IMG/VR virus record: IMGVR_UViG_3300024054_000269
Coordinates: 118,303-182,302 of that record
Reading direction: 5' to 3' (one strand)
Source: a virus
Length of the DNA stretch: 64,000 nt
Shown: in pieces, positions 1-64,000 of the stretch
How positions within the stretch are numbered: position 1 is the first letter of the stretch
Layout: each line of letters starts with the position of its first letter
Notes under the pieces: generated by a model
The model's input: the letters and a program-made list of their open reading frames with translations, nothing else
Databases searched by the model: none
What the model was told of the DNA's origin: nothing
Made by a program: the position numbers and the translations under genes

Positions 1-936
1 GACTATTACTTCATGATCTGGTTGCATGCCGGGCAATATGTCTATATTGACGTTGCTTCCATTTGGTAACTTTATGTTTTGTTTCAATCCGATTAAGAAA
101 TCAATAATTGGCGTATAATGAATAATCTTTAAATTGTCGCCAATTCTTGAACATTCTTCTCTTTGATCAACATAAATCGTTACGTAAAGGTCGCCTGGTT
201 CACCATTTTCTATAAAATTTCCTTTTCCTTGAATTCTTAATTTTTGTCCAGCTTCAACACCTGGTGGAATAAAAATAGACACAAACTTTATTGATTTTGT
301 TTTACCAGAACCGTGGCATGTTTTACATGACGAAATGAACAAAACACCAAGCCCGTTGCACACATCACATGTGATTACGTTCATGACGTGTTTTCTAGAC
401 GAAATGATTTTCCCATGGCCAGCACAAGATTTACACGGTATCTTTTTACCGTTCACATCCTTGCCTGATCCAGAACAATCATTACAATTCAAATCTCTTT
501 TTACGGATTCTATTTTAAGTTCCTTCTTACACCCATTTAATGATTCTTCAAGAGACAGTAATATATCAACTTCTATATCTTTTCCTTTTCCTTTTCCTAC
601 TGAATCATCAAACCCATCAAACCCATCAAACCCATTATTAAACATGTCTTGAAAATGATTCATAAAATCAGAAAATCCTGGACCACTGGTTCTTGACCAC
701 CTAGTCCCAGGGCTAAATTGAAATGATTTCGAATTATCGTATTTATTTCTTCTATCTGGATCAGATAAAACTGAATAAGCCTCAGACGCAGCTTTCATTT
801 TGTTTTCTGAATCTTGGCAGCCTGGATTTTTGTCTGGATGATATTCTTTGGCTATTTTTTGGAATGCTTTTTTTATTTGTTCAGAAGTGGCATTTTTTGG
901 GATGCCAAGAATGCTATAATAATCGGTGTTGTTCAT
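1..936 (-). CDS. dnaJ: DnaJ (Hsp40) co-chaperone, C-terminus cut by window edge
   Basis: Reading frame open from ATG at 936 to the left edge (312 codons). Residues 1-70 form a J domain with HPD at 33-35, which stimulates DnaK ATPase. A very short G/F segment (GFDGFDGFDD) follows, then a full zinc-finger module of four CxxCxGxG-like repeats (CNDCSGSG, CKSCAGHG, CDVCNGLG, CKTCHGSG), then the start of the substrate-binding beta domains. It is a class I (type A) DnaJ. It is divergent from the polymerase gene at 965. A second J-domain protein lies at 8802. Confidence 0.93.
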   Translation of the reverse strand, partial: MNNTDYYSILGIPKNATSEQIKKAFQKIAKEYHPDKNPGCQDSENKMKAASEAYSVLSDPDRRNKYDNSKSFQFSPGTRWSRTSGPGFSDFMNHFQDMFNNGFDGFDGFDDSVGKGKGKDIEVDILLSLEESLNGCKKELKIESVKRDLNCNDCSGSGKDVNGKKIPCKSCAGHGKIISSRKHVMNVITCDVCNGLGVLFISSCKTCHGSGKTKSIKFVSIFIPPGVEAGQKLRIQGKGNFIENGEPGDLYVTIYVDQREECSRIGDNLKIIHYTPIIDFLIGLKQNIKLPNGSNVNIDILPGMQPDHEVIV

Positions 937-952
937 TTGAATGACCTAGTAA

Positions 953-967
953 TGTAATCTGACAATG
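953..967 (+). promoter_or_regulatory. TGTAAT box 6 nt before the polymerase start codon
   Basis: TGTAAT at 953-958, then 6 bases, then ATG at 965. This spacing would start the transcript at or next to the ATG (leaderless). No Shine-Dalgarno sequence is present. Confidence 0.6.
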
Positions 968-3691
968 ATGGAACTCCAGCAACTTGATGACAAAGTAGAC
1001 ATTAAAAAATCTTGGTTTTCTGAATATTCGTTTCATTTAGTATCAAACCAAGAGCAGTTTTCTAAACTTGTTGACATGTGTGTTAAACGTGGTTTGTGTT
1101 CACTCGATGTCGAAACGACAGGTGTTGATAATCGAATATATCCCGATACACACTTCAATGACGGAAAAAAATCTAAACACGGAATAAGAACTATTGATAA
1201 GGTTGTTGGATTATGCATTTCTTTTGATGGCAAAAATGGGTACTATGTTCCTCTGAATCATGAACCATCAGATTCAAACAATTTACCTTGGGACTCTACC
1301 TGCGATGATTTAACAAGGCTTTGCAATGGTTGTAGGATAATTTTTCATAATTCGAAATTTGATCAAGAAATGTTATACCCGATGACGGGTAAGGAATTTT
1401 GGAAAATTAACGAATATGAAGATACAATGCTTATGGCAGGCGTTTTAAACCCGCTTAAAGCATTACCAAAAGGTCTTAAACAATTATCAAAGCTACAGTT
1501 TGGTATTGATATGATAGAATTAAATGAATTGTTTACTGAAGAACAAACCAAACAATTGGAATTAAACAAACAAGGCAAAAATTTCGGTATTTTACATCCT
1601 AAAGAAGGCCTTGAATACGGATGTTCTGACGGAATTTTTACTTACAAATTGTTTTTTTCTTTGAAAGACAAATTGAGAGAGAATGATTCTAGTATATACG
1701 ACCTAGAAAAAACATTTTGCAATATTTTGAGAAAAATGGAAAGAAACAGAGTAAGGCTTAATATAAAATTAGTTGAAGAACTAAATAATGAATGCAATAA
1801 ATCAATGCAAAATATCGGAGACTCAATAAGAAACTTTATTGAATCAAAAACTGGAAATACTGGAAAGTGGCTAAGTTTGAATGTCGGATCTGGCGATCAA
1901 TTAAGGAAAGCTATTTTCCTTGATGTTGATGGTTTGAAATTAAAACCAATACCAGAAATGTTTGATTCTGAATCTGGTTCTGGATCAGACGATGATGATG
2001 CTGCTGCTGATGTTACTTTTACACTAAAAGATGAAGCGCTCAAGGCTCTTTTAAAGGCATATTCAAAGTTGGTTATAAAAATTGATGGCACTGAAAAAAC
2101 AATATTTGGATGGGTTCTTGATTATAGGCATTATGAGAAGATGGAAGGTTCATTCACGTCTAAATTTATACAATCACATGATAAATACGGAGAGGTAAGG
2201 CCTGATTACAAACAAATAGGTACTGACACTGCTCGTCTTTCTTCGAAAGCCGGTGAAATCAAACATGGCTATTCTGGTGTCAATTTTCAAGGAATGCCAA
2301 GAGACTCTGATGATGATAAACCAGAAACATTTAAAAGATTAAGAGAATGTATAATACCAAGAGATGACTATGTTCTCGTAAAAATAGATTATGCTGGGGA
2401 AGAACTGAGGGTTGTTACAAATTTGTCAGGAGACCCAATTTGGACGAAATCATTCTTGCACGAAGACGGTGATGTCCATTCAATTACAACCAAAATCTTG
2501 TATGGAAAACAAAATATAACAAAAGATGAAAGAAATAGGGGGAAAAGGTGCAATTTCGCCGTTATTTACGGCGGAGGGGCTGGCGCAATATCTAGAAATA
2601 TTGGTTGTTCAATTGAAGATGGCGGGCGCATGCTTGACAATCTTAGAAGTGGCGTCCCAATTTTAATGGGGTATTCAGATCAACAAAGGCGCTTTGCAAA
2701 ACAAAATAAATGCATCTACACAGCTTTTGGCAGAAGAATACCAATACCAACAATAGATCATCAAGTTGTTGCAATTAGAAGAAAAGCAGAAAGATGCGCC
2801 ATTAATTACACCATTCAGTCAACATCAGCAGACGTATTGAAATTGGCAATGTGTTTCGTCGATAAAAACATAAGAAAAAGAGGGTGGGAAGACAAATTAA
2901 AATATGTTATGACTGTTCACGATGAAGTCGTTTATGAAATAAAACCAGAAATACTTCAAGAAGCTATACCATTATTAAATGAATGGATGGTGTTGCCTTG
3001 GAAATTGCCAAAGGCACATGGTAAAGCATGGGTTGTTCCGCTCGAAACTGAACCAGATATTGATTTGAGTTGGAGAGCAAAATACAACTTCTTCAAGATG
3101 GTTGATGGTATAAAACCAAAACCAAGTGATGTTGATAAAAATGGCAATTTTGTTGGTGATTTAAAAAAGAACGAATATTTCCATAATGGAAAAATATACC
3201 AGAGTATACCAGATTTTTTGAAGCCTTGGATAAAAAGAACCGATCAACTCGATGATAACGACGTCGACAATGATGAAATAAAATTAGACACGAAATTAAA
3301 GGAAGATGATGAAGTAAAATCAGATATAGTGGTTGTTTCAAATGAAGAAACTGTCTCTGTGGACGCAACATTATCTGATGTTGAAGTACATGATAATGTT
3401 GCGTCAGTTTCACCAATAAAAGATCTTGCTGGGCTTTCAACTAATACAGAACAAAAAGAACAAGTTGAACCTAAAAAAGAATCAAATGGCCATATTTTAA
3501 ATTGGATAATTAAATCACCGTTGAACCACATGAATGTTAAAAAATTGCAGGCCATATGTTTATTAACCGACGGTGAAACACCATTAAGAATAAGTTTACC
3601 AAACGGCGTAATTGTGGTAGACGATTCTAAAGGCATAAAAGTTAAAGAGGATGAATTTGTTATATTGACAAGGTTGTTTGGACTTGGATAA
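965..3691 (+). CDS. polA: Family A DNA polymerase with 3'-5' exonuclease domain
   Basis: 908 aa. Replicative/repair DNA polymerase of the Pol I family. Exonuclease motifs: ExoI DVE at about 48-50, ExoII HNSKFD at about 128, ExoIII YGCSD at about 218. Polymerase motif A KIDYAGEELRV (about 473-483), motif B with K and NFAVIYG (about 523-538), motif C VHDE (about 652). No 5'-nuclease domain is visible. Unusual parts: an acidic Ser/Gly/Asp insert near 336-348 and a C-terminal extension of about 190 residues after the palm, made of an acidic linker and a small terminal domain (about 835-908). The start at ATG 965 (or 968) is supported by the TGTAAT box just upstream. Confidence 0.95.
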   Translation: MMELQQLDDKVDIKKSWFSEYSFHLVSNQEQFSKLVDMCVKRGLCSLDVETTGVDNRIYPDTHFNDGKKSKHGIRTIDKVVGLCISFDGKNGYYVPLNHEPSDSNNLPWDSTCDDLTRLCNGCRIIFHNSKFDQEMLYPMTGKEFWKINEYEDTMLMAGVLNPLKALPKGLKQLSKLQFGIDMIELNELFTEEQTKQLELNKQGKNFGILHPKEGLEYGCSDGIFTYKLFFSLKDKLRENDSSIYDLEKTFCNILRKMERNRVRLNIKLVEELNNECNKSMQNIGDSIRNFIESKTGNTGKWLSLNVGSGDQLRKAIFLDVDGLKLKPIPEMFDSESGSGSDDDDAAADVTFTLKDEALKALLKAYSKLVIKIDGTEKTIFGWVLDYRHYEKMEGSFTSKFIQSHDKYGEVRPDYKQIGTDTARLSSKAGEIKHGYSGVNFQGMPRDSDDDKPETFKRLRECIIPRDDYVLVKIDYAGEELRVVTNLSGDPIWTKSFLHEDGDVHSITTKILYGKQNITKDERNRGKRCNFAVIYGGGAGAISRNIGCSIEDGGRMLDNLRSGVPILMGYSDQQRRFAKQNKCIYTAFGRRIPIPTIDHQVVAIRRKAERCAINYTIQSTSADVLKLAMCFVDKNIRKRGWEDKLKYVMTVHDEVVYEIKPEILQEAIPLLNEWMVLPWKLPKAHGKAWVVPLETEPDIDLSWRAKYNFFKMVDGIKPKPSDVDKNGNFVGDLKKNEYFHNGKIYQSIPDFLKPWIKRTDQLDDNDVDNDEIKLDTKLKEDDEVKSDIVVVSNEETVSVDATLSDVEVHDNVASVSPIKDLAGLSTNTEQKEQVEPKKESNGHILNWIIKSPLNHMNVKKLQAICLLTDGETPLRISLPNGVIVVDDSKGIKVKEDEFVILTRLFGLG

Positions 3692-4175
3692 TTCATCAAT
3701 TTTTTTAAATGAAGGTGAAGTAAAAGTTCTTAGTGTGGATAAGAGTAACAGACAGGCGTTGTTATTTTTCAATGTGCCGTTATATTTAGCCCAATCAGCA
3801 TTGCCAGCTCTATTATACAGTGGTGTTATTGAGTCATTTTCATTGTCAAATCCAATATCAGTTTTTATACCAAATTTTAAAGACGAAGATGTTGTTAATA
3901 AATTGCTCACAAATAAATTGAATTCAAAAGTGTCGAAATCAATATCTGATTCAATCTCGCTTTACAAACAATCATTACAAGTTCTAAAACGACCATCTGA
4001 TATAATTTCATTATTACCAGTTGGTGTTTATGTATCATTTGCATATAAATGCAGTATAGATGCGTTTATTTCATCAATGAACGATAGATGGGTAATTGAA
4101 GAAAACTCATACGAACATGAATTTAAATGGGCTGTATCTAAAATTATGGCATCAATTCTAAATGACATTGGTTGA
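3678..4175 (+). CDS. Hypothetical protein, translationally coupled to the polymerase
   Basis: 165 aa, not recognised. TTG start inside the last codons of the polymerase gene (14-base overlap), so probably co-translated. Mixed alpha/beta with several hydrophobic strands in the first 80 residues, helical afterwards. Its 3' end overlaps the convergent gene ending at 4158 by 18 bases. The exact start codon is uncertain; another TTG lies 6 bases downstream. Confidence 0.7.
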   Translation: MDLDNSSIFLNEGEVKVLSVDKSNRQALLFFNVPLYLAQSALPALLYSGVIESFSLSNPISVFIPNFKDEDVVNKLLTNKLNSKVSKSISDSISLYKQSLQVLKRPSDIISLLPVGVYVSFAYKCSIDAFISSMNDRWVIEENSYEHEFKWAVSKIMASILNDIG

Positions 4176-5024
4176 ATTTCTTAACAACTTTGGTGAACGC
4201 ACCTTTACTTTTACAGAAAACCATTTGTGTTTTGTGTTTGAATTTTCAGTTACTTCAATAACGTCACATGATATAATGTCGTCGTATTTTAGCATTAGTT
4301 TTTTAGCAACGAGTGCTCCATACATATGGGCTCTATGAAAATTCATGTTCATTGATTGATATTCACCATCAATGTGTTCTTTACCAACTTCTATAACGTC
4401 GTCTATTGCGTTATCAGTTAATTTTTCGATTTTAACACCCATTTCCAGTAACACTGATTTAGTGTAGTCAATTATGGAAACTGGATTCAACATATGTTCG
4501 AATGTTGATTTCAATGCCGGATTTTTTGATATTTTATCTAAAGCTAACTCTTTTTGATTATTCCTTTTTTCATCTTCATATTTCTTAAGACCTAGTGATG
4601 ATGATATGCCTGGGTGAATTATCAAGCCCGGGTGATGAATGTTCCCATTCTCATCAGTCCAGTCTTGCGGTCTATAAAATGATGATTCGTCTGCCTTTAT
4701 AATAGCTCTTCCGGTGTCTGTGTCTATTATGTATAAGCCCGGGTTTTCTTTTTGATATTTGTATTCATCTGCAATTATATTTGCGGCAATTTTTAAAAAA
4801 TCGTCGTCGCTTATTTCTTCATTATTTAAATTTTTAAGGAAATTAATTATATTATCAGCTGATTCAAGAGCTGAAAAATTGTTTTCTTCAATTTTGGCTC
4901 TTATGAAATTTAATCTTGATACAGTTATTCTTTTTTTAAGTTCTTTTATTGACTCGATGTCACCATCAGTTTCAGCTTTAGTCAATGCCAAAAAATAATC
5001 TTTAATTTCTGTCATTTCTGTCAT
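4158..5024 (-). CDS. Hypothetical protein, 288 aa
   Basis: Not recognised. Begins with a duplicated MTEMTE, then a helical charged region to about residue 90. A central segment (about 95-150) is rich in Pro, Gly and His. The C-terminal third is alpha/beta with two HxxH-like clusters (about 230-240). It overlaps the end of the upstream gene (start 5024, upstream stop at 5021), so the two form an operon. Confidence 0.75.
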   Translation of the reverse strand: MTEMTEIKDYFLALTKAETDGDIESIKELKKRITVSRLNFIRAKIEENNFSALESADNIINFLKNLNNEEISDDDFLKIAANIIADEYKYQKENPGLYIIDTDTGRAIIKADESSFYRPQDWTDENGNIHHPGLIIHPGISSSLGLKKYEDEKRNNQKELALDKISKNPALKSTFEHMLNPVSIIDYTKSVLLEMGVKIEKLTDNAIDDVIEVGKEHIDGEYQSMNMNFHRAHMYGALVAKKLMLKYDDIISCDVIEVTENSNTKHKWFSVKVKVRSPKLLRNSTNVI

Positions 5025-5551
5025 TTGTCATCACCAAATGTGAATGTTCCGCCAGGGTCCATAAAAACTTCTGCATCATTTTTAACCATAGACCCTTGAG
5101 TAAATTGTGTATTTAATTTCTTGTCTATTTTATTTGAAACTTCTGTTTGCTTCTCAATCTTCTTTTTTTGTTTTTTTTCTTTTTTGTTTTTTTCAATTGG
5201 CTGTGTGATTTTAATGTCTTCCACGATCGGTTTTTCAATGATTTCAGTTATCGGTTTTGTATCTGGTATACTTTCATTTGGTATCGAGTAAACTTTGATC
5301 GGATCTGGTTCGATTGATATAAAATGTTTGGCTCTTATGGCATCATACCTATTATCATTATCATCTGCACGCGGGACCTTTAAGAATAATCTATCTTCCC
5401 ATTCATTTACTCGTTTGTTGAACAGAGATCCGGCCGCACTTCGCACACATGCGGAATTCGCACATAACCTGCAATATTGATTATTAAAATTATCTATCGG
5501 GGTTCGTTCAAATCCAGACATGCAATCTTTGAGAAAATCTTGTTTGCTCAC
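5021..5551 (-). CDS. Cys-cluster protein with Lys-rich linker
   Basis: 176 aa, GTG start. The N-terminus (about 25-40) carries YCRLCANSAC, a compact CxxCx4C metal-binding candidate. A low-complexity KKEKKQKKK linker follows, then a short conserved-looking tail (MDPGGTFTFGDDK). Possibly a structural or nucleic-acid-associated protein; function unknown. The GTG lies 7 bases after a TGTAAA box. First gene of a two-gene operon, divergent from the sigma-like gene. Confidence 0.7.
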   Translation of the reverse strand: MSKQDFLKDCMSGFERTPIDNFNNQYCRLCANSACVRSAAGSLFNKRVNEWEDRLFLKVPRADDNDNRYDAIRAKHFISIEPDPIKVYSIPNESIPDTKPITEIIEKPIVEDIKITQPIEKNKKEKKQKKKIEKQTEVSNKIDKKLNTQFTQGSMVKNDAEVFMDPGGTFTFGDDK

Positions 5552-5564
5552 AACGTACTTTACA
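5549..5564 (-). promoter_or_regulatory. TGTAAA box 7 nt before GTG start
   Basis: On the minus strand TGTAAA (5564-5559) is followed by 7 bases and GTG (5551). The box fixes a GTG start, which suggests leaderless initiation is not restricted to ATG here. Confidence 0.55.
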
Positions 5565-5571
5565 CAATCAA

Positions 5572-5601
5572 TTGCGAATTTTGTATTAAATGTGCTAGAA
5601 T
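5572..5601 (+). promoter_or_regulatory. Sigma-70-like promoter of the sigma-factor-like gene
   Basis: TTGCGA (5572-5577), an 18-base spacer and TAGAAT (5596-5601), about 30 bases upstream of the GTG start. GAATCA-A-TGATTC (5599-5611) is an inverted repeat over the predicted transcription start and could be an operator. Confidence 0.5.
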
Positions 5602-5629
5602 CAATGATTCACAATAGAGGGAAATAAAC

Positions 5630-6286
5630 GTGATAGCTCAAGAGCTGAATCGATCTAGGACTATCAAGGTAAAAAACCCCATTAAAACACAACGGCTGCC
5701 ATGGCCAAGATTATCAGAAGACGAACCAAAAGTTCAGCTTGGAGTTGACGTTGTAGCAAAACAACAAGATATAATAAAAATTGTATACAAATTTTTTAGA
5801 GTCGAAGATATATCAATGGACGAACTTTTACAAGAAGTATATCTTGCAATATTGCATAAAAATCAAACAAGAAGTGCGCATGATCAAAGGAAATCGAGTT
5901 TTGGGCATTATGTTTATATGGTAGCAGATAATGTATGCAAGAATTTGGTCAATAAAAGAAAACGACGAGACAGAGAAAAAGAATCGCTTGATGCACCGTG
6001 TAATGTAGATGGCAGTAGAAGAACGAATTTAGAGGTCATAGAAGATTGTGGGTTTTTGAATGTTGAACCAATTAATAATGATATAGAACCTGCTCAAGAA
6101 TTTGAAGAAATCCTTAGAAAAAACGGCAAAAGAGAGCTTGCAAGATATATTAGGGCGGTTAGATACGGTGCAAGGCCTGAGATAATAAAAGAAGCCCTTT
6201 CCTTTGGTCAAAAAAGGTATTCTGCAAAGATGGTAAGAGATTTAAAAACGAAAGTCAAAGAAGCAGCTAAAGAATTTAGTCTTTAA
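5630..6286 (+). CDS. Sigma-factor-like protein (region 2 present, region 4 not clear)
   Basis: 218 aa. Residues about 60-115 match sigma region 2: a helix with DELLQEVYLAI, then SFGHYVYMVADNVCKNLV and a basic KRKRR stretch, the pattern used for core RNA polymerase binding and -10 recognition. The C-terminal third is basic and helical but shows no canonical region 4 helix-turn-helix. Start GTG at 5630 with AGAGGG at 5616-5621. Possibly a phage middle or late sigma factor. It has its own host-like promoter, while many neighbours carry TGTAAT boxes. Confidence 0.65.
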   Translation: MIAQELNRSRTIKVKNPIKTQRLPWPRLSEDEPKVQLGVDVVAKQQDIIKIVYKFFRVEDISMDELLQEVYLAILHKNQTRSAHDQRKSSFGHYVYMVADNVCKNLVNKRKRRDREKESLDAPCNVDGSRRTNLEVIEDCGFLNVEPINNDIEPAQEFEEILRKNGKRELARYIRAVRYGARPEIIKEALSFGQKRYSAKMVRDLKTKVKEAAKEFSL

Positions 6287-6512
6287 TTTTCCATTTAGAA
6301 ATACTTTCAATAAAACTGTTTATCGATTTATCCAAATTTTCTTTTGACATTTCATTTTTTAACAAAATTGTTAAATTGCCTCTAATTAGCGATAATCCAG
6401 TTGTTGGGTTTTTCAGCAGTTCCCAACATCCCTTGCAGACATATAAATTGGAACCGTCTTCATCTTTTCCCCTAAATTCACCGTCATTCACACAAAAATA
6501 ACATGTGTTCAT
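6276..6512 (-). CDS. Small four-cysteine zinc-binding protein
   Basis: 78 aa. CYFC at 4-7 and CKGC at about 26-29 form a zinc-ribbon-like pair; the rest is helical. The tail overlaps the convergent sigma-like gene by 11 bases. The start overlaps the stop of the upstream YkgJ-type gene, so they are coupled. Function unknown. Confidence 0.75.
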   Translation of the reverse strand: MNTCYFCVNDGEFRGKDEDGSNLYVCKGCWELLKNPTTGLSLIRGNLTILLKNEMSKENLDKSINSFIESISKWKIKD

Positions 6513-7114
6513 TGATTAAACTCATTAAATAAAATTGACACCACCTGCTCTATGTCTTTATTAGACTGAGAATATATATTTTCAGCAAAAATTAGCGCCA
6601 TTGGTATTGGTAATTTTATTTTAAGAACACCATACGAATCGATTTTTGAATTTATTAGCTTATCAAATTCCAACATTATTTCATCCATGTCAACTGGTTT
6701 ATACAGACCGGTCTCACTACTCCATGGGTTGCAATATTCAGGATTTGATGAAACAAAATGTGTTGAACACGTCGGCGGCCTAACCGGATAAGCTGAACAT
6801 TCACCTTTTTCGTTTAAGACCGGGCATTTTATATTCATTTTAAACCATGATACTGGATTAGAATTTCTAATAACTTTAATTTGATCCAACGATTTAACTT
6901 TGGTTATTTTCCATTGATTATTGAGTAAATATTCATACATAATTATTGCTTCAGCGACTGTTATGTATAATAATCGGCTACAACAGCCATTGCATCCAAC
7001 CTTGCAAGATATAACGTCTTTGTAAATTGAAAGTCTTTTTTTATCTGACTTGTAAGCCGATTCTATTATTGATAATTTAATCGAATTTAAAGCTTGAGAC
7101 AGTTGAAAGTTCAA
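6509..7114 (-). CDS. YkgJ-type zinc/iron-chelating CxxCxxCC protein
   Basis: 201 aa. CKVGCNGCC at about 37-45, then CPVLNEKGEC and RPPTC further on, match the putative zinc/iron-chelating YkgJ family (PF03692), which binds a metal or cluster through eight cysteines. Biochemical role unknown. Second of three minus-strand genes, 8 bases after the previous stop. Confidence 0.8.
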   Translation of the reverse strand: MNFQLSQALNSIKLSIIESAYKSDKKRLSIYKDVISCKVGCNGCCSRLLYITVAEAIIMYEYLLNNQWKITKVKSLDQIKVIRNSNPVSWFKMNIKCPVLNEKGECSAYPVRPPTCSTHFVSSNPEYCNPWSSETGLYKPVDMDEIMLEFDKLINSKIDSYGVLKIKLPIPMALIFAENIYSQSNKDIEQVVSILFNEFNQ

Positions 7115-7122
7115 TTAATTTC

Positions 7123-7458
7123 TCAATTTATCGATGGTATAACATCATCAAAATCACATAGATATATTTCTTTCATTATCATTCTTTTCTCATTTTGAGA
7201 TAAATCTAGTGTTTCAACTTTATTTAAAGCCGTAATTTTTATATAATTTTTAATTTGTTCTTTTGCTTCGTCGATTTTACCATATTCAAGAAATGATAAT
7301 ATATCCTCATGAAGTTTAGACTTTGCAATGTTAATCAATTCTCGCTCAGTAATAGTAACTAAATGGTCATCCCCACATTTTGTTCTTAACAAACACATCC
7401 TAGCAAATCTTTTGGCAAACACTTTAGAAGAATCTAATATCGGACCTAGGTGTAACAT
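7123..7458 (-). CDS. Hypothetical helical protein
   Basis: 111 aa, mainly helical and charged, not recognised. Start ATG at 7458 with AAAGAGG 5 bases upstream. A 38-bp perfect palindrome sits directly before that ribosome-binding site, so translation or message stability may be controlled there. Confidence 0.7.
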   Translation of the reverse strand: MLHLGPILDSSKVFAKRFARMCLLRTKCGDDHLVTITERELINIAKSKLHEDILSFLEYGKIDEAKEQIKNYIKITALNKVETLDLSQNEKRMIMKEIYLCDFDDVIPSIN

Positions 7459-7470
7459 ATGAACCTCTTT

Positions 7471-7508
7471 CTTCCTTTGGCGGTTCTATATAGAACCGCC
7501 AAAGGAAG
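7471..7508. repeat. 38-bp perfect palindrome between two genes
   Basis: A perfect inverted repeat with 19-base arms centred on CTATATAG (arm begins CTTCCTTTGGCGG). It lies between the H1-like gene stop (7518) and the next minus-strand start (7458). No U-run follows on either strand, so it is not a standard intrinsic terminator. As RNA it would form a long hairpin just upstream of the AAAGAGG ribosome-binding site; as DNA it could be a dyad protein site. Confidence 0.9.
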
Positions 7509-7517
7509 CACAACATA

Positions 7518-8324
7518 TCAAATTACGGTCGCGACGTCAGAAGAGGCTTTTACAGAACTCAGAAGCCTATCAACATCGGCTTCCGATTTAGCTTTTGAGC
7601 CATTTGTATTAGAAAGTTCTACTTTATCGTCTTTGCCAATCTTAAACAAATTCTTGTCTTTTAGCGCATTGTATAATGACTGGCGAGACCATTTACCGAC
7701 TTTCTTCGTTTCAGAATAAATTTCAGATTTTGTAAGTTTTTTCCCCTTCAATATCTGGGAAATCACACCTTTAAGAGGCGGCTTAGCCCCAGCTTTTGTA
7801 AGCGCAACCTTTACAGGCTTTTTCTCAATTTTTTTATCCGATTTAGCTTCTATTGGTTTTGCCGCCTTGGCTGGTTTCGCCTTTGCAGCCTTTGCCGCCT
7901 TTGCTGGTTTGGCCACCTTGGCCACTTTGGCTGGTTTTTCCGCCTTGGCTGGTTTTTCCGCCTTGGCTGGTTTTTCCGCCTTGGCTGGTTTGGCCGCCTT
8001 GGCTGGTTTGGCCACCTTGGCCGCCTTTGCCGGTTTTGCCGGTTTTGCCGGTTTTGCCGCCTTTGCCGGTTTGTCAACTTTCTTTGTCACTTTTTCTTTC
8101 TTTTCCATTTTTGGTTTGGCCTTTTCCGGGTTTTTTAATTTATTTTCAATACCCGGCATAACATTACTAGACATCAATGTTACAATTTTATCAACTTTGG
8201 CTCTGTTTTCAGTCATTATTTTTGTGACTGATGCATTAGCATTATCGATGCCTTTTATCAATGCGTTGATTTTGGTTTGATTTTGAGTTGACTTTTGATT
8301 TCCCGATTTCTTACCATCAGCCAT
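7518..8324 (-). CDS. Histone H1-like PAKA-repeat DNA-binding protein with C-terminal HTH-like domain
   Basis: 268 aa. Residues 1-70 form a helical, coiled-coil-like segment. About 75-175 is a Lys/Ala/Pro repeat region built from AKPAK/AKAAK units, like eukaryotic H1 tails and bacterial AlgP/HctB proteins. About 180-245 is a compact winged-helix-like domain (LTKSEIYSETKKVGKWSRQSL). Expected to bind DNA without sequence specificity and compact or bridge it. SD AGAGGAC precedes the start, with a GC hairpin just upstream. The repeat DNA is much richer in G+C than its surroundings. Confidence 0.8.
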   Translation of the reverse strand: MADGKKSGNQKSTQNQTKINALIKGIDNANASVTKIMTENRAKVDKIVTLMSSNVMPGIENKLKNPEKAKPKMEKKEKVTKKVDKPAKAAKPAKPAKPAKAAKVAKPAKAAKPAKAEKPAKAEKPAKAEKPAKVAKVAKPAKAAKAAKAKPAKAAKPIEAKSDKKIEKKPVKVALTKAGAKPPLKGVISQILKGKKLTKSEIYSETKKVGKWSRQSLYNALKDKNLFKIGKDDKVELSNTNGSKAKSEADVDRLLSSVKASSDVATVI

Positions 8325-8559
8325 GTTTGTGTCCTCTTTGTCGGGGTTCTATTACCCCGGCCTTTTTTGAAAAGGAGCGTCTCTTGAATTGTTTAATGAT
8401 CCTATTGATATCAGACTCACTGACAATTCCAAGCTTTCGGCATACCCTTTCTTTCATGTTTGAATGGTTGACAAGAGTTGATCTTAGTCTTTCATGACCA
8501 CTGGATATTGCCATATTTAATGCAATACCCCATAGTCTTGAAAACTCGTCTGTCACCAT
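8317..8559 (-). CDS. Small basic protein, unknown
   Basis: 80 aa, not recognised, helical with a basic C-terminal half (FKRRSFSKKAG). The 3' end overlaps the start of the H1-like gene, so it is probably the first gene of that operon. A TGTAAA box lies 6 bases before the ATG. Confidence 0.6.
   Translation of the reverse strand: MVTDEFSRLWGIALNMAISSGHERLRSTLVNHSNMKERVCRKLGIVSESDINRIIKQFKRRSFSKKAGVIEPRQRGHKHG
8342..8359 (-). promoter_or_regulatory. GC hairpin upstream of the H1-like gene
   Basis: CGGGGT and ACCCCG pair around a 6-base loop, just upstream of the AGAGGAC ribosome-binding site at about 8332-8338 and inside the end of the preceding gene. Possibly a translational control hairpin. 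Confidence 0.4.
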
Positions 8560-8571
8560 TAATATTTTACA
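8557..8571 (-). promoter_or_regulatory. TGTAAA box 6 nt before ATG
   Basis: Minus-strand TGTAAA (8571-8566), 6 bases, ATG (8559). No Shine-Dalgarno sequence. Confidence 0.5.
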
Positions 8572-8589
8572 TTTAAAGTTATATTAATT

Positions 8590-8805
8590 GTGCCAAGAGT
8601 ACCGTACAAAATGCATTATCAAGAGTTTCTTAAAATGTTAAATAATATAGAAAATGAATTCAAAATTAACGGTAAACAGCTATTGACAATACGAGATTTA
8701 AAGGAGTTCATTCTAAACAAGACCAATAAGGTTCCCAAACAGCCGCAAGTGTTGAAGCTTAAAAGATCGAAAGGCCTGAAGTCGTTGAAGGGGTTTGGCT
8801 TGTGA
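8590..8805 (+). CDS. Small basic hypothetical protein
   Basis: 71 aa, GTG start, Lys-rich C-terminus (KLKRSKGLKSLKG). Not recognised. Its stop overlaps the start of the J-domain gene (TTGTGACA), so the two are coupled, and its last codons carry the AAGGGG used by the next gene. Confidence 0.6.
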   Translation: MPRVPYKMHYQEFLKMLNNIENEFKINGKQLLTIRDLKEFILNKTNKVPKQPQVLKLKRSKGLKSLKGFGL

Positions 8806-9116
8806 CAATGTCGCTAGCCAGGGCCTGGCGAATTTTAGGGTTTGATATGCATGATATAATGCTATCTGCAAAACAAAATAGGGATGTCAATCAAAGAATT
8901 GAACACATACGAAATTTGACTAAATCAGCCAAGACGGTGGCAAAAAAAGCCATGGCAAAACATCACCCAGATAAGGGTGGTGATCCAAAGATATTTATAA
9001 GTATAAAAGAAGCCATAGATTCTATAGAACACCATCGTGATAAACTAATAGAAGAATTTAACCAAAAGAAAATAAACACCAAAAAGAAGAGGAAGCCATA
9101 TATTGAATTCAAATAG
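8802..9116 (+). CDS. Minimal J-domain protein
   Basis: 104 aa, J domain only. Helix II and the HPDKGGDPK loop (about 51-60) resemble the J domains of viral T-antigens more than DnaJ; zinc-finger and substrate domains are absent, so it is a class III J protein. Likely recruits a host or phage Hsp70 to a specific task. The GTG start lies 8 bases after AAGGGG; an in-frame ATG follows 6 bases later. Basic C-terminal tail (KKINTKKKRK). Confidence 0.8.
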   Translation: MTMSLARAWRILGFDMHDIMLSAKQNRDVNQRIEHIRNLTKSAKTVAKKAMAKHHPDKGGDPKIFISIKEAIDSIEHHRDKLIEEFNQKKINTKKKRKPYIEFK

Positions 9117-9144
9117 TGAACTTATTATGATTGAGAATAATTAG

Positions 9145-9501
9145 ATGTCAAATTACTGTCCACTATCAATCGACCTGAATACAAAGTGCAATTTGACACC
9201 AAACGAATGCACACTATGTAATAGACCAGCTAGCAAGGGAAATGTTTGGATAGAAAACAACATATGCAGATTGGATGAAATAGATTACGATGTTGTATGC
9301 CGTGTTTTGTCACATGTGCCAAGGGCAAGGAAAGACTTGCTTGAAATAACAAACGACCCAACATTAATAGCATTGGCAAACACTGTCGGTTTAGTAATTC
9401 CAGATCAAGAAGAAAATGAAATTCACAGAAAAAGATTAACTAGAAATACGCTTCCGTATTACACTATTTTCAAGGGAAATGTCGGGGGTAATATTATTTA
9501 A
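9145..9501 (+). CDS. Cys-rich hypothetical protein
   Basis: 118 aa. Six Cys in the first 57 residues (including CTLC at about 22-25) suggest a metal site; the rest is helical. Not recognised. The end overlaps the convergent MazG-like gene by 8 bases. Confidence 0.65.
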   Translation: MSNYCPLSIDLNTKCNLTPNECTLCNRPASKGNVWIENNICRLDEIDYDVVCRVLSHVPRARKDLLEITNDPTLIALANTVGLVIPDQEENEIHRKRLTRNTLPYYTIFKGNVGGNII

Positions 9502-9994
9502 TAGCATCTGTAGTTGTGTCCAAAGTTCCGCCATAATAACCGTTGTTGGCTCTTTCTATGACAATCTCAACTTTTTCATTAACTAATTTTGTTAAGTCAA
9601 TATCAAGAACGTATGCTAAAACATATGAATATATTATGATGTCTGGTAACTCTTTACGAATACCATCTAGTATTCTTGACCTATCGTAACCATTACGCAA
9701 ACTTCGGACTATATTATTGGCCATTTCCCCCGACTCGGCATTTATGGCTAATGTGTAATATACAGACGGATCGTTACCGTAAGCAGCCTTTTCATCCATA
9801 TTTTTTACAGCGCATATAGCTTTATGGCTCCTTATGATCGAACTTAAAATTGGTTCTTGAGCTGAGTCAAGAGACGCAATTAAATTCTGTTTTCTTAATT
9901 TGAGTTTTTCTTTGATCGTATCTGTGATTTCCTCATTTATTATTAGGTCAATCTCATTAACACGAGCCTTGATTGTGTTCTGGTCTTCTATCAT
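9494..9994 (-). CDS. MazG-like nucleotide pyrophosphohydrolase
   Basis: 166 aa. An all-alpha NTP-PPase pattern: an E-rich first metal helix (INAESGEMANNIV, about 84-96) and a second (ELPDIIIYSYVLAYVLDID, about 110-130). Such enzymes hydrolyse (d)NTPs to NMPs and PPi to clean the pool. An N-terminal helical extension of about 75 residues is unusual. Coupled by overlap to the HD phosphohydrolase upstream, forming a nucleotide-metabolism operon. A second MazG-like protein is at 21685. Confidence 0.75.
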   Translation of the reverse strand: MIEDQNTIKARVNEIDLIINEEITDTIKEKLKLRKQNLIASLDSAQEPILSSIIRSHKAICAVKNMDEKAAYGNDPSVYYTLAINAESGEMANNIVRSLRNGYDRSRILDGIRKELPDIIIYSYVLAYVLDIDLTKLVNEKVEIVIERANNGYYGGTLDTTTDAIK

Positions 9995-10647
9995 TTTGAT
10001 CTTTCGCGAGTTAATGACGATGAATAATAGTTTGACATTTCTGATGCGGACGATGCCATGTCATAGTATAAATCACTAAGTTCATTTGCGTGTTCAATTT
10101 CTTGCTTTGATTGTTTTTTTGCCATTTTGACTAAATCTTCAATCATCATTTGGAAATTTGACTTAATTTCCCTATTTCCTCTTAGCCACTCTCTTCTCAT
10201 AAATTGATATAAACACAAAAAATCAGCTGCTTTAACTATTGCATTTACATAATTATTGTTCATTTCAGAAAGATTGTAAGACAATTTAACCAAATTTTTA
10301 ATTGGCTGTTCAATTCGTTTTTCAAATTCTGTTTCTTCTGCTTTGTCTATGGCGTTTTTTAATTCTTCACTACTATGCTTAAACGTTCTTACAAAATCAC
10401 CGCTTATACTTTCCCCAACATCATGCATTAGAGCCTTTAATATTATTGCACCAAGCAATTTGTCCGAATCTTCTTTTTTATAAATTTCAGTATGTATTAG
10501 AGCTGAATAAAGTGCTGCCCAAAAACAGTGCGAAGAAACATTTTCAGGAACAAGTATTGGTATACTACTAAATCTCCATACATAATCTAATCTACGTATT
10601 TCACCGGAAGCAGCATCTAAAATTTGTCCCCAATCTTTTCTCACCAT
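9991..10647 (-). CDS. YfbR-like HD-domain 5'-deoxynucleotidase
   Basis: 218 aa from ATG 10647. The family-typical start RLDYVWRFSSIPILVPENVSSH gives the first His; HDVGESISGDF carries the HD pair and Glu; a downstream Asp lies in KAADFL. Expected to dephosphorylate dNMPs, the step after MazG. An upstream ATG at 10728 would overlap the previous gene by 65 bases; conservation begins only after 10647. TGTAAA at 10657-10652 is 4 bases from this ATG and 7 from the following GTG, so the true start may be GTG 10644. Confidence 0.82.
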   Translation of the reverse strand: MVRKDWGQILDAASGEIRRLDYVWRFSSIPILVPENVSSHCFWAALYSALIHTEIYKKEDSDKLLGAIILKALMHDVGESISGDFVRTFKHSSEELKNAIDKAEETEFEKRIEQPIKNLVKLSYNLSEMNNNYVNAIVKAADFLCLYQFMRREWLRGNREIKSNFQMMIEDLVKMAKKQSKQEIEHANELSDLYYDMASSASEMSNYYSSSLTRERSK

Positions 10648-10663
10648 TAATTTTACACACAAA

Positions 10664-10855
10664 CTATGTGTCGTCCACCTTGATTTGGTAGGCTTTAGCT
10701 GAAACTCCTTGATTAGCAAATTTGTCAATCATGTTTTTCATTTGAGATGGGGTAGCAACCATATGTTTTATTACGGTTTCACCCTCATCATCAATATATT
10801 CTAAAGACCAAAAACATACCAACGGTTTCTGTCCGGTCTTTTTGATCTGATTCAT
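10664..10855 (-). CDS. Small hypothetical protein
   Basis: 63 aa, compact alpha/beta, not recognised. First gene before the HD/MazG-like pair, so possibly in the same transcript. The region before its ATG has no clear SD; TTTACG lies 15 bases upstream. Confidence 0.6.
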   Translation of the reverse strand: MNQIKKTGQKPLVCFWSLEYIDDEGETVIKHMVATPSQMKNMIDKFANQGVSAKAYQIKVDDT

Positions 10856-10891
10856 TTCAAATAAACCCTACGTAAATTCTAAAAAATGTTA

Positions 10892-10907
10892 TGTAATTAA
10901 CTATATG
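10892..10907 (+). promoter_or_regulatory. TGTAAT box 7 nt before ATG
   Basis: TGTAAT 10892-10897, 7 bases, ATG 10905. Confidence 0.65.
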
Positions 10908-11438
10908 GAAAATAGACCTAAAATTCTTGATGACAAACACCCATCGTTCGGTTGTAAAACCGCAATGTTTCTATTCAATAACAACGGAAATCTTATAATT
11001 GTTGAAGCCTCAAACCCGTGGCAGGTCCAGGTAATTGAGAGGCTCTTACTAGACGGTCAAGTTAGCCCTGGGTGTGAGGTTGTGGCCGTTTTCAGGAATT
11101 GCTCCGACGCTGGTTTAAGGTCGGATAGTATCACTAACATCAATTATGTTGATTTTGTTGTTGACAAGGTTCAGCCTGGCAAATTTCTGGTGGATTCAGT
11201 TATGGCGTATTCACTTCGCTGTTCAATGAGTGATGCTGAATGCAAAGTTGCTAGCCAGAAACTCAAGAAATACATTGATAAGCAAAATGTCGTACAGGAA
11301 AAGCTTGAATCCAGTTTGGTAAATCTTGGATTCAAGAAATCGAAAGTCAGTAAGTGGGTAAATTCACTACCAAATGATTATCTAAATTCTACTGAATTTG
11401 AAAAGTTGTTCAAGGATGGGGTCCAGGCTTGTAGCTGA
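10905..11438 (+). CDS. Hypothetical protein, 177 aa
   Basis: Not recognised. The N-terminal half is beta-rich with a hydrophobic core (AMFLFNNNGNLIIVEAS), the C-terminal half helical with Lys-rich segments. Monocistronic, leaderless-type start. Confidence 0.7.
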   Translation: MENRPKILDDKHPSFGCKTAMFLFNNNGNLIIVEASNPWQVQVIERLLLDGQVSPGCEVVAVFRNCSDAGLRSDSITNINYVDFVVDKVQPGKFLVDSVMAYSLRCSMSDAECKVASQKLKKYIDKQNVVQEKLESSLVNLGFKKSKVSKWVNSLPNDYLNSTEFEKLFKDGVQACS

Positions 11439-11464
11439 ATATATTTTTAATTACTAATCTCAAT

Positions 11465-12127
11465 ATGAGTATAATTGATGAAGCCAAATCAAATTGGGAA
11501 CAGCTATTAAGCGAGTTGCCAACTGACATACCGATTTGGCGCTTAGAACGGGCATTAAGAGATATATCAAATATTAGGGCTGATTTTACATCATATATTT
11601 ATGAGTATGACCAAATCGACCCCAAAAAAATAACAGAAAAAGCCATTAGAATTCAGTTGAAACCTGGACCAGACGATGTATTAGTTAATGTTGGTGAGAA
11701 GGGCGTTGGTGGCACATATTACCTCTTTGAAAAGATGAATTTAGATGATGTTGTAACATCAATTAGTGAAAATATAGTTAAAGAGGTTGCTTTGGCATTC
11801 GACAAAAATAAATTATCAACAAAATTAAAAGAAATAGCTAACAGGCTAGAATTAATGGTTAAACCTAGTAGATTAGCAGTTGCAAATGAATTAGAGGACC
11901 TTTATATAGAGTTTGTTAGACCAGATGAAGAAATGGCTGCTAAAAAAGTTGCTAAGTCCTTAAGGGCTATGCACAATAACTTCTCAGACGTGGAATCGGT
12001 TGCGCGTAAAATTCAAGTAGACTTGGAAGACGGCGATGCTTCGAATGTCGAATCAACCATTGATGATATAAGATACAATCTCAAGTCGGCTTTTAAAAAT
12101 TATAGTAATTATTTAAACCCAAGATAG
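11465..12127 (+). CDS. Hypothetical protein, 220 aa
   Basis: Not recognised. Acidic, mainly helical; a beta segment at about 65-90 (IQLKPGPDDVLVNVGEKGVGG). ACTAAT lies 6 bases before the ATG, a weak version of the -10-like box. Followed by 35 bases and a small membrane-protein gene. Confidence 0.7.
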   Translation: MSIIDEAKSNWEQLLSELPTDIPIWRLERALRDISNIRADFTSYIYEYDQIDPKKITEKAIRIQLKPGPDDVLVNVGEKGVGGTYYLFEKMNLDDVVTSISENIVKEVALAFDKNKLSTKLKEIANRLELMVKPSRLAVANELEDLYIEFVRPDEEMAAKKVAKSLRAMHNNFSDVESVARKIQVDLEDGDASNVESTIDDIRYNLKSAFKNYSNYLNPR

Positions 12128-12162
12128 CCGTAAATTGGACAGGCGATCTTTTATTAAATTTT

Positions 12163-12453
12163 ATGAAAAGAATTCACGAAACCAACGACATTGAAGTCTT
12201 TGAGTCTGATGACCTAAACGACAGGATAAAACTTCTTGAAAGTCTTGTTTCTATATCAGATTGCGAGAATCCGCAGGTTGTTTTTAATACTCTGAACGTC
12301 CGGACAGTTGAACCGGAACCGGTCAAACCTCCGGAAACTAACGTTATGAAGGTTGTTGTGACAAATTTCGTTAGTTCATTCATCCTGTCTTTTCTACTCG
12401 TGATGGTAGCGTTCATAGCAATCATTGTAGTTGCACACATGGGATGGTATTAA
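12163..12453 (+). CDS. Small membrane protein with C-terminal anchor
   Basis: 96 aa. A soluble acidic N-terminus with a Pro-rich stretch (about 46-58), then one strong transmembrane helix at about 66-93 close to the C-terminus. Tail-anchored topology. Function unknown. Overlaps the next gene by 10 bases. Confidence 0.65.
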   Translation: MKRIHETNDIEVFESDDLNDRIKLLESLVSISDCENPQVVFNTLNVRTVEPEPVKPPETNVMKVVVTNFVSSFILSFLLVMVAFIAIIVVAHMGWY

Positions 12454-12848
12454 TAGGTTTTGGTCCGCCACAAGATAAAACACCAATATACCCGCTTGCT
12501 ATATTGGTATTTGTTGAAAATAAATATAAAATATTAAGAAATGGATTATCAGAATTATTTGTATCTGAGTCTGAACTTGATGACTTAATACTTTTAAACA
12601 AAATACAAAAGTTACCTAAACCAATTCAATATGAACCAAATAAATGGCCAGTAATTGAAGACAACCGTGTTGATTGGATAAATGTTGATGATGTTGATTT
12701 TAAAAGATCAGAGCGATCTAAATCTATGTTAGAAGAGGGGCAGTCTTTGTTGAAAACAAACCCAATAAAAGCGATAGATTTGATATCCAGATCTGCGTTA
12801 ATAATCGGTGTTGATATCAAGTCTATATATTTAAATTCTGATGAATAA
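12444..12848 (+). CDS. Hypothetical protein, 134 aa
   Basis: Not recognised. Hydrophobic N-terminal strands (IYPLAILVFVENKYKIL), acidic middle. Its start lies inside the end of the membrane-protein gene (coupled), and its 3' end overlaps the convergent gene by 18 bases. Confidence 0.65.
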   Translation: MVLIGFGPPQDKTPIYPLAILVFVENKYKILRNGLSELFVSESELDDLILLNKIQKLPKPIQYEPNKWPVIEDNRVDWINVDDVDFKRSERSKSMLEEGQSLLKTNPIKAIDLISRSALIIGVDIKSIYLNSDE

Positions 12849-13073
12849 ATATACTATTTGGACTAATAGTCCGATAATAGACAAAGACCCGGAAAATATT
12901 GTAAAAACGCGTTTTGTTTCTAATTTAATATCACCAGCATTAACAAACCCACCAACAAAGCAGCACGTTTGAGTGAGTGTGAACAGTATTAATGTAGTCG
13001 GTTTTGAGGAGTCAATATTTACTATAATCCCTGATATGATTGATATCCAAATAAACACCAATAAGTTTGTCAT
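12831..13073 (-). CDS. Small integral membrane protein
   Basis: 80 aa with two or three hydrophobic helices (about 3-19, 28-44, 60-79) and no catalytic motif. Coupled to the upstream zinc-finger gene by a 4-base overlap. Function unknown. Confidence 0.6.
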   Translation of the reverse strand: MTNLLVFIWISIISGIIVNIDSSKPTTLILFTLTQTCCFVGGFVNAGDIKLETKRVFTIFSGSLSIIGLLVQIVYLFIRI

Positions 13074-13285
13074 TCAGGTTTTCCGAACATTTCAATAAAT
13101 CTTAGTCTATCAACCGGTTCTACTCTGTCAAAACATAACTTCTTAAATTCGGGGTCTCTTTTAACTCGACCAAAAATTCTAGCTTTTTTCCTACCAAGAG
13201 AATTCAAACAAATTTCACAAATATCACCATCAAGTTTTTTCATTTGGTCACAATGATAACATTTTCCGATTTTTATCACAGTCAT
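13070..13285 (-). CDS. Small zinc-ribbon protein
   Basis: 71 aa. CYHC at 9-12 and CEIC at 23-26 form a four-Cys zinc site, followed by a basic helical tail. Possible nucleic-acid or protein adaptor. First gene before the membrane protein; divergent from the ferritin-like gene. Confidence 0.7.
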   Translation of the reverse strand: MTVIKIGKCYHCDQMKKLDGDICEICLNSLGRKKARIFGRVKRDPEFKKLCFDRVEPVDRLRFIEMFGKPE

Positions 13286-13324
13286 ACTCTATATATATAA
13301 ATCGCTAATCAAAATTTACGTTAG

Positions 13325-13864
13325 ATGTCAAAGTACAAAATTATTTCGTACAAAATTGCCTTCGATTCGCCCAGGGGTCTACTTGATCAAACAACAAGTG
13401 ATCTGTGGTGTGATCCGGTTAGAGAGGGCGAATTTTCAGCACCAACAGGTCAGGTGATAGCAACTCTTCAGAAATATTTGTCTTTAAAATACGCAATAGA
13501 TATAGCATATAGAAATTTTTCAGATAGAATAACTGGACCATGGAGAGACGCAACAGTTAAGCATTGGTATGAACATGCTGAAGATGAAAGAAAGCATCAA
13601 TATAGTATAGCTATGAAGTTGGTCGCTCTTGGTAGTGACCCAGTTCCATCAGTTTATCAAATACCAAATTCCGGTCCAAATTTGGAGGTTATGTTCCAAT
13701 CATTAATGGATTTGGAATTAGAAGCAATCTCAATAGGAAGAGAACTTGTTGATTGTTCTGGGTCGAAAGTTGGATTCAGAGTCCTGATTGAAAACATGGT
13801 TCAAGATGACGGTCACCATCTAGACGATCTACGACGCATGTTTACAAAGGTTTCACAAATATGA
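13325..13864 (+). CDS. Ferritin-like di-iron four-helix protein
   Basis: 179 aa. Long helices consistent with a ferritin/bacterioferritin-type fold: EHAEDERKH (about 83-91, ExxH) and a second metal helix with ELEAISIG followed by QDDGHHLDDL. In the family this binds iron, or acts in oxidative or DNA protection (Dps-like). First of a three-gene overlapping cluster with a membrane metallopeptidase-like and a holin-like protein. Confidence 0.75.
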   Translation: MSKYKIISYKIAFDSPRGLLDQTTSDLWCDPVREGEFSAPTGQVIATLQKYLSLKYAIDIAYRNFSDRITGPWRDATVKHWYEHAEDERKHQYSIAMKLVALGSDPVPSVYQIPNSGPNLEVMFQSLMDLELEAISIGRELVDCSGSKVGFRVLIENMVQDDGHHLDDLRRMFTKVSQI

Positions 13865-14415
13865 ATCAAATAATAACATTGAACAAAACAATAATAGAAA
13901 TTGGAAAAGAATTCCAAAAGTTTGAAATTATCAAGAAAGATTCAAGCAAATTGATGAAGGCCATTAATTTATTTTTAGTTATAATGTCGTTCGGGACGAA
14001 TCGGAACTTTATGAAGAATTTTGTTACAACAATTGGTCAAAAAGTTTATGTACCAAATGGGTGGGACAAATGGGTTGATGAAGCAAAGATAGGTGTGCTA
14101 CGACACGAACGCGTACATATGAGACAATCAAAGAGATTAACTCCAATACTATATTCAATAATTTATTTATTCCTGCCAGTTCCATTTTTCTTTGCATACG
14201 GAAGGGCAAAACTTGAATGGGAAGCCTACACAGAATCAATAAAAACCCGTGCCGAACTTTGTGGCATAGACAGCGCTAGAGACAAAGAATACAGGGATAA
14301 ACTGATAAAAAATTTTACTGGGCCATCATACCTGTTCATGTTTCCATTCAAGAAAACTCTAAATAAATGGTACGACAAAGTTTTGAGCGAGATAGAGGCT
14401 GGAGATAAAAAATGA
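13861..14415 (+). CDS. Membrane protein with HExxH metallopeptidase-like motif
   Basis: 184 aa. HERVH at 82-86 is a zincin-type motif, with possible third ligands in KLEWEAY (about 118-123). A hydrophobic segment (about 93-114) directly after it suggests the active site sits at the membrane. ATGA overlap with both neighbours. Could be a membrane protease or a degenerate structural relative; a separate HExxH membrane protein is at 40996. Confidence 0.6.
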   Translation: MNQIITLNKTIIEIGKEFQKFEIIKKDSSKLMKAINLFLVIMSFGTNRNFMKNFVTTIGQKVYVPNGWDKWVDEAKIGVLRHERVHMRQSKRLTPILYSIIYLFLPVPFFFAYGRAKLEWEAYTESIKTRAELCGIDSARDKEYRDKLIKNFTGPSYLFMFPFKKTLNKWYDKVLSEIEAGDKK

Positions 14416-14990
14416 AGAACATAATAAAGGTGTTGATGATAGTTCTGTTTGGACTTTTGGTAATACCAACTATTCAAATACCAATTGCTAAAGCTCAAAC
14501 AACTCAGTGTGAAGGACCAGCTGAACTTTGTTCAAAAATAAACGATTTACAAGACAAATTACACAAATTAGAACAATCTGGCACATCACAAGAAAAAAAG
14601 AGTGGTAGTAAAGATATAACCAAAGCAATAGCAATCGCAGCTGCAATCGCCGCTGCATTAAAATTACTATTGTCGTCTCTTAAACAGTGGGCCGGTTTCT
14701 TTAAAACTGACAAGCAAAAGGCGGCTTTAAAAGTTACTACTTTGTTTGTTGGGTTAGGTGCTTTCATGGCAACAAACATAGGATTCGGTATGCCATGGTG
14801 GGAAGCTTTAATAGTTGCAGGCGGTGGACCTGGCTCGATGTTGATTCATGATTTAACAAAATTAATAGAAGTATTTAAAGGGGAGAAAAAATATGACGAT
14901 GTAAAGAAAGATCTTGAATCCGATTTAGATAAAAGTTCAGAATCTGTAAAAGACCAATCAAAAGATGCTGAGGACAAACCTAACGGTTAA
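14412..14990 (+). CDS. Secreted/membrane protein, holin-like topology
   Basis: 192 aa. Signal-peptide-like N-terminus (about 1-29, ending KAQ), short coiled coil with a Cys pair (about 33-57), an Ala-rich helix (about 72-88), a transmembrane hairpin (about 104-145) and a charged C-terminal tail. The layout fits a holin or envelope protein, and the neighbouring HExxH membrane protein makes a lysis or envelope role possible. No lysin was identified nearby, so the assignment is tentative. Confidence 0.45.
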   Translation: MKNIIKVLMIVLFGLLVIPTIQIPIAKAQTTQCEGPAELCSKINDLQDKLHKLEQSGTSQEKKSGSKDITKAIAIAAAIAAALKLLLSSLKQWAGFFKTDKQKAALKVTTLFVGLGAFMATNIGFGMPWWEALIVAGGGPGSMLIHDLTKLIEVFKGEKKYDDVKKDLESDLDKSSESVKDQSKDAEDKPNG

Positions 14991-14992
14991 AA

Positions 14993-15208
14993 TTAGCCGT
15001 TCACAACTTGTTCAGTAAGACTCTCGTTGCATCCAATAGATGATGTTATCTCTCTATCTGGATCCCAGGCTTGTATGTAACCTTGCAGCCCACATTTTTT
15101 GCACACGTAATTAAATCGCCTTTGTGTTTCTACCCATTCGTGACTATCGTTTTGTTCGTATTTCAACGGGTGTGCTTTGTGCAAATTCTTTAATGGGTGT
15201 ATGGCCAT
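14993..15208 (-). CDS. HxW-CxxC zinc-knuckle family protein with C-terminal VVNG tag
   Basis: 71 aa. Family pattern SHEW (about 22-25), CKKC (about 36-39), then GCNES and the terminal QVVNG. Four paralogues with the same order (HxW, CxxC, C(D/E/N)E, tag) are at 19319, 23959, 27351 and 59321. This copy has a strong SD (GGAGG at 15215-15219) and a TGTAAT box 43 bases upstream of the start. Confidence 0.75.
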   Translation of the reverse strand: MAIHPLKNLHKAHPLKYEQNDSHEWVETQRRFNYVCKKCGLQGYIQAWDPDREITSSIGCNESLTEQVVNG

Positions 15209-15250
15209 TAAATACCTCCAAATATACTACTAATTAAAAATACAATTGAA

Positions 15251-15256
15251 ATTACA
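15251..15256 (-). promoter_or_regulatory. TGTAAT box with an SD-containing leader downstream
   Basis: The minus strand reads TGTAATTTCAATT, the same string that precedes leaderless starts at 57605 and 58208. Here the start codon is 42 bases on and has a GGAGG. This supports the box being a promoter element, not a translation signal. Confidence 0.6.
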
Positions 15257-16301
15257 TTAAGTTAAATAATTTAATGTTTTTCTTCAACTTTTGTTTGGCA
15301 GAAACCTCTAATTGTCTTATTCGTTCTCTTGATAAAGACTTTTCGTCTCCTATTTCCTTAAGAGTTTTTTCTTGGTTTCCATCAAGACCAAATCTACATC
15401 TAATTATGTATGCTTCGAATGGTGTAAGCTTGTTTAAAGCATTTCTTATTTCATCCTTTACCTTATCAACGTCAAGATCATCAAACGTGCTTGGATCAGA
15501 TTCGTAAGTCAGGGTGTCTAACATTGTCAAATCATTATCATTTTTGACTTGTGCATTAAGACTAAACATTAAGTATTCTCTATAGCCATCAGTCCGTTTG
15601 ACAATTTCATTTGGTATTCCAGTTTCGTATGATATTTCTTCGTCAGTTGGTTTTCTGCCAAGTTTTGTTGTTAATTTCAAACTAGCTCTATTCACTCTAG
15701 CAATATTATCAAACATATGAACCGGAAATCTGACCAACCTTGATTTGTCAGATAAATATCTTTTAACACCGTGTCTTATCCACCAAGTCGCATAAGTTGA
15801 AAATCTACATCCCATAGAAACATCGAATCTTTCGATAGCTCGCATAAGACCTAAATTACCTTCTTGTACCAAATCGGATTTATCACCAAAATGTTTTATT
15901 TTTCTGACAATTGATATAACGAGCCTCAAATTTTGGTTAAAAAATTGTTTACGTTTATCAGCTATTATTTTAGCATCTCTTTTTAAAATCCTTTTCCAAT
16001 TTTTCTTACCATTCCAGTTTGGCAAATCAGAAAGATCAGCGTTTGTTAACTCAAACAACCAACACCTACCGCTATCAGTAAATCTAATCATTTTCTCCAA
16101 GTTTTCAAACTCAAAATCATCAATGCGTTCAGAAAGTTGTTTGGTGAATTTATTTTTCATCGGGCTAGAAAATATATGATTAATCAATGATTTTTCTAAA
16201 TAATCAATTTCTGTTAATATTGTTTTTTCTTCTTCAGTTGATAACAACTTATGTTTTGATACATCAATGCAATAATAATCAAATGAATTTTTCTGTCTCA
16301 T
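15252..16301 (-). CDS. RNA polymerase sigma factor, sigma-70 family
   Basis: About 349 aa. Region 1.2-like N-terminus; region 2 with FFNQNLRLVISIVRK, DLVQEGNLGLMRAIERFD and CRFSTYATWWIRHGVKRYL; region 3 (RKPTDEEISYETGI); region 4 with the LKEIGDEKSLSRERIRQLE helix-turn-helix. It should redirect host core RNA polymerase. Start ATG 16301 overlaps the stop of a 45-aa gene (AAATGAG); a TTG 15 bases upstream is less likely. A second sigma-like protein is at 5630. Confidence 0.93.
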   Translation of the reverse strand: MRQKNSFDYYCIDVSKHKLLSTEEEKTILTEIDYLEKSLINHIFSSPMKNKFTKQLSERIDDFEFENLEKMIRFTDSGRCWLFELTNADLSDLPNWNGKKNWKRILKRDAKIIADKRKQFFNQNLRLVISIVRKIKHFGDKSDLVQEGNLGLMRAIERFDVSMGCRFSTYATWWIRHGVKRYLSDKSRLVRFPVHMFDNIARVNRASLKLTTKLGRKPTDEEISYETGIPNEIVKRTDGYREYLMFSLNAQVKNDNDLTMLDTLTYESDPSTFDDLDVDKVKDEIRNALNKLTPFEAYIIRCRFGLDGNQEKTLKEIGDEKSLSRERIRQLEVSAKQKLKKNIKLFNLM

Positions 16302-16435
16302 TTGATTATTAACCAAATTACATAGAATGATATCAAAATCGATATTACAACTGAAGATGATAAATCTTTTTCAGTCTGTTTTTTGAGCGCTAAGTTTGCT
16401 TCAAACAAAGCCGATTGTTTTTTCTTGTCTAACAT
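16298..16435 (-). CDS. 45-aa single-pass membrane protein
   Basis: Frame from ATG 16435: basic N-terminus (MLDKKKQSAL), then a hydrophobic helix (about 28-44, VVISILISFYVIWLIIK). The stop overlaps the sigma-70 ATG in ATGA fashion and the preceding UDG gene ends 19 bases upstream, so it fills the gap in the operon exactly. Function unknown. Confidence 0.6.
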   Translation of the reverse strand: MLDKKKQSALFEANLALKKQTEKDLSSSVVISILISFYVIWLIIK

Positions 16436-16454
16436 AAGCTATATGTAAAATAAT

Positions 16455-17066
16455 TTACAAAATATTTATTAATTTTTGCTTCGATGACGACAAATCATTA
16501 ATGAAATCAATTTTAGCTTTTGGATTCCTTAATATGTAAGCTGGATGAAAAGTTGGCATTACTGGTATATTTGCGTACAATTGCAACTTACCACGCAGTG
16601 AAGTTATTCCGCCCGATATTCCAGTTAGACCTTGTACGGCAGTTGAACCTAAAGCAACTATAATTTTTGGTGACAACAATTCTATTTGTTGCTTTAAATA
16701 AGGCATGCAGGACAAAATTTCGTCTATTTCAGGCTGTCTGTTATTAGGAGGTCTGCATTTAACGATATTTACTATCACAATCTCATCTTGATTAATATTG
16801 CATTCTTGCAAAGACGCATCTAATAATTTTCCGGCACGACCAACAAATGGTTTCCCAACTGAATCTTCGTCAGCTCCGGGAGCTTCACCAACTAACATAA
16901 ATTTAGCATCAATTGATCCTCTATAAAATACAATTTTGTTTCTGTTTTTATGTAACTGACATTTTGTGCAATTTTTAACTGATTCTTCGATTTTCAAAAA
17001 ATTAAATAATTTGTTTTCCACAAACGAATCTTCGAAAAAATCAATGTTTGTTTTAGATTCAATCAC
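16455..17066 (-). CDS. Uracil-DNA glycosylase, family 4 (iron-sulfur type)
   Basis: 203 aa. CTKC near 33-36, KCRPP and a later Cys supply a 4Fe-4S cluster; GEAPGADED is the water-activating/uracil-binding motif 1 and HPAYILRNP motif 2. It removes uracil from DNA in base excision repair. In a minus-strand run with a protein phosphatase (9 bases upstream) and sigma-70 (downstream). Confidence 0.92.
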   Translation of the reverse strand: MIESKTNIDFFEDSFVENKLFNFLKIEESVKNCTKCQLHKNRNKIVFYRGSIDAKFMLVGEAPGADEDSVGKPFVGRAGKLLDASLQECNINQDEIVIVNIVKCRPPNNRQPEIDEILSCMPYLKQQIELLSPKIIVALGSTAVQGLTGISGGITSLRGKLQLYANIPVMPTFHPAYILRNPKAKIDFINDLSSSKQKLINIL

Positions 17067-17074
17067 ATACGACT

Positions 17075-17527
17075 TTACAGTTGCTGTCTTTTCTGTAAGA
17101 TGGAACCAACTAATTTAATAAAATCCACAAAATCTGGATTACACAAAGCAATCGGGCTTCTGTTTTCTCTGATAGTCAAAATAGCTTGTTCAGGTGTCAT
17201 ATTTCTAAACAACATTATGGATAACGCAACAATCAACCCCGATCTGTTCAGGCCTTGATAACATGTGATTAAAACTCTTTTTCCGTCTTTGAGTTTATTT
17301 ACAATTCCAGACGCAAGTTTAATAGCTTTTCTCATTTGTTCTTTAGTAAGTAAGTTTAACCCATCATCATATAATTCTATTCTTTCAACTTCCAAACCTG
17401 GAAAATCCGTCGGTTGGTATTCAACAGCACACAAAACCAAACAGTCAAAATCAACACATAATTCATCACCCTCCGGAGGTGCGCTTCCCATCCAGAGGTT
17501 ATCAATTATTCTATTTGCGCCCATCAA
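17075..17527 (-). CDS. Dual-specificity protein phosphatase-like
   Basis: 150 aa. Active site CYQGLNRSG (Cys89, Arg95) matches CX5R of cysteine phosphatases; a general-acid Asp lies in ELYDDGLN (54/55). The length is that of a minimal DSP domain. Could act on phosphoproteins, RNA ends or phosphoinositides. Lies 9 bases upstream of UDG in the same operon. Confidence 0.85.
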   Translation of the reverse strand: MMGANRIIDNLWMGSAPPEGDELCVDFDCLVLCAVEYQPTDFPGLEVERIELYDDGLNLLTKEQMRKAIKLASGIVNKLKDGKRVLITCYQGLNRSGLIVALSIMLFRNMTPEQAILTIRENRSPIALCNPDFVDFIKLVGSILQKRQQL

Positions 17528-17552
17528 GCAAACTGAATCAATTAAATTCTAA

Positions 17553-18248
17553 TTAGGCGGCCTTTTTAACATTTTTGGGGCGCATTTTCCTAATGTTCTT
17601 TCCACCAACAACCCGGAGCTTGCGCTTTGGGTTCTGTTTGTCCCATTGATTAAAAACCCTGGCTACAACATCGCCGTTATCAATGTCACCGAAAATTTCT
17701 TTTGCCTTTAATATAATTTCTTTGACATCATCAAATTGAGATTTTGTCATTAACACAGAAAAATGTTTGGTCTTTTTTCTGTTTCCAGTCAATTCAATTT
17801 CAATTTCATCTTCAAGTTGACAACAGCTAAGCTGACCAGCTTTTTTCAACCAAGATTTCAAATTTTGCTTCGTGACTATTCTAGACAGAGCCCTCATCTT
17901 AGTGATTGGAAGCAAATCATCTGGGTTAAACGAACCTTTAAGACTCACGCCAAATACATCATATACATTTCTGTAACTGTTGGCGGTGTGTACATGCATG
18001 TGAAGTTCACATTCAACGTAATTGAACCAACTGTCATGACCCCAAACTTTCCAAATCGGAATTGGTTTACCAGAAACCAAGACATCACTGTAATAAATTT
18101 CATATAAAATTTTTCCGAGTTCAAATGACGCTCTGGCGTTGGAATTTGATAACTCTTTGGCTTTCTCTCGCAATGAATCAGCTTTACCGCGATCCAATGT
18201 CCATTTTGTCCCTCTGTCGGTGTCTTTATCAAGATGCGTTTTAGCCAT
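17553..18248 (-). CDS. Hypothetical, possibly DNA-binding, 231 aa
   Basis: Not recognised with certainty. Basic and helical; about 60-110 (IWKVWGHDSWFNYVECEL then TANSYRNVYDVFG) resembles bacterial plasmid/phage HTH domains that follow a host-range-like helix. Strongly basic C-terminus (RKLRVVGGKNIRKMRPKNVKK). Ends 25 bases before the phosphatase gene. TGTACG box 7 bases before the ATG. Confidence 0.65.
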   Translation of the reverse strand: MAKTHLDKDTDRGTKWTLDRGKADSLREKAKELSNSNARASFELGKILYEIYYSDVLVSGKPIPIWKVWGHDSWFNYVECELHMHVHTANSYRNVYDVFGVSLKGSFNPDDLLPITKMRALSRIVTKQNLKSWLKKAGQLSCCQLEDEIEIELTGNRKKTKHFSVLMTKSQFDDVKEIILKAKEIFGDIDNGDVVARVFNQWDKQNPKRKLRVVGGKNIRKMRPKNVKKAA

Positions 18249-18261
18249 GACAAACCGTACA
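18246..18261 (-). promoter_or_regulatory. TGTACG box 7 nt before ATG
   Basis: Minus-strand TGTACG (18261-18256), 7 bases, ATG (18248); a C/G variant of the TGTAAT box. Confidence 0.45.
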
Positions 18262-18287
18262 TTTAAGTTTTTGTGTTTGTTTTATTT

Positions 18288-18575
18288 GTGATAAAAATTG
18301 CTTTAAAACTAGCATCAATATTTGAGTATGGAGTTATCTCGGCTTTTGTAGAAGGTGGTGATAACAACCTCCAAAGACACGATTTTTTGTGTAACGAATT
18401 AAAAGATCTTGGATACTCGCCAGTAAATATTACAGGTGAATGGGAAGGGCACAAAGAGCTGTCTGTTCTGGTGCCAAATATAAGTATGAATGACCTAATA
18501 ACTTTAGGTAAAAAGTATAATCAAGATGCAGTTGTTTATAGCTGCGAAAATAAACCGCAGATTATCAACCTCTGA
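18288..18575 (+). CDS. Hypothetical protein, DUF3293-like ending
   Basis: 95 aa from GTG 18288 (an upstream GTG at 18273 only adds hydrophobic residues). Alpha/beta; the end KKYNQDAVVYSCENKPQII resembles small phage and bacterial proteins annotated DUF3293, which I recall but cannot check. Convergent overlap of 11 bases with the next gene. Confidence 0.55.
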   Translation: MIKIALKLASIFEYGVISAFVEGGDNNLQRHDFLCNELKDLGYSPVNITGEWEGHKELSVLVPNISMNDLITLGKKYNQDAVVYSCENKPQIINL

Positions 18576-18849
18576 GCTTCACAGCTTTTTTGCGTCCACC
18601 ACCAAAAACAGACGTTTTTTGTTCTTGACGAACTCTTTTCAATTGTTCTAATTCAGCTTGGCACGATGCCAAGATTGCATTTGTTCTGTGCAGTTGTTCT
18701 GATACTTTCATGACAGTTAAACCATCAAGATTTCTTTTGTTCTTTTTAAGAGATTTCAAATATGACTTGACTGTAACAATCAACCCATTTGTTAAATCAA
18801 TAAATTCGGCATCAACTATCGGATTTCCTCTTACGACTGATCTAGGCAT
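18565..18849 (-). CDS. Helical basic hypothetical protein
   Basis: 94 aa, helical with a coiled-coil-like segment (about 55-75) and a basic tail (GGGRKKAVKLRG). Coupled to the NADAR gene by an 8-base overlap, so possibly a partner of it. Not recognised. Confidence 0.65.
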   Translation of the reverse strand: MPRSVVRGNPIVDAEFIDLTNGLIVTVKSYLKSLKKNKRNLDGLTVMKVSEQLHRTNAILASCQAELEQLKRVRQEQKTSVFGGGRKKAVKLRG

Positions 18850-19300
18850 TTTGTTTTTCCTCGCTTTGTCTTTCCTCGTTGAATTTTGAACGGACTTCCA
18901 TCAAAATCTTACCAAGCATGTTTTTCCCGCTTCCATCGCCACCATCACCCCAATAAGAATCATTTGAAGTATGTTCTACCAACGTTTCTTCACCAGTCTC
19001 AAGCAATTGCTGTTTCAAACTTTCATTTTGAGCAAACTTTTCATACACGATTTTCTTCATAATTTCATTTCGAATACGATCCCAACCAATTTGTGGTTTA
19101 AATTTCCAGGCCAATTTTTTTGCTTCGCCCGGAGTTTTAGTGTTTCTAATTAATTCTTCTTTATCTGTGCCATCGAACTTTTTTGCCTGAAACGCATGTT
19201 CTGAAGTCAGGTAAATTTTGCCATCAAATTCAAATTTGGCCGGGTAGAAATTTGACAAGAATCCGTATTCTGACCGAGTTCCATAAAATTTAATGGCCAT
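18842..19300 (-). CDS. NADAR/YbiA-like N-glycosidase-fold protein
   Basis: 152 aa. Near-complete NADAR domain: GFLSNFYPAKFEFDGKIY, SEHAFQAKKF, the A-W-K-F/GWDRIR central block, and SNDSYWGDGGDGSGKNMLGKILMEVR. The family acts on NAD/ADP-ribose-related compounds and some members remove ADP-ribose from DNA guanine; in phages it is discussed as counter-defence. An ADP-ribosyltransferase-like protein lies at 48269. Coupled to the downstream 94-aa gene. Confidence 0.88.
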   Translation of the reverse strand: MAIKFYGTRSEYGFLSNFYPAKFEFDGKIYLTSEHAFQAKKFDGTDKEELIRNTKTPGEAKKLAWKFKPQIGWDRIRNEIMKKIVYEKFAQNESLKQQLLETGEETLVEHTSNDSYWGDGGDGSGKNMLGKILMEVRSKFNEERQSEEKQNA

Positions 19301-19318
19301 TTGTTTACTAGTGCAAAT

Positions 19319-19525
19319 TTACATCTCCCAAGAAAGTCCGGATATGATCTCATCACAATCCGGGGTATTTTTTAAAGCATCGATATTAGACATAGAACCA
19401 AATTCATCCTTTGGTATGTATTCACCAGGTTTTAATTCAACATTGTCTACAGTAAATTGACAATACGCACAAATTGCTAAGTATTTATTGTCATTATACC
19501 GTTTGAATCTCCACGCATGAGACAT
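19319..19525 (-). CDS. HxW-CxxC zinc-knuckle family protein
   Basis: 68 aa from ATG 19525: SHAW at 2-5, CAYC at about 20-23, DCDEI near the end. It matches the five-member paralogue family, but the C-terminus (SGLSWEM) lacks the VVNG/IIES tag. A longer start at 19612 would translate through a perfect 9-bp hairpin; the family alignment favours 19525. Confidence 0.65.
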   Translation of the reverse strand: MSHAWRFKRYNDNKYLAICAYCQFTVDNVELKPGEYIPKDEFGSMSNIDALKNTPDCDEIISGLSWEM

Positions 19526-19798
19526 ATTAAACACCAAATATGAATGCGGGACCTTACCGGTCCCGCAGCTTCTACTTACCACATTTTCACTCAATAATAT
19601 TTTACCATCCAACTTCAGAAACGGCTAGTTGTGGCATCGACCGTTCACGAAGCAGGACTACTTTCCTATCATCCAGATCTTATCTTTTTGTCCATTTTAT
19701 CCATTTTATCCCTGATCTTTCACTATATACCTAGTTGATGGTTAATTTCAGGATCTCCCATCACTCACGGCCATCGGCCGAATCATAATGATGTTTAT
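19526..19798. other. Intergenic region with hairpins, no gene seen
   Basis: About 270 bases between two minus-strand genes. It holds the hairpin at 19545-19567, a CGGCC/GGCCG short inverted repeat near 19770, and a small CCATTTTAT repeat near 19695. No frame longer than about 12 codons looks coding. It could be the leader of the HxW gene or a small RNA. Confidence 0.5.
19545..19567 (-). terminator. Perfect 9-bp stem, 5-nt loop hairpin
   Basis: TGCGGGACC-TTACC-GGTCCCGCA, 20 bases upstream of ATG 19525. No U-run, so either a Rho-type/attenuating hairpin or a leader structure. Confidence 0.5.
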
Positions 19799-20125
19799 TT
19801 ACGACATCATCACATCATATGCCTCCTTATGTTCTATTTTCTTCATCATTACTATGGCAGTCCTTCTCATTGAAGGTGATTTTTTTGACGAAAATCCAGC
19901 CTTGAATTTAAACACACCATCATCTGATCTGCAACTTACGCCAGATCCACCTTGATTTTCAAGTATACTGAGTATGTAAGTAGTTGATCCGTGCATGAAT
20001 TTTACAATAAAATTTTGTTTATTGAAAGACATCTTCGATTCTTCAGATAAAATCGTTATGCTAAAGCGCGGCCTTTTCAAAACCGAAACAAATACGTCGT
20101 AAGTTTGTTTCGTCCACGCATCCAC
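19799..20125 (-). CDS. Hypothetical protein, tag-like DVMMS end
   Basis: 108 aa. Helix, several beta strands (IVKFMHGSTTYILSIL, GVFKFKAGF), then a final helix ending EAYDVMMS. The order resembles the small helix-beta-helix proteins that end in the DVVES-type tag (for example 40192-40518), with a degenerate tag. Confidence 0.6.
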   Translation of the reverse strand: MDAWTKQTYDVFVSVLKRPRFSITILSEESKMSFNKQNFIVKFMHGSTTYILSILENQGGSGVSCRSDDGVFKFKAGFSSKKSPSMRRTAIVMMKKIEHKEAYDVMMS

Positions 20126-20153
20126 ACGATATTTTACAATAGTTTAATTGGAT

Positions 20154-20234
20154 TTACGCCATGGTGTGAAAATCATAATAACAATTAACATCTGAACAAA
20201 TTACTCTAGCACCAGCTGGTGTTGGGGATGGCAT
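20154..20234 (-). CDS. Possible 26-aa Cys peptide
   Basis: ATG 20234 to TAA 20154: PSPTPAGAR then a CSDVNC and FH pair, which could bind metal. Very short, antisense to a fragment of another frame; includes a 12-bp CACCAGCTGGTG palindrome. Weak support. Confidence 0.25.
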   Translation of the reverse strand: MPSPTPAGARVICSDVNCYYDFHTMA

Positions 20235-20243
20235 AGGTCATTT

Positions 20244-20396
20244 GTGAAATCAAATGGGGTAGCCAGGCCGGCTTTGTATGTTGATTCAGAAAATAGAGAT
20301 GATAGTGTTGGGGGGGGGCTATCACCAGCTCCAATCCAAACTCTTGCTGAATTAGAAAGTAGGTTTGGTGTAGGAACACCAAAGTTAACGTTTTAA
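20244..20396 (+). pseudogene. Fragment resembling a tail-spike/beta-helix protein
   Basis: The 50-codon frame reads ALYVDSENRDDSVGGGLSP then IQTLAELESRFG. YVDS..GDDs..GLS.P..TL..L is the typical start of right-handed beta-helix (pectate-lyase-like) tail-spike domains. It stops at 20396 and lacks the rest of such a protein. The preceding bases in another frame (LAPAGVGDGIGHL) look like the upstream part displaced by a frameshift. Probably a decayed remnant; it sits in a 310-base gap with no intact gene. Confidence 0.4.
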
Positions 20397-20437
20397 ACGT
20401 CTACGGACTTAAACACCAAAGACCAGAGCGAACACCA

Positions 20438-20587
20438 TTAATATTCATAATTAATCGTCCAACAATACTTTTTGAGTTCGCTGTGCTTCATTTTGTTTTT
20501 CTTTGAAACACCATTTACTTTCCACGGTTTGCACATAAGGCACCCAGAACGTCTGTTTTTTGGACGGCGACGTTTATGATTAGACAT
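20438..20587 (-). CDS. Small basic CxxC protein next to HNH endonuclease
   Basis: 49 aa from ATG 20587: very basic N-terminus (NHKRRRPKNRRSG), CLMCKPWKVNG at about 15-25. Small KPWK proteins of this kind occur widely next to HNH genes. Start overlaps the HNH stop by 8 bases, so it is co-translated. Confidence 0.7.
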   Translation of the reverse strand: MSNHKRRRPKNRRSGCLMCKPWKVNGVSKKNKMKHSELKKYCWTINYEY

Positions 20588-21095
20588 GTTGTACGCAGTA
20601 TCCTTTCCATTCTTCTGGAATGCTGTCAATAAGGAAATATGGCTCAGCTATCGGAAGTGACTTCGGTTTAACTGGCCAATTTATAGGAAACATCCCAGAT
20701 TGGTCAGGGTTCATGTTGGCTTTCAATCTGTTGCATGGATAGCAAGCTGCAACTATGTTTTCCCAATTTCTCTTGCCACCATTAGATTTTGGGATAACAT
20801 GATCCAAAGTTAGATGTTTTGAATGGAATTTAACACCACAGTATTGACAGGTGTATTTGTCCCTAGCATATACGCCTTCTCTGCTAAATTTAACACTACG
20901 TCTGTTATAACGCATTTCTTTACGCATTCTAATAACCGCTGGCATTTTCCATACAATTGACGGAGATCTAACTTCTTCTTTATACTCAGCAATTGTATCG
21001 ACCTTTCCGAGGTACTTGAGCCTTATAGCAGCTTCCCACGGAATGATTCTGGTCGGTAAATACCAGCTATTCAAAAGCAAAGTTCTAGTGTGCAT
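20580..21095 (-). CDS. HNH endonuclease
   Basis: 171 aa. Zinc Cys pairs CQYC and CYPC flank LDHVIPKSNGGKRNWENIVAA, the HNH nuclease core (His, Asn). The N-terminal block (LLLNSWYLPTRIIPWEAAI) is the one found in the common free-standing bacterial HNH proteins, so it is more like these than an intron homing enzyme. Nicks or cuts DNA; in phages HNH proteins help packaging or are selfish. Confidence 0.88.
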   Translation of the reverse strand: MHTRTLLLNSWYLPTRIIPWEAAIRLKYLGKVDTIAEYKEEVRSPSIVWKMPAVIRMRKEMRYNRRSVKFSREGVYARDKYTCQYCGVKFHSKHLTLDHVIPKSNGGKRNWENIVAACYPCNRLKANMNPDQSGMFPINWPVKPKSLPIAEPYFLIDSIPEEWKGYCVQHV

Positions 21096-21135
21096 GCTAA
21101 CCTATTTGTATTCTTTATTGTTCACGATTTACTCC

Positions 21136-21522
21136 TCACGCGAAAAATGTATCATATATTGACGCCCAATTCTCTAACAATTCTTTGTCTGCGCCAGAAA
21201 TTTCTCGCGCAAATGTTCTCATTAAGTCTGAGCTGCCATGTTTTATCACAATTTCTGTCAATTTCTTAACATTTGCGCCTGGAACATTTTTAGCAAAATG
21301 ATATGCACATTCAGCACTGCCGCTTTTCAAAACCAAAGTTTGAAGTTTTTTAATGTTTATGTCACGACTACGCCATTTGGTTGCAAATACAGCGGCAGCC
21401 CACCCCAATTCCCTGAAACCAGGATTTGTAACCCAGCTATCTGGCCCCGGCCCGCCGTTTAATATCTGGCGATACCAATTCCAAGTTCTTCTGGTTAATT
21501 TAGGTTTTTTCTTTTTCGACAT
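21136..21522 (-). CDS. Tandem-repeat helical protein (GSxxxAYxFAxxVPGA repeats)
   Basis: 128 aa. Two clear repeats of about 30 residues: SGSAECAYHFAKNVPGANVKKL and HGSSDLMRTFAREISGADKELL, preceded by a partial one (GWAAAVFATKWRSRDINIKKL). Similar repeats occur in phage and bacterial proteins of unknown function and probably form a helical solenoid. Basic N-terminus. A strong hairpin covering its ribosome-binding site suggests regulation. Confidence 0.7.
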   Translation of the reverse strand: MSKKKKPKLTRRTWNWYRQILNGGPGPDSWVTNPGFRELGWAAAVFATKWRSRDINIKKLQTLVLKSGSAECAYHFAKNVPGANVKKLTEIVIKHGSSDLMRTFAREISGADKELLENWASIYDTFFA

Positions 21523-21684
21523 TGGGCGCCTCTTCAGTTGAGGCCCCCGATGTGTGATGAGCCTAGTCAGCTATCCAGTATCACACGCGGGGGCAAGACT
21601 TGTGGTTTGCCACTCAACGCGTGTATTCATGCTGAACATTGGTTCTCATCTCCTAACAAAATTTTACACCAACAATTAGTCTAT
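21523..21684 (-). promoter_or_regulatory. Structured leader with SD-masking hairpin
   Basis: Just before the ATG (21522, minus strand), GGGGGCCTC pairs with GAGGCGCCC (8 of 9 bp), which buries the GAAGAGG ribosome-binding site. Further upstream ATCACAC/GTGTGAT (about 21550 and 21580) and GGCAA/TTGCC pairs could form more stems. No gene frame is visible in this 160-base stretch. It may be a regulated leader or a small RNA. Confidence 0.5.
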
Positions 21685-22020
21685 TTACAAGGCTTTATTC
21701 CCGTGACGCCATGGTCGGTTTCTGTTGAATTCCATTTTCTCGGCTAGTGCTGATCCTAAATCTATATTATAAACACCGCACATGTCGAATATTCTAATTA
21801 AAACATCGGCTAATTCACTAGCAACCCCTTCTGGTTTACCATCTTCACGTTTCCAATTTTTGTTAACATCATTAGTGTCACGAAAAGCTTCCAACGCTTC
21901 AGATAATTCAGAATGAACTAATGCTATTCTGTCACCAAATGTTGAATTAAGGTCGTGCCACCCTTTAGAATGTGCGGTTTCAAATGATTCTTTTATTAGT
22001 TGTTCTATAGTCAAACTCAT
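21685..22020 (-). CDS. MazG-like NTP pyrophosphohydrolase
   Basis: 111 aa, the compact family form: HSELSEALEAFRD (about 36-48) and ELADVLIRIFDMCG (about 69-82), metal-binding helices of the all-alpha NTP-PPase fold, then the typical KMEFNRNRPWRHGNKAL end. Likely removes aberrant or excess (d)NTPs, or depletes nucleotide alarmones. ATGA-coupled to the receiver-domain gene. Confidence 0.9.
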   Translation of the reverse strand: MSLTIEQLIKESFETAHSKGWHDLNSTFGDRIALVHSELSEALEAFRDTNDVNKNWKREDGKPEGVASELADVLIRIFDMCGVYNIDLGSALAEKMEFNRNRPWRHGNKAL

Positions 22021-22376
22021 TTCTTTTCTCCATTTGTGAATTTCCTTATCAGATCATTCACGCTGGTCTCATTGACAGGTTTAATAATCCAGCGTCCAAA
22101 CATCATTGAAAGAAATACTTGATTTTCTCTCGATGTTGAACCTTTTGATATAAATAGAACATTTTTTTCATACGTTGGAAATTTTTTCTTAATTTCAAAA
22201 TACAACCTTTGATTTGTGTCTATGTCGATTATGACAGCGCCATATTTATGTTTTTTAACTAATGGTAGCGCTTCATTTAAATTTCTAGCCGTATCAATTT
22301 TACTATATTTCTTTTTCAGAATTGTTATCAACACGTCTCTAGCGCTTGAGTCACTATCAACAATTAAAATATCCAT
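22017..22376 (-). CDS. Stand-alone response-regulator receiver domain
   Basis: 119 aa. Acidic pair VDSD (6-9), phosphoacceptor Asp in VIIDIDTN (about 49-52), Ser in FISKG and Lys in WIIKPV complete the receiver signature; no output domain. Could intercept host two-component phosphotransfer or act as an adaptor. Overlaps both neighbours (VanW stop TAATG, MazG-like ATGA). Confidence 0.8.
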   Translation of the reverse strand: MDILIVDSDSSARDVLITILKKKYSKIDTARNLNEALPLVKKHKYGAVIIDIDTNQRLYFEIKKKFPTYEKNVLFISKGSTSRENQVFLSMMFGRWIIKPVNETSVNDLIRKFTNGEKK

Positions 22377-23365
22377 TATTCAATTTCCCAAGGTGGTGGT
22401 CCATCCCAACCTAAACCGACTTCCCAAATCTCGTTTACTGGTTCATAATTGCTAACAGAAGTGATTTTATTATTTTTACCATCAGCCCATTTTTGGGTGA
22501 AAATTGACGTTACGATTAGCCCATCTGAGCCTGATTGAATTTTCTTTTTATATTTACCGAGAAATTTGCCGGTCTTTCTATAAGTTTTTACATACAAACC
22601 ATTAGTTGACATTCCAAACATGTATGAAACAGTTGGATGATTGCCAGACCCAAAAACTGATATTTTTAGAATTGCTTCTTCATCATCAGACAAATATGAC
22701 TTAATGGTGACAGGAAAATCATATTGATTTTTTATTTTTAGATCAACTGCTTGGCAATTTTTATCTTCATGCCCATTACATTCTTTTGGAAAATTAACTG
22801 TGGCATCAAGGCCCTTTTCTATATATTTAGATGGCCTTGAATGCGATCTTCTCTCAACTATTTCAAGACCAGCAAATCTTGATACAGCGTATAAAGTTGA
22901 TGAAACCTGACAAACACCTCCACCAATTCCAGACGTCATTTCACCAAGGAAAATTAATGGGGCTTCCAGGTAGCCGTTTTCTGTCGTTCTTGGTCCAACA
23001 TATTTATTGAAACTAAATATTTCATTGGGTTTTATAGTAATGTCTATATTTGTTCTCTTAACATTCAAGTATCTGTTTTTTTCTTTCCCAAAACTTTTAA
23101 GCTTAGTTGAGTAAGTCGAAATAACCTTGTCTTGGTCTTCTCTTGGTTTCTCTTGCCTTTTTTGTTCGGTTTTACCACCTGAATCACCTATTGATGAAGA
23201 AATTGAAGGAGAGTCAAAAGAGATGGCTTTATCATGTGTCGTACATGATACTACATATACAACAATAGGTAACCCTTGAGGAATCATGTTTAAGAATTTA
23301 GTCATAGAAATTACCGCGAATGGTACACTACGTGTGTTAGTTGATGGGTTGTATATTGGATTCAT
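22376..23365 (-). CDS. VanW family protein with N-terminal signal-like segment
   Basis: 329 aa. Family core: IKPNEIFSFNKYVGPRT, GGGVCQVSSTLYAVSRFAGLEIVERRSHS, then the PKECNGHEDKNC and beta-rich end. VanW proteins are cell-envelope proteins of uncertain function found in vancomycin-resistance loci and many Gram-positives. Residues about 30-45 (GLPIVVYVVSC) may be a signal or lipoprotein-like segment. If translation starts at the internal ATG near 23287, that ATG overlaps the divergent ATG at 23286 in one CATG. Confidence 0.85.
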   Translation of the reverse strand: MNPIYNPSTNTRSVPFAVISMTKFLNMIPQGLPIVVYVVSCTTHDKAISFDSPSISSSIGDSGGKTEQKRQEKPREDQDKVISTYSTKLKSFGKEKNRYLNVKRTNIDITIKPNEIFSFNKYVGPRTTENGYLEAPLIFLGEMTSGIGGGVCQVSSTLYAVSRFAGLEIVERRSHSRPSKYIEKGLDATVNFPKECNGHEDKNCQAVDLKIKNQYDFPVTIKSYLSDDEEAILKISVFGSGNHPTVSYMFGMSTNGLYVKTYRKTGKFLGKYKKKIQSGSDGLIVTSIFTQKWADGKNNKITSVSNYEPVNEIWEVGLGWDGPPPWEIE

Positions 23366-23561
23366 AGATGAATTGAAATTAACATCATCAAATGATAAGA
23401 AACCATCAATCGAAATATCAATGGTGAGCCAAAATAAACTTCCAAATGAATCGCTTCATGTATTGCACAAAAATCGAGAAATTTTGCAGTCATGTGAATT
23501 TATAAAATTGTTTGATCAAGCTGATACGTTACCGCAAGGCATGCAAACAGTTAATGATTGA
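23286..23561 (+). CDS. Hypothetical beta-rich protein
   Basis: 91 aa, alternating hydrophobic strands (NLVIEITANGTLRVLVDGLYIGFI), ends MQTVND. SD TGAGG 5 bases before the ATG. Its start lies inside the VanW frame, divergent. Not recognised. Confidence 0.65.
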   Translation: MFKNLVIEITANGTLRVLVDGLYIGFIDELKLTSSNDKKPSIEISMVSQNKLPNESLHVLHKNREILQSCEFIKLFDQADTLPQGMQTVND

Positions 23562-23588
23562 AGTTGTTATTAATCGTCTGAGTTGATA

Positions 23589-23972
23589 ATGGATTTTAAC
23601 ATATATCATAATATCGCGAATAGAATTGCAGGCGGCCCCAACTTTGTAGCCACTGGAAAAGCCATATCAAGCAATTCTTCCACAAACATGGCAAGAGTAA
23701 GTGATGGATACATGAGTACAGCTCTTAAAGAGGGTGAAGATCCGAGTTGGCCAAGAGTTAAAACACTATATATGTCTAAATTAAAGCCGCTGTTCAGACA
23801 TCTTGAAGAATCAATACGAAACGAAAGTATGATTGAAACTCAAGCAACTATAAAGGGAATTGTTGAGAATTTTGCTTTAATGTTTAAATCAATGGATAAA
23901 CCAACAATTAAAAGAAAAACTGAAATGTTTGTAGATCGTATACTTTCAGAGAAAAACATTAACCTTCGATGA
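23589..23972 (+). CDS. Hypothetical helical protein with IANRIA N-terminus
   Basis: 127 aa from ATG 23589. Starts MDFNIYHNIANRIAGG, a pattern shared by several unrelated small proteins here (28847, 44245, 46867, 60535). The rest is helical. Convergent 14-base overlap with the HxW gene at 23959. Confidence 0.65.
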   Translation: MDFNIYHNIANRIAGGPNFVATGKAISSNSSTNMARVSDGYMSTALKEGEDPSWPRVKTLYMSKLKPLFRHLEESIRNESMIETQATIKGIVENFALMFKSMDKPTIKRKTEMFVDRILSEKNINLR

Positions 23973-24216
23973 TGTCTTTTACTAAATTATTTTCACAGGT
24001 ATCACCCACCATAAAATAATCATCACCAGAACCAGGCGATCTTCCACCAACAAGACCTAGCGCTACAACGCTACAACGCTTACATATCCAAACTTCGCTT
24101 TTTCTCTTTCTATTGTCAAGTAAATCATCAAATATTGTTTGTTGTTTTTCCCAGTCATGTGATTTAGCAACTTCACTATTTACGTTTTCCATTCTTGTTG
24201 TGTCATTGTTTGACAT
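23959..24216 (-). CDS. HxW-CxxC zinc-knuckle family protein with IIEG tag
   Basis: 85 aa from ATG 24216 (in TAATG with the previous stop). SHDW at about 17-20, CKRC at about 44-47, DTCEN near 72-76, terminal KDIIEG. Same order as the paralogues at 14993, 19319, 27351 and 59321. Metal site likely; function unknown. Confidence 0.75.
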   Translation of the reverse strand: MSNNDTTRMENVNSEVAKSHDWEKQQTIFDDLLDNRKRKSEVWICKRCSVVALGLVGGRSPGSGDDYFMVGDTCENNLVKDIIEG

Positions 24217-24509
24217 TAGAAAATCTTGTGCGCTAACCAAGTTGACGCACCAACTATAAAAAACCAACTTACAGCCAAATCAATAAAATAAAACCTAGAA
24301 TTTATCAAAATTGGTTTGTAAATAAGTACAAATGGTATCGCAACCCAAAAACTTGTACAATATGGGCATCTAATTAATTCATTGAGAAATTGGCTCTTAC
24401 TGCCTATTTTTAACCTAACTTTTTCAAAAATTACAGCACTTGAGGTTGTCATGGATATAACAGCTACAACCATTGATAACACACCGGTTAGTATCCATTG
24501 ATTAATCAT
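24216..24509 (-). CDS. DUF1360-like membrane protein
   Basis: 97 aa. Hydrophobic helices at about 5-29, 52-66 and 73-92, with LIRCPYCTSFWVAIP between them, the signature of DUF1360 membrane proteins. Role unknown. Start TTAATCATG with no SD; coupled by TAATG to the HxW gene. Confidence 0.8.
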   Translation of the reverse strand: MINQWILTGVLSMVVAVISMTTSSAVIFEKVRLKIGSKSQFLNELIRCPYCTSFWVAIPFVLIYKPILINSRFYFIDLAVSWFFIVGASTWLAHKIF

Positions 24510-24539
24510 GTCAAATTATACTAAACAAAAATATTCTAA

Positions 24540-24555
24540 TGTATAGTTATACGTG
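24540..24555 (+). promoter_or_regulatory. TGTATA box 7 nt before GTG
   Basis: TGTATA 24540-24545, 7 bases, GTG 24553; another GTG with leaderless spacing. Confidence 0.55.
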
Positions 24556-24843
24556 TCAAAAATATTATGTTGGTTATTTGGCCACAAAGATATTCCAAAA
24601 GATTTTCTAAGGGCCAAAAATAAAGAATATGAAAGTCAAAAGCCAGCGTATAGTCATTCAGTAAAAATTGGCGATATCGTTATTAATTGCAGCACATTAA
24701 CAGTGTCCTTTTTTGAATCACACGTCATTAAAATCAAACCTTGTCTAAGATGTGGTGTTTATATAGAATTAAAAAAACTAACAGAGGCTGAGATTAACGA
24801 AGCAATTAATAACATGAAAACAGAAGATCTTCTAAATGGTTAA
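24553..24843 (+). CDS. Small CxxC protein with LLNG end
   Basis: 96 aa. Basic N-terminus (CWLFGHKDIPKDFLRAKNKE), CLRCGVYIE at about 69-77, a terminal helix ending EDLLNG, a tag-like C-terminus. The LFGH and CxxCG pattern is seen in many phage proteins that look like degenerate zinc fingers. Convergent overlap of 4 bases with the next gene. Confidence 0.65.
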   Translation: MSKILCWLFGHKDIPKDFLRAKNKEYESQKPAYSHSVKIGDIVINCSTLTVSFFESHVIKIKPCLRCGVYIELKKLTEAEINEAINNMKTEDLLNG

Positions 24844-25157
24844 CATTCAACCACTTGGAATGTTTTGTACATGTTCTTGTCAATTTCTTTAATTTCAATA
24901 AGGTATAACTTTTTTGATAACATTTCTTCGGCATGAAAATCACAAAACTTAAAAACTGTTGGTTCTTTATTGATTAGTGTGTACAAATAATATTTGGTCG
25001 CAATCGCTTTGCACCCCCATAGCGAAGATGAATCATAATCACACATCTCATGTTTATTTTTTACTATCCATTCATTAAGTTTCTCCATTTGTTCTCGAAT
25101 AATATTGTTTTTTGCAATTGCAATTTTCTGAATTGTTTTTAATTGATGTTTGTTCAT
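24840..25157 (-). CDS. Zinc-knuckle-like protein with VVEC end
   Basis: 105 aa, helical N-terminus, then CDYDSS, GCKA and FCDFH (about 39-75), a possible treble-clef site, and the terminal FQVVEC. Coupled by a 4-base overlap to the upstream gene. Function unknown. Confidence 0.6.
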   Translation of the reverse strand: MNKHQLKTIQKIAIAKNNIIREQMEKLNEWIVKNKHEMCDYDSSSLWGCKAIATKYYLYTLINKEPTVFKFCDFHAEEMLSKKLYLIEIKEIDKNMYKTFQVVEC

Positions 25158-25606
25158 CTAACTCTACCCATAGCTGCTGTTGCCGAATAAGCAGCATTAG
25201 TTGCTAAGAATTGATCAGTCCAATCCCACTCATCTAAAATGAGATTTCTGAATTGTTTTGGTGTTAATTTAACAGTCGAACTTTGGTCCATATTTAATAA
25301 TTTGATTGCTATTCTGTATATGTCAGAATAATCCTGTGGTGCTGATAAATTGAATTGCAAACTAACAAGTTTTCCGTTCTTAATCTTTTCCAGTCTATCT
25401 TCTAATGCTTTACGGGCTTTTTCAACATATCCAGATCTAGCTTCAACAACTATCTTCTGATGTCTGGTTAAATTTTCTTCAAGTTTGGATAATACTTCTT
25501 TCTTGTCAGCTATAATGTCCATTCCGTTAAGTTCATGCATTTGCATTTGACGAAACATTTCCACATCCAGACCCGGGGCTACTTCTTCAACCAATACGTC
25601 TTCCAT
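25154..25606 (-). CDS. Conserved phage protein, coiled-coil plus alpha/beta
   Basis: 150 aa. Helical region about 35-75, then SLQFNLSAPQDYSDIYRIAIKLL and the end LDEWDWTDQFLATNAAYSA. The P(Q)DxSxxYxRxIxML / (D)xWxWxxqFLaTNxxY pattern occurs in many unrelated phages as an uncharacterised protein. SD GAGGAAAT before ATG. Confidence 0.7.
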   Translation of the reverse strand: MEDVLVEEVAPGLDVEMFRQMQMHELNGMDIIADKKEVLSKLEENLTRHQKIVVEARSGYVEKARKALEDRLEKIKNGKLVSLQFNLSAPQDYSDIYRIAIKLLNMDQSSTVKLTPKQFRNLILDEWDWTDQFLATNAAYSATAAMGRVR

Positions 25607-25666
25607 ATTTCCTCATTTCAGTTGTTTGTTTAATAATACATTTTTCATTACAATGCTATTTTAGAC

Positions 25667-26290
25667 ATGACTACCGGAATAGTTAGAGTTACTCATTCTG
25701 GGTTCTACCAAGATGGCAGGCCAAACACAGCCTCAATCTTATTAGATGACGTAACTGAAACTGGCCAAGATAACCAAAATAGGAAAAACCCTGTTTATGT
25801 ACCATTCGGTGGCTCAATAGATTTAGAGCCAACTTCACAAGTTTTGTTTTCTAAAAAACAAGGATCAATATCAAAATTAGCTACTGCGAATTTAGTAACT
25901 GTTAGAGAAATAGAAGATAGATTTTTTTCGGCGCTCGGTACAACAGTTGATCCAACTACATCTAGCGCAACGTTTTCAGCTGTTCCTGAAATGTCAATAA
26001 CATTCAGTTCTCAGGGAACCAACTCAAGAATTCTATTTCAATCTGAAATGACATCAACATTAAGTATACCAACCGCTGAATTCAGATTTATGGATGGAGC
26101 ATCTCCGATAGCTGGCGGAATTTGGCGTGACACAGTTACTGGTGCGGCAGTAACTCTTGTGTCATTTGAAATTGTTACTCAATTGTCAGCCGGATCGCAC
26201 ACAATATCAGTTGAATTTAGACGTGATTCCGGAACTTCACCTGTCATATTGGCGGGTGTCAGAAGATCTCTCTTAATTGAGGATATGTGA
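25667..26290 (+). CDS. Beta-rich protein, possible virion/decoration protein
   Basis: 207 aa with low Cys/Lys and high Ser/Thr/Gly. N-terminal 75 residues include a compact beta fold (IVRVTHSGFYQDG); the C-terminal 110 residues form a jelly-roll-like sandwich (MSITFSSQGTNSRILFQSEM ... GSHTISVEFRRDSG). The composition is that of a virion surface or head-fibre protein. Followed by a coupled gene (TGATG). Confidence 0.5.
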   Translation: MTTGIVRVTHSGFYQDGRPNTASILLDDVTETGQDNQNRKNPVYVPFGGSIDLEPTSQVLFSKKQGSISKLATANLVTVREIEDRFFSALGTTVDPTTSSATFSAVPEMSITFSSQGTNSRILFQSEMTSTLSIPTAEFRFMDGASPIAGGIWRDTVTGAAVTLVSFEIVTQLSAGSHTISVEFRRDSGTSPVILAGVRRSLLIEDM

Positions 26291-26655
26291 TGCAAACATT
26301 TGAGTATAAACTGCCAAATTGCCCAATTACAGAATTTGAACTAGAACTTGGATTGAGTACTGAATTATTAAGTCTCTACATTGGTTCAGCATGGTCAATT
26401 GATGGTCCAATTGTTACTCATTGGAAGTCACAATTAAGTGAAGAACAAATACAAAATTTAGTAAACATGGCAGAAAAATTGGCTGGTGAATTATACCCTA
26501 AAAAGTTACAAAAATGTAGAGAAATAGATGAAAGAACCAATCAATTAATTAAAAAAGGTGACAGGTCTGCACCAGATTCTGGTGCAGAGATAAAGAAAAA
26601 AGTCATAGCAGCAAAATCAATTGAAGAACTTGATTCCATTATTGATGAAAGATGA
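26290..26655 (+). CDS. Hypothetical helical protein coupled to the beta-rich protein
   Basis: 121 aa from ATG 26290 (overlaps the stop of 25667 in TGATG). Helical C-terminal half, Lys/Glu-rich. A perfect inverted repeat (TCTGCACCAG/CTGGTGCAGA) lies within the gene at about 26565-26587. Not recognised. Confidence 0.65.
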   Translation: MQTFEYKLPNCPITEFELELGLSTELLSLYIGSAWSIDGPIVTHWKSQLSEEQIQNLVNMAEKLAGELYPKKLQKCREIDERTNQLIKKGDRSAPDSGAEIKKKVIAAKSIEELDSIIDER

Positions 26656-26710
26656 ACTAATGGATCATTTGCAAAATGACTTATGATCCAACTCCTAAAT
26701 TTGTTAAATA

Positions 26711-26932
26711 TTAGATTCCTTGAAGGAATTCTTTTCTAGTCAACCCAACTAAATTTCTTGAACCAATTCTGGCTGACTCCTGCCCAGAAGCAACATGGTC
26801 AATGCAATAACATGTATAACCAATCACACCGCCTTTAGAATTTTCGCATTTAAAATAATGTGTTGATTCTTGTACACATTTGAAACCACGACATTTTGTG
26901 GCTGCACTTTTGGCTAATATGATTTCACCCAT
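26711..26932 (-). CDS. Small Cys/His-rich protein
   Basis: 73 aa. C14, C19, H26, C30 and CYC..H (about 41-46) form a likely zinc site. The convergent gap before it (26656-26710) holds a TGGATCAT/ATGATCCA inverted repeat. Function unknown. Confidence 0.6.
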   Translation of the reverse strand: MGEIILAKSAATKCRGFKCVQESTHYFKCENSKGGVIGYTCYCIDHVASGQESARIGSRNLVGLTRKEFLQGI

Positions 26933-26955
26933 ATTATAATAGTCACACCAAAGGT

Positions 26956-27351
26956 TTAACCGTCGATCAAAATCTCAGTTAACTTCAAATCAAATGCGGT
27001 TTTTATCCTCTCAACTATTTCATCTTCTGTTCCAACAAATAAAAACACTTTCTTGTCATATCTATGATACCAAACTTCTCTTCCGTAAAGAGATTTATGA
27101 AAATTCATACCACGTGTAAATGCAACATATTGACTAGTTTTATCTTTAACATTTTTCTCTGCATAAGTTGGAGAATCAGATACAACTTCATCAGCGATAA
27201 CTATTAATTGGTTTAGGATTTTTGAATATGGTTTGGCATCTGATTTATAGTTATAATTTTTATTTAGCGTTAATTCATCATTAAGCTCATCTCGAATCAA
27301 AACAGATAATTGTCTAAACAATTTGTCTATTTTGTCGGATTGTTTGATCAT
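26956..27351 (-). CDS. Hypothetical protein with LIDG end
   Basis: 131 aa, helical N-terminus, beta segment around GREVWYHRYDKKVFLFVGT, last helix ending LTEILIDG (tag-like). Start overlaps the previous stop (TGATG). Not recognised. Confidence 0.65.
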   Translation of the reverse strand: MIKQSDKIDKLFRQLSVLIRDELNDELTLNKNYNYKSDAKPYSKILNQLIVIADEVVSDSPTYAEKNVKDKTSQYVAFTRGMNFHKSLYGREVWYHRYDKKVFLFVGTEDEIVERIKTAFDLKLTEILIDG

Positions 27352-27647
27352 CAGCCTTCAATCACACATCTGGTTTTGACTTCATCACACGTTTCGAGCG
27401 GGGCTGATGACGGCGTTCTAATATTTCTTCTGCCGATTACCAAATCCTGCATTTCGTATTTGCATTTTATACAAACGTATTTCATATGAAACGAATTCTT
27501 TTCTGGTATTCTGTGCCAAATTGTAGCAAACATATGACCACCGGTTTCGGAGTATGATTTCAACGGTTCTGGGTATTTACCAATCAAATTCATACTCCAA
27601 AGAGAAGTGTCGAAGTTTACTAATTCTTCACTAAAGAATGAGTTCAT
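27351..27647 (-). CDS. HxW-CxxC zinc-knuckle family protein with VIEG tag
   Basis: 98 aa. GHMFATIWH (about 32-40), CIKC (about 54-57), ETCDEV then the terminal RCVIEG. Family member with the longest loop. Coupled to both neighbours. Confidence 0.7.
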   Translation of the reverse strand: MNSFFSEELVNFDTSLWSMNLIGKYPEPLKSYSETGGHMFATIWHRIPEKNSFHMKYVCIKCKYEMQDLVIGRRNIRTPSSAPLETCDEVKTRCVIEG

Positions 27648-27967
27648 GAATCAATCACTTCTTTTGTACGCTGCTCTAGAACATGTTCTACACAGGCGGT
27701 GATGTTAATGTCGTTGCCTGATGTCACATTATCGTGTATTGCCTTACATAAATCAATTAATATTAAATTTATAAATGCTTGCATATTAATTGATTTTGAT
27801 ATGCGACCAACTCCATCACAAACTTCACATTTAATATACAAATACATTACATTTTGATATGAATTCCTTATTTGACATTTTCCGCTCCCACCGCAATTCG
27901 GGCAACGTTCAGAAATCAAAAATTCAGTATCGCTCGAAACATACTCTCTGTCGCTGTAAATTTTCAT
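27644..27967 (-). CDS. DnaJ-type zinc-finger-like protein with EVIDS tag
   Basis: 107 aa. CPNCGGSGKC (about 22-31) and CEVCDGVGR (about 47-55) are two CxxCxGxG-type knuckles like one DnaJ zinc site, without a J domain; then a helical half ending KEVIDS. Could be a chaperone-like or RNA-binding adaptor. ATG overlaps the previous stop in TGATG. Confidence 0.7.
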   Translation of the reverse strand: MKIYSDREYVSSDTEFLISERCPNCGGSGKCQIRNSYQNVMYLYIKCEVCDGVGRISKSINMQAFINLILIDLCKAIHDNVTSGNDINITACVEHVLEQRTKEVIDS

Positions 27968-28374
27968 CAGTCTGAATTTACATACGTAAGAATTCCGATT
28001 TTACCTTTCGGTAACAAATTGTTGTAAGAATGAATAATTTTAACCGGCACCCAGGCTTCATATAGATCTGTATTATGATCTTCTAATAAGTCTAATGTTG
28101 CCAAATAATCGTTATCTAAAGGTTCAAAATACATAGGTAAATCCTGTGATGAAGTTAAAAATTTTTCAACTAGATCACGATTGTATGGTTCTGCACGATC
28201 AATTAGAACGTCATGTTCCGGATGCCAAAAAATTGGCAAAGGAACGTAATATCCTTCTGCCTTTGGGTGGCAACAACATGTGCCACCAACTTGGTTTGAA
28301 TACCAAACCCCAGTTTTTGCTAAAACAATAATCCCATACAAATTTTCTAATGACCACAATTCAATTATGTTCAT
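27967..28374 (-). CDS. DUF6210-like protein
   Basis: 135 aa from ATG 28374. GIIVLAKTGVWYSNQVGGTCC then EGYYVPLP resembles the DUF6210 family (recalled; unknown function, found near toxin/immunity loci). A TTG 6 bases upstream is less likely since the TGTAAT box lies 8 bases before ATG 28374. Confidence 0.55.
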   Translation of the reverse strand: MNIIELWSLENLYGIIVLAKTGVWYSNQVGGTCCCHPKAEGYYVPLPIFWHPEHDVLIDRAEPYNRDLVEKFLTSSQDLPMYFEPLDNDYLATLDLLEDHNTDLYEAWVPVKIIHSYNNLLPKGKIGILTYVNSD

Positions 28375-28388
28375 ATACAAAAATTACA
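28372..28388 (-). promoter_or_regulatory. TGTAAT box 8 nt before ATG
   Basis: Minus-strand TGTAAT (28388-28383), 8 bases, ATG (28374). Confidence 0.55.
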
Positions 28389-28427
28389 CCCATTAAAGTA
28401 TGTTTTGGATGTGAAAGAACAATCAGC

Positions 28428-28847
28428 TTATTTAACTGAATGAAGGCTTCTGAATGGAGGCATGGTTTGAATTTCAATGTTTTGTAGGTATTCTGACGTT
28501 ATTTCGTTTCCATGCATCCATTCAACACTATCACCACCATCGTTTTTATGCCAGACTGACACATCAATATTCTTTAACATTTTCATGACATTTTTTAAGG
28601 TCATTTTGGTTTTTAATGCTTGTTTAATAGCATCGTATAAACCTTCTTTCTCAAAGTCGACCAAAATATAAGAATCCGGACCAGATCTGGCTAAATAATA
28701 ATCCGGGTAAACATCCTTTGGAAATCCAACAATACTCGGATCAATTCCGGCAAATGGGTCTTTTTGAAGAAGTCTGTCCGTAATATCAATTACGTCCCCA
28801 GATGTAATTGTTGATGATATCTTCGCAGCAATACGATGAAAATCCAT
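28428..28847 (-). CDS. Hypothetical protein with IAAKIS N-terminus
   Basis: 139 aa. N-terminus MDFHRIAAKISSTIT shares the IAxxI(A/S) pattern with 23589, 44245, 46867 and 60535. Then an acidic alpha/beta body with no known motif. ATTACG box 6 bases before the ATG. Confidence 0.65.
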   Translation of the reverse strand: MDFHRIAAKISSTITSGDVIDITDRLLQKDPFAGIDPSIVGFPKDVYPDYYLARSGPDSYILVDFEKEGLYDAIKQALKTKMTLKNVMKMLKNIDVSVWHKNDGGDSVEWMHGNEITSEYLQNIEIQTMPPFRSLHSVK

Positions 28848-28859
28848 AATTTCCGTAAT
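28845..28859 (-). promoter_or_regulatory. ATTACG box 6 nt before ATG
   Basis: Minus-strand ATTACG (28859-28854), 6 bases, ATG (28847); divergent version of the box. Confidence 0.3.
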
Positions 28860-28890
28860 TAGTTATGAATAAAAGACTATAATTGCCCAA

Positions 28891-29346
28891 CTATCCTTCA
28901 ACTATTAGCTTTACCATATCCATGTCACATTTGTCTTTGTCGTGACCCTTAGATACTCTTGAGTGTCTACCTGGGATTGGTTTGTTGCATCTCGGGCACA
29001 ACGTGTCTTTCTTTTTTTCAGGTGAATCATATTTTGGAATGTGATATGATATTACGTATTGATAATCATACGGGTGAAGTTGTTTTCTTTGTTTATTTTT
29101 AAATTCATATTTCTCAATTCTTGAGAAATATGAATTGTACAAAGAATTGCTCTGAAAACCAAGTTTTAGTTTTTGTTTCTGTTGTCTTTGTTTTTCATCT
29201 CGTCTCAAACATTCGTTTATACAGTCTTGGACATGAACCGCGTTTTCACGCAGGGCTTCGCTTAAAGCATTGATAGTTACATATGGCTTATGCCAATCTC
29301 TTAGTTTAGAAGTAATTCTATTAAAAATGTCAGGTCGGTAGCGCAT
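28891..29346 (-). CDS. Basic protein with CxxC and LIVEG tag
   Basis: 151 aa. Lys/Arg/Gln-rich middle (RRDEKQRQQKQKLK), HTH-like N-terminus (TINALSEALRENAVHVQDCI), then CPRCNKPI and a KCDMD before the final MVKLIVEG. Probably nucleic-acid-binding. It is the last gene of the 29930-28891 operon; its ATG directly follows the upstream stop (TAAATG). Confidence 0.6.
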   Translation of the reverse strand: MRYRPDIFNRITSKLRDWHKPYVTINALSEALRENAVHVQDCINECLRRDEKQRQQKQKLKLGFQSNSLYNSYFSRIEKYEFKNKQRKQLHPYDYQYVISYHIPKYDSPEKKKDTLCPRCNKPIPGRHSRVSKGHDKDKCDMDMVKLIVEG

Positions 29347-29550
29347 TTAATTCACCTGATCAGATCCTTCTTGCATTTCTTGTTCTGCTATCAAATTTGC
29401 AATAAATCCTTCCTGTTCAAATTTACAAATTTGAATTTCTACTGATGATATATACCCTGGAAGGGTATCAAATTCTAACACCACATCTTTCGTACCATGA
29501 AACTTACGTGTCTTTTTGTCGGTCAGCTCGAAAGTAGCCAACACCTTCAT
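29347..29550 (-). CDS. Small hypothetical beta protein
   Basis: 67 aa, beta strands (VLATFELTDKKTRKF, VVLEFDTL), ends GSDQVN. Its start lies 46 bases inside the upstream gene; internal gene of an operon. Not recognised. Confidence 0.55.
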   Translation of the reverse strand: MKVLATFELTDKKTRKFHGTKDVVLEFDTLPGYISSVEIQICKFEQEGFIANLIAEQEMQEGSDQVN

Positions 29551-29701
29551 GTAGTTGTAACTTTACACCGTTTTCAACGTCTTCTTTTAAGTTATGGCTA
29601 ATCATATAAGCATTTACATATATGATATGGTTATCTTCTTCAGTAATCATATGAAGATCATGATTCTCCCACCACATTTCCTTTACACAATAGTTAACCA
29701 T
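29504..29701 (-). CDS. Small hypothetical protein
   Basis: 65 aa, His/Asn-rich, not recognised. Its ATG lies within the last codons of the upstream gene, where GAGGAGG (coding for EE of the EEVING tail) also serves as its SD. Confidence 0.55.
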   Translation of the reverse strand: MVNYCVKEMWWENHDLHMITEEDNHIIYVNAYMISHNLKEDVENGVKLQLHEGVGYFRADRQKDT

Positions 29702-29930
29702 TGATAACCTCCTCTGTTTTTAGACAATTTTCACATTTATATTTTGATTCAAAGTCCGGTGTCAGTAAATCGCTCACACTTTCTGTACGTTTCTTACGTG
29801 CAACCCAATCTTTTGGCTTGTCAAATTTTAAATATAATTTGTTCCACGGATCGAAGCACAACTTAGCTTCACCTGGTATTACAACACCGCAATAATCGCA
29901 TGTAAAATTTATTACTATAGAAAGCCCCAT
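29694..29930 (-). CDS. Four-Cys zinc-ribbon protein with VING tag
   Basis: 78 aa. CDYC (about 11-14) and CENC (about 68-71) flank an aromatic/basic middle; ends EEVING. Divergent from 29931 with directly adjacent start codons (CATATG). Confidence 0.65.
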   Translation of the reverse strand: MGLSIVINFTCDYCGVVIPGEAKLCFDPWNKLYLKFDKPKDWVARKKRTESVSDLLTPDFESKYKCENCLKTEEVING

Positions 29931-29944
29931 ATGACAATTTTACA
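29928..29944 (-). promoter_or_regulatory. TGTAAA box 8 nt before ATG
   Basis: Minus-strand TGTAAA (29944-29939), 8 bases, ATG (29930). The box lies inside the first codons of the divergent gene at 29931. Confidence 0.5.
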
Positions 29945-30287
29945 TTGTTTAAGAATGGCTTTGCATTCAGCCTACAGTTCATGTAGGTTTGAAAGGTTAG
30001 ACGAAGATTTAATATTGAAATTTGAGAACTTGGCAAAATATGAATTTATCAAACTCATTGCCAACAATTACCCAAATTATGTAGAAGCCGCAAAGACTAT
30101 TTCCATAAGCACTGTGTATACCGGATTTTGTTTAATCAGATTCAACATGAGATCATCAAGCTTCAACATGAGATCATCAAGCATAGACCTCGAACTTTAT
30201 GTGGATATAAATGACATATTGATGAAATCAAAAATATTACAAGAAATTAACGATGAACAAAAAACCTCAGAGATTATTAACGCATAA
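29931..30287 (+). CDS. Hypothetical protein with IINA end and a slipped repeat
   Basis: 118 aa, helical, ends SEIINA (tag-like). A 21-base direct repeat (about 30142-30183) duplicates FNMRSSS in the middle. Stop codon abuts the convergent stop at 30288. Function unknown. Confidence 0.55.
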   Translation: MTILHCLRMALHSAYSSCRFERLDEDLILKFENLAKYEFIKLIANNYPNYVEAAKTISISTVYTGFCLIRFNMRSSSFNMRSSSIDLELYVDINDILMKSKILQEINDEQKTSEIINA

Positions 30288-30734
30288 TCAGGCTGATAAT
30301 ACATCAAGAGATTTCAATTCATCGACTGTTAGAATAAGTGAAAGGGCCTTCGGTAAAAATTCATCAGCACCATTTTCAGTACCACCAACTTCAGTTTTCC
30401 AATCTTTGTTTATAAAGTATTTGGCTAACCCAGCAGCAGTGTCCCAACGTATAGAATTAAACAGTTGGTTTCTTAAACTATCAAGTTCCTGGTATGAACC
30501 GCATGTTTCTAAAGCATCACATCCAGAACAAGACCCCCATCCAAACACTAAAAAACCATATTGAATGTCATTTTTGACATGACGACGTAATAAACACCAA
30601 CTAGAACCTTGATATTCACCAAGTTCGTGTATTAATAAAGCTTCTACATCCATACTTTTTATTAAATCTGAATATGAATGTGCCCCGTTGTAATTACCAT
30701 TTACATTAGGAAAGCATTCTTCAATCGGTTTCAT
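30288..30734 (-). CDS. Conserved hypothetical (GSCSGCD motif)
   Basis: 148 aa. YQGSSWCLLRR, GFLVFGWGSCSGCDALETC and the WDT loop resemble a family of bacterial/phage proteins with a GSCSGCDAL core (unnamed to me). Ends LDVLSA. Coupled by a 14-base overlap to the upstream gene. Confidence 0.7.
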   Translation of the reverse strand: MKPIEECFPNVNGNYNGAHSYSDLIKSMDVEALLIHELGEYQGSSWCLLRRHVKNDIQYGFLVFGWGSCSGCDALETCGSYQELDSLRNQLFNSIRWDTAAGLAKYFINKDWKTEVGGTENGADEFLPKALSLILTVDELKSLDVLSA

Positions 30735-31269
30735 TCTTAACCACCGGACTTATTAAAATGTTTACTTGTCTTCCTTTTACATGATTATACAATTCTGAAT
30801 CAAATGGTGCACCAGCATAAAATCCCTCTGGAACTATAATGTGTTTTCCACCACAACGTTTGTCTTTACATTTTACCGCGTCCGGATGTTTCATCGGATT
30901 ATAACCAGGACGAGGTACTCTAAATGAAGTTAGTTCAAATTCAGATCTTAAAGTTGGATCTACCCAGGCGTTAAGTCTAGTTTGCTGATAATCGACCCCT
31001 TCAAATTGAACACCAACTAATGGAAGTCTGAACGCATACGCTGAATCGTGCTCAAAATCAGTTGCTCCGCCGCTTAAATAAGCTTTCAACACCCAACGCC
31101 CATCCGGATGGTCACGATATGTGACCAAACATGATTGACCGCACGTAATCCAAGTGAACCTTGGTCTAGTTGAATTATCTGAATCATCTTGAATATAAAC
31201 AACAGTCAGACATAAATTAGAATGTCTGGTTATTTTTCTCAGATCTGTAGTTTCCAGTTTGAACGTCAT
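30721..31269 (-). CDS. Hypothetical beta-rich protein
   Basis: 182 aa. Strand-rich (TVVYIQDDSDNSTRPRFTWI), with CKDKRCGGKH around 134-143 as a possible metal site. Operon position between 31266 and 30734. Not recognised. Confidence 0.6.
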   Translation of the reverse strand: MTFKLETTDLRKITRHSNLCLTVVYIQDDSDNSTRPRFTWITCGQSCLVTYRDHPDGRWVLKAYLSGGATDFEHDSAYAFRLPLVGVQFEGVDYQQTRLNAWVDPTLRSEFELTSFRVPRPGYNPMKHPDAVKCKDKRCGGKHIIVPEGFYAGAPFDSELYNHVKGRQVNILISPVVKNETD

Positions 31270-31457
31270 GGTTTAGTCCTATACGGACCGTCATCTTTGA
31301 TTTTCTCATCAGTCAAGACTTCAACAGAACAGGTTAAGTCTTTTCCATAATTCGGAAATTCCGGATTACAAACTCGACTTTTATCGATATTGAAATTTTT
31401 TACTACATAGTTCCTGACTATTCTACATAACTCTTCTTGATTGAAAACGTACTTCAT
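31266..31457 (-). CDS. Small hypothetical protein
   Basis: 63 aa, helical N-terminus then short strands with two Cys; overlaps both neighbours by 4 bases in the ATP-grasp operon. Not recognised. Confidence 0.6.
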   Translation of the reverse strand: MKYVFNQEELCRIVRNYVVKNFNIDKSRVCNPEFPNYGKDLTCSVEVLTDEKIKDDGPYRTKP

Positions 31458-32266
31458 ATTGACTCCCTTAAATTGTTGTATAAATTGGCATATAAAACTT
31501 CCGGATTATTTTCTGACAAACCTGACATCTGTCCATCGTTTAATTCTATTACGATCCATTCACCAGATTCAGTTTGGGCCACGTCAATGGTGAAAAAATT
31601 GATATTTGATTTGATTGAGTTTATGGCTTTGGCCATAAACTCAATCGGAACTTCTTGAGATGATGGAATTTTCCCAAGTTTTTCTTTTATTTCCTCTACA
31701 TGTGAAGACCAATAATAACCGCTACTTATAACGCGGCCGTTTAATATGAAAAATCTGAATTCTTTAGTTATTGGTAAATCTTGCAATCCGATCATGTAAG
31801 TATGTAACGGAATATATTGTCTTATTATTATGTCTTGTTCACCAATCAATGAATCTGCACACAATAAACTGTGAATTTCTATGGCTCTTTTCTTATCTTC
31901 AGCAAACATGTGGCTCTTCCATAGAAATTTCTTTGAATTAGTCTCGCCTTTAAGCACAAAAGGACCATCTTCTGGCAAATCTTCAAGTCTAGTCCAAGTT
32001 TTTGGTGTGAGACCGTCCAAATCAACTGCCCAATTTTTGCAATCTGCAACATATTTGTGCTGTTTGTAAGTATTGATTAATTTTGCGTTAACAGACTTAA
32101 TATCATCCTCTAATTCTTTATAAAATGGTAATACACTGTATCTACCAATTACTAAATCGTCAGATTTAATTTGCATCCTAGATGAATAACATTCAAAATA
32201 CTCATTCGCCGAATTGGATTCGTATTTCCAGTCACCTAAGTCCCTGTATAGTATGACAGGATTCAT
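31454..32266 (-). CDS. ATP-grasp protein, R2K-like clade
   Basis: 270 aa. ATP-grasp ligase core: GPFVLKGETNSKKFLWKS (substrate/ATP loop), IIIRQYIPL, KEFRFFILNGRVISSGYYW, and the metal-binding FTIDVAQTESGEWIVIELNDGQ. The RxFIL...G.VISSGYYW pattern is that of the R2K family found in phage and bacterial peptide/RNA-modification loci (DUF4343). Ligates a carboxylate to an amine; substrate unknown. First gene of a four-gene operon; its ATG overlaps the divergent gene's ATG (CATG). Confidence 0.85.
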   Translation of the reverse strand: MNPVILYRDLGDWKYESNSANEYFECYSSRMQIKSDDLVIGRYSVLPFYKELEDDIKSVNAKLINTYKQHKYVADCKNWAVDLDGLTPKTWTRLEDLPEDGPFVLKGETNSKKFLWKSHMFAEDKKRAIEIHSLLCADSLIGEQDIIIRQYIPLHTYMIGLQDLPITKEFRFFILNGRVISSGYYWSSHVEEIKEKLGKIPSSQEVPIEFMAKAINSIKSNINFFTIDVAQTESGEWIVIELNDGQMSGLSENNPEVLYANLYNNLRESI

Positions 32267-32279
32267 GAAAAAATATACA
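32264..32279 (-). promoter_or_regulatory. TGTATA box 7 nt before the ATP-grasp ATG
   Basis: Minus-strand TGTATA (32279-32274), 7 bases, ATG (32266), lying wholly inside the divergent coding region. Confidence 0.6.
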
Positions 32280-32576
32280 ACTGATAAAGAAGATTTTGAT
32301 TCAATGTTATGTCTTGAATCAATAATGAGAGATATGTTATTCGAGGATACAAAAGTTGGTGAAATTAAACAAGAAGAGTTTTTAAATAAAAATCAAGAAG
32401 GTGACACATATGACAAATATATAGAAAAAAGAATTAGTGGTTTGGATGAGTTAATAAAAACAAACGATGTCTTAGAACAAGACACTGGCACATTTAAATA
32501 TCATGGGTCAAAAATACCAACTTGTGTAACTATCGACGTAGAAACCGGAGAAATAACAGAGTTTGAAAAAAGCTGA
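32265..32576 (+). CDS. Hypothetical acidic helical protein
   Basis: 103 aa from ATG 32265 (upstream TTG/ATG would run into the ATP-grasp gene). Glu/Asp/Lys-rich, helical, then short strands (TCVTIDVETGEITEF). Divergent from ATP-grasp with overlapping start codons. Not recognised. Confidence 0.6.
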   Translation: MKKYTTDKEDFDSMLCLESIMRDMLFEDTKVGEIKQEEFLNKNQEGDTYDKYIEKRISGLDELIKTNDVLEQDTGTFKYHGSKIPTCVTIDVETGEITEFEKS

Positions 32577-32589
32577 CGTCGTTCAAATG

Positions 32590-32811
32590 TCATTTTGTTC
32601 TGTGTGTTATTAAACCGTGTGTCAAATCATAGGGTGAAACTGCAACTCTAACTTTATCACCTGGAAGAACTCTTATGTGATTTCTTCTCATGCGACCTGA
32701 AAGTTGGGCTCGAACGTGTGAGCTTGATTGTGTTAATTTGATGTTATATTGACCACCACCCATGGCTTCTTCAACAACACCATCAAGTTCTATTAAGTCG
32801 CCTTTGCTCAT
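32590..32811 (-). CDS. infA: Translation initiation factor IF-1 homologue
   Basis: 73 aa, full length for IF-1. OB-fold pattern: GVVEEAMGGGQYNIKL, RAQLSGRMRRNHIRVLPGDKVRVAVSPYDLTHGLITHR. IF-1 binds the 30S A site and sets start-codon selection and initiation kinetics. The fold core and the GDKV and SPYDL elements are intact, so a functional or decoy IF-1 is likely. Coupled to the upstream gene at 33116. Notable given the many apparently leaderless genes in this genome. Confidence 0.92.
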   Translation of the reverse strand: MSKGDLIELDGVVEEAMGGGQYNIKLTQSSSHVRAQLSGRMRRNHIRVLPGDKVRVAVSPYDLTHGLITHRTK

Positions 32812-33116
32812 CCGTATAACACCTCAAGTGTTCTAACCTGTGCTATTAAATCTTCTTCTGACGTAGCAGTCAAGAGAAACACGTTAACTAATTTTTGTTG
32901 CATGTTTGACCGCAAAAATGGATTTGTTAATATTGCTTCGTACAACAATAAATTGTTTTGTTCCGCATAATCAATAGCCACATATGTTTGTGCTTTCCTT
33001 ATCGTGGTTGATTGACTAGAACATTTCGCATATGAATATGATTCAACAATCGATTCCGGAAGACGTTTCAATATGCGGCATACTTCTTCAGGTGCTGCTA
33101 ATGGAAATTTATTCAT
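32808..33116 (-). CDS. Hypothetical helical protein upstream of IF-1
   Basis: 102 aa, all-helical, not recognised. Ends 4 bases into the IF-1 start. Its coupling suggests both are made together. Confidence 0.6.
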   Translation of the reverse strand: MNKFPLAAPEEVCRILKRLPESIVESYSYAKCSSQSTTIRKAQTYVAIDYAEQNNLLLYEAILTNPFLRSNMQQKLVNVFLLTATSEEDLIAQVRTLEVLYG

Positions 33117-33348
33117 TATTAATCGTACTCGTACTCATGCTGGTTTCTAAATCATAACTTGATTGTGAATTTTGCCATGCAAATTTATCTGGCATAAATC
33201 TGACTGTTACAATCCCTGATGTTTTATTTGTAGAAACATATTGAACATAATCTGGTGCAAAATAGTCAGTTCTAACGTCTTTCATTGCATGCCCCGGTTT
33301 TAACATCTTAATTCGTTTCCAAGGTTTACACTCTTCTGAGGTTACCAA
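33109..33348 (-). CDS. Hypothetical protein
   Basis: 79 aa, small beta protein (YVSTNKTSGIVTVRFMPDKF), Ser/Thr-rich end. Overlaps neighbours by 8 and 7 bases. Not recognised. Confidence 0.55.
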   Translation of the reverse strand: MVTSEECKPWKRIKMLKPGHAMKDVRTDYFAPDYVQYVSTNKTSGIVTVRFMPDKFAWQNSQSSYDLETSMSTSTINNE

Positions 33349-33779
33349 TCAACGATCTCATTTGAAATTACACTACCGTTATCTTTTTTCTTATTCCAAT
33401 ATCCGACCGGAGGCGTGTTGATGTTTAATTTTTTGCATCTACGTCTTAGTGTCAAAATTGAAACGCCAATTTCTTTAGCAGCTTCATGCATTGGTTTTGA
33501 CCAAATTAACTTATGCAAATCAATTGGTTCAACTTGGACAGCCAAGGCATTTGGTGGTTCATCATTTAATACAACATCTTGTGCTTCTTTAGTTACACCA
33601 AATTTTGGTAATTTTTGAAATATTTTTGATCGTTCCTTTTCTCCAATTTTTTCAGGCCTTTGAAAAATTGGGTTACTACAAATTATAGAATGCCAATGTA
33701 TGCAATTTATGCAATGAGATAAACTACAACCACAACATGTAATAAAATCAGTTTCTTTCTTACATCTGCTGCAAAACAT
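33342..33779 (-). CDS. Cys-cluster plus HTH protein
   Basis: 145 aa from ATG 33779. N-terminus holds CSRC, CCGCSLSHC and CINC, a RING/treble-clef-like Cys/His cluster (about 2-31). C-terminus LIWSKPMHEAAKEIGVSILTLRRRCKKLNI is a helix-turn-helix followed by PPVGYW, as in a common family of small bacterial HTH proteins. Probably DNA-binding. CGTACG box 7 bases before the ATG. Confidence 0.75.
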   Translation of the reverse strand: MFCSRCKKETDFITCCGCSLSHCINCIHWHSIICSNPIFQRPEKIGEKERSKIFQKLPKFGVTKEAQDVVLNDEPPNALAVQVEPIDLHKLIWSKPMHEAAKEIGVSILTLRRRCKKLNINTPPVGYWNKKKDNGSVISNEIVDW

Positions 33780-33792
33780 AAACAACCGTACG
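33777..33792 (-). promoter_or_regulatory. CGTACG box 7 nt before ATG
   Basis: Minus-strand CGTACG (33792-33787), 7 bases, ATG 33779; weak match, but it decides between TTG 33785 and ATG 33779. Confidence 0.3.
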
Positions 33793-33793
33793 T

Positions 33794-34081
33794 TTATATT
33801 TTGTTGGTTTTCACAACCAAATCACACCATTCGGCAATAATGTCGCCGTGGCATGCTTGTGGTGAACAGTAACAACCAAGCGTTTTGTTTGAACAAGTTT
33901 TATAAACTAATTTAGCAAACGAATGATCAGAGTTTATTTTTTCATAAAACCAAATTCTGTATTTGTCTATAACTTCCTGACGATTTCCGTCTTTACCAAT
34001 TATGAACTTGTTGCCAAATGGTCCAGGTCTACCAATGTAAATATCGTACTTCTCACGACGCAGATTGACAACTTTGGTCAT
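33794..34081 (-). CDS. DUF4326 family protein
   Basis: 95 aa. KVVNLRREKYDIYIGRPGPFGNKF and LGCYCSPQACHGDIIAEW are the DUF4326 signature (Cys/His cluster near the end). Common in phages, function unknown. ATGA overlap with the upstream gene's DVIDS tag. Confidence 0.85.
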   Translation of the reverse strand: MTKVVNLRREKYDIYIGRPGPFGNKFIIGKDGNRQEVIDKYRIWFYEKINSDHSFAKLVYKTCSNKTLGCYCSPQACHGDIIAEWCDLVVKTNKI

Positions 34082-34548
34082 GAATCTATCACATCAGAAG
34101 TGGTCAAACAGTTTGTTATTTCTGAGACCATTTTTTGTATTTGGTATGCATCAATTCCCTTATTTAGTAAGGATCTTATTGTTGTTGAAAGTTTTAGTGT
34201 CAGTTCAGGAACCTGAGAAGAAGTTGCGAAATTGTTAACATTATCGGTAAATTGAACCATAAACTCATATGGTGATTTAACATACCACAAATGTAAATCT
34301 TCACCAATTAAACAAGCCATAATATGGCTACGTGTGTTTAATGGGTTTACAGCTTCAACGAATCTTTTTATTGAAACCTGATCACCATTGGCAGCTTTTA
34401 TGATAGATCTTTTCGTTAGCTTCTTTTGGAAGATTTTTATTATCGCGTCAGGTTTTGGATCAATTTTTCGTTTGTAACCAGAACTTAACAATGATCTCGC
34501 CCGATTTAACCCAACAACATCTGATAACATGAAAAAATGAAGATTCAT
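34078..34548 (-). CDS. Hypothetical helical protein with DVIDS tag
   Basis: 156 aa, helical, ends CLTTSDVIDS. The last nine residues (LTTSDVIDS) are identical to those of the unrelated 242-aa protein at 43494, with different synonymous codons. TCATGA: the tag's Ser codon and stop carry the next ATG. Function unknown. Confidence 0.65.
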   Translation of the reverse strand: MNLHFFMLSDVVGLNRARSLLSSGYKRKIDPKPDAIIKIFQKKLTKRSIIKAANGDQVSIKRFVEAVNPLNTRSHIMACLIGEDLHLWYVKSPYEFMVQFTDNVNNFATSSQVPELTLKLSTTIRSLLNKGIDAYQIQKMVSEITNCLTTSDVIDS

Positions 34549-35141
34549 GGTTGATTATCTATCAAGTTCAATATATAATCATTTGGTTCTTCAACAACAC
34601 TCAATGGTCCAATTTTCTTTATATTATCGTTTGGAATATTATTCATGTCTATATCTTTTAAACTTACAAAACCAACAAACATTCTATCTAATATTAAATT
34701 TCGATTTTTCAAATTTTGAAACATATTTGAAGTACCAGAAACAAAACTCAATGGATTGAATACAATATCAAATTCAATGTTATCTGGAGGTGGGTAACCG
34801 AATTCCAATTGGAATCTGATTTTCCATCTTTCAACGGATTTTTCAAGTTTTGGCATCAAGACTAACGCGTATTTACCGTCTTTAGAAAACATATATAAAT
34901 CAAACCACAAAGAAGGATCATTTTCTGACCATTCTATTAAATGTTCAGAAAGTTTATCGGCTTCATCATATACCAAAACTGGCATGACATGCCCATTGTC
35001 GTCAGATACCCATACGCAAGCTTGTGCTGATACAGGGTATTCCATGTGTTCTTTGATGAAATTTGACAATTCTTCATTAGTGGTTGGATAGTCTCTATAC
35101 CTAAGTTTTGGCATATAAGATACCAATATTATTTGATTCAT
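34545..35141 (-). CDS. Hypothetical alpha/beta protein
   Basis: 198 aa with strand-rich middle (PVLVYDEADKL, LWFDLYMFSKDGKYALVLMP). Not recognised. First gene of a DUF4326 operon, with a TGTAAT box 7 bases before its ATG. Confidence 0.65.
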   Translation of the reverse strand: MNQIILVSYMPKLRYRDYPTTNEELSNFIKEHMEYPVSAQACVWVSDDNGHVMPVLVYDEADKLSEHLIEWSENDPSLWFDLYMFSKDGKYALVLMPKLEKSVERWKIRFQLEFGYPPPDNIEFDIVFNPLSFVSGTSNMFQNLKNRNLILDRMFVGFVSLKDIDMNNIPNDNIKKIGPLSVVEEPNDYILNLIDNQP

Positions 35142-35154
35142 ATTTGAAATTACA
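35139..35154 (-). promoter_or_regulatory. TGTAAT box 7 nt before ATG
   Basis: Minus-strand TGTAAT (35154-35149), TTCAAAT, ATG (35141). Confidence 0.65.
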
Positions 35155-35159
35155 CTAAT

Positions 35160-35345
35160 CTAGTTAAATTTAGACTCAGACACAATATTATTAATCCTTT
35201 TCTCTAATTTAGACCACATTTTAAAATGTGGATGACCTTCATCACAATCAGACGGATGTGTACACGTTTCGCAATTTTTTGTTACATCAAAGAATAACTT
35301 TAAATCTTTGATCAATTGAATCAGTAATTTTTCACGTGATATCAT
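35160..35345 (-). CDS. Small Cys/His protein
   Basis: 61 aa. CETCTHPSDCDEGHPH (about 25-40) is a compact metal-binding candidate between two helices. Overlaps the upstream gene by 4 bases. Confidence 0.6.
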   Translation of the reverse strand: MISREKLLIQLIKDLKLFFDVTKNCETCTHPSDCDEGHPHFKMWSKLEKRINNIVSESKFN

Positions 35346-35605
35346 CGTGAATTTGGTAGTAAAGGTAAAAAACGTTTTCTTTGTGTTTTTGACCTATCAG
35401 TATTAGCCTTCTTACATGGATCGCACCGGCAACCTTTTCTATAACTACCATACGTTCCGTGTTCCTTAACAGAATTTCGCTCTCTTGAGTAAAATGCAAC
35501 ACAATGAGAACGACAGCAAAACACACGAACCCCGTGTATTTGTCGCCTCTCTCTTTTAAACTTTCTACCACAAAGGGCACATTCTACATCAAGAACAGTT
35601 GTCAT
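35342..35605 (-). CDS. Basic zinc-finger protein (HGTYxxYRxGCRCDxC)
   Basis: 87 aa. CALC and CCRSHC form one site; HGTYGSYRKGCRCDPCKKANTDRS is a second module widespread in phage and actinobacterial small proteins. Very basic C-terminus. Probably binds nucleic acid. Confidence 0.7.
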   Translation of the reverse strand: MTTVLDVECALCGRKFKRERRQIHGVRVFCCRSHCVAFYSRERNSVKEHGTYGSYRKGCRCDPCKKANTDRSKTQRKRFLPLLPNSR

Positions 35606-35608
35606 TTG

Positions 35609-35875
35609 TTATGGTTCTGCAAAAGCAGGACATTTATAACCACAATATTTACATCCGACTTCGCGGTTGTCTTCGTATGGATCAAAATGTTTTTCATACG
35701 CATGACCACAACCACGGCGAGCGCATTCAACAAATTGGTTGTGGCTGTGATCTAGTTTTCTTTTTCCGTATCCAAGACCGCACAATGCTTCATACAATTT
35801 CTGCTGATCAAATTGATCGCCGTTCCTATAAGCATCGCAGAATTCATATAAAACTAATTCTTCATGAAATTCCAT
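35609..35875 (-). CDS. Small Cys-rich protein
   Basis: 88 aa. Helical N-terminus, CARRGCGH and CKYCGYKC form a zinc site. Its ATG 35875 overlaps the RRM gene stop (TGATG). Confidence 0.6.
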   Translation of the reverse strand: MEFHEELVLYEFCDAYRNGDQFDQQKLYEALCGLGYGKRKLDHSHNQFVECARRGCGHAYEKHFDPYEDNREVGCKYCGYKCPAFAEP

Positions 35876-36285
35876 CACCAGTCACTCCCATAGCCGTCAT
35901 CGTGGTTGCGACGTCGTTTGTTCTTCTTTTTAAATTTTCTTGGCTCAGATTCACTACTGGTCGGTGGCGGTGAAAATTGACTCTGTCCAAATGACTGTCT
36001 ATTATTTTGAAAATTTGGTCTAGGTCCTGATTTATCTCTCTCTTTTGCTTCACTAACTCTCATAGACCTTCCGTCAATTTCTCTTCCATCTAATGCCAAT
36101 ATAGCTGATTGTGCCTCTGCGTCAGAACCAAGCGTAACGAACGCAAAACCTTTTGACCTTCCAGTTTCACGATCAATTATTACGTCAATTCTTTTTACAG
36201 TTCTTCCATCTTCGGAAAAAACCGATCTCAACGTGAGCTCGGTCGTGTTATATGATAAATTGCCTACGTATACTCTATCACCCAT
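35875..36285 (-). CDS. RRM-domain RNA-binding protein
   Basis: 136 aa. One RNA recognition motif (about 4-80): RNP2 VYVGNL (5-10), RNP1 KGFAFVTL (about 45-52), with the GREIDGRSMRVSEA end, as in bacterial/cyanobacterial Rbp proteins. The tail is Ser/Pro-rich and basic (RKFKKKNKRRRN). Binds single-stranded RNA; phage examples are rare. Lies 11 bases downstream of the 194-aa gene and overlaps the next one. Confidence 0.93.
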   Translation of the reverse strand: MGDRVYVGNLSYNTTELTLRSVFSEDGRTVKRIDVIIDRETGRSKGFAFVTLGSDAEAQSAILALDGREIDGRSMRVSEAKERDKSGPRPNFQNNRQSFGQSQFSPPPTSSESEPRKFKKKNKRRRNHDDGYGSDW

Positions 36286-36296
36286 TTTATGACATC

Positions 36297-36881
36297 CTAT
36301 GTTTTATGTTCTTCATGAAGATCGACATTTGTCAATTCTTCGTCATCTTTTGGTAGAACCGTAACAACGAATGGAACGCATCCTACTCCGTCTCGTTTTA
36401 TAACAAACATACAACCGGACGGAGACATCCATAATTCGTCCCCGTGTTTTGATTTCTGATTAATTCTTTTAGATTCATAAACCAACTCTCTGATTTTAAT
36501 TTCTGCTTCATTCCTTGATAGATTAGGTTCCCACCTTTTGATATACCTATCAACGGCATGATCAGCTATATCAATTTCACCTTTTCCAAGTCTTCCGCGT
36601 CTTTTTGAATCTAGTGAAGTTTTACTCTTTTTTGGCGGTTTATATTTACCTATGTATTTCGGCGGACGAGAATTCTTCATTAATCTTGCATATGATAGTC
36701 TTAAATCAGGGGCAAATCTCAAATTGAAAGCTGCCTTTGGCCCGCCAGATAAAAGTTTGTGCATCACTTTTTTAAGAAGTGACGGGTCAGCTGAGGCAAG
36801 ATATGAAAGTTTATTCATCTCTTCTTTCGAGAGATTATCTTCACAGCATTTATCAACTAATTTTTTCAGTTCATCGTTCAA
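36297..36881 (-). CDS. Hypothetical, RelE/DUF4258-like C-terminal half
   Basis: 194 aa. Helical N-terminus; basic middle (KYKPPKKSKTSLDSKRRGR); C-terminal half with IADHAVDRYIKRW, ELWMSPSGCMFVIKRDG and VPFVVTVLP, a small beta fold resembling DUF4258/RelE-like proteins (HA.xR...W). RNA binding or cleavage is possible, but catalytic residues cannot be assigned. Confidence 0.55.
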   Translation of the reverse strand: MNDELKKLVDKCCEDNLSKEEMNKLSYLASADPSLLKKVMHKLLSGGPKAAFNLRFAPDLRLSYARLMKNSRPPKYIGKYKPPKKSKTSLDSKRRGRLGKGEIDIADHAVDRYIKRWEPNLSRNEAEIKIRELVYESKRINQKSKHGDELWMSPSGCMFVIKRDGVGCVPFVVTVLPKDDEELTNVDLHEEHKT

Positions 36882-37207
36882 CTTTCCACCAGACTTTGAA
36901 TCTTTAAAAGATCTAAATCAGTCATTAAATCTGATATATTATAATTACCATATTCGTGTATTATTTTGAATTCATAGCCCACCTGACCAAATCCAACTAC
37001 AAATTTTGACGTTGACGTTGGTGCGCACGCATCTTCTTGAAATTCACCTTCCCATCCATCAATTATTTTATGTTTTTTTAGTTTATCAAGAACTAATTTA
37101 ATTCTATTGTTCACATGTTCATGTGCAACATTCATTTCAATAAGTTTCAAAATGTTGTTCAGAATGGCCTCGTATGCAATTAATCTTTTCTCTATTAAAT
37201 TCAACAT
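36878..37207 (-). CDS. Hypothetical protein with LVES tag
   Basis: 109 aa. Helical N-terminal half, beta segment (KFVVGFGQVGYEFKIIHEYG), final helix ending IQSLVES. Part of the helix-beta-helix, tagged protein group (see 38432, 40192). Directly preceded by two tandem TGTAATTTCAAA units. Confidence 0.65.
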   Translation of the reverse strand: MLNLIEKRLIAYEAILNNILKLIEMNVAHEHVNNRIKLVLDKLKKHKIIDGWEGEFQEDACAPTSTSKFVVGFGQVGYEFKIIHEYGNYNISDLMTDLDLLKIQSLVES

Positions 37208-37322
37208 TTGAAATTACATTTGAAATTACAACACAGGCAGAAAAAATTTCCAAATCAATATCATTTGGCCAATTTGAACTACCACTATAAGGGATTACTT
37301 CAACATCCGAATGCAAACACAT
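37137..37322 (-). CDS. Possible small gene overlapping the next start
   Basis: 61-codon frame whose ATG immediately follows the stop of the upstream gene (TAAATG). The first 33 codons fill the gap; the last part overlaps the 36878-37207 gene by 71 bases in another frame and is encoded by the tandem TGTAATTTC repeats. Real coding is uncertain. Confidence 0.35.
   Translation of the reverse strand: MCLHSDVEVIPYSGSSNWPNDIDLEIFSACVVISNVISNVEFNREKINCIRGHSEQHFETY
37205..37230 (-). promoter_or_regulatory. Tandem TGTAATTTCAAA boxes before ATG
   Basis: Two 12-base copies in a row on the minus strand, TGTAAT at 37230-37225 and 37218-37213. The proximal one is 5 bases before ATG 37207, the distal one 17. 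Confidence 0.6.
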
Positions 37323-37607
37323 TTAATCTATCCTATTATCCAAGTCGTAGAGGATGCTTAATAAACTATCAAATGATATACTGTCAATATTTGGTAAACA
37401 AATATTGTCAATCCCATCAATTTTGAGCGAACAATTATGTTTGTTTATTATTAAAACAAAATCACGTTTAACACTAGGCGTAATTAACTCGAATGATTTC
37501 GAAATTGGTGCTGAAATTTTGTTCTCATTTATTAAGTTAATAATAGTTTCAGACATGGATTTAATTATTTCATTTTGGTCATCTTCAACACGCAGAACAT
37601 ATTTCAT
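37323..37607 (-). CDS. Hypothetical protein, helix-beta-helix type
   Basis: 94 aa with helix, three strands (RDFVLIINKHNCSLKI), and last helix ending LDNRID. Similar outline to the tagged family. Overlaps the upstream gene by 4 bases. Function unknown. Confidence 0.6.
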   Translation of the reverse strand: MKYVLRVEDDQNEIIKSMSETIINLINENKISAPISKSFELITPSVKRDFVLIINKHNCSLKIDGIDNICLPNIDSISFDSLLSILYDLDNRID

Positions 37608-37981
37608 GTATACAACATCTCCATAGTTTTATGTTCGTCAATTTTCTGCTTCAGTTTATCAACTAACAAATAATAAAAGGTCTCATGATTTAATTCAGTT
37701 AAATTATGTACAACAACGTAAGCTTCAGATATTGGAGTTACGTACAATCTCCAACCATTACTATGTCTTTCTTTAGCAAAAACATACAAATCGCCATGAT
37801 ATGGGGTCGACGTTTCACTGAATCTAAACATAATTGACGTTCTATCAACTCTTACATGTTTAGGCTTAAGGTACTTGGATAATCTTTCACTATATGGATT
37901 ATATGGATCAACCCATCCAATTTCTCTTAACACACTCTTCAAATACTCAAGCTGAAGCTCCTTGGCAGTCAGTTCCATCAT
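37604..37981 (-). CDS. Hypothetical protein, helix-beta-helix type
   Basis: 125 aa. Strands (TSIMFRFSETSTPYHGDLYVFAK, WRLYVTP, EAYVVV) and last helix ending EMLYT, the same outline without a clean tag. Strong SD GGAGG 5 bases before ATG, located in the 3' arm of a hairpin. Confidence 0.65.
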   Translation of the reverse strand: MMELTAKELQLEYLKSVLREIGWVDPYNPYSERLSKYLKPKHVRVDRTSIMFRFSETSTPYHGDLYVFAKERHSNGWRLYVTPISEAYVVVHNLTELNHETFYYLLVDKLKQKIDEHKTMEMLYT

Positions 37982-37986
37982 TGTTT

Positions 37987-38005
37987 CCTCCGATAACTGC
38001 GGAGG
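37987..38005 (-). promoter_or_regulatory. SD-sequestering hairpin
   Basis: CCTCCG and CGGAGG pair (6 bp, 7-base loop), burying the GGAGG of the gene at 37981. An alternative GAGGTCCTC stem lies next to it. Likely translational control. Confidence 0.5.
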
Positions 38006-38068
38006 CAGGAGGACCTCTTATTCTGGTCATCATATATAACATTACACTCTTACAAAACGATTTGCAGA

Positions 38069-38084
38069 TGTAATGTATATTATG
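38069..38084 (+). promoter_or_regulatory. TGTAAT box 7 nt before ATG
   Basis: TGTAAT 38069-38074, GTATATT, ATG 38082. It argues that ATG 38082 and not ATG 38073 (inside the box) is the start. Confidence 0.65.
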
Positions 38085-38444
38085 CTAGTTGAGGGGTTCC
38101 AAAAATTATGGGGTAAAATAAATAACCCAAGTTCAGGTTCCCCAGATGTCTCAATTGGTGATATCTTAACGTTGATGGCAAAAATACTATCTGAGTATGA
38201 TAACAGAAACTTAGAGCCTATCGATAAATGGGTGTTAGCTTATTTAAATATTACAAACGGTTCTGCCAAAATGGATATCGTATTTTCTTGGCAGGACGCT
38301 GCAATTGGTCCAACTTATGGTATGCCATTTGATGAATTAGAAAAAAGAAGACATGAAGAATCAAAAAATATTAATAAAGCTGTGAAGAAATTAATTAATT
38401 CAAAATTAATAAAACTTGAAAGCGAAAAACTTTGTCTGGTGTAG
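38082..38444 (+). CDS. Hypothetical helical protein
   Basis: 120 aa, mainly helical, possible wHTH-like middle (SIGDILTLMAKILSEY ... VLAYLNITNGSAKMD), last helices Lys-rich. Overlaps the next gene by 13 bases. Not recognised. Confidence 0.6.
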   Translation: MLVEGFQKLWGKINNPSSGSPDVSIGDILTLMAKILSEYDNRNLEPIDKWVLAYLNITNGSAKMDIVFSWQDAAIGPTYGMPFDELEKRRHEESKNINKAVKKLINSKLIKLESEKLCLV

Positions 38445-38752
38445 ACCTAGAAATTTATGATGCAATAGTTAATGAAATACAAGAAAAGTCCGATCCGAAT
38501 AGTAAGGGAAAGTCAAAAACTAATTTAATTGAAGCAATTTTTACTGACGACATTAATCTGTTTAATCATTTCGAATTGAATGGAGTTGCCTTCATACTTG
38601 CCATCAATACATCAACCAATGATGTGTATTATATAGTTGATAATGAAACTGGTAAATCGATAGATGTAGACATGTCAATAAAAGAATTCACTGGGAATGA
38701 CCTGAAACGAAAAATAGAAGAACTCTTAGCACTTGAGGTTGTAGAATCATGA
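38432..38752 (+). CDS. Tagged helix-beta-helix protein (EVVES)
   Basis: 106 aa, TTG start. Helix, strands (VAFILAINTSTNDVYYIVDNETG), then FTGNDLKRKIEELLALEVVES. The end aligns with 40192-40518 (ITATDLYNAIVSMYTRDVVES) and 39791-40192 (LTKESLMKAINELKTREIIES). Function unknown. Confidence 0.7.
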   Translation: MSGVDLEIYDAIVNEIQEKSDPNSKGKSKTNLIEAIFTDDINLFNHFELNGVAFILAINTSTNDVYYIVDNETGKSIDVDMSIKEFTGNDLKRKIEELLALEVVES

Positions 38753-38779
38753 AATCAGACAAATCACGACGAGAGAATA

Positions 38780-39370
38780 ATGGAAATTTATATAAGCACG
38801 GATGTTGAGACAGATGGGCCGATACCTGGCCCAAATTCAATGCTAAGCCTCGGGGCAGCAGCATTTAAAAACTATGAACTTATAGGAACATTTTCGGTCA
38901 ATCTGAGCCCTTTACCCGGGGCGTCGCCAGATCCAAACACAGAAGCTTGGTGGAAACAACAACCAAAAGAAATATACAATGCATGCAGGACTGATCAAAA
39001 GCCGCCGGAAGAGGCAATGAAACAGTATGTAGATTGGGTGTTGTCTTTTATTAATAGGCGAGACGGAACTAAACCGGTATTTGTAGGTTATCCAGCAACT
39101 TTTGATTTTCTTTTCGTTTATTGGTATCTTATCAAATTTGTCGGTTCATCCCCATTCAGTTTTTCAGCTCTAGACATTAAGTCTTATGCTATGGCTATGT
39201 TAGGTTCCGAGTACGGAAAATCAACAAAGAAGAACATGCCAAAAAGATGGTTCAATAATTTACCTCCACATACACACAAAGCCGTTGATGACGCAATCGA
39301 ACAAGGTTATCTGTTTATGAACATACTTAAAGATAATAAAATGGCGCAGCGCGTGCAGGGCACCGGCTAA
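38780..39370 (+). CDS. DnaQ-like (DEDDh) 3'-5' exonuclease, C-terminus altered
   Basis: 196 aa. ExoI DVETDG (8-13), Exo[17 protein letters not shown], Exo[14 protein letters not shown]: a DEDDh exonuclease of the RNase T/DnaQ fold. The last 9 residues after NILKDNK come from the GC-rich insert that begins near 39345, so the natural C-terminus was replaced, leaving the catalytic core intact. Confidence 0.87.
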
Positions 39371-39785
39371 GCAGATGGTATACCGCGCCCGCACCGAACT
39401 GGGGAGGAAGCCATGAGCGAGCATCGAGACGGCGCCCAGCGTATCGCAGCCGAACGCGCTAGGCAGAAGGGCGCCGAGGGCTGGTCGGACGAGCACGACT
39501 CCGCCCACGACAACGGAGAGCTTGCGTGGGCCGCAGTGTGTTACGCGGCGCCGAAGGCGGTCTACGTGGAGCGCCGCGGCCAGGATTTGGTCACGTTTGC
39601 GGACCCCTGGCCGTGGGAGCCGAGCGACGACAAGCGAGTGCGCCCCTACGGCACCCTGAAAGAGCCCACCGAGCAGCGCATACGCCAGCTCGAAAAGGCC
39701 GGGGCGCTCATCGCGGCTGAGATTGACCGACTGCTACGGGATGCCGGCCATGTCTGAGACGAGTAAGCGGGTGTTGGCATGGACA
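39345..39785. mobile_element. GC-rich foreign insert
   Basis: Abrupt change from AT-rich DNA to clearly GC-rich DNA near 39345 and back near 39785. It carries one complete gene (39413-39757) with its own SD and high-GC codon use. It truncates the exonuclease C-terminus on the left and ends just before the stop of the gene at 39791. No obvious flanking repeats or integrase. It could be a recent transfer or an assembly join. Confidence 0.75.
39413..39757 (+). CDS. GC-rich conserved phage hypothetical protein
   Basis: 114 aa. The RIAAERARQKGAEGWSDEHD and HDNGELAWAAVCYAA segments belong to an uncharacterised protein common in phages and prophages of high-GC hosts. SD GGGGAGG 7 bases before the ATG. 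Codon third positions are mostly G/C, unlike all neighbours. Trp-rich middle (FADPWPWEPSD). Confidence 0.85.
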   Translation: MSEHRDGAQRIAAERARQKGAEGWSDEHDSAHDNGELAWAAVCYAAPKAVYVERRGQDLVTFADPWPWEPSDDKRVRPYGTLKEPTEQRIRQLEKAGALIAAEIDRLLRDAGHV

Positions 39786-39790
39786 TCTAT

Positions 39791-40192
39791 CTAAGACTCA
39801 ATAATTTCTCTAGTTTTTAATTCATTAATTGCTTTCATCAGCGATTCTTTTGTCAAATAATTGAATGAAATACACATACTAGACGAACCAAATATAAACG
39901 AATTTAATCTACCGATCCCTAAAAAGTATTTTCTTACTTTCTTGTTTCCGTTTCTTTTAATTCTATGTTCGACTACCATAAAATATTCAATATAATTAAA
40001 TTCAAAATTGCACACAAAAAAATCTTCACCTATATCAACTTCAACTAAATCACAATAATCGAATTGTTCCGCTCTGTTTAAAAACACTTTAGTTTTTCTA
40101 ATACCGAAAAATTCCTTAGAAACACTAATACAAGTTTTAAATTTGATTTCATGCGAAATACGCTTCAATTGTTCTAAGTCTTGTTCTTTCAT
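39791..40192 (-). CDS. Tagged protein (EIIES)
   Basis: 133 aa. Basic N-terminus, strands (FFVCNFEFNYIEYFMVVEHRI), end LTKESLMKAINELKTREIIES. Same outline as its upstream neighbour at 40192, with start TAATG-coupled to it. Function unknown. Confidence 0.65.
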   Translation of the reverse strand: MKEQDLEQLKRISHEIKFKTCISVSKEFFGIRKTKVFLNRAEQFDYCDLVEVDIGEDFFVCNFEFNYIEYFMVVEHRIKRNGNKKVRKYFLGIGRLNSFIFGSSSMCISFNYLTKESLMKAINELKTREIIES

Positions 40193-40518
40193 TACGATTC
40201 CACAACATCCCTTGTGTACATAGAAACTATAGCATTATACAAATCAGTTGCGGTTATTTCCTTGAATGAAATATAAATTCGAAACTCATCACTAACATCA
40301 TCACGTAAAACTACGTGATTTTTACAATCTTTGATAACTAGTGTTCTTCCATTTGCATGGTCACCGTCAAAACTGAATTTAAACATGTAATTTTGTTCAC
40401 CATGAATTTGATTCTTGATTATTAACCCTTTCAAAAATTGACCAGTGTATCCGGAATTGTATGCAATAATCTCAATTAATACATCGCTAAGGTAATTAAT
40501 TAGTTTCTGATATCCCAC
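40192..40518 (-). CDS. Tagged helix-beta-helix protein (DVVES)
   Basis: 108 aa, GTG start. N-terminal helix, strands (NYMFKFSFDGDHANGRTLVI ... FRIYISF), last helix ITATDLYNAIVSMYTRDVVES. A good reference member of the tagged group. Divergent from 40548. Confidence 0.65.
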   Translation of the reverse strand: MGYQKLINYLSDVLIEIIAYNSGYTGQFLKGLIIKNQIHGEQNYMFKFSFDGDHANGRTLVIKDCKNHVVLRDDVSDEFRIYISFKEITATDLYNAIVSMYTRDVVES

Positions 40519-40534
40519 AAATTAACATTACATT

Positions 40535-40550
40535 TGTATTGTCAATAATG
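40535..40550 (+). promoter_or_regulatory. TGTATT box 7 nt before ATG
   Basis: TGTATT 40535-40540, GTCAATA, ATG 40548. It favours ATG 40548 over an upstream TTG at 40539. Confidence 0.55.
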
Positions 40551-40754
40551 GAAATTGAAGACACTATAGGGAAACCAAGACCACATAAAGATGTGCTAGA
40601 TGCATTGAAATGTATTGAACAAGAAATGATGTTAAATCCTCTTGCAATGTCTAAGAAAAGCGGGCCATTGCTTATTCATTATTCAGTAATCAGAGATTGT
40701 TTAAATGAACTTCTTGTCCTACGAGAATCAATTAAACGTGCGGAGATAAAATGA
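40548..40754 (+). CDS. Small helical hypothetical protein
   Basis: 68 aa, helical, not recognised. ATGA-coupled to the next gene. Confidence 0.6.
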   Translation: MEIEDTIGKPRPHKDVLDALKCIEQEMMLNPLAMSKKSGPLLIHYSVIRDCLNELLVLRESIKRAEIK

Positions 40755-40999
40755 CGTCTGAAGTTATTGAATGGTCAAAAATTGGGGATGATATCAAAAT
40801 AACGGTTTCCTTTTCAAAAGGAAATCGCTCAGAAACAAATACATACAGAGGACAATGCACAGTTTGGCACGAATATCCAAGCGGTAAGAGAGCAAGCTTA
40901 GAAATCGAAGAAGTTTTATCTGAGTATTGGGTGTTGATTAAATGGAACGAAGACAAATCATTGATTGGCAAAGAAAAGATAACAAAATTTAATGCTTAA
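40751..40999 (+). CDS. Small beta-barrel-like hypothetical protein
   Basis: 82 aa of alternating strands (DIKITVSFSKGNRSETNTY, ASLEIEEVLSEYWVLIKW), SH3/OB-like length. Function unknown. Overlaps the convergent gene by 4 bases. Confidence 0.6.
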   Translation: MTSEVIEWSKIGDDIKITVSFSKGNRSETNTYRGQCTVWHEYPSGKRASLEIEEVLSEYWVLIKWNEDKSLIGKEKITKFNA

Positions 41000-41595
41000 G
41001 GAACATTGTTTAATTTCATAATTTCATGATGTTTAGTTTCATCCCAATCTTTGGTTGAATGTCCGATTATTAAATGGTTAAGTTCATGTTGAAACGCCGT
41101 CTCCTTTAATGGCACATTCTTCTCTTTATAACCGACTATCATGTCATAACCATTTGGAATTGTGTAACCAGCTATCGGTTTAACTTTTATCCCACGAACT
41201 CTAGTTATAGGACCGGGTTGAAAATGAACCCAAATTATGTTTTTCGAAATTATTTCTTCAGGTTTATAACTTTCAACTTTAGACCATACGTCAATCATTT
41301 CTTTAACTAAATCATCAAGTCCGGATGAATCGCCGTTCCAGCCGTCAGGGTTCAACATGAATCCATATTTAGAAAACCATTTGAATTTGTCTAGCGATTT
41401 TTTCCTGGCTCTGACAAACATAATATAAATTGCAAAAAACGCGGCTGACGTCACATAAGTTCCATATATAGCTTGCTTTGGCGTTCCATCAACTGAGTAT
41501 TTGTGAAAATAAATAGCTACAACTAATGATAGAACAGCGATTAAACCGAAAGTTAGCGCATCTATCCACCTAAACCAATGCGGTTTCTTTTTCAT
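40996..41595 (-). CDS. Membrane HExxH metallopeptidase-like protein
   Basis: 199 aa. Two transmembrane helices (about 12-30 and 46-63), then a cytosolic or periplasmic domain with HELNH at 170-174, a gluzincin-type motif followed by Asp/Glu in DWDETKHHE. It could be a membrane protease. Compare the different HERVH protein at 13861. Monocistronic or followed by nothing in the same direction. Confidence 0.6.
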   Translation of the reverse strand: MKKKPHWFRWIDALTFGLIAVLSLVVAIYFHKYSVDGTPKQAIYGTYVTSAAFFAIYIMFVRARKKSLDKFKWFSKYGFMLNPDGWNGDSSGLDDLVKEMIDVWSKVESYKPEEIISKNIIWVHFQPGPITRVRGIKVKPIAGYTIPNGYDMIVGYKEKNVPLKETAFQHELNHLIIGHSTKDWDETKHHEIMKLNNVP

Positions 41596-41600
41596 CGTGT

Positions 41601-42026
41601 TTACTTCAACTTTCCATAAATTTTTCCGTAGATGCCCCTGTCAGGCATATCCAAAACTTCTGGGTTACCTGGAAGTTTGGAATCTATAAAGGCTTGTTTT
41701 GCTAAATGCGGTAAATTAGTACTAAAATTGCCGCATTTTTCTGTTATTGAGGCCTCTATCTTTACATCTCCGGCTATAGTTTTTGCTTGGTTGTAAGAAT
41801 CAGTTATTAATTCAGTTATTTTTTCTTTGGTTGGATAGGAGATAAAATGCATTGTCATTACTTTCAATCTTTGAGACAATAATATTGATATCATAATTCC
41901 GTCATCATCGGAAGTCTTTGACAAAATTAAATCATTTCTTGATTCGAACATTTTTTCGTAGGCTTTATACCTAACATCAGCCTCGACGTGTTTCTGGAAT
42001 GCTGTTCTAAATTCTGGTGTCATCAT
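41601..42026 (-). CDS. Hypothetical protein
   Basis: 141 aa, helical N-terminal half, strands (KVMTMHFISYP), not recognised. Ends 5 bases before the metallopeptidase-like gene start, so the two form an operon. Confidence 0.6.
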   Translation of the reverse strand: MMTPEFRTAFQKHVEADVRYKAYEKMFESRNDLILSKTSDDDGIMISILLSQRLKVMTMHFISYPTKEKITELITDSYNQAKTIAGDVKIEASITEKCGNFSTNLPHLAKQAFIDSKLPGNPEVLDMPDRGIYGKIYGKLK

Positions 42027-42055
42027 TTAGAAGTCTCATCAAAAATGTATTCTAA

Positions 42056-42250
42056 ATGGAAGGGGAAATGTTAAATTGTGGATGTATGGTAGGTGGTATA
42101 GCGTGCCAAACGGCTGCTGGTTTGATAAATCAATTATCTGTAGAATATGCAAATTCACTTCGTACATGGGATTGGGAGAAATTTAACAAAATAAGAGGAC
42201 AACTTGACACCCATTTTCGAAACGAAACTAAATCAACTGTTACTCGTTGA
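42056..42250 (+). CDS. Small Cys-containing helical protein
   Basis: 64 aa. CGCMVGGIACQT at the N-terminus, helical after. ATG 42068 (after GGAAGGGG) is an alternative start. Overlaps the next gene by 47 bases. Confidence 0.5.
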   Translation: MEGEMLNCGCMVGGIACQTAAGLINQLSVEYANSLRTWDWEKFNKIRGQLDTHFRNETKSTVTR

Positions 42251-42815
42251 ACAACTTACGAGTAGTATACCAGTTTATGATTGTGAATATGCTATTGTTG
42301 CCACAAACTATAAATCATTTGTTTTTAACAAACATTCGCCATTATATCTACCGCGCTTTATTAGAAATAAAGCTAACGACGACAATTGTGTGGGTAAGTT
42401 ATTATCGGTCTGGGCTGTTAAAAATAATAAACAACTTAGGCCGTATGTTAATTATTTGAATTTGACCGGAAAACAAATACGCGGGCATTTGCAGAAATTA
42501 GTGGAAAAGGTTCTTTCAAATGGGGACAGGTTCCAAGCGCTTTTGATGTCACCAGGAACATTTGTCTCCCTTGGAAAAAAGACTGGACAATTAAACGATT
42601 TGTACAAAATATATGTATCTAAACATATGAATGATGGAACGGTAGCCGCCGTCCCAATGCAAGAACAACTTGGTATGATAACAATAGTTGGTACTACAAT
42701 TGGTATGTTTATACATGGCAACATACCAATAATTGTAGACATAGTTGAAGTTTTAAAAGAAGATAAAATAGAAAGTGAAAATTTGATTTTAACAGAATCA
42801 GTTATAAATTCATAA
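42204..42815 (+). CDS. Hypothetical protein with VINS tag
   Basis: 203 aa, TTG start with AGAGG upstream. Mixed alpha/beta with strands near 25-40 and a Gly-rich hydrophobic segment (GMITIVGTTIGMFIHGN). Ends LTESVINS. Not recognised. Confidence 0.6.
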   Translation: MTPIFETKLNQLLLVEQLTSSIPVYDCEYAIVATNYKSFVFNKHSPLYLPRFIRNKANDDNCVGKLLSVWAVKNNKQLRPYVNYLNLTGKQIRGHLQKLVEKVLSNGDRFQALLMSPGTFVSLGKKTGQLNDLYKIYVSKHMNDGTVAAVPMQEQLGMITIVGTTIGMFIHGNIPIIVDIVEVLKEDKIESENLILTESVINS

Positions 42816-42998
42816 AATTTCACCAGATCCACCACAAACCGGACAAATTTTTAATTTCTTGTCTATTCTTAAATGGACCTTGCAAAGCCCACCTTTAATA
42901 ACCAAACCTTTACATTGGTGACCTTCAACACCAATGGCTTTGCACCTATGTTTTTCATGACCAGGTCTCAACCACCACCAACGTCCTTGTCCAGTCAT
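42810..42998 (-). CDS. Small zinc-finger protein
   Basis: 62 aa. C19, C29, C39, H42 and CPVCGGSG (52-59) form one or two zinc sites; N-terminus Trp-rich. Similar small proteins appear in many phages. Coupled to the upstream gene. Confidence 0.65.
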   Translation of the reverse strand: MTGQGRWWWLRPGHEKHRCKAIGVEGHQCKGLVIKGGLCKVHLRIDKKLKICPVCGGSGEIL

Positions 42999-43243
42999 AT
43001 TTTCACCAATTGTTCAATATTAAAACTAATTATGTCTGGCACATCTTTTTGATAAGAAATCGCAACAAGACATGCGCCTTTAACAAAATTTATGGCGTCA
43101 TCAGCTGACCATGCTCGTTCACCTTCAACAGCAGGCAACACTGATTTTGCTGACCAACCGTCTTCAAGTTCCTCAACAGTTATAGTTATAACGCGTTTTT
43201 TATTGCCAGAAAGGTTTTTGACTAAAACTTTGTTGTCAGCCAT
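42995..43243 (-). CDS. Small hypothetical protein
   Basis: 82 aa, strand-rich (RVITITVEELEDGW), last helix ending FNIEQLVKI. Its ATG lies in the NG codons of the upstream VVNG tag (AATGGC). Not recognised. Confidence 0.6.
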   Translation of the reverse strand: MADNKVLVKNLSGNKKRVITITVEELEDGWSAKSVLPAVEGERAWSADDAINFVKGACLVAISYQKDVPDIISFNIEQLVKI

Positions 43244-43451
43244 TTACAACACGCAAACTTTTGGTTAGGTCGCATTCTTCTTTTGTATGTTTGTGATCTC
43301 CACTGATGATCGCGTCACATTCATCACACTTACGAAGTGTGAAAGTTGCAGTTGCTGTAAACTCTCCTTGTTTAATCTCTTTTCCAGCGTTATCTTCTTT
43401 CACATAAATTTCCTTCGTTCCATCTTCATGAGTTATAACAATTTTGTCCAT
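43236..43451 (-). CDS. Tagged CxxC protein (VVNG)
   Basis: 71 aa from ATG 43451. Strands, CDEC (about 40-43), ECDL, end LRVVNG. Overlaps the next start by 8 bases. Divergent from 43494. Confidence 0.65.
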   Translation of the reverse strand: MDKIVITHEDGTKEIYVKEDNAGKEIKQGEFTATATFTLRKCDECDAIISGDHKHTKEECDLTKSLRVVNG

Positions 43452-43479
43452 GTTTTTCAAACTTAAAATACATTTACAA

Positions 43480-43496
43480 TGTAAAATTTTTGTATG
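43480..43496 (+). promoter_or_regulatory. TGTAAA box 8 nt before ATG
   Basis: TGTAAA 43480-43485, 8 bases, ATG 43494. Confidence 0.5.
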
Positions 43497-44222
43497 TCAT
43501 ATTTAAAGTATGATCACAAGATTGTAAATTCACCAAAAGTTATCAACGTATCAGATATGTCAATTGATGACGACGTAATCCAACCTTCTGAAATAAGGAA
43601 GATTGCAAGAGAAATATTTGAGTTAGACTTTGTACAAGACCAAATAAAAAAGGTTGGTGAGGTTATAACACATGATAACATTGAAATTTATTATAAATTT
43701 GAAATCATACCGATAGTTGTAAAATCAAAATTTAAACCAATAGTCAAAACCGTATTTATGTTAAATAATGAATTAACAATCATTCTAAAAGAAAAACGAA
43801 TAGTTAATATCGAAGATTTGATAAAAGTAAACCATTTGTTTGACGATGCCGCCGATGGTGATGGTGATGAATTAATAGATGATGGTAAAAATTACAACTT
43901 CGACAAATTATACGAAAATAACCCGTCAATGAATTATGACAATATCAAAGAAATAAAAATGAATTCCGAGAAACAATTTTACAAAATGGTCTTACTACAT
44001 ATGGATCGTATGTATAATATAAATGACTTCTTGGAAAAATTAAATCAATCAATTGATGATATATTTAATTCAGCTGACTATGCAGTTGATCTTGATAACG
44101 AAATTCAAAAAGCTATAATTGATAAAATTATGCCAACTTTCAATAAATTTAGTTGGGTCCCGCACGAAATACTCCATAGATGTGTTGATATGCTTACAAC
44201 TTCTGATGTAATTGATTCTTAA
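43494..44222 (+). CDS. Hypothetical protein with DVIDS tag
   Basis: 242 aa. Strand-rich centre (IEIYYKFEIIPIVVKSKFKP), an acidic DDAADGDGDELIDDG segment (about 122-136) which could bind Ca, helical end finishing LTTSDVIDS, identical in its last nine residues to 34078-34548. Function unknown. Confidence 0.65.
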   Translation: MSYLKYDHKIVNSPKVINVSDMSIDDDVIQPSEIRKIAREIFELDFVQDQIKKVGEVITHDNIEIYYKFEIIPIVVKSKFKPIVKTVFMLNNELTIILKEKRIVNIEDLIKVNHLFDDAADGDGDELIDDGKNYNFDKLYENNPSMNYDNIKEIKMNSEKQFYKMVLLHMDRMYNINDFLEKLNQSIDDIFNSADYAVDLDNEIQKAIIDKIMPTFNKFSWVPHEILHRCVDMLTTSDVIDS

Positions 44223-44244
44223 TATTTTAATTTCAACTCACAGT

Positions 44245-44853
44245 ATGGATCTTTCAAGAATTGTAAACATAGCCATTCGAATAGCACGTTCGCCAACAGC
44301 CAGCATAACATTTTGGAGCGATTCAGATGCCATTATTGATGAAATACCAGAATCTTGTTTGTGCACACAAAATCTTGAAATGAAATTGTCGGAAATTGAT
44401 GAAATGTTACGTTCAAACAATCCAGAAGAAGTTGAAGAAATTAAAAACAAATTAGAAGAATACGCACACGGTGACTGTCGTTATTGCGGGGGCTCTGGTG
44501 TTCATATAACAAAAGTTAGACGTGAAACTGAAATCAACCTATCAAACTCAAATGCCATGGCAATATTAGAGGTTCTTGGCATCAAGCCAGATTACGATGG
44601 TTCTATATCATTACCAGAGGCAAAACGAGCTTTAATGAAGGCTAAAAGCCGTTCAAGCCTTAAAAAATTTGAACGACCTGAAGAAATTCTCACAAGACCA
44701 AGAGAAATTGAAGAAGGTGTTACCGAACTTCATTCGCCATATTTTTATGGTCAAGGGCTGTCTGAATCAGACATAAAAGAGAGACTTGAAAAATTTGAAA
44801 AATTAATCAAAGAAGCTGAGGCTAACGGAGCAAAAAACATACTGTGGGGTTGA
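44245..44853 (+). CDS. Phage zinc-knuckle protein (CRYCGGSG)
   Basis: 203 aa from ATG 44245. IVNIAIRIARSP at the N-terminus (IAxxIA group), acidic helices, CRYCGGSGVHI (about 76-86), then INLSNSNAMAILEVLGI and ALMKAKSRS. The CxYCGGxG / xINLSNxNxxAxLxxLG pair is found in uncharacterised proteins of many phages. Lone CxxC with C at DCRYC. Confidence 0.7.
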   Translation: MDLSRIVNIAIRIARSPTASITFWSDSDAIIDEIPESCLCTQNLEMKLSEIDEMLRSNNPEEVEEIKNKLEEYAHGDCRYCGGSGVHITKVRRETEINLSNSNAMAILEVLGIKPDYDGSISLPEAKRALMKAKSRSSLKKFERPEEILTRPREIEEGVTELHSPYFYGQGLSESDIKERLEKFEKLIKEAEANGAKNILWG

Positions 44854-44858
44854 AATAA

Positions 44859-44888
44859 TTGACTCTTAATACAGAATTATTATATAAT
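44859..44888 (+). promoter_or_regulatory. Strong sigma-70 promoter
   Basis: TTGACT (44859-44864), 18-base spacer, TATAAT (44883-44888). The best consensus host-type promoter in the window. Confidence 0.8.
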
Positions 44889-44890
44889 GT

Positions 44891-44902
44891 CTGTGTACAC
44901 AG
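44891..44902. promoter_or_regulatory. 12-bp palindromic operator
   Basis: CTGTGTACACAG is a perfect palindrome over the predicted transcription start, directly followed by the SD AGGAG of the RHH gene. Typical of an autorepressor site. Confidence 0.65.
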
Positions 44903-44911
44903 GAGATACAC

Positions 44912-45121
44912 ATGTCACCAAAAGTAAGAATGAATCTTGAGATGAGTGAAGAATCGTATTCAAAACTTGAAAATCTGGCTGGAACTCTTCACACTTCCAA
45001 GAGTGACGTTTTGAGAAGAGCTTTGGCCCTTATAGATTATGCAGTAGAAGCCGCAAAAGATGGTAAGAAGTTTGGTTTGTCAGTTAATGGAAAACTTGAT
45101 ACAGAAATAAAGGTGTTGTGA
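44912..45121 (+). CDS. Ribbon-helix-helix (CopG/Arc-type) regulator
   Basis: 69 aa. KVRMNLEMSEESYSKLENLAGTLHTSKSDVLRRALALIDY gives the beta strand and two helices of an RHH DNA-binding domain. Likely represses its own promoter through the CTGTGTACACAG palindrome just upstream. SD AGGAG 7 bases before ATG. Could be an antitoxin, but no toxin-like partner is evident; the next gene encodes a membrane protein. Confidence 0.88.
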   Translation: MSPKVRMNLEMSEESYSKLENLAGTLHTSKSDVLRRALALIDYAVEAAKDGKKFGLSVNGKLDTEIKVL

Positions 45122-45132
45122 AACGTTAGTAT

Positions 45133-45390
45133 GTGAATATACTAGACCTACTACGTGACTCAAAATACGACATTAAAGTAAACCCGCCTGAAGATCCGGA
45201 TGAGAAAAAACATAGGCTACATAAGGATAAAATATTCTTTATATTCTCGTTATTTATAGTAGGTATAAGCATATTATTTTTGTCATATTTTGCTGTATAT
45301 GGTGAGCAAGTAATTGCACAATGGTCCAGAACAATTTTGTCTGGGTATGCTGGCGCGTTTGGTGGTTTTTTAGTTGGCAAAAAATCTTAG
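45133..45390 (+). CDS. Small two-helix membrane protein
   Basis: 85 aa, GTG start. Charged soluble N-terminus, transmembrane helix about 34-54 and a second Gly-rich one about 68-82 (AGAFGGFLVG). 11 bases after the RHH gene, probably in the same transcript. Function unknown. Confidence 0.6.
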   Translation: MNILDLLRDSKYDIKVNPPEDPDEKKHRLHKDKIFFIFSLFIVGISILFLSYFAVYGEQVIAQWSRTILSGYAGAFGGFLVGKKS

Positions 45391-45605
45391 GGCTTTAGAA
45401 GTTTCCGATCAAATTCTCTCTTCAATGTTCTAAGTTTATTTATTTCTCTTAAAGCTAACACTCTATCAGCACCAGATGTTATACTAAACAAAACTTTTTC
45501 GGCTTTTCTTGTTATTTCTATTAACATGTCAAGCGCTAAATCCGTGTCTTTTTCAGACGCTAACTTAGCAAAACCAATTAAATCATCAGCATCAAACAAA
45601 TTCAT
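45387..45605 (-). CDS. Small helical hypothetical protein
   Basis: 72 aa, all-helical, not recognised. Its start region is included in a 50-bp tandem duplication that inserted a 17-codon decoy frame between it and the upstream gene. Confidence 0.65.
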   Translation of the reverse strand: MNLFDADDLIGFAKLASEKDTDLALDMLIEITRKAEKVLFSITSGADRVLALREINKLRTLKREFDRKLLKP

Positions 45606-45677
45606 TTTGTGCAGTTCTCCGAAAACATTAAATCATCAGCATCAAACAAATTCATTTTGTGCAGTTCTCCGAAAACA
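45577..45677. repeat. Perfect tandem duplication, 50-bp period
   Basis: 45577-45627 and 45627-45677 are identical over 51 bases. It spans the 3' end of the nuclease gene and the first codons of the 72-aa gene. It leaves a short frame (MNLFDADDLMFSENCTK) starting at the first ATG and stopping at the second copy's TGA. Confidence 0.95.
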
Positions 45678-46278
45678 ATTTGACAATTCCATCATATTCA
45701 GCTTCATCCATGTTAAGCTCCCATTTGTATTTAATCAAAACCCAAGAACCTAAATATTTACACCAATAATTCTTATTTGGTGGCATCCATTCATGAGGTT
45801 GTTTGTCTCCCTTTGATCTATTGGCTGACGAACTAATAGCAATAAGGTGGGCCGGGTTGTTCAAATCATTAAAATAAGCTCTTTTTTTATCTCTGTCCCA
45901 AGCGTGGCCGCCAGAATCATGAGCTTCTTTAATTGAGACTACATGATCTATGTCTATTCCTGAAGGAGTTAGAAAAACAGAACCAGTGTATACATCTGTC
46001 CACTTGCCAGTTGCTACTCTACATTTCTTTTCATCCGTGAACGTGACTAAAATTTCAGATTCAGCTATAAGGACCTCTTGTCTAGTATCTTGACAATCTT
46101 TGTCATAATCTAACCAATAACCCCATTCGTCTCTGTTAAACAAAGGTGTTTGATCAACACTTGTTAATTTTGGATCTGATACTGGAGTTGGTGAACAAGC
46201 TAAATTCCAAGCAAAACAAATAACTCCAGATTGTATCCGCCAAATGGCCCGTTTATTAAAACCTCTGGATCTACCCAT
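45652..46278 (-). CDS. Secreted lipoprotein HNH nuclease (DUF1524/GmrSD-C type)
   Basis: 208 aa. N-terminus with RSRGFNKRAIWR then a hydrophobic stretch and NLAC looks like a lipoprotein signal. The nuclease domain has DIDHVVSIKEAHDSGGHAW, LNNPAHLIAISSSANRSKGDKQPHEWMPP and WC...W, as in secreted DUF1524 HNH nucleases. It could degrade DNA outside the cytoplasm, for example to exclude competing phages. The start overlaps the Nudix gene by 79 bases. Confidence 0.82.
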   Translation of the reverse strand: MGRSRGFNKRAIWRIQSGVICFAWNLACSPTPVSDPKLTSVDQTPLFNRDEWGYWLDYDKDCQDTRQEVLIAESEILVTFTDEKKCRVATGKWTDVYTGSVFLTPSGIDIDHVVSIKEAHDSGGHAWDRDKKRAYFNDLNNPAHLIAISSSANRSKGDKQPHEWMPPNKNYWCKYLGSWVLIKYKWELNMDEAEYDGIVKLFSENCTK

Positions 46279-46565
46279 TTGACGACACCAGATTCTTTCT
46301 GAATAGGTTTTCCGACAAAATCAGCAATAAAGCAATTTACTAACTCTTGATTATCATACGTTGAATACACTTCTTTAAGATTGAAAATATCGATTCCTGT
46401 TTCTTCTAAGACTTCCCTAACTGCAGCTTCTTCTGGAGTTTCACCTAATTCGATGTGCCCGCCCGGTAGACCAAAAGCTTCTGGATCATTTGGTCTTGAT
46501 ACAGCCAATATTTTTCCATCATCACGCCTAATCAGAACACAAACCGAAGTTGGCTGGTCTTCCAT
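46200..46565 (-). CDS. Nudix hydrolase
   Basis: 121 aa. Complete Nudix box GGHIELGETPEEAAVREVLEETGID (about 35-59; key G, E, REVLEE). Hydrolyses a nucleoside diphosphate linked to X (dNTP, ADP-ribose, NAD, cap). TAATG-coupled to the upstream gene. Confidence 0.9.
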   Translation of the reverse strand: MEDQPTSVCVLIRRDDGKILAVSRPNDPEAFGLPGGHIELGETPEEAAVREVLEETGIDIFNLKEVYSTYDNQELVNCFIADFVGKPIQKESGVVKWVDPEVLINGPFGGYNLELFVLLGI

Positions 46566-46867
46566 TAGTGTCCGTAATTAAATCCATATAAATAAGTATT
46601 TCCTGATGGAGATGGCCCAAATTCTTTGTCAACGAACCCACAGCAACCTTCTCTTGCTGCATCTTCGTATTTTTCTTCTGATTCTTGATCATCTTTTAAA
46701 GCGACTCTAAAATTGTCTGGATACTCATACATGTCTTCTTCAACCCCGCCCCAAAAACTCTTGATTTGGCTCTTCAACCAATTAAGTTCGTTATCACCAA
46801 ATTTATTTTTCACGACATTAAAGAAATCCGGTTCAGTAGCTATTTTACTTGCAATTTTATTTAACAT
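46565..46867 (-). CDS. Hypothetical protein with IASKIA N-terminus
   Basis: 100 aa from ATG 46867. MLNKIASKIATEP shares the IAxxIA start with other small proteins. Acidic, with CCGF and a Gly/Tyr-rich end (NTYLYGFNYGH). Not recognised. Confidence 0.6.
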   Translation of the reverse strand: MLNKIASKIATEPDFFNVVKNKFGDNELNWLKSQIKSFWGGVEEDMYEYPDNFRVALKDDQESEEKYEDAAREGCCGFVDKEFGPSPSGNTYLYGFNYGH

Positions 46868-46882
46868 ATAAAACAAACAGCA

Positions 46883-47065
46883 TCAAAATTCGATTAATTC
46901 TTTAGATTTAACTTCGTCAATAACTTGAGTGAATACATTTTCGAGATGATGTTTAATTGAATCTGGCATTTTGGAAGAAGCTTCTTCAAACGCTTCTTCC
47001 ATTGATTCAACTGAAACCCCCATACTGACAGCAACAGTTGTATAACCTCTAAACGTATCAGTCAA
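46883..47065 (-). CDS. Small helical protein
   Basis: 60 aa from TTG 47065 (overlapping the upstream stop); an ATG at MGVSVESM is also possible. Helical, ends SKELIEF, near the tag pattern. Not recognised. Confidence 0.45.
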   Translation of the reverse strand: MTDTFRGYTTVAVSMGVSVESMEEAFEEASSKMPDSIKHHLENVFTQVIDEVKSKELIEF

Positions 47066-47492
47066 CGTCTTCGTCGTCGATCCATTCAACTGACCATCCG
47101 TCTTCTTTATCTCGCGATTCGAGCCATTCTGAATGCTTTTCCCTGATTTGATCGAAGTCATTTTCTTTTGCAGCCTCTAAAATTTTTGATACAACAAAAG
47201 TGAAAGATCTTTCCTCATCGCGATCTTCGTCGTTTTCATCCTCTTCATATTCATCAATCTCGTCATCCTCGTACTCTTCATCATCCTCGTACTCTTCATC
47301 ATCGTAATCAATTATAGCTTTTTTAAACATAGACTCAGGTGGAAATACTAAGAATGTTCCATCTTCTTTCATGATTCCAATATCATATTCTTCTTTTTCA
47401 AGCTCATCCATCCATTCAGAGAATATTTTCCTCTGCTCCGATTCAGTTCCATAAATTGAACAATTTATTTCAAAAAAATTTCTCTTCTTCAT
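47058..47492 (-). CDS. Highly acidic low-complexity protein
   Basis: 144 aa. Residues about 68-100 are almost only Asp/Glu/Tyr (repeated DDEEYE), encoded by an 18-base slippage repeat near 47250-47310. Possible DNA mimic or binder of basic proteins. TGTAGA box 9 bases before the ATG. Confidence 0.65.
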   Translation of the reverse strand: MKKRNFFEINCSIYGTESEQRKIFSEWMDELEKEEYDIGIMKEDGTFLVFPPESMFKKAIIDYDDEEYEDDEEYEDDEIDEYEEDENDEDRDEERSFTFVVSKILEAAKENDFDQIREKHSEWLESRDKEDGWSVEWIDDEDVD

Positions 47493-47527
47493 GCTAGGTA
47501 CTCTACAACAATTCCAGTTTGTAGCTA

Positions 47528-48139
47528 CTAAACGACATAAAAACCCAACAAAAGACTAACTATTAATATGTAGGTTTCAATTTCATCTTTAGACAATTTT
47601 TCCCAATATGGATTATCATTAGGTATAAGATATTCATGGTCAAAACAATATGATCTATAACATATATTTTTATAATTTATCTTATAAGATGATTTGGATT
47701 CTAAATTGCATTTTGAACATTTATTAAATATGGCGTATCTGCCAAGTGCAACATTTGCGTATGCACCCCATTCTGTCGAATATGATGTATAAGGATCAAA
47801 ACCGCAAATGACGTATGGATCTGGTCCATTACTAATTTCAAAAATTGGAAAATCTTCAATATTTGGTTCATCATTGAATGATGATCTAAACGACATGTCT
47901 GTAAACTCAAAATCATGACCTGTGTGCGGATATTTATCACCTTTTCGTTTACTTCCGTCAACCCAAGCCAAATATTTAGCTTTACAAAATTCACAAATTG
48001 CATTAGCAACAACCATTTCTTCGTATTCATCAAAATGCGTGCCGCAATCAAATCGAGTGATTTTTCTTGGTCTCTCGACTAATACGACTTTAACTGTGTT
48101 ACAAAATGCACAATCAATGTCACCGAGATTACGCGACAT
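47528..48139 (-). CDS. Zinc-binding protein with C-terminal membrane helix
   Basis: 203 aa from ATG 48139. CAFC, FDCGTHF, CEFC and CSKC supply two zinc sites; a hydrophobic segment (about 187-203, TYILIVSLLLGFYVV) closes the protein, a tail anchor. Start overlaps the 47-aa gene upstream by 11 bases. Confidence 0.6.
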   Translation of the reverse strand: MSRNLGDIDCAFCNTVKVVLVERPRKITRFDCGTHFDEYEEMVVANAICEFCKAKYLAWVDGSKRKGDKYPHTGHDFEFTDMSFRSSFNDEPNIEDFPIFEISNGPDPYVICGFDPYTSYSTEWGAYANVALGRYAIFNKCSKCNLESKSSYKINYKNICYRSYCFDHEYLIPNDNPYWEKLSKDEIETYILIVSLLLGFYVV

Positions 48140-48272
48140 TGACCAAATCGACTCCAATTTGATCAGGCATTTCGATCGGAATGCCAAATTCAAAAATTTG
48201 TTCTTTTGGCTTCCCGTCAAAAAACCATTTTGTTAGTCTTCTATATTTTTCACCACAAAATTTATAATTCAA
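48129..48272 (-). CDS. 47-aa protein
   Basis: TTG start overlapping the stop of the YHGT gene (TTGA), frame NYKFCGEKYRRLTKWFFDG to IGVDLVNVA. It exactly bridges two genes in an operon otherwise without gaps. Tag-like VNVA ending. Confidence 0.5.
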   Translation of the reverse strand: MNYKFCGEKYRRLTKWFFDGKPKEQIFEFGIPIEMPDQIGVDLVNVA

Positions 48273-48763
48273 TGTAGAAATCGTCGGGTCAAGACATGCC
48301 AACATAATCTCAGGGCATTTTTTGGATCAAAAATAGCAACGCGCGTAATAGCAATTGATGGAATCGTGCCTAAATACGCACAATTTCCAATACCATTGAT
48401 TGAATCAGTCCAATGATGTGAATATTTTTCAAGATTCTTTCTAAACCAACGCGTCCTTTTAACCATATCGGTCTTAGGCCACGGACCATTTTGATTTCTA
48501 GTCACCTGTTCCAAAAAATCTTCATCCGGAAGGAATCTGAATTGTTCAAGTTTATTAGTATCAATTTCTACAATCCCCCATTTTCCGGAATTGGATGAAC
48601 TAGCAGCAAAATACGCTGCGTACGCAGCTGTCAAATACACAGCGTCTTTTCTGCTCGGGCACCTACTCCAGTTGCTCTTACGGTTCGTGAACAAACGAGG
48701 CAACAACCCACCAGTCAGTGACTTACGGGCAGTTGCCTCATTTGTCCCATGGTACAATAACAT
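48269..48763 (-). CDS. ADP-ribosyltransferase-like protein (YHGT motif)
   Basis: 164 aa. LYHGTNEATARKSLTGGLLPR, DAVYLTAAYAAYFAASSSNSG, WGIVEIDTNKL and LPDEDFLEQV reproduce the H-Y-(E/D) layout of ADP-ribosyltransferase/KptA-like folds, as in an uncharacterised phage family. Could modify a host protein, RNA or DNA. The NADAR protein at 18842 might act oppositely. Coupled to 48129 and 4 bases from 48767. Confidence 0.65.
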   Translation of the reverse strand: MLLYHGTNEATARKSLTGGLLPRLFTNRKSNWSRCPSRKDAVYLTAAYAAYFAASSSNSGKWGIVEIDTNKLEQFRFLPDEDFLEQVTRNQNGPWPKTDMVKRTRWFRKNLEKYSHHWTDSINGIGNCAYLGTIPSIAITRVAIFDPKNALRLCWHVLTRRFLH

Positions 48764-48766
48764 TGA

Positions 48767-49477
48767 CTAACCCTCAAATTTAAGGGCTGGTTGACTCCTA
48801 GTTACAGCTTGATCGAGGATGGAACGAAGTCCGTCAGAAACCCTCTTCACTTCCTGCTCGTAATTCTTCGTAGTCTTAATGCTTACTTTCTCTTCGAAGA
48901 GCTGGTTCATGGCATCTTCGACATCAGACTCGTCCATGCCGGCCTCGACTAGAAGACCACGGAAAAGTTCGGCACAGTTCGGTCGAAGAACCTTTTCACG
49001 CTCTTCCTCAAAAAGACGATCAAAGCTGTCGCCAAGATCGCCACGGATCTGTTCAATTGTTTCTTTTCTAACTGAATATTTATTTGTAACAACACATTGA
49101 ACGAAATGGCGCTCTTTCTCGCCATTCGGAGTATCAATTTCGTAAGGGATTGCAACAGTGGTGTCGTTGCACTTGAACGTGTCGTTCCAGATCAAACGTT
49201 TCTTTGATCCGTAATCACGAACCTGAGCCTGGACGATTTCGAATTTGGATTTTGCCTGCTCCATTTCTTGGTGCAACTCAGCAGCCCTCTTAGCCGTCTC
49301 ACAGAATTCAACGTCTAACCCAAGTTGAACGGTCGTACGGACACGCTTCGCACCCTTGATGGCAACGTCGTTTACAGTTGTTGCAAACTCTGACTCAGAA
49401 GAAACTTTCTCCTTCTTCGTCATTGCCTTCAGAGCTGAAAGCGCAGAACCCTTCTTGACCACTGCATCTTCTGACAT
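48767..49477 (-). CDS. Coiled-coil hypothetical protein, likely highly expressed
   Basis: 236 aa from ATG 49477 with a strong SD (AAGGAG). Helical with a coiled coil (about 68-105) and Glu-rich parts (FDRLFEEEREKV). Codon use is richer in C/G than its neighbours, similar only to ruvB, suggesting high expression. Not recognised; the length and late position could fit a virion-associated protein. Confidence 0.7.
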   Translation of the reverse strand: MSEDAVVKKGSALSALKAMTKKEKVSSESEFATTVNDVAIKGAKRVRTTVQLGLDVEFCETAKRAAELHQEMEQAKSKFEIVQAQVRDYGSKKRLIWNDTFKCNDTTVAIPYEIDTPNGEKERHFVQCVVTNKYSVRKETIEQIRGDLGDSFDRLFEEEREKVLRPNCAELFRGLLVEAGMDESDVEDAMNQLFEEKVSIKTTKNYEQEVKRVSDGLRSILDQAVTRSQPALKFEG

Positions 49478-49594
49478 TTTATATCTCCTTGTGGAATTGA
49501 ATACTAAATTTGACAACTGATTTACGGACTTTATATTTTACATTTAAATTAAAACTGTCCATCAACTACACTTAACAATTGTTCTGTCTGTTCA

Positions 49595-50302
49595 TCACAT
49601 AAAAATCATATTACCAGATTTGTGAACTACAAAATCATCACCTAACATTTTTTTCCATTCATCTGCATTAGTCTTAAAATTTCCAAACGTAGAACAATTA
49701 TTTGCTGCATATTCACACAATTCGTCTAATGTAGAAAAAACCGGTGAAATTGGTGAACCTTCACTAGTTGTTTCCCAAAGTTGGAATCCGTCTCCAGTTG
49801 GCGGTTCAGTTCTTTCCCAAGATTCATATTGAGCTTTAATTTCTGATGATGGCCAAATACAACCTTCTTCGTCACAATATTGGCAATTACCATAAACGCC
49901 AAGTCTTTTAGCACGAGTTTCTATAAGAATCCATCTGTTAACTGCGTCATGACCATCAAAACTGGGTTTTTTATTAAGTTCATTGACCTGTTCAGCAGAA
50001 ACAAACGGCTGAGGTTCAATTTTCACCCAACCTTTGCCATTTACAAAATTGTGTGTGAATTGATGAAGTCGTCCATTAGCAATTAAAGCGTCAACCTCAT
50101 CTTGAGTAATTTTGTCACACCACCGATTGCCAGTCCAACCATAAAAATCATCTGAAATTTGTTTTGTTTCTTTATTCAAGTGCGTTCCGTCGCAATATGG
50201 GCATTTAACACACTGTTTGTAAAATGGATTAAGATAGCCTCCCCAAATCTTGTTTAGCGGCCAATTAAAATTTAATGGCACTCTCATTAATTTTCGTCCC
50301 AT
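49595..50302 (-). CDS. Conserved huge-phage zinc-knuckle protein
   Basis: 235 aa from ATG 50302. RKLMRVPLNFNWPLNKIWGGYLNPF, CPYCDGTHLN, CQYCDEEGCIW and EPPTGDGFQLWETTSEGSPISPVF are hallmarks of a very common uncharacterised phage protein with two CxxC sites. A TGTAAG box lies 7 bases before this ATG, confirming it over the longer frame. Confidence 0.85.
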   Translation of the reverse strand: MGRKLMRVPLNFNWPLNKIWGGYLNPFYKQCVKCPYCDGTHLNKETKQISDDFYGWTGNRWCDKITQDEVDALIANGRLHQFTHNFVNGKGWVKIEPQPFVSAEQVNELNKKPSFDGHDAVNRWILIETRAKRLGVYGNCQYCDEEGCIWPSSEIKAQYESWERTEPPTGDGFQLWETTSEGSPISPVFSTLDELCEYAANNCSTFGNFKTNADEWKKMLGDDFVVHKSGNMIFM

Positions 50303-50315
50303 GGTAAATCTTACA
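50300..50315 (-). promoter_or_regulatory. TGTAAG box 7 nt before ATG
   Basis: Minus-strand TGTAAG (50315-50310), 7 bases, ATG (50302). Confidence 0.55.
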
Positions 50316-50378
50316 ATGGTTAATAATGTATTTACGATTTGGCATGTAACGAAACGTGTTTTTCGTATCCTAAAAAAT

Positions 50379-50582
50379 ATGAGTGAACTAAAAAGCGTAT
50401 CAATCTGGGTTTTAGAACTTTCTACTAATGACCTCCGGCTTGTTCTTTCCGCTCTTGGTGGAAGACTAAAACCAGAACGTGTAGAAGAAGCCAAGCTTTT
50501 AGGCGATAAATTAACTAAAGACCGAGTAAAAAATCTGCAACAACATATTGACCAGTTGCAGAAAGCCTTGGATAGTAAATAA
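50379..50582 (+). CDS. Small coiled-coil protein
   Basis: 67 aa from ATG 50379 (TATCCT 7 bases before). Helical with heptads (about 28-65). Function unknown; longer upstream starts would lie antisense to the 50302 gene start. Confidence 0.55.
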   Translation: MSELKSVSIWVLELSTNDLRLVLSALGGRLKPERVEEAKLLGDKLTKDRVKNLQQHIDQLQKALDSK

Positions 50583-50801
50583 TCAAGACTTCACGACAAA
50601 CGCAGTATTAAACTCTTCTTCTTTAATAAGAACTAACAAATCAATCGGATAAAATCTTTTTGTGCCATCAACTAAATCAATCATAACAGCATGTCTGTAA
50701 ACTGGACCAGCGATTCGACCGTATAAAATTTCAGACTCAAATTGAATTGATACGGGGTCGCCAATATTAAGAGACGGAATAACTTCACGCATTGACGACA
50801 T
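50583..50801 (-). CDS. Small SH3/OB-like hypothetical protein
   Basis: 72 aa, beta strands (DPVSIQFESEILYGRIAGPVY, AVMIDLVDGTKRFYPIDLL), barrel-like. Start ATG 50801 or ATG 50792, both inside the VVNA tag codons of the upstream gene. Confidence 0.55.
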   Translation of the reverse strand: MSSMREVIPSLNIGDPVSIQFESEILYGRIAGPVYRHAVMIDLVDGTKRFYPIDLLVLIKEEEFNTAFVVKS

Positions 50802-51201
50802 CTTCAGACACCAATTCGTCGTGTTCTGTTTTTATCTGTCTGTGAAGTTTATTAATTGCACAAATTGCCCATTTTCTTATTTTTCTAATGCGACCTTTAT
50901 TGAAGTTTTTTTCAAAAAATTTCTTGTCAGTTTGTGTTACGGAAAAATTTTTGTGGACAAAACATTGAGCAATTCTAACAAAAATATGTTCGTCATAAAC
51001 TACGAAGCGAATTTTGATTTTATCAACACTATGAACAAATTTACTAAGCTCAGCAACAAATTCAACTTTCTCGTTCTCGTTATCGTTCTCGCTCTTCCTT
51101 ATTAAAACAACATTAAAACCATATTTAGGGCGGTCCAATACTTGTACAACACTTTTTATAAGTGAATCTGCCCAAATCCTATTTTGGTCTACGTATTGCA
51201 T
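50785..51201 (-). CDS. Tagged hypothetical protein (DVVNA)
   Basis: 138 aa. Strands (YGFNVVLIRKSE, KIRFVVYDEHIFVRIAQCF), basic helical end (GRIRKIRKWAICAINKLHRQ) finishing SEDVVNA. Short SENDNENE repeat. Function unknown. Confidence 0.65.
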   Translation of the reverse strand: MQYVDQNRIWADSLIKSVVQVLDRPKYGFNVVLIRKSENDNENEKVEFVAELSKFVHSVDKIKIRFVVYDEHIFVRIAQCFVHKNFSVTQTDKKFFEKNFNKGRIRKIRKWAICAINKLHRQIKTEHDELVSEDVVNA

Positions 51202-51390
51202 TTTAGTGCTGCCATTATTTATTTAGGTTTGCCGGGTCTTTTCACGTGCCCCATCGCAGCTTCAGACACGAGGACTAACACGACAGAGAGAGATAATTTT
51301 CCCGCATACCAATCGGCAGGGTCACCTCTTTCATATCATATTACACACAAACAGTTAGAATTTTCGGATCGTAAATCAAATTAATTAATA

Positions 51391-51406
51391 TGTATATAGA
51401 AACATG
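51391..51406 (+). promoter_or_regulatory. TGTATA box 7 nt before ruvB ATG
   Basis: TGTATA 51391-51396, TAGAAAC, ATG 51404. The 200-base stretch upstream holds no other gene. Confidence 0.65.
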
Positions 51407-52351
51407 AATGAAGTTGAGTTTGACAAAGCTCTCCGACCTAAGATGTTGGTTGATTTCACCGGCCAGCCGAAATTGGTTGAGAGTCTAAAAATTTCAGTCG
51501 CGGCGGCAAAACACCGTGGTGACCCACTTGATCATATCTTGTGCGTGGGTCAACCGGGCCTCGGAAAGACAAGTTTGGCAAACATTTTGGCTAACGAGAT
51601 GGGATCAAAGATTATCGTTGTAAACGCGCCATCTATTAAGACCAAAGGTGAACTTGCCGGCGTTCTTACCAGACTCGAAGAAGGTGATATTCTGTTCATC
51701 GACGAAATTCACAGGCTTAGCCCGGTCGTCGAAGAAATTTTGTATCCAGTCATGGAAGATTTCAAACTCGAAGTCATTGTTGGCAAAGGTGTTAACGCAG
51801 AAGCCGTAGTCATGAAACTTCCGAGTTTCACTTTGATTGGTGCAACCACTTTGGCTGGTATGTTGACCAAGCCACTCTTGGACAGGTTTGGAGAAATCTG
51901 CGAATTCGAGCCATATTCAGCCGAAGATTTGTCTTCAATCGTGCTGCGTTCAGCCAAACTTATGGGTTTAGAATTTGATTCAGTTGCGGCAAACGTCTTG
52001 GCACACAGGTCGAAGGGCACCCCAAGAATCGCAAATCGGATCTTGCGTCGAGTTCGCGACCACGTTCAGTTTAACAAATCGAACTTCGTCGATGTAAACG
52101 CGGTCAAGGCTACCTGTGACCGTTTGGGCATTGACCATCTTGGTCTCGATAAGACAAGCCGTAAATTGCTCTCGGTGTTAGTCGAGAAAGCCAGACCGAT
52201 TGGTCTTGATTTGCTTGCATCCACACTCGGCGAATCAAAGGCGACCATCGAAGAAATCTGTGAGCCATATTTGATTCGAAACGGATTTATTGAACGCACT
52301 ACCCAAGGTCGAATTGCGACCAAGAAAGCCAAAGATTACGTCAAAGTGTAA
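51404..52351 (+). CDS. ruvB: Holliday junction DNA helicase RuvB
   Basis: 315 aa. Full RuvB: Walker A GQPGLGKT (49-56), Walker B ILFIDEIHRL (96-105), sensor GATT, LLDRFG arginine-finger region, and the C-terminal winged helix (LDLLASTLGESKATIEEICEPYLI). It drives branch migration of Holliday junctions. No RuvA or RuvC is in the window. Moderately GC-rich codon use compared with neighbours. Leaderless-type start. Confidence 0.96.
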   Translation: MNEVEFDKALRPKMLVDFTGQPKLVESLKISVAAAKHRGDPLDHILCVGQPGLGKTSLANILANEMGSKIIVVNAPSIKTKGELAGVLTRLEEGDILFIDEIHRLSPVVEEILYPVMEDFKLEVIVGKGVNAEAVVMKLPSFTLIGATTLAGMLTKPLLDRFGEICEFEPYSAEDLSSIVLRSAKLMGLEFDSVAANVLAHRSKGTPRIANRILRRVRDHVQFNKSNFVDVNAVKATCDRLGIDHLGLDKTSRKLLSVLVEKARPIGLDLLASTLGESKATIEEICEPYLIRNGFIERTTQGRIATKKAKDYVKV

Positions 52352-52359
52352 AATCTGAT

Positions 52360-52638
52360 ATGTTTTCACGACCTTTAAACGTATGGCCAATTTCATACAG
52401 TTTGTTAATAGGAATATTTGTTGGTTTAACGATTGGATTCAGTCTTTGGAGGCCGTCAAAGACGTCAGATCAATATAAAGGGTTTGTTGACAATTGGAAA
52501 AAAGAATACCAGAACGAATGTTCTTGCGAAATGACTCAAACCTGCCCATTCGGACCAGGAATTGTTGGTGAACAAAAATGCCTAACGTCAACAAATTACG
52601 CAAATCGCTGGAGCAGGTGTGAACCAAAACAAAAATGA
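52360..52638 (+). CDS. Membrane-anchored Cys-rich protein
   Basis: 92 aa. Transmembrane helix about 11-28, then an extracytoplasmic Cys-rich part (CSCEMTQTCPFGPGIVG, C...C) that resembles a thrombospondin-type module. Possibly surface-active. Overlaps the next gene by 20 bases; lies 8 bases after ruvB. Confidence 0.55.
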   Translation: MFSRPLNVWPISYSLLIGIFVGLTIGFSLWRPSKTSDQYKGFVDNWKKEYQNECSCEMTQTCPFGPGIVGEQKCLTSTNYANRWSRCEPKQK

Positions 52639-52918
52639 AAACAATGCTTTAATAATTGCCGTTATGGCAATTATAGTTATTATCTTGTTATGTCTAATGA
52701 TTGTTCCTGGTTTAATCGCAAGCTCATTACCTCATACACCACCATCGAGCATAGCAACTTGCAAAGAAGAATACCCAACTCATATCGAGCTTTCTGGTGA
52801 TGAATGGCTAGATGAACCTGTAAACGGAGCACAATGTTTTCATGTGTGGCCAACTGTTCACTACTGCAAATCTAATGGATTACATTTTATTAGATTTGCA
52901 GTATGCACTTGCATTTAA
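52619..52918 (+). CDS. Membrane-anchored Cys protein
   Basis: 99 aa, GTG start. Transmembrane helix about 10-34, extracytoplasmic part with five Cys (CTC at the end). Coupled to the previous Cys-rich membrane protein; probably a pair. Confidence 0.55.
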   Translation: MNQNKNENNALIIAVMAIIVIILLCLMIVPGLIASSLPHTPPSSIATCKEEYPTHIELSGDEWLDEPVNGAQCFHVWPTVHYCKSNGLHFIRFAVCTCI

Positions 52919-52921
52919 TGA

Positions 52922-53107
52922 TCACCCGTATTGTTCGGAATTTTTTCTAGCTTCCACACAATCGATTGCATCATCTGAATTGCTGTGACCATTTTCGCAT
53001 GAACACATTGGCCACACATTACCATCGTTTTGTACTACAAGACGCCATCTTCCAGATGGCTTCCCATCATGATCTATGATTTCTTTTGGTTGAATTAACC
53101 ACACCAT
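52922..53107 (-). CDS. Small hypothetical protein
   Basis: 61 aa. GRWRLVVQNDGNVWPMCSCENGHSN resembles a small conserved phage/bacterial protein with a Cys/His pair; function unknown. Confidence 0.6.
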   Translation of the reverse strand: MVWLIQPKEIIDHDGKPSGRWRLVVQNDGNVWPMCSCENGHSNSDDAIDCVEARKNSEQYG

Positions 53108-53187
53108 GCCAATAGCATATGATTAGGATTCTAGAATGTCAAAGGTTTTAATTTCGTCAGCTGATAATTAAAGACTTTCCCAACTGA

Positions 53188-53469
53188 TTAGTCATTTATG
53201 ACTTGGTAAACCTTCCATTCATCATAACTATAAACTCTAATGTTTTCAACATTCAAAGCTCCGACTTGGAATCTTGGGAAACATTCTCTACATAGTGCTA
53301 CATAAATGCTTTTAGTTTCATCATTTATACCATTTAACTGAACATTTATACCATTTAACTGAATCAATTTTGTGTGAATATCATATGAGAAAAACACAGA
53401 TGCCATATCATTACATGGCGGGTTTACGGCCTCACATTTTTCAATAAAATTTAAACATTGCTGTTTCAT
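53188..53469 (-). CDS. Hypothetical Cys protein with slipped repeat
   Basis: 93 aa. CRECF (about 66-70) and further Cys; a 21-base tandem repeat (about 53325-53366) duplicates QLNGIN. Ends YQVIND. Not recognised. Confidence 0.6.
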   Translation of the reverse strand: MKQQCLNFIEKCEAVNPPCNDMASVFFSYDIHTKLIQLNGINVQLNGINDETKSIYVALCRECFPRFQVGALNVENIRVYSYDEWKVYQVIND

Positions 53470-53490
53470 TTGTCCGAAATCGTTCGGTTT

Positions 53491-53712
53491 CTATTCATCG
53501 TCAAATTTGAAAACTTCATCGATTGAGTTCATGATTGCATCAATCTGACACTCAAAAATATAATCTTTTGGTGGATTGTTTCCGTGCTTATGGGCTCGAC
53601 CATACCCGTATTCTAAACCTTCTTCAATCGCACGCTTTAAAACTGCATATGAATTGACTTTCATATGTTTTTGCAAAATTTGGATTTTCTTGTTCTTAAC
53701 TATTTTTTTCAT
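53491..53712 (-). CDS. Conserved phage protein (GxxYGYxRAHKHxxNP)
   Basis: 73 aa. AIEEGLEYGYGRAHKHGNNP and IDAIMNSIDEVFKFDD match an uncharacterised family common in phages. Coupled by a 4-base overlap to the DHH gene. Confidence 0.75.
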   Translation of the reverse strand: MKKIVKNKKIQILQKHMKVNSYAVLKRAIEEGLEYGYGRAHKHGNNPPKDYIFECQIDAIMNSIDEVFKFDDE

Positions 53713-54647
53713 AAATCAACAACTTTTGTGTTTTGCGACTTTTCATATTTATTTAGTATATTTTGGAATAAATAAAATGGGTGCGGATCGATAGGACTGA
53801 TTGTTATACCAAAACCAGCTGCCTTAGTATGCCCACCACCACCTAGTGACTTGCAAAATTCAGCACAATTGAATTCAGCACGTGATCTTGTCGAATAAAT
53901 TACCTTAATTTTTTCATCTTCAACAAAAGTGTTGAAACCAACAACCAAATCAGCTTCATTGCCGATAATTTCAGAAGAATCGCTTGACGCTTTAGTCCCT
54001 TCAAAAATAATAACCTTAGTTCCACTATTGGAAATGAATCTATACGAACCTTCAACACATTGTTTTGCCCAATCTATTTTCCTTTTAAATAAGATTTTTC
54101 CAAGCGATAATTTTTCTGACCATTCTAAGGGGTTTAGCCCGATAAGTTCGTCTTCTGGCCAAAAAACAAGTGCCTCAGATTGGTAACATGCCTCATTCCA
54201 GTCCGGACTATTCTTTTGCCATGTATCTCTAATTCCGGCCAACCTGGCAAAATTTTCGACCGTCTTAACTATTTCAGCATGGTTATGGTTCTTAAGTGGT
54301 AACCAAACATGTCTGTAAGCTAAAACAGCTCCACACACCCCAGGATCGTTAGTCTCGTCACCAAATGCTCCGTTAGCTCCGAAGGCATCTACAACAGCCT
54401 TTGCTGTCTTATGGTGGTCCAATATTAGTGCGCCTACTGAGATGAATTCCGATACCCTTTCCTGCGGCGGAGAAAAGTCACAAAACAACATCCCAGGCTC
54501 GGCCAATAAATTCAGATATTCAGAAATGCCATATTGAAGAAATGTTACTTTAGCTGAAGGTAATACATCCTTCAGAATCATGGCACTGGCAACGCCATCG
54601 GCGCACTTCGCATGAGTTACTATATGTCTTATATTAGTCAGATCCAT
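53709..54647 (-). CDS. DHH/DHHA1 phosphoesterase
   Basis: 312 aa. THAKCADGVAS (variant of motif I), FCDFSPP, LDHHKT (DHH) and the DHHA1 end SLGGGGHTKAAG. Manganese-dependent cleavage of nano-RNA, cyclic dinucleotides or short DNA ends. The motif I Asp is replaced by Lys-Cys, so substrate or metal use may be shifted. Overlaps the preceding gene by 14 bases. Confidence 0.88.
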   Translation of the reverse strand: MDLTNIRHIVTHAKCADGVASAMILKDVLPSAKVTFLQYGISEYLNLLAEPGMLFCDFSPPQERVSEFISVGALILDHHKTAKAVVDAFGANGAFGDETNDPGVCGAVLAYRHVWLPLKNHNHAEIVKTVENFARLAGIRDTWQKNSPDWNEACYQSEALVFWPEDELIGLNPLEWSEKLSLGKILFKRKIDWAKQCVEGSYRFISNSGTKVIIFEGTKASSDSSEIIGNEADLVVGFNTFVEDEKIKVIYSTRSRAEFNCAEFCKSLGGGGHTKAAGFGITISPIDPHPFYLFQNILNKYEKSQNTKVVDL

Positions 54648-55161
54648 TTTTTGTCCAATTATCTGTTAGCCATTTGTTCAAACGGTTTATGAATTCTTTA
54701 CCTTGTTTTTCGGTCTTAAAAGTTACGTAAATGCAAGAATGTTCTGAATCAGCTGAATCTTTTTTACTAAAGATATTTGCCTTGCTTAGTATTTTAAACA
54801 CATCATGATTATTGTACCCGGAGAAAATCGGAAAGCATGTTTCAACAAAATGGCATTGAAAATGCCAAGACCCGTCTTCTTCGTCTTCGCTTAGATAATC
54901 GTCATCGAACTGAAAGCACGGTCTACTATCTGGCTTTCCGATTCTAAGCCATTCATCGTATAAATTATAAATTTGTGAGTGTTGTCCCCAATCTAAAACT
55001 TTCGATAAGTCAACATTATGCATAAAACTCATGAATTTTTCTGCATCGTCAGCAGAATCAAACATCGGCCCAAATGCAAAACCGGTCACTGAGTCGTAAA
55101 ACACAGCGCCAGGCTTGTCACATTCGTTTACCTTAACCCCGTCCAGGATTCGTGTTCCCAT
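54634..55161 (-). CDS. Hypothetical alpha/beta protein
   Basis: 175 aa from ATG 55161 (a longer frame to 55290 would overlap the upstream gene by 86 bases). Acidic DDDYLSEDEEDGSW segment; ends with an amphipathic helix (GKEFINRLNKWLTDNW). Not recognised. Confidence 0.6.
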   Translation of the reverse strand: MGTRILDGVKVNECDKPGAVFYDSVTGFAFGPMFDSADDAEKFMSFMHNVDLSKVLDWGQHSQIYNLYDEWLRIGKPDSRPCFQFDDDYLSEDEEDGSWHFQCHFVETCFPIFSGYNNHDVFKILSKANIFSKKDSADSEHSCIYVTFKTEKQGKEFINRLNKWLTDNWTKNGSD

Positions 55162-55204
55162 GAAATTTGGTATTTCTGCCTGGACAGAATTTACAACTGA
55201 AATA

Positions 55205-55408
55205 TTAAAAAGCCTTAATGACTCCAGTAACAAGTTTTTCGACTGGAAACCCTTCCCAATAATCTGGAAGCCCATCGAGGGCTGCCTCATCGACAGCCCT
55301 CACAGCAATAGCCAATTCACCATTCACACGGGTTATACCTATTCCAGTGCAACCTTGAAACTTCGGGTAACTATCTCTTGCTGATAATATCTTTTCATCT
55401 ATGTCCAT
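55205..55408 (-). CDS. Small conserved protein, protease-N-terminus-like
   Basis: 67 aa. GCTGIGITRVNGELAIAVRAV and the PDYWEGFPVEKLVTG end resemble the first part of a bacterial serine-protease-like family (substrate-binding strand pair without the catalytic domain). Coupled to the wHTH gene. Confidence 0.6.
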   Translation of the reverse strand: MDIDEKILSARDSYPKFQGCTGIGITRVNGELAIAVRAVDEAALDGLPDYWEGFPVEKLVTGVIKAF

Positions 55409-55920
55409 TAGATTTGTGGCTCCCCATCCTTGAAAATGGATTCGTATTTAGATTTTCCTAACCAAACAATTGCGCCTGTTCCAGTAAACTTACCAGGTCC
55501 ACGAGACATTCTGACTTGAGAAGACTGGGTATCTGATTCTGGGTTTTGAGAAGTTAGTTTAGACAATCTCTTTGCATGTTTTCTAGCTGAAACCCTAGAG
55601 ATACCTAGAGATTTTGCTAATTGAGTTATTGTAAAAGCAATATTTTCATGTTTCTGAAGTAATTCAACCATGCGGTCGCCAGAATGCGGACCGAATGTTG
55701 GGTCAGTTGGTTTCTTTGGTTTTTGGTTCGGCTTCTGTTCTGACTTCGATTCAGGGTTTGATTTTGTTATTATTTGTGGGGTCTCTTGTTCCATTTGAGC
55801 TTGTTCTTTGGAGACCGGCTGAACATCAGCTTGGTTATCATTTGACTTTTGTTGGCGTTTCTCTGACTTGCTGATTTTGCTCATTTGGACGACCTGTTTT
55901 GATTGTGCATGAGGCTGCAT
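55408..55920 (-). CDS. wHTH DNA-binding protein with Gln/Lys-rich N-terminus
   Basis: 170 aa. About 1-75 is disordered, Gln/Lys/Ser/Pro-rich; about 78-120 is a winged helix-turn-helix (VELLQKHENIAFTITQLAK, LGISRVSARKHAKRLSKL); C-terminal strand segment FTGTGAIVWLG. Last gene before the candidate origin, from which it is transcribed away; may act there. Confidence 0.72.
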   Translation of the reverse strand: MQPHAQSKQVVQMSKISKSEKRQQKSNDNQADVQPVSKEQAQMEQETPQIITKSNPESKSEQKPNQKPKKPTDPTFGPHSGDRMVELLQKHENIAFTITQLAKSLGISRVSARKHAKRLSKLTSQNPESDTQSSQVRMSRGPGKFTGTGAIVWLGKSKYESIFKDGEPQI

Positions 55921-56576
55921 TTCCAGACCTTACCCTTCATCAATTTCCGTCACGATTCTGTCATCAATCTGATTCTTCACTTAAGGTTATTTATCAAACC
56001 TACACTGAACGAACGAAATTTGAATGAACGTTCATAACTGAAATTATTTTCAATATTGTAAAAATCATTAAAGGTTTAACCTGAATTGAAAGTTTCAATT
56101 GTTTTGATACACCAAAAAAGCCTTCAGAAAACTTTAGAAAAACAACAGAAAGTTTCTGTTGTTTAATTTTGAATTTTCTAATAAACTTTAACATTTCTAC
56201 ACTGAACATTTTTGATGTCATTTTTGGTTTAATTATGGATATCATTTGTGTTTTAAATATATAAAAAACTATTCCCGTTAGTGTTAAAGAAAACACAAAC
56301 AAAGACTCCCCTTTATCTAATCAAAACTACACAGGCAAAGATTTGTTGAATAATCCGTCTTTATAGCCTTTGAGAGAAGCTTTTTGATAAATTTGAAAGA
56401 TTTCATGTGGCGCATGAATAACGCTGAAATTATAAAAATCTGTGGACAACCTGTGGATGAAAGAAATCTGTGGACGACCTGTGGACGAAACCTGTGGACG
56501 GTTTGTGTTTAAGCTTTGGTTCGTATTTTTTTCTGAAAGTCTGCTGATAATTCAAAGACCGAAAACTAGGTGAATT
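55921..56576. other. Non-coding strand-switch region, candidate replication origin
   Basis: About 650 bases with no convincing gene. Minus-strand genes lie to the left and plus-strand genes to the right. Left half (55990-56300) is extremely AT-rich; right part holds five DnaA-box-like repeats (56441-56501). A frame at 56000-56302 (minus; hydrophobic N-terminus, Lys-rich) with GGGGAG upstream could be a small membrane protein but looks weak. Confidence 0.5.
56441..56501 (+). repeat. Five TGTGGA(C/T)(A/G)(A/G) repeats resembling DnaA boxes
   Basis: TGTGGACAA (56441), TGTGGATGA (56452), TGTGGACGA (56469 and 56480), TGTGGACGG (56493). All differ by one or two bases from TGTGGATAA, the complement of the DnaA box TTATCCACA, in the same orientation at 11-17-base spacing. 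Suggests DnaA binding or an iteron set. Confidence 0.7.
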
Positions 56577-56750
56577 ATGGACGAATTTGAAACAATTGCT
56601 AACAACGCCATAGCAGAAGCTGAGTTGATAAACATTCCATACGATCAATATAAAACTTTCTTTGATGGTATGAGAAAGATACGAGATTTGATTCAACAAC
56701 GACTTGAAGAAGCAGAAGCAGAAATAATATCTAGAGGACAGTTATTGTGA
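56577..56750 (+). CDS. 57-aa helical phage protein
   Basis: ATG 56577 with AGGTG before it. MDEFETIANNAIAEAELINI then a coiled second helix (MRKIRDLIQQRLEEAEAEI). Small acidic helical proteins with this start are common in phages. First gene right of the candidate origin. Confidence 0.65.
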   Translation: MDEFETIANNAIAEAELINIPYDQYKTFFDGMRKIRDLIQQRLEEAEAEIISRGQLL

Positions 56751-56795
56751 TGTTTATATGAAAATCGTTATTCTCCAAAAGTACGTTATTATGTA

Positions 56796-57080
56796 ATGAA
56801 TGAAATAATTAGATGTAAACAATTGCATAAAGCACTAACAAAAGTATTATCACATGCTTACAGAAATGACCTTGTTGGATTCCCAGAAAACCCAACAAAG
56901 AATTCCATATTAAAGTGGATTAAAAATTACCAAGCACTCAATTATAACCTATATTATACAAGTCAATTGAATTTTGATTTGTATAACTTGAAAGGTTTGC
57001 TTAAAAAATCGGGCGTGACAGACAAAGTCGTTAGAATGGCATATGGGTTAATTCTTTCAGAAGACGTGGTTAACGGATGA
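56796..57080 (+). CDS. Tagged helical protein (DVVNG), paralogue 1
   Basis: 94 aa. The second half aligns with the next gene: WIKNYQ...YYTSQLNFDLYNLKGLLKK...VVRMAYGLILSEDVVNG. Function unknown. ATGA overlap: the G codon and stop of the tag form the next ATG. Confidence 0.7.
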   Translation: MNEIIRCKQLHKALTKVLSHAYRNDLVGFPENPTKNSILKWIKNYQALNYNLYYTSQLNFDLYNLKGLLKKSGVTDKVVRMAYGLILSEDVVNG

Positions 57081-57382
57081 ACAAACTCCATATTTCTAAA
57101 TTCCACAATAAATTATTTAGAGTCTACGAATATACGGTTAAAGAAAACCGATCAAGAAATTTAAGCAATCAATTATCAATCCCTACAAAACTGTTAACCG
57201 AGGATGATGTTAGAAGTTGGGTGAAATACATTCAACATAATATTCCTAAGACATATTACTCAGATTTACATGGATCAATATATGAACTATTGAAATTTTT
57301 GGAAAAGTTTGATACTGACGTGTGCGACGAGGCAGTAAGACAAGCATGGGACTTAGTCATAACTGAAGAAATTGAATCATGA
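57077..57382 (+). CDS. Tagged helical protein (EEIES), paralogue 2
   Basis: 101 aa. WVKYIQ...YYSDLHGSIYELLKFLEK...AVRQAWDLVITEEIES aligns with the preceding gene, a tandem duplication with a retained C-terminal tag. Function unknown. Confidence 0.7.
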   Translation: MNKLHISKFHNKLFRVYEYTVKENRSRNLSNQLSIPTKLLTEDDVRSWVKYIQHNIPKTYYSDLHGSIYELLKFLEKFDTDVCDEAVRQAWDLVITEEIES

Positions 57383-57461
57383 TTTCGGCGGAAACTTTGC
57401 CTCCAAACGTTTTAAATGTATCCTAAAGTCAAAGATTTGTCTCGTTTCCTGTTCATGTACT

Positions 57462-57560
57462 TCAATGAATTTCACGTATTAATTGAACAAGATCTTCAAA
57501 TTCTTGGCGAGATAAAATTACGAATTCGCCGGTTGATTTATCATGCGATTTTGTTGTCAT
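57462..57560 (-). CDS. Possible 32-aa protein
   Basis: ATG 57560: TTKSHDKSTGEFVILSRQEF then DLVQLIREIH. Looks like an antitoxin-type or regulatory peptide; lies in a 220-base gap, divergent from 57605. CTAATA 5 bases before ATG. The opposite strand has a 49-codon frame (57416 on), less convincing. Confidence 0.4.
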   Translation of the reverse strand: MTTKSHDKSTGEFVILSRQEFEDLVQLIREIH

Positions 57561-57591
57561 ACTAATATTAGACAACATAAAATTCATGAAA

Positions 57592-57607
57592 TGTAATTTC
57601 AATTATG
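57592..57607 (+). promoter_or_regulatory. TGTAAT box 7 nt before ATG
   Basis: TGTAATTTCAATT then ATG 57605; a full match to the consensus, with TAGACA 17 bases upstream of the box as a weak -35. Confidence 0.7.
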
Positions 57608-57847
57608 AGCACGAACAGCACACGAGCATTTCTTACAGATCAAAATGGAATGATGTGTGACGAACTTACCAGAATCTTGGCGCATGAAGTTGAAGAATTG
57701 GAAAAACAGGTCGAAAAATTGAAAACCGCGTTGAAAGAAGCTATAGAATTTGCAGACGAAGGTTGGTCCTATGCAGATGATTATTTTAAGAAAAAATGGG
57801 GTTATGAAGAAACCAAAGAAAAACTGAAAATAACTCTTAATACTTGA
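57605..57847 (+). CDS. Coiled-coil protein
   Basis: 80 aa. Heptad region about 24-50 (EELEKQVEKLKTALKEAIEF), aromatic-rich end. Overlaps the convergent gene by 11 bases. Function unknown. Confidence 0.65.
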   Translation: MSTNSTRAFLTDQNGMMCDELTRILAHEVEELEKQVEKLKTALKEAIEFADEGWSYADDYFKKKWGYEETKEKLKITLNT

Positions 57848-58208
57848 GGAATTCACTAAGTAATATCATACTCTTACCACACCAAGGACACTTTGGCGCG
57901 AGTGACTTCATAGGTATTGATTTAGAGTAATTCGGGTTCTTTACGGCCGGCACCAAAGCTGATTCCAAGCCTATCCATACAATTTGGTCTTTTTTTGAAA
58001 TTTCAACCCCAATTCGTTTGCTGTGTCTTTCACGACAAGTTTTTGTACACGTAAACGGCCACAAATTAAACATATGAATTAGATAATGTTCTCTGCACCA
58101 AATCTTGTAAATCTTTTTGCCTCTCCCAAAAGATGTGCCTTTGTGTTCATAAAACCAACCTTTTAAATAAGCATCACTTTCACATATTGCACATTTTTGG
58201 TTTTTCAT
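57837..58208 (-). CDS. Multi-zinc-finger protein
   Basis: 123 aa. CAIC, WCREHY, CTKTC and CPWCGK give two or three zinc sites (treble-clef/ribbon mix), basic middle. Function unknown. Confidence 0.65.
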   Translation of the reverse strand: MKNQKCAICESDAYLKGWFYEHKGTSFGRGKKIYKIWCREHYLIHMFNLWPFTCTKTCRERHSKRIGVEISKKDQIVWIGLESALVPAVKNPNYSKSIPMKSLAPKCPWCGKSMILLSEFLKY

Positions 58209-58221
58209 AATTGAAATTACA
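58206..58221 (-). promoter_or_regulatory. TGTAAT box 7 nt before ATG
   Basis: Minus-strand TGTAATTTCAATT then ATG 58208; identical 13-base string to the one at 57592. Confidence 0.7.
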
Positions 58222-58247
58222 ATAAACTTATGGCGTAAAGTGTAATT

Positions 58248-58475
58248 ATGTTAATAGAACTACGTAAAGTGATAAACGAAATGAAAAATAATAAGATTAA
58301 ACCAAAAAACATTGATGAATTCATTACGACAACGGTTGCAACAGCTGATTTTTATAACGCTGTCGGGCAAAGAATTGTAAGCAAACTGATAAAACCGCCG
58401 GATGGTGATTGGGAATTGGTGTCAACAGCTGCAACTGAGAGTGCTGTCTTCTATACATGGAAGAAATCAAAATGA
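58248..58475 (+). CDS. Hypothetical protein
   Basis: 75 aa, helical then a Trp-ending strand pair (DGDWELVSTAATESAVFYTW). ATGA overlap with the next gene. CGTAAA lies 8 bases before the ATG. Confidence 0.6.
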   Translation: MLIELRKVINEMKNNKIKPKNIDEFITTTVATADFYNAVGQRIVSKLIKPPDGDWELVSTAATESAVFYTWKKSK

Positions 58476-58618
58476 ATTCCTTATCAAACGAAGACAAGAA
58501 GTTTTTGTGTGATTTAGACAATGAAATTTGGAGGAAAATCAAAGACCGCATAGGACGAACGCACGCATTTCCAACAAGAAAATTTAAGAAAGCAGAAAAT
58601 CAAGAATTATTAAGTTGA
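58472..58618 (+). CDS. 48-aa protein
   Basis: ATG 58472 overlaps the previous stop, TGA 58616 overlaps the next TTG: it bridges two coupled genes. NSLSNEDKKFLCDLDNEIW then basic (RKIKDRIGRTHAFPTRKFKK). Not recognised. Confidence 0.6.
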   Translation: MNSLSNEDKKFLCDLDNEIWRKIKDRIGRTHAFPTRKFKKAENQELLS

Positions 58619-58887
58619 TAAAAGAACATAGTTTGCCATGCATTTTAAGAAGCGGACCTTACGGTGAATTGTCATTTGACGTGTACAATCACGCAGAATT
58701 TCCAGGAATTCAGCCTGAACGGCTAGCTTCATTCCATGAAGAACATTTTAATTTGAGAGGAACATTCAAAGGATGGGACGAAAAATTCAAGTTTGTGTGT
58801 GAAATTCGACACAACGAAAAGAACCGAAAAGTCCTAGAATTTTATAAGCTACCAAAACCTAGATCAGCATACGATTATAGTTATTGA
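58615..58887 (+). CDS. Hypothetical protein
   Basis: 90 aa, TTG start in TTGA overlap. Strands LRSGPYGELSFDVY, basic middle, end PRSAYDYSY. Not recognised. Confidence 0.55.
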   Translation: MIKEHSLPCILRSGPYGELSFDVYNHAEFPGIQPERLASFHEEHFNLRGTFKGWDEKFKFVCEIRHNEKNRKVLEFYKLPKPRSAYDYSY

Positions 58888-58897
58888 GATTTTTGAT

Positions 58898-59074
58898 TCA
58901 TGACTCAAGCACATCTTCAGTTTTGTTATCATTTAGTCTTTTAACATGACCTTCGCGACCTGAATAACCTTGTGCACAGAGCCAACAAACTTTCAACCCA
59001 TCTATAATTTTCCAACCAACACGTCGTTTGCCACGCACATAATTTTCCGGCATCCACTTCGAAGTTTCTTGCAT
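58898..59074 (-). CDS. 58-aa tagged CxxC protein (DVLES)
   Basis: ATG 59074: QETSKWMPENYVRGKRRVG then VCWLCAQGY and the end TEDVLES. The tag and the CxxC mark it as real although short; it fills the gap between 58887 and 59124. Confidence 0.6.
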   Translation of the reverse strand: MQETSKWMPENYVRGKRRVGWKIIDGLKVCWLCAQGYSGREGHVKRLNDNKTEDVLES

Positions 59075-59110
59075 TTTGGACAGCGTTTATGACGCGATTT
59101 CATACTGTAG

Positions 59111-59126
59111 TGTAATTTACATCATG
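59111..59126 (+). promoter_or_regulatory. TGTAAT box 7 nt before ATG
   Basis: TGTAAT 59111-59116, TTACATC, ATG 59124; fixes this start over a longer in-frame one at 59076. Confidence 0.65.
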
Positions 59127-59294
59127 ATTGACATACAAGGGTATATTAAATGTCCGTGTACAACACAGGTTTTCAACATGGGTGAACCAGCCCCTGACTG
59201 TCATGCATGTCATGGAACAGGTCACTGTAAAAAAGAAAAACAAAGTGAGGCAGATGCGCCTTTTAAAGAATGGCCTGACAAGAACGATCAATAG
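59124..59294 (+). CDS. Small zinc-knuckle protein (CPC / CHACHGTGHC)
   Basis: 56 aa. CPC (10-12) and CHACHGTGHC (about 27-36) are one DnaJ-like zinc site. Function unknown. Confidence 0.65.
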   Translation: MIDIQGYIKCPCTTQVFNMGEPAPDCHACHGTGHCKKEKQSEADAPFKEWPDKNDQ

Positions 59295-59320
59295 TTGTGC
59301 TGAACAGATTGAAACTGATT

Positions 59321-59542
59321 ATGACTGAACACAAATGGAAAGAAAGCTTTAGAAAAGTCTCAAGCCCTATGCCTATTTTGAAAGAATTTAGTGATCGTCA
59401 ATATCGTCCTGTACAAGAAATAGAAGTTAAGATTTTGATTTGTGAAAAATGCGGAGAATGGCAGTATGCAGAAGGACCTGAAAATGTTGAATACATAAGA
59501 GACTGTGATGAAGCTATGACCAAATTGATTATTGAGAGTTAA
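59321..59542 (+). CDS. HxW-CxxC zinc-knuckle family protein with IIES tag
   Basis: 73 aa from ATG 59321. EHKW (3-6), CEKC (about 44-47), DCDEA, end TKLIIES: the fifth paralogue (others at 14993, 19319, 23959, 27351), far from the rest. A GTG at 59297 is an alternative start. Confidence 0.7.
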   Translation: MTEHKWKESFRKVSSPMPILKEFSDRQYRPVQEIEVKILICEKCGEWQYAEGPENVEYIRDCDEAMTKLIIES

Positions 59543-59869
59543 GTGAACACTAAAGAACGAAAAGAACTTCGCAAACAATTAAGAATGCTTTGGCTTCATG
59601 TAGAGATGGGGCTGCATTCGAACATCCCAGAATGTTGTGTACATTGGTTCGTGACTCATTGGTTATGGGTAAAACCAAAAGAATTCGATGAAGTGAACCG
59701 GAAAATTCTTAAGCTAATAAAAGAAGGTTTTTATCTTGGGTACATACCGTGCCCTGATTGTATAAAAAAGAAAAAGTTTGTAAGAGTAAAGATTTGTAAG
59801 AGTGAATGCAAATTCAATGATTGGAAATGGGTAAGATCACGGTCTAGATTGTTGAAAACTAAGAGTTGA
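59543..59869 (+). CDS. Conserved phage Cys-rich protein
   Basis: 108 aa, GTG start right after the previous stop. SNIPECCVHWFVTHWLW and GYIPCPDCIKKK...VKICKSEC match a phage protein family (IPxCC..WF / G.IPCPxC). Probably zinc-binding. Overlaps the convergent gene by 11 bases. Confidence 0.7.
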   Translation: MNTKERKELRKQLRMLWLHVEMGLHSNIPECCVHWFVTHWLWVKPKEFDEVNRKILKLIKEGFYLGYIPCPDCIKKKKFVRVKICKSECKFNDWKWVRSRSRLLKTKS

Positions 59870-60473
59870 CGACTTCTTCGGACAAGATCTCTTCTATTAT
59901 TTTACAAACTTCCTCTGGTGTCAATTTGAAGACTGAATTCAGATCAGTTATTAGCTGTTTTACTCTATCAACTTTCCAAGCATGAATTTTATTTTGAGTT
60001 TCAGGTAAAGCAATAACCCTTTTTGCTTCTTCAAGTGCGCGGTTTACAAATGCATCAACAAATGGTTTTGAGTCTTCTGCCACACATTGGTAAACACAAT
60101 TTGACTCACCGTTCATTATTAAATTCTTTTCTCTACAATCGTCAATTACATCATCAACCATTTCTCTTATTTCATAAAAATCCATGAAATGCGGTGTTGT
60201 ATTGGCACTGAGTACGATTGAACCTTCGTTAAAAACAAAAATAACGCTCCCATAAAATGGGTCAGGAATCATGTCACAATGCGCTGGTTCAGAATCTATA
60301 TAGGATACAACTATTATGTTTTGACCGATATAAGATGAAAGTTGCTCATCGTCTATATCTACTTGAAATTTGATTTTACTTGAAACAAACTGTATTGTCT
60401 CAAATTTTGTTTGGATAAGTCGTATCAGACTTTGGTATTTTTTGTTTGATTTAATTTTATCGTAAATTTCCAT
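59859..60473 (-). CDS. Tagged protein (EVVNS)
   Basis: 204 aa. N-terminal helices, strands (IKFQVDIDDEQLSSYIGQNIIVVSYI, GSVIFVFNEGSIVLSAN), helical end LTPEEVCKIIEEILSEEVVNS. Largest tagged protein in this region. CGTATT lies 7 bases before the ATG. Confidence 0.65.
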   Translation of the reverse strand: MEIYDKIKSNKKYQSLIRLIQTKFETIQFVSSKIKFQVDIDDEQLSSYIGQNIIVVSYIDSEPAHCDMIPDPFYGSVIFVFNEGSIVLSANTTPHFMDFYEIREMVDDVIDDCREKNLIMNGESNCVYQCVAEDSKPFVDAFVNRALEEAKRVIALPETQNKIHAWKVDRVKQLITDLNSVFKLTPEEVCKIIEEILSEEVVNS

Positions 60474-60486
60474 TTTAACAAATACG
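60471..60486 (-). promoter_or_regulatory. CGTATT box 7 nt before ATG
   Basis: Minus-strand CGTATT (60486-60481), 7 bases, ATG (60473). Confidence 0.35.
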
Positions 60487-60534
60487 CCAGAAACGATGAA
60501 AGTTACAATGAATGTTTAATGCTGAAATAATTAT

Positions 60535-60900
60535 ATGAAATCAAAGTTTGTTAAAATCGCCGAAAAATTATCTAGTCGTACGGCGGCCGAAGGTCGAATT
60601 GTTGACATATCAAGTCAAGTCTTGCCAAAACTTAATGAGTTGTTTTCGGAAGACGAATATGACGAAGCTTACGATTTTTTGATGGATAGCATGGTAAGCG
60701 GAGATTATGTAGAATTCAACCCCGACACTGAAACGTCGAGAGAAGAATCATTTGTATTTGGACTTGAATGGGACGGTCCGGTTTATCACTTTGAATTTGA
60801 TACGGGCTATCGACATTCTTTTTATTTGGGCGAAAGAGGAAAAAACGAACTGTTGGCGGCGTTGGAAAGAGAACCTGTGAGACAGGTTGTTGAAGACTAA
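60535..60900 (+). CDS. Hypothetical protein with IAEKLS start and VVED end
   Basis: 121 aa. FVKIAEKLSSRT start (IAxxI-like), acidic helices, strands (FVFGLEWDGPVYHFEFDTGY), end RQVVED. Combines the N-terminal pattern and a tag-like C-terminus. Not recognised. Confidence 0.6.
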   Translation: MKSKFVKIAEKLSSRTAAEGRIVDISSQVLPKLNELFSEDEYDEAYDFLMDSMVSGDYVEFNPDTETSREESFVFGLEWDGPVYHFEFDTGYRHSFYLGERGKNELLAALEREPVRQVVED

Positions 60901-61186
60901 TATGACGGTTTCAAAACGAGCCGCTAAGCGTTGGTTAAAGATTTCTGGCCAGTTTGGGCGATCTGAACTTGGTCCACACGTCAATTTCTTTGTATATGAA
61001 ATCAAAATGCGCATTCAATCGTCTGAATTTAAAGGTAAATGCGTTTCTGGCGAAATGACGTTGCGTGGTGAACCTAAAAAATGGTCAATTGCTGAATATC
61101 GCCCGGACCCCGGGACAGTTGACATTAGAGAGAACCCGATTGGAATACAAGCGTTGCTTATGAATGAAATTAACAAAAAATTTTAG
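60901..61186 (+). CDS. Basic hypothetical protein
   Basis: 94 aa from ATG 60901, directly after the previous TAA. Basic helix then strands (HVNFFVYEIKMRI). Not recognised. Confidence 0.6.
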
Positions 61187-61188
61187 TT

Positions 61189-61204
61189 TGTAAAGTTCGG
61201 GATG
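61189..61204 (+). promoter_or_regulatory. TGTAAA box 7 nt before ATG
   Basis: TGTAAA 61189-61194, GTTCGGG, ATG 61202. Confidence 0.55.
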
Positions 61205-61420
61205 AAGCTTACGCCGGAAAGATTAAAAGAACTTAATGACAAATCCATTGTTGCACTATCAACTTTGAGAGATTGCTCTCTCAAAAGAGAAAGCATTGAA
61301 GAATCTTTGAAAAACGCGGTAAACCGAGAAAAAGAAGCCATTAGAAAATGGAATGAAGCCGTTTCAAATTTGAAGAAAGCGTTTGATGAAGACGCTTGCA
61401 TTGAAGTTATTGACTCATGA
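61202..61420 (+). CDS. Helical protein with EVIDS tag
   Basis: 72 aa, one long helix (about 5-60), end ACIEVIDS. Overlaps the convergent gene by 14 bases. Function unknown. Confidence 0.65.
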   Translation: MKLTPERLKELNDKSIVALSTLRDCSLKRESIEESLKNAVNREKEAIRKWNEAVSNLKKAFDEDACIEVIDS

Positions 61421-61631
61421 GATCGCTTCTGGAAACTTCTATGACGTCAAACCAAAAACCACCGACGAGACCTTCGTCCGGAGTTGCGATTTCAACGATA
61501 AAAGCTGCGCCGCCTCCAAGCGTTTCAATTATTTTAACTTCAGTTCCAACCGGATGAACGTAACCGGGGCGTTCTTCTGAAGAAAGTGGTACTTTCAAAA
61601 CTATGACCCTAGTTCTATAAGGATTTGTCAT
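61407..61631 (-). CDS. Small beta-barrel protein (VVGGFWF)
   Basis: 74 aa from ATG 61631 (ATGA with the upstream stop). TRVIVLKVPLSSEERPGYVHP, GTEVKIIETLGGGAAFIVEI, DEGLVGGFWFDVIEV: a compact SH3-like beta barrel. Similar to small conserved proteins in other phages; not named. Confidence 0.6.
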   Translation of the reverse strand: MTNPYRTRVIVLKVPLSSEERPGYVHPVGTEVKIIETLGGGAAFIVEIATPDEGLVGGFWFDVIEVSRSDLMSQ

Positions 61632-61990
61632 GTTCTTTCCCAACTATTAAACATACTCAATGCCTTTGAATATTCAAAGAAGCCAATGTAGGATTGAATG
61701 TTTGGATAGAAAACTAAATGTTGAATGTCAACGTTATTCAATTTTATATAGTCTGCGTGGGCGTAAAGAGCAGTTATGTTTTTGCAAAATGGAACGTGTA
61801 AATCAACGATGGTTAAGAGAGCCTGGTGTTCATAATCTAATATTTCCTGTTTTGTGTAAGAAGAAGTTGTGCTGTTTTGTATCGAATAGCGTTGAGTTTC
61901 TTGGTTGAACACGAGAACGGGTTTCAAACCGGCCTGACCTGCGACCGGTCGTCCGTTAAAACCAACAACTATTAAATTAGTTGATTCCAT
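61628..61990 (-). CDS. Hypothetical protein
   Basis: 120 aa. N-terminal strands (NLIVVGFNGRPVAGQAGLKPV), central helices, not recognised. TGTAAT box 8 bases before the ATG. Confidence 0.6.
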   Translation of the reverse strand: MESTNLIVVGFNGRPVAGQAGLKPVLVFNQETQRYSIQNSTTSSYTKQEILDYEHQALLTIVDLHVPFCKNITALYAHADYIKLNNVDIQHLVFYPNIQSYIGFFEYSKALSMFNSWERT

Positions 61991-62004
61991 TTGATGAAAT
62001 TACA
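61988..62004 (-). promoter_or_regulatory. TGTAAT box 8 nt before ATG
   Basis: Minus-strand TGTAATTTCATCAA then ATG 61990. Confidence 0.6.
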
Positions 62005-62015
62005 TCAAGTCAAAA

Positions 62016-62021
62016 TGTAAT
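62016..62021 (+). promoter_or_regulatory. TGTAAT box upstream of an SD-led gene
   Basis: TGTAATTTC with the next usable start (ATG 62077) 55 bases on, preceded by GGAG (62066-62069): a leadered use of the same box, back to back with the divergent box at 61999-62004. Confidence 0.5.
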
Positions 62022-62076
62022 TTCGGGTATCGATACGAACGGCTTTGGGCGAACACAGTTTATTTGGAGCAAACCA

Positions 62077-62184
62077 ATGAGTACTAAATGCCTTTGCCTT
62101 TGTGGGAATGACAATCTCGATTTTTGGTATTCAAGAAGCTCCGGCCCTTTATCTAACTATGATGGAGTTAAGGGAGAAAAATGA
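62077..62184 (+). CDS. 35-aa Cys protein
   Basis: ATG 62077 with GGAG 7 bases before. CLCLCGNDNLDFWYSRSSG; CxCxC near the N-terminus. ATGA-coupled to the next gene. A longer frame from 61981 is possible but overlaps the divergent promoter. Confidence 0.5.
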   Translation: MSTKCLCLCGNDNLDFWYSRSSGPLSNYDGVKGEK

Positions 62185-62480
62185 ACGCTTTTGAACCGTC
62201 GAGCGAAGACGTTAAAAGATGGATGGAGTGGGTTGCGGAGAGACCGTCTAAAGTTAAAGACGTTGCTGAAAAAGTGTTTCCTTGGAAACTATATAAACTG
62301 AAAACGTCTGGACATTTTGTGACGTTATATTCGATTGACGAACCTAAAGACGGGAGTGAGCCGACGTTGAAGGTTGACGTGTCTAGAGAATTTAATCAAA
62401 ATTTGGCGTTTGAGAGAAGGGTGTTTGGGATTCGATTGGAAGACTTGGAAGAAGTTGGAAACGACGGTGTTTCAAGTTGA
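62181..62480 (+). CDS. Hypothetical protein
   Basis: 99 aa. Helix then strands (YKLKTSGHFVTLYSI, LKVDVSREF), no motif. Overlaps both neighbours by 4 bases. Confidence 0.6.
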   Translation: MNAFEPSSEDVKRWMEWVAERPSKVKDVAEKVFPWKLYKLKTSGHFVTLYSIDEPKDGSEPTLKVDVSREFNQNLAFERRVFGIRLEDLEEVGNDGVSS

Positions 62481-62881
62481 CTTTTTCAAATTATAAAGTG
62501 GGCGACGAAAAATTGATTAAAGAAATTGCCTTGGTGTTAAAAAGGGCGCCTTTTCTTACATTGTCTAAAGAACGAGACAGAGCGGTTGAAGAAAATGTAA
62601 TGTTACAATTTTACGGATATGGTGAAGATTCTGATTATTTGACTTATGGACCGCAAGGACATTATAAATTATCGGCAAAACGGGCGAATAACGGAACGTT
62701 GATGTGGGTTGCTGTTGCTACGTGGTATAAAGATGAAGAACCGGACGAAAGAGGGTTGCTTTATTGCATAAAACGAGCTTTGAAAGAACTTGATAGGATT
62801 GGTGTTGAAAGTGGTGTTGAACTTAGCCGTGGGACGTTAACGGAAGAAGAACATAAAGCGCTGGAAATTATTGATGCCTAA
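62477..62881 (+). CDS. Tagged protein (EIIDA), paralogue 1
   Basis: 134 aa, TTG start in TTGA overlap. N-terminal helix, strands, W-containing core (TLMWVAVATWYKDEEPDERGLLYCIKR), end GTLTEEEHKALEIIDA. The last 32 bases of the tag region are identical to the next gene. Confidence 0.7.
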   Translation: MTFSNYKVGDEKLIKEIALVLKRAPFLTLSKERDRAVEENVMLQFYGYGEDSDYLTYGPQGHYKLSAKRANNGTLMWVAVATWYKDEEPDERGLLYCIKRALKELDRIGVESGVELSRGTLTEEEHKALEIIDA

Positions 62882-63242
62882 TTGGAAAGAAGTTAAATGG
62901 TCTGATTTGAGACGAAATGAATTTGAAAATCAACTGAAGTTTATTCTCAAAACGAAAATATCGCCATCGGCGACGTTGATGCACAAAAATTTAAAAATTC
63001 ACAGACACGATGCTTCCTACATGTCGAATGTGAGGGACTGTAGAGATAAAATTGTTTTAAGTGTTCATTTAGATAACTGGTTTGTTGTTGCTAAATGGAT
63101 GGATTACGAAACGCCGAATTTAGACGGATTGTTGTATTTGATTGAACGTTTGTTTACGTCAGATGCGCCGTCATCTGTTACGGATTGTGATGGAACGTTG
63201 TCAGCGGAAGAACATAAAGCGCTGGAAATTATTGATGCGTGA
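62874..63242 (+). CDS. Tagged protein (EIIDA), paralogue 2
   Basis: 122 aa from ATG 62874. Core NWFVVAKWMDYETPNLDGLLYLIER aligns with paralogue 1; end GTLSAEEHKALEIIDA. Identical tag DNA (63207-63238 vs 62846-62877), although the bodies have diverged. Confidence 0.7.
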   Translation: MPNWKEVKWSDLRRNEFENQLKFILKTKISPSATLMHKNLKIHRHDASYMSNVRDCRDKIVLSVHLDNWFVVAKWMDYETPNLDGLLYLIERLFTSDAPSSVTDCDGTLSAEEHKALEIIDA

Positions 63243-63276
63243 GAATTTGTGATGTCAAAGGAAGTGAGAAGAAATT

Positions 63277-63528
63277 ATGGTGGACGTGAAAAATGAGGCG
63301 TTTCGAGAGGTGTGTTGTTATCAAGACCGTTATGAGAATTGTGCGTTTGCGAGCGTTGGCGGGCTTGAAAAGCGGAAGGAGTTGAAGGCGCCCGATTATG
63401 TTAACGAATGTGATGCGAAGGATTATTTGGAAGGATATGTTGCGGCTGCCGAGGAGATGTTTGGAGAAGACTGGAGAACGTGTGAATTTGAATGGAAAGC
63501 GGCGCTAACGATTGGCGCTGATGAGTGA
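63277..63528 (+). CDS. Hypothetical Cys protein
   Basis: 83 aa. CCYQDRYENC at the N-terminus, helix, W-containing end. GGAAGTGAGAAG upstream as weak SD. Overlaps the convergent gene by 24 bases. Confidence 0.6.
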   Translation: MVDVKNEAFREVCCYQDRYENCAFASVGGLEKRKELKAPDYVNECDAKDYLEGYVAAAEEMFGEDWRTCEFEWKAALTIGADE

Positions 63529-63807
63529 TTTCGGGTCTTTTAAGGTTATGACTCTATTGTCCGGATAAAAACCGCCACCTGATTGATAGATGCGAACGAC
63601 AGCGAGAAAGCCGGGTTTTGGTTGAAGTTTGCTTATGGCTGAAAATTTTCTGTCAAGCGTTTGAACTTGAACTAAAAATGAATCGAATGTTGAAACTGAA
63701 GAAATGACGATGCCGACGAGATCGACGTAAGAACCGATGCCATCGGAGGGACAAACAAGATCTGGTTCGAAAATTGGTTTTGGCTTATTTGAATTTTGAG
63801 AACCCAT
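63505..63807 (-). CDS. Beta-rich hypothetical protein
   Basis: 100 aa from ATG 63807 (an upstream ATG would overlap the tRNA). Strands (DLVGIVISSVSTFDSFLVQVQ, GFLAVVRIYQSGG), Pro/Ser-rich N-terminus. Not recognised. Confidence 0.55.
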   Translation of the reverse strand: MGSQNSNKPKPIFEPDLVCPSDGIGSYVDLVGIVISSVSTFDSFLVQVQTLDRKFSAISKLQPKPGFLAVVRIYQSGGGFYPDNRVITLKDPKSLISANR

Positions 63808-63857
63808 TTTTTGAAAATACATGAAAAGAAAAGTGGTGGAAGCGTAAAGTTGACGTT

Positions 63858-63929
63858 GCGGGCTTGGTCTAGATGGATGGGCCATAGGTTTCCAACCTAT
63901 AGAGGTCGGCTCGATACCGACAGCCCGCT
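63858..63929 (+). tRNA. tRNA-Gly(TCC)
   Basis: Acceptor GCGGGCT/AGCCCGC, anticodon stem ATAGG/CCTAT with loop TTTCCAA (anticodon TCC), T arm GTCGG-CTCGATA-CCGAC, U73 discriminator, no encoded CCA. A TCC anticodon reads GGA/GGG glycine codons. Confidence 0.92.
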
Positions 63930-64000
63930 CAAATTAATTCAAGTTGGTTGTGGTTTCAAAAGCCGCGCCCTCCTCCGACACCGAATCTTAACCACGAGCC

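Follow-up and report, generated by a model that had tools for sequence, protein, structure and literature searches.

Genes for the translation initiation factors IF1 and IF3 have been described in huge phages (Al-Shayeb et al. 2020, PMC7162821), and further phage IF1 genes have been reported since 2020 (PMC12363816). IF-1 homologues are also encoded by Lak phages, Bacteroides phages DAC16-23, Sinorhizobium phage Phosso and Jug phages; those of Lak, DAC and Phosso share 36-43% identity with the IF-1 described here, and the Jug phages, whose core 'translation initiation factor 1A' is named in the Jug paper, are likened to it by description only. Just as the phage-borne factor of the huge phages was proposed to redirect host translation, a redirection of host ribosomes is commonly ascribed to phages that carry a single initiation factor, and tests of this idea are scarce. 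In the huge phages the factor occurs among other phage translation proteins (PMC7162821), whereas here IF-1 stands without matches to IF-3, S21 or S1. A phage IF-1 as such is already known, and what is new in the present case is a further member with Myxococcota affinity. The locus also touches on leaderless translation, of which a TANNNT box about 12 bp before the start is a mark in bacteria (Zheng et al. 2011, PMC3160421). In vitro, translation of leaderless messages is enhanced by IF1 and IF2, which are also required for canonical initiation, and IF3 discriminates (PMC9031893, a 2022 review).

The window, i.e. the whole stretch of 64,000 nucleotides that was analysed, makes up the final 64 kb of a 182,302-bp IMG/VR virus record (labelled G000 in comparisons with other phages). 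A minus-strand gene run ends with infA, at which the following features were noted (window coordinates):

32590..32811, minus strand: infA, 73-aa IF-1 of the GGGQY/THGLI type (TIGR00008, PF01176, fold, residue alignment)
32808..32811, minus strand: ATGA overlap of the upstream cistron stop and the infA start, possible translational coupling (sequence read)
32820..32825, minus strand: GAGGTG Shine-Dalgarno (SD) of infA, 8 nt before the ATG (sequence read)
32808..33116, minus strand: cistron directly before infA, encoding 102 aa and not confidently assigned to a family
33122..33128, minus strand: GTACGAT, leaderless-type -10 box of the upstream cistron, whose ATG follows after 5 nt (PWM score 8.2 at -11)

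The sequence-only reading had proposed that a complete phage-encoded IF-1 homologue is present, which was borne out by family models and fold, with chance excluded. The protein encoded by the ORF at 32590-32811 (-), MSKGDLIELDGVVEEAMGGGQYNIKLTQSSSHVRAQLSGRMRRNHIRVLPGDKVRVAVSPYDLTHGLITHRTK, scored 74.9 bits against TIGR00008 (infA equivalog cutoff 61.15) and 66.1 bits against PF01176 (cutoff 30.2), being the sole PF01176 match across the 182,302-bp record, and a PDB sequence search returned IF-1 chains only. The AlphaFold2 model (mean pLDDT 88.4) has the five-stranded barrel of an OB-fold (strands 7-18, 21-26, 32-37, 53-58 and 65-71) with a short helix at 39-43 in the beta3-beta4 loop. Its top Foldseek matches, among them 1hr0_W and E. 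coli 30S complexes, were IF-1 without exception, and TM values against IF-1 crystal and cryo-EM structures, 30S-bound ones included, were 0.84-0.89.

Given the GAGGTG 8 nt before its ATG and the ATGA overlap, infA is SD-led, not leaderless, and probably coupled to the cistron before it. A box such as GTACGAT is expected by chance ahead of a single ATG with a probability of about 0.7%, and it could drive the upstream cistron plus infA. Because the cistron before infA has this leaderless-type box, co-expression of infA with the leaderless class is possible. No match to IF-3, S21 or S1 was obtained in the record, which contains one tRNA gene (tRNA-Gly), and a wider phage translation kit was ruled out on these grounds; in the Rfam search the tRNA alone matched. 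IF-3 and S21 are also missing from the majority of the further IF-1 phages that were checked, though both occur in G096 and S21 in G100. A conserved infA neighbourhood was likewise ruled out, the flanks varying between phages.

Several other genes were observed in the window. The minus-strand run of infA includes an RRM-domain RNA-binding protein (35875-36285, -), and an Rv2179c-like 3'-5' exoribonuclease is encoded at 38780-39370 (+), homologues of which are encoded about 3 kb or less from infA in six further IF-1 phages (L068, L069, L070, L081, L085 and L127). A NADAR-domain protein is encoded at 18842-19300 (-, 132 bits), a type of protein that may act in counter-defence against ADP-ribosylation or NAD-based systems. 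A VanW-like protein (22376-23365, -, 127.7 bits) is unusual phage cargo, and there are also a full RuvB-like helicase with N, lid and C domains (51404-52351, +) and a ferritin-like, possibly Dps-like, protein (13325-13864, +).

The residues by which IF-1 contacts the ribosome were taken from Clostridioides difficile IF1 (Cd-IF1, PMC10913371) and a review (PMC4611024). In Cd-IF1 K39 contacts G530, R41 and R46 contact A1492/A1493, and a C-terminal Arg (E. coli R69, Cd R70) is essential (PMC10913371, PMC4611024); R64 and R66 correspond to basic residues on the ribosome-binding face in other IF-1s (PMC10913371). Aligned to Cd K39, R41, R46, Y60 and R70, the phage IF-1 has R, R, R, Y and R, and thus carries the basic decoding-centre contacts and the C-terminal Arg (R, R, R, R). 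At R64 and R66 it has H and L (H65/L67 in phage numbering), and two basic face residues are gone. By these H and L residues and its phage operon context it falls outside the canonical TRGRI-type IF-1s of the adk-infA-rpsM operon. It agrees with the stand-alone THG-type IF-1s of Myxococcota in having H-G-[LFM] for R-G-R, a GG(G) loop and a location outside the ribosomal operon. The sequence-only reading had named loss of ribosome-contact residues as a sign against its proposal; the decoding-centre contacts turned out to be kept, and the loss of the two basic face residues is common to apparently sole cellular IF-1s, on which ground loss of function via missing contacts was ruled out. Given that many Myxococcota share such changes in what is apparently their only IF-1, the R64/R66 changes look like a host-lineage trait rather than function loss.

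The proteins closest to the phage IF-1 are stand-alone chromosomal IF-1s of Polyangiaceae (Myxococcota), with 70-75% identity, and in the tree the two are sisters (support 99/83). The bacterial relatives are thus nearer than the phage ones (58-70%), the closest of the latter being L061 (70%), L062/G001 (63%) and L063/G002 and L064/G003 (58% each); no actinobacterial phage names were found among the listed IF-1 matches in phages. A second, more divergent IF-1-like ORF (37% identity) was noted in the G003 record at G003:C1:230067-230270. The Polyangiaceae proteins (e.g. L129, L131 and L144) share GGGQY, GRMRR, SPYD(L)(T/S)HGLI and a one-residue loop insertion with the phage protein, and unlike phage infA their genes are chromosomal, of high GC and in no phage operon. 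The GC content of the phage is 36% versus roughly 70% in Polyangiaceae, the putative host assignment coming from IF-1 similarity alone. When the window IF-1 and L061-L064 were forced into one clade the constraint stood (p-AU 0.26, 73 columns), and other phages branch, with weak support, directly outside the Polyangia plus window clade.

Since the genome search patterns held the THG motif, the list of bacterial relatives leans to the THG type, and H together with L, F or M was found in 69/69 distinct bacterial sequences of this THG-biased set. A second look, free of the THG bias, covered 75 Myxococcota genomes (completeness filter 95), 71 of which had a TIGR00008 match. The best 30 matches fetched were canonical (R-G-R or K-G-R) and located mostly beside S13 and S11, often with adk. 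In 20 genomes with a single weaker match, that match was a divergent IF-1 in whose vicinity neither S13 nor S11 nor Adk was detected; these stand-alone IF-1s had H-G-F (n = 9), R-G-L (n = 1) or K/R-G-R (n = 10), i.e. H at the first position in 9/20 and F or L at the second, with R66 absent, in 10/20. In addition, two Polyangia genomes (L226 and L227) in which the ribosomal operon was read retain, unlike the phage, a decayed second infA between adk and rpsM, with an intact THG-type gene elsewhere; no ribosomal genes were found around the intact gene in the one of the two genomes in which its neighbourhood was read. This arrangement represents a possible displacement of an essential gene. From the single-match genomes and the decayed operon infA it appears that a cell can rely on the THG type as its only IF-1, subject to MAG incompleteness.

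The leaderless-type genes were examined with counts at fixed offsets and with a PWM built from relatives of high GC, which together replaced a de novo EM motif search of positions -50 to -1 of first genes that had returned low-complexity AT motifs only. Genes were called with a home-made caller and the starts are predicted. In the record, GTAnnnT-N5/6-ATG was found at 20/171 called starts as compared to 44/6602 other ATGs (p = 3×10−17), and an SD was present in 3/20 of these box genes versus 60/151 of the remaining genes, as expected for TANNNT-led leaderless genes with the box at -12/-11. TAnnnT at -12/-11 occurred 15 times versus 5.3 expected, and a PWM derived from G001 and G002 only (59-66% GC) gave 11 sites at these offsets versus 1.2 expected. 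SD-like tetramers were present at 57% of operon-internal genes (21% in the control stretch) and at 28% of first genes (14%) of the record. The many putative leaderless genes of the sequence-only reading thus correspond to a real signal of smaller extent than implied, and the word 'rich' should be taken with care given that about 12% of the called genes bear the strict box. The leaderless-type genes of the window, besides the cistron upstream of infA, and a sigma factor considered below are:

15252..16316, minus strand: sigma-70 family factor with regions 2, 3 and 4, candidate reader of the GTAnnnT promoter
27967..28374, minus strand: leaderless-type gene, GTAATTT box at -12 (PWM)
31454..32266, minus strand: ATP-grasp R2K_3 protein, GTATATT leaderless-type box at -11
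38082..38444, plus strand: leaderless-type gene, box at -11 (PWM)
40548..40754, plus strand: leaderless-type gene, GTATTGT box at -11 (PWM)
43494..44222, plus strand: leaderless-type gene, GTAAAAT box at -12 (PWM)
57837..58208, minus strand: leaderless-type gene, box at -11, weak gene score (PWM)
59124..59294, plus strand: leaderless-type gene, box at -11, weak gene score (PWM)
61202..61420, plus strand: leaderless-type gene, box at -11 (PWM)

The same box was found in two related IF-1 phages. GTAnnnT-N5/6-ATG was present at 35/267 called starts versus 20/5053 other ATGs in G002 and at 9/135 versus 22/4723 in G001, and the counts of TAnnnT at -12/-11 were 19 versus 2.2 expected and 7 versus 0.9 expected, respectively. 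In a plain count of G002 there were 23 GTAnnnT-N5-ATG and 32 GTAnnnT-N6-ATG, and few at other spacings. Two orthologous gene pairs of G000 and G002, recognised by protein comparison, both had a TAnnnT box at -12 or -11 (record coordinates 28708-29001 and 96091-96447, and 65108-65485 and 62629-63015, respectively). Like the leaderless genes of Zheng et al. (PMC3160421), these genes have a -10 box about 12 nt ahead of the start codon; unlike the TANNNT described there, the phage box is preceded by G in 44/44 motif training sites of G001 and G002, and no -35 element was visible upstream of the boxes in these two phages. The pattern (T/G)GTAnnnT-N5/6-ATG with its invariant G is common to phages of 36, 59 and 66% GC (G001/G002 and window 27967-61420). 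The structural regions of G000 and G002 show extended synteny, mostly with 30-80% protein identity, despite GC contents of 36% versus 66%, which represents a large base-composition shift inside one phage lineage. The phage's own sigma factor (15252-16316) may read the GTAnnnT promoter. The box signal is strongest in G002, in which a search for sigma region 2 gave no match, and host polymerase with a host sigma factor is for that reason at least as likely there.

If the phage IF-1 shifted host initiation towards the phage's own leaderless messages, as the sequence-only reading had suggested, one might point to the reality of the leaderless-type genes in the record and two other IF-1 phages, to the leaderless-type box on the cistron just before infA, and to the stimulation of leaderless translation by IF1 in vitro (PMC9031893). 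Against this, the IF-1 phage G003 was at background (3/394 starts versus 117/14767 other ATGs), and TAnnnT counts pooled over G003 and ten other IF-1 phages, the ten sampled at 80 kb each with small numbers, were 24 versus 19.3 expected (p = 0.17). Furthermore, the contact residues are the same as in the ordinary cellular IF-1s of the nearest relatives, infA itself is SD-led, and IF1 is also required for canonical initiation with IF3 as the discriminating factor (PMC9031893), for which the record has no match. Two Polyangia MAGs showed a slight leaderless signal of their own (6 versus 1.2 expected among 132 genes), so that Polyangia, if hosts, need no phage IF-1 for leaderless genes. The causal link from IF-1 to the leaderless genes is therefore not supported and such a bias seems quite improbable, while a circumstantial link, the leaderless box of the cistron directly before infA, remains.

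A repurposing of the OB-fold away from initiation, as an RNA chaperone, an antiterminator or an A-site shield against a defence that cuts 16S rRNA or arrests ribosomes, is rather unlikely. It would fit the two changed face residues, the negative searches for IF-3, S21 and S1 and the single tRNA gene, and IF1 does have RNA-chaperone activity; the changed residues, however, also occur in apparently sole cellular IF-1s, and the decoding-centre residues are conserved. That infA was merely taken up from a host and contributes little function itself is very improbable. Its differing neighbourhoods in other phages would imply that it moves often, but identities to the Polyangiaceae gene of 67/92/26% at the three codon positions show a protein that is kept while silent sites are saturated, indicating strong purifying selection, and together with full AT-adaptation (GC3 25% versus 82%) they suggest long residence in the phage under such selection. 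An unlikely alternative of two forms is either that the lineage has its own leaderless regulon transcribed from the GTAnnnT promoter, with infA behind one such cistron so that IF-1 rises with and favours leaderless messages, or that Polyangia acquired their stand-alone IF-1 from a phage of the window lineage, and that it displaced the now-decayed ribosomal-operon infA. The weakly supported phage branches just outside the Polyangia plus window clade are compatible with a phage-to-Polyangia origin.

We consider it likely, judging from family, fold, residues, tree and purifying selection, that the product of infA is a functional bacterial IF-1, belongs to the stand-alone type of Myxococcota (Polyangia) and supplements the host's, the leaderless genes being a separate lineage trait. 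The phage IF-1 would bind the 30S A site over A1492/A1493 and G530 as host IF-1 does, and would add to or stand in for host IF-1 during infection, such that initiation on all phage messages, SD-led and leaderless, could keep pace in a late or stressed cell. A GTAnnnT promoter without a visible -35, 5-6 nt ahead of the start codon, would give rise to the leaderless genes, and a selective action of IF-1 on their messages would be unnecessary; IF-1 phages without the leaderless signature, such as G003, do exist. The R64 to H and R66 to L changes, the GC gap to Polyangiaceae and the leaderless box before infA are points against this reading.

The G-preceded, -35-less leaderless promoter of three phages and the direction of IF-1 transfer with Polyangia are the matters most worth further work. 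A phage-to-Polyangia transfer, if true, would mean that an essential translation factor of a cell had been replaced by a viral one. In the present case a single initiation factor can be linked with one group of bacteria, and comparison across IF-1 phages gives no support to the obvious connection with leaderless messages. If the phage IF-1 were selective, or if the Polyangia IF-1 were phage-derived, this would be a case of a virus altering an essential part of translation start.

Follow-up and report, generated by a model that had tools for sequence, protein, structure and literature searches.

DnaA boxes that are used by the initiator of the host are a recognized feature of plasmid and phage-plasmid replication origins such as those of P1, RK2, F and pSC101 (PMC4980987), and many large uncultured phages, the huge phages among them, display origin-like strand skew (PMC7162821). 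The locus described here is therefore of a kind already known. Its setting, a large phage equipped with a helicase and a polymerase of its own, is uncommon so far as the literature shows: our search there turned up a single predicted phage origin containing DnaA boxes (PMC11512268) and, for jumbo phages, no account of such boxes. Like the origins of P1, RK2, F and pSC101, this locus belongs to a mobile element and has DnaA-box-like repeats, all oriented alike, close to a candidate unwinding element; it differs from them in that no separate iteron family or recognizable Rep initiator was found, and in the chromosome-like skew of its large genome (PMC4980987). With the huge phages it shares a skew minimum in a large phage genome, a minimum marked here by the array of DnaA-box-like repeats (PMC7162821).

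The stretch analyzed (hereafter the window) comprises the last 64 kb of a virus contig of 182,302 bases. PHROG matches identify it as a phage, the matched families being a baseplate wedge protein, PolA and a DnaB-like helicase, the last of which corresponds to a DnaB_C match at contig position 115,689; no match to Bac_DnaA_C, and hence no recognizable DnaA, occurs in the contig. Among the products of the window are a complete RuvB (51404-52351, plus strand) with P-loop, lid and C-terminal winged-helix domains according to Pfam, labeled a clamp loader in PHROGs and sharing 50% identity with the closest relative recovered from viruses, on a 393-kb contig (L024); a sigma factor of the sigma-70 family in which regions 2, 3 and 4 are present (15252-16316, minus strand); and a VanW-like protein, an unusual phage cargo (22376-23365, minus strand). 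WhiB, a marker of an actinobacterial host, is absent. The features of the candidate origin region are collected in the table.

Table. Features of the candidate origin region (window coordinates).
Feature	Position	Strand	Remarks
170-aa protein, first gene of the left-going block (55408 protein)	55408-55920	-	weak HTH_11 match, residues 84-122
Intergenic candidate origin region	55921-56576	.	656 bases, more than any other non-coding gap in the window
Moderately AT-rich stretch, candidate unwinding element	55985-56430	.	72% AT; 5' of the TGTGGA array; putative role
Perfect inverted repeat AAACAACAGAAAGTTTCTGTTGTTT	56140-56164	.	11 pairs, 3-base loop; within the AT-rich stretch; resembles a hairpin or a terminator
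Five-copy array of CTGTGGA-type repeats resembling DnaA boxes	56440-56501	+	TGTGGA(C/T)(A/G)(A/G) cores start at 56441, 56452, 56469, 56480 and 56493; steps of 11, 17, 11 and 13 bases
Box 1, TTGTCCACA	56441-56449	-	identical to the high-affinity DnaA box of M. tuberculosis and S. coelicolor (PMC4285127)
Box 2, TCATCCACA	56452-56460	-	E. coli box with one mismatch
Box 3, TCGTCCACA	56469-56477	-	
Box 4, TCGTCCACA	56480-56488	-	
Box 5, CCGTCCACA	56493-56501	-	
57-aa ORF, first of the right-going block	56577-56750	+	

An earlier note on this DNA had described five repeats in a single orientation at steps of 11 to 17 bases, lying beside a very AT-rich stretch at a switch between gene blocks. The repeats are confirmed in number, orientation and spacing, and the gap does divide mainly left-going from mainly right-going genes; the AT-rich side is also present, "very" being an overstatement for a composition of about 72% against 65%. 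On the plus strand the repeats read, in order, CTGTGGACAA, CTGTGGATGA, CTGTGGACGA, CTGTGGACGA and CTGTGGACGG, which in the opposite-strand spelling of DnaA boxes become TTGTCCACA, TCATCCACA, TCGTCCACA, TCGTCCACA and CCGTCCACA, with the core TCCACA common to all five sites within 61 bases. The 9-mer TGTGGA(C/T)(A/G)(A/G) occurs eight times in the 64-kb window, five of these inside that one 61-base stretch. Such clustering is far beyond chance: in 60 first-order Markov versions of the window, no more than two TGTGGA copies ever fell within 70 bases, compared with the five observed. Across the whole contig the 6-mer occurs 59 times, and no second intergenic array of such density exists anywhere in it. 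The only other dense cluster, on the opposite strand at contig positions 50,937-51,100, was rejected, as it represents the Cys-Gly codons of zinc-ribbon-like motifs; the 651-aa ORF in which these Cys motifs are repeated occupies G000:C1 49296-51251 (L014, minus strand). Only one other place in the window has a complex 6-mer five times in 70 bases, namely 8026-8068, where TTTGCCG appears five times in 42 bases, overlapping a minus-strand ORF.

The exact E. coli box TTATCCACA is found in none of the five repeats, and E. coli-type boxes with at most one mismatch are not in excess in the window as a whole (19, with 23.5 expected). Three of the five boxes are unlike any high-affinity box given in a review of the subject (PMC4285127). 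The first box pair of the window (56440-56460) fits the 21-base pattern CTGTGGACRACCTGTGGAYGA, and in a collection of 84,980 genomes this pattern matches 29 bacterial stretches, mostly of Actinomycetota. Four of these 29 (L239, L251, L252 and L255) carry both dnaA and dnaN as judged by tblastn; they comprise two Glycomyces, one Actinomycetes MAG and one betaproteobacterial MAG, with Pfam support for DnaA and the beta clamp in L239 and for the beta clamp in L252. In L239, from Glycomyces arizonensis, the match sits between dnaA and dnaN, and the resemblance extends to the 21-base box pair, its 11-base step and the presence of several boxes in one intergenic region. The two arrangements are not equivalent, however, since the Glycomyces region has 18 boxes in both directions within 300 bases of the pair, whereas the phage has five in one direction, with no DnaA-trio run found beside them, on a contig that has no recognizable dnaA gene. 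The remaining matching stretches, many with further TGTGGA cores nearby and some with the pair alone, do not by the match acquire the status of origins. The occurrence of such box pairs at genuine oriC sites of bacteria supports the DnaA-box reading.

The composition of the strands provides a separate line of evidence. Raw cumulative GC skew declines from about 6.3 kb of the window to a minimum at 55,502 and then climbs, and the cumulative skew of neutral sites (fourfold-degenerate plus intergenic) has its minimum at 56,332. Because gene direction switches at the same place as the skew, fourfold-degenerate sites were considered for each gene strand separately, in ORFs called mechanically, the right arm being taken as the sequence to the right of the gap together with stretches sampled elsewhere in the contig. 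To the left of the gap the plus strand is C-rich both in plus-strand genes (154 G, 184 C; -0.089) and in minus-strand genes (391 G, 440 C; -0.059), and to the right it is G-rich in both (1001 G, 806 C; +0.108 in plus-strand genes, and 132 G, 94 C; +0.168 in minus-strand genes). The switch in composition hence tracks position and not gene strand. When arm labels were permuted within strand, the effect of arm gave p = 0.0015 with a minimum ORF length of 70 aa, fading to p = 0.009 with a minimum of 120 aa and to 0.058 with 180 aa; the effect of gene strand within arms was not significant (p = 0.47). AT skew is the mirror image of the fourfold GC pattern. The change point is blurred over about 55-59.6 kb, its estimate being 55.0 kb from genes only, 56.3 kb from neutral sites and 59.1 kb from a one-step model. 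At the far end of the window (60001-64000) the neutral-site GC skew is very strong at +0.36, roughly threefold the value for the remainder of the right arm.

Outside the window, skew was sampled in seventeen 3-kb and two 4-kb stretches. Between 1 and 115 kb of the contig it was positive in 15 of 17 stretches, the two negative ones carrying long minus-strand ORFs, and thus no competing minimum is seen in the part sampled. Contig positions 1-123 kb belong to the right arm only if the molecule is circular or circularly permuted; none of the 20-mers from the first 3 kb of the contig recurs in the window, and the arms of a closed circle would be very unequal, at about 55 and 127 kb. The skew change on which the earlier note had made its origin reading depend is accordingly present, with the minimum at 55.5-56.3 kb of the window. 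Of that reading, the origin itself is supported by the skew switch and the assignment of the repeats as DnaA boxes by the oriC box pairs, the binding of DnaA to them being a prediction.

The length of the gap is set off from that of the next-longest non-coding stretch in the window (312 bases). AT content to the left of the array is approximately 71-72%, against 65%, and the duplex instability of the gap in windows of 100, 200 and 400 bases ranks only seventh to eighth in the window. In E. coli the unwinding element lies on the same side relative to box R1, that is, 5' of the TGTGGA strand, and in B. subtilis it is likewise found on that side of the boxes adjoining the DnaA-trios. Runs of DnaA-trios occur in many origins and are not known to be universal; no run of three or more adjoins the array, and for this reason the region is classed here as acting like oriC and is not put forward as an established oriC-type origin. 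Around the inverted repeat, a segment of 161 bases folds better than most shuffles (z -2.1), and an Rfam scan gave nothing above the gathering score. The sequence CTACACTGAA has exactly two copies in the window (56000-56009 and 56197-56206), both in the gap and on the same strand, and is possibly a second binding site.

Arrays with the same core also recur in other viral contigs. Many IMG/VR contigs contain TGTGGATAA, with its TGTGGA core, at 11-base steps in up to ten copies, and arrays of one-turn spacing on viral contigs are thus not exclusive to the phage described here. Core and step are identical and the arrangement is head to tail; the IMG/VR arrays, however, use almost only TGTGGATAA, whereas the phage array has CAA, TGA, CGA and CGG endings. 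Neither dnaA nor dnaN was present in the retrieved DNA of these contigs, and local skew across the 120 IMG/VR array loci, which showed a weak tendency at 1.5 kb and none at 3 kb, is not counted as evidence. In twelve other large phage records that have RuvB or DNA polymerase in common with the phage, the pairs occur only in isolation. With the array DNA as query, plasmids gave no match and the matches in phages were short and weak; no relatives of the gap region were recovered, whether with DNA or the 55408 protein in phage records or with the 55408 protein and the DNA polymerase in viral contigs, and the 80 loci obtained with RuvB showed no synteny around the gap.

An origin at this site need not have been fashioned for DnaA. 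Its position, skew and repeats suit any iteron origin, and the repeats could serve an initiator encoded by the phage, either the 55408 protein or another, with their likeness to DnaA boxes convergent or inherited. The earlier note had named the adjoining 55408 product, as a wHTH protein, a candidate for such an initiator; what stands of this is a possible HTH, the HTH_11 match of 23.6 bits being below the Pfam cut-off of 25, in a protein that matches no PHROG, has no relative among the phages and viral contigs searched and gives a poor structure model (mean pLDDT 49). A sub-threshold HTH and the lack of relatives leave little positive evidence for this initiator; most of the scanned proteins of the phage are of no known function. 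The box pair and its 11-base step are, on the other hand, as found in dnaA-dnaN oriC regions, a likeness not required of iterons for an unrelated protein, and we regard iterons as an unlikely explanation.

The repeats might also be operators in a regulatory region between divergent operons, with host DnaA as a possible regulator and the origin located elsewhere or at no fixed site. The flanking genes are divergent, 75 bases separate the end of the array from the first right-going ORF, and a minus-strand promoter-like match (10 of 12, from 56457 to 56429) overlaps the array. Such promoter-like sites are nevertheless no commoner than in shuffles (9 versus 11.0), and a neutral-site skew that goes with position and not with gene strand would not be predicted from transcription alone; a purely transcriptional role is to that extent less likely, and operators of this kind seem improbable. 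Clusters of boxes that titrate DnaA are known, datA of E. coli being one example, and the resemblance of the phage repeats to DnaA boxes would also suit a decoy that lowers free host DnaA and halts initiation on the host chromosome without being a phage origin. The array has only five boxes, however, and a decoy need not sit at a skew minimum, which makes this a very remote prospect.

The gap region is probably a replication origin of the phage, and we favor, with confidence a little above even, its more specific interpretation as an oriC-like origin that uses host DnaA. In the scheme we envisage, host DnaA would bind the five head-to-tail boxes, which lie about one helical turn apart, and form a filament pointing toward the AT-rich stretch on the left; that stretch would be opened by the filament, presumably as the site of unwinding, and the DnaB-like helicase and PolA of the phage, once the helicase is loaded, may carry forks in both directions. 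Since the phage has a DnaB-like helicase, PolA and RuvB, it might rely on the host for origin recognition alone. It is conceivable, at somewhat less than even confidence, that a large phage which supplies both DNA polymerase and helicase itself in this way leaves origin recognition to host DnaA by means of a compact, one-directional mimic of oriC. Origins have rarely been located in large uncultured phages, and a box array at a skew minimum offers a concrete site. Should the interpretation be correct, the array would tie copying of the phage to the initiator of its host, and thereby to the control of initiation there; the boxes, through their spelling, would also reveal the DnaA specificity of that host, providing a possible clue to its identity.
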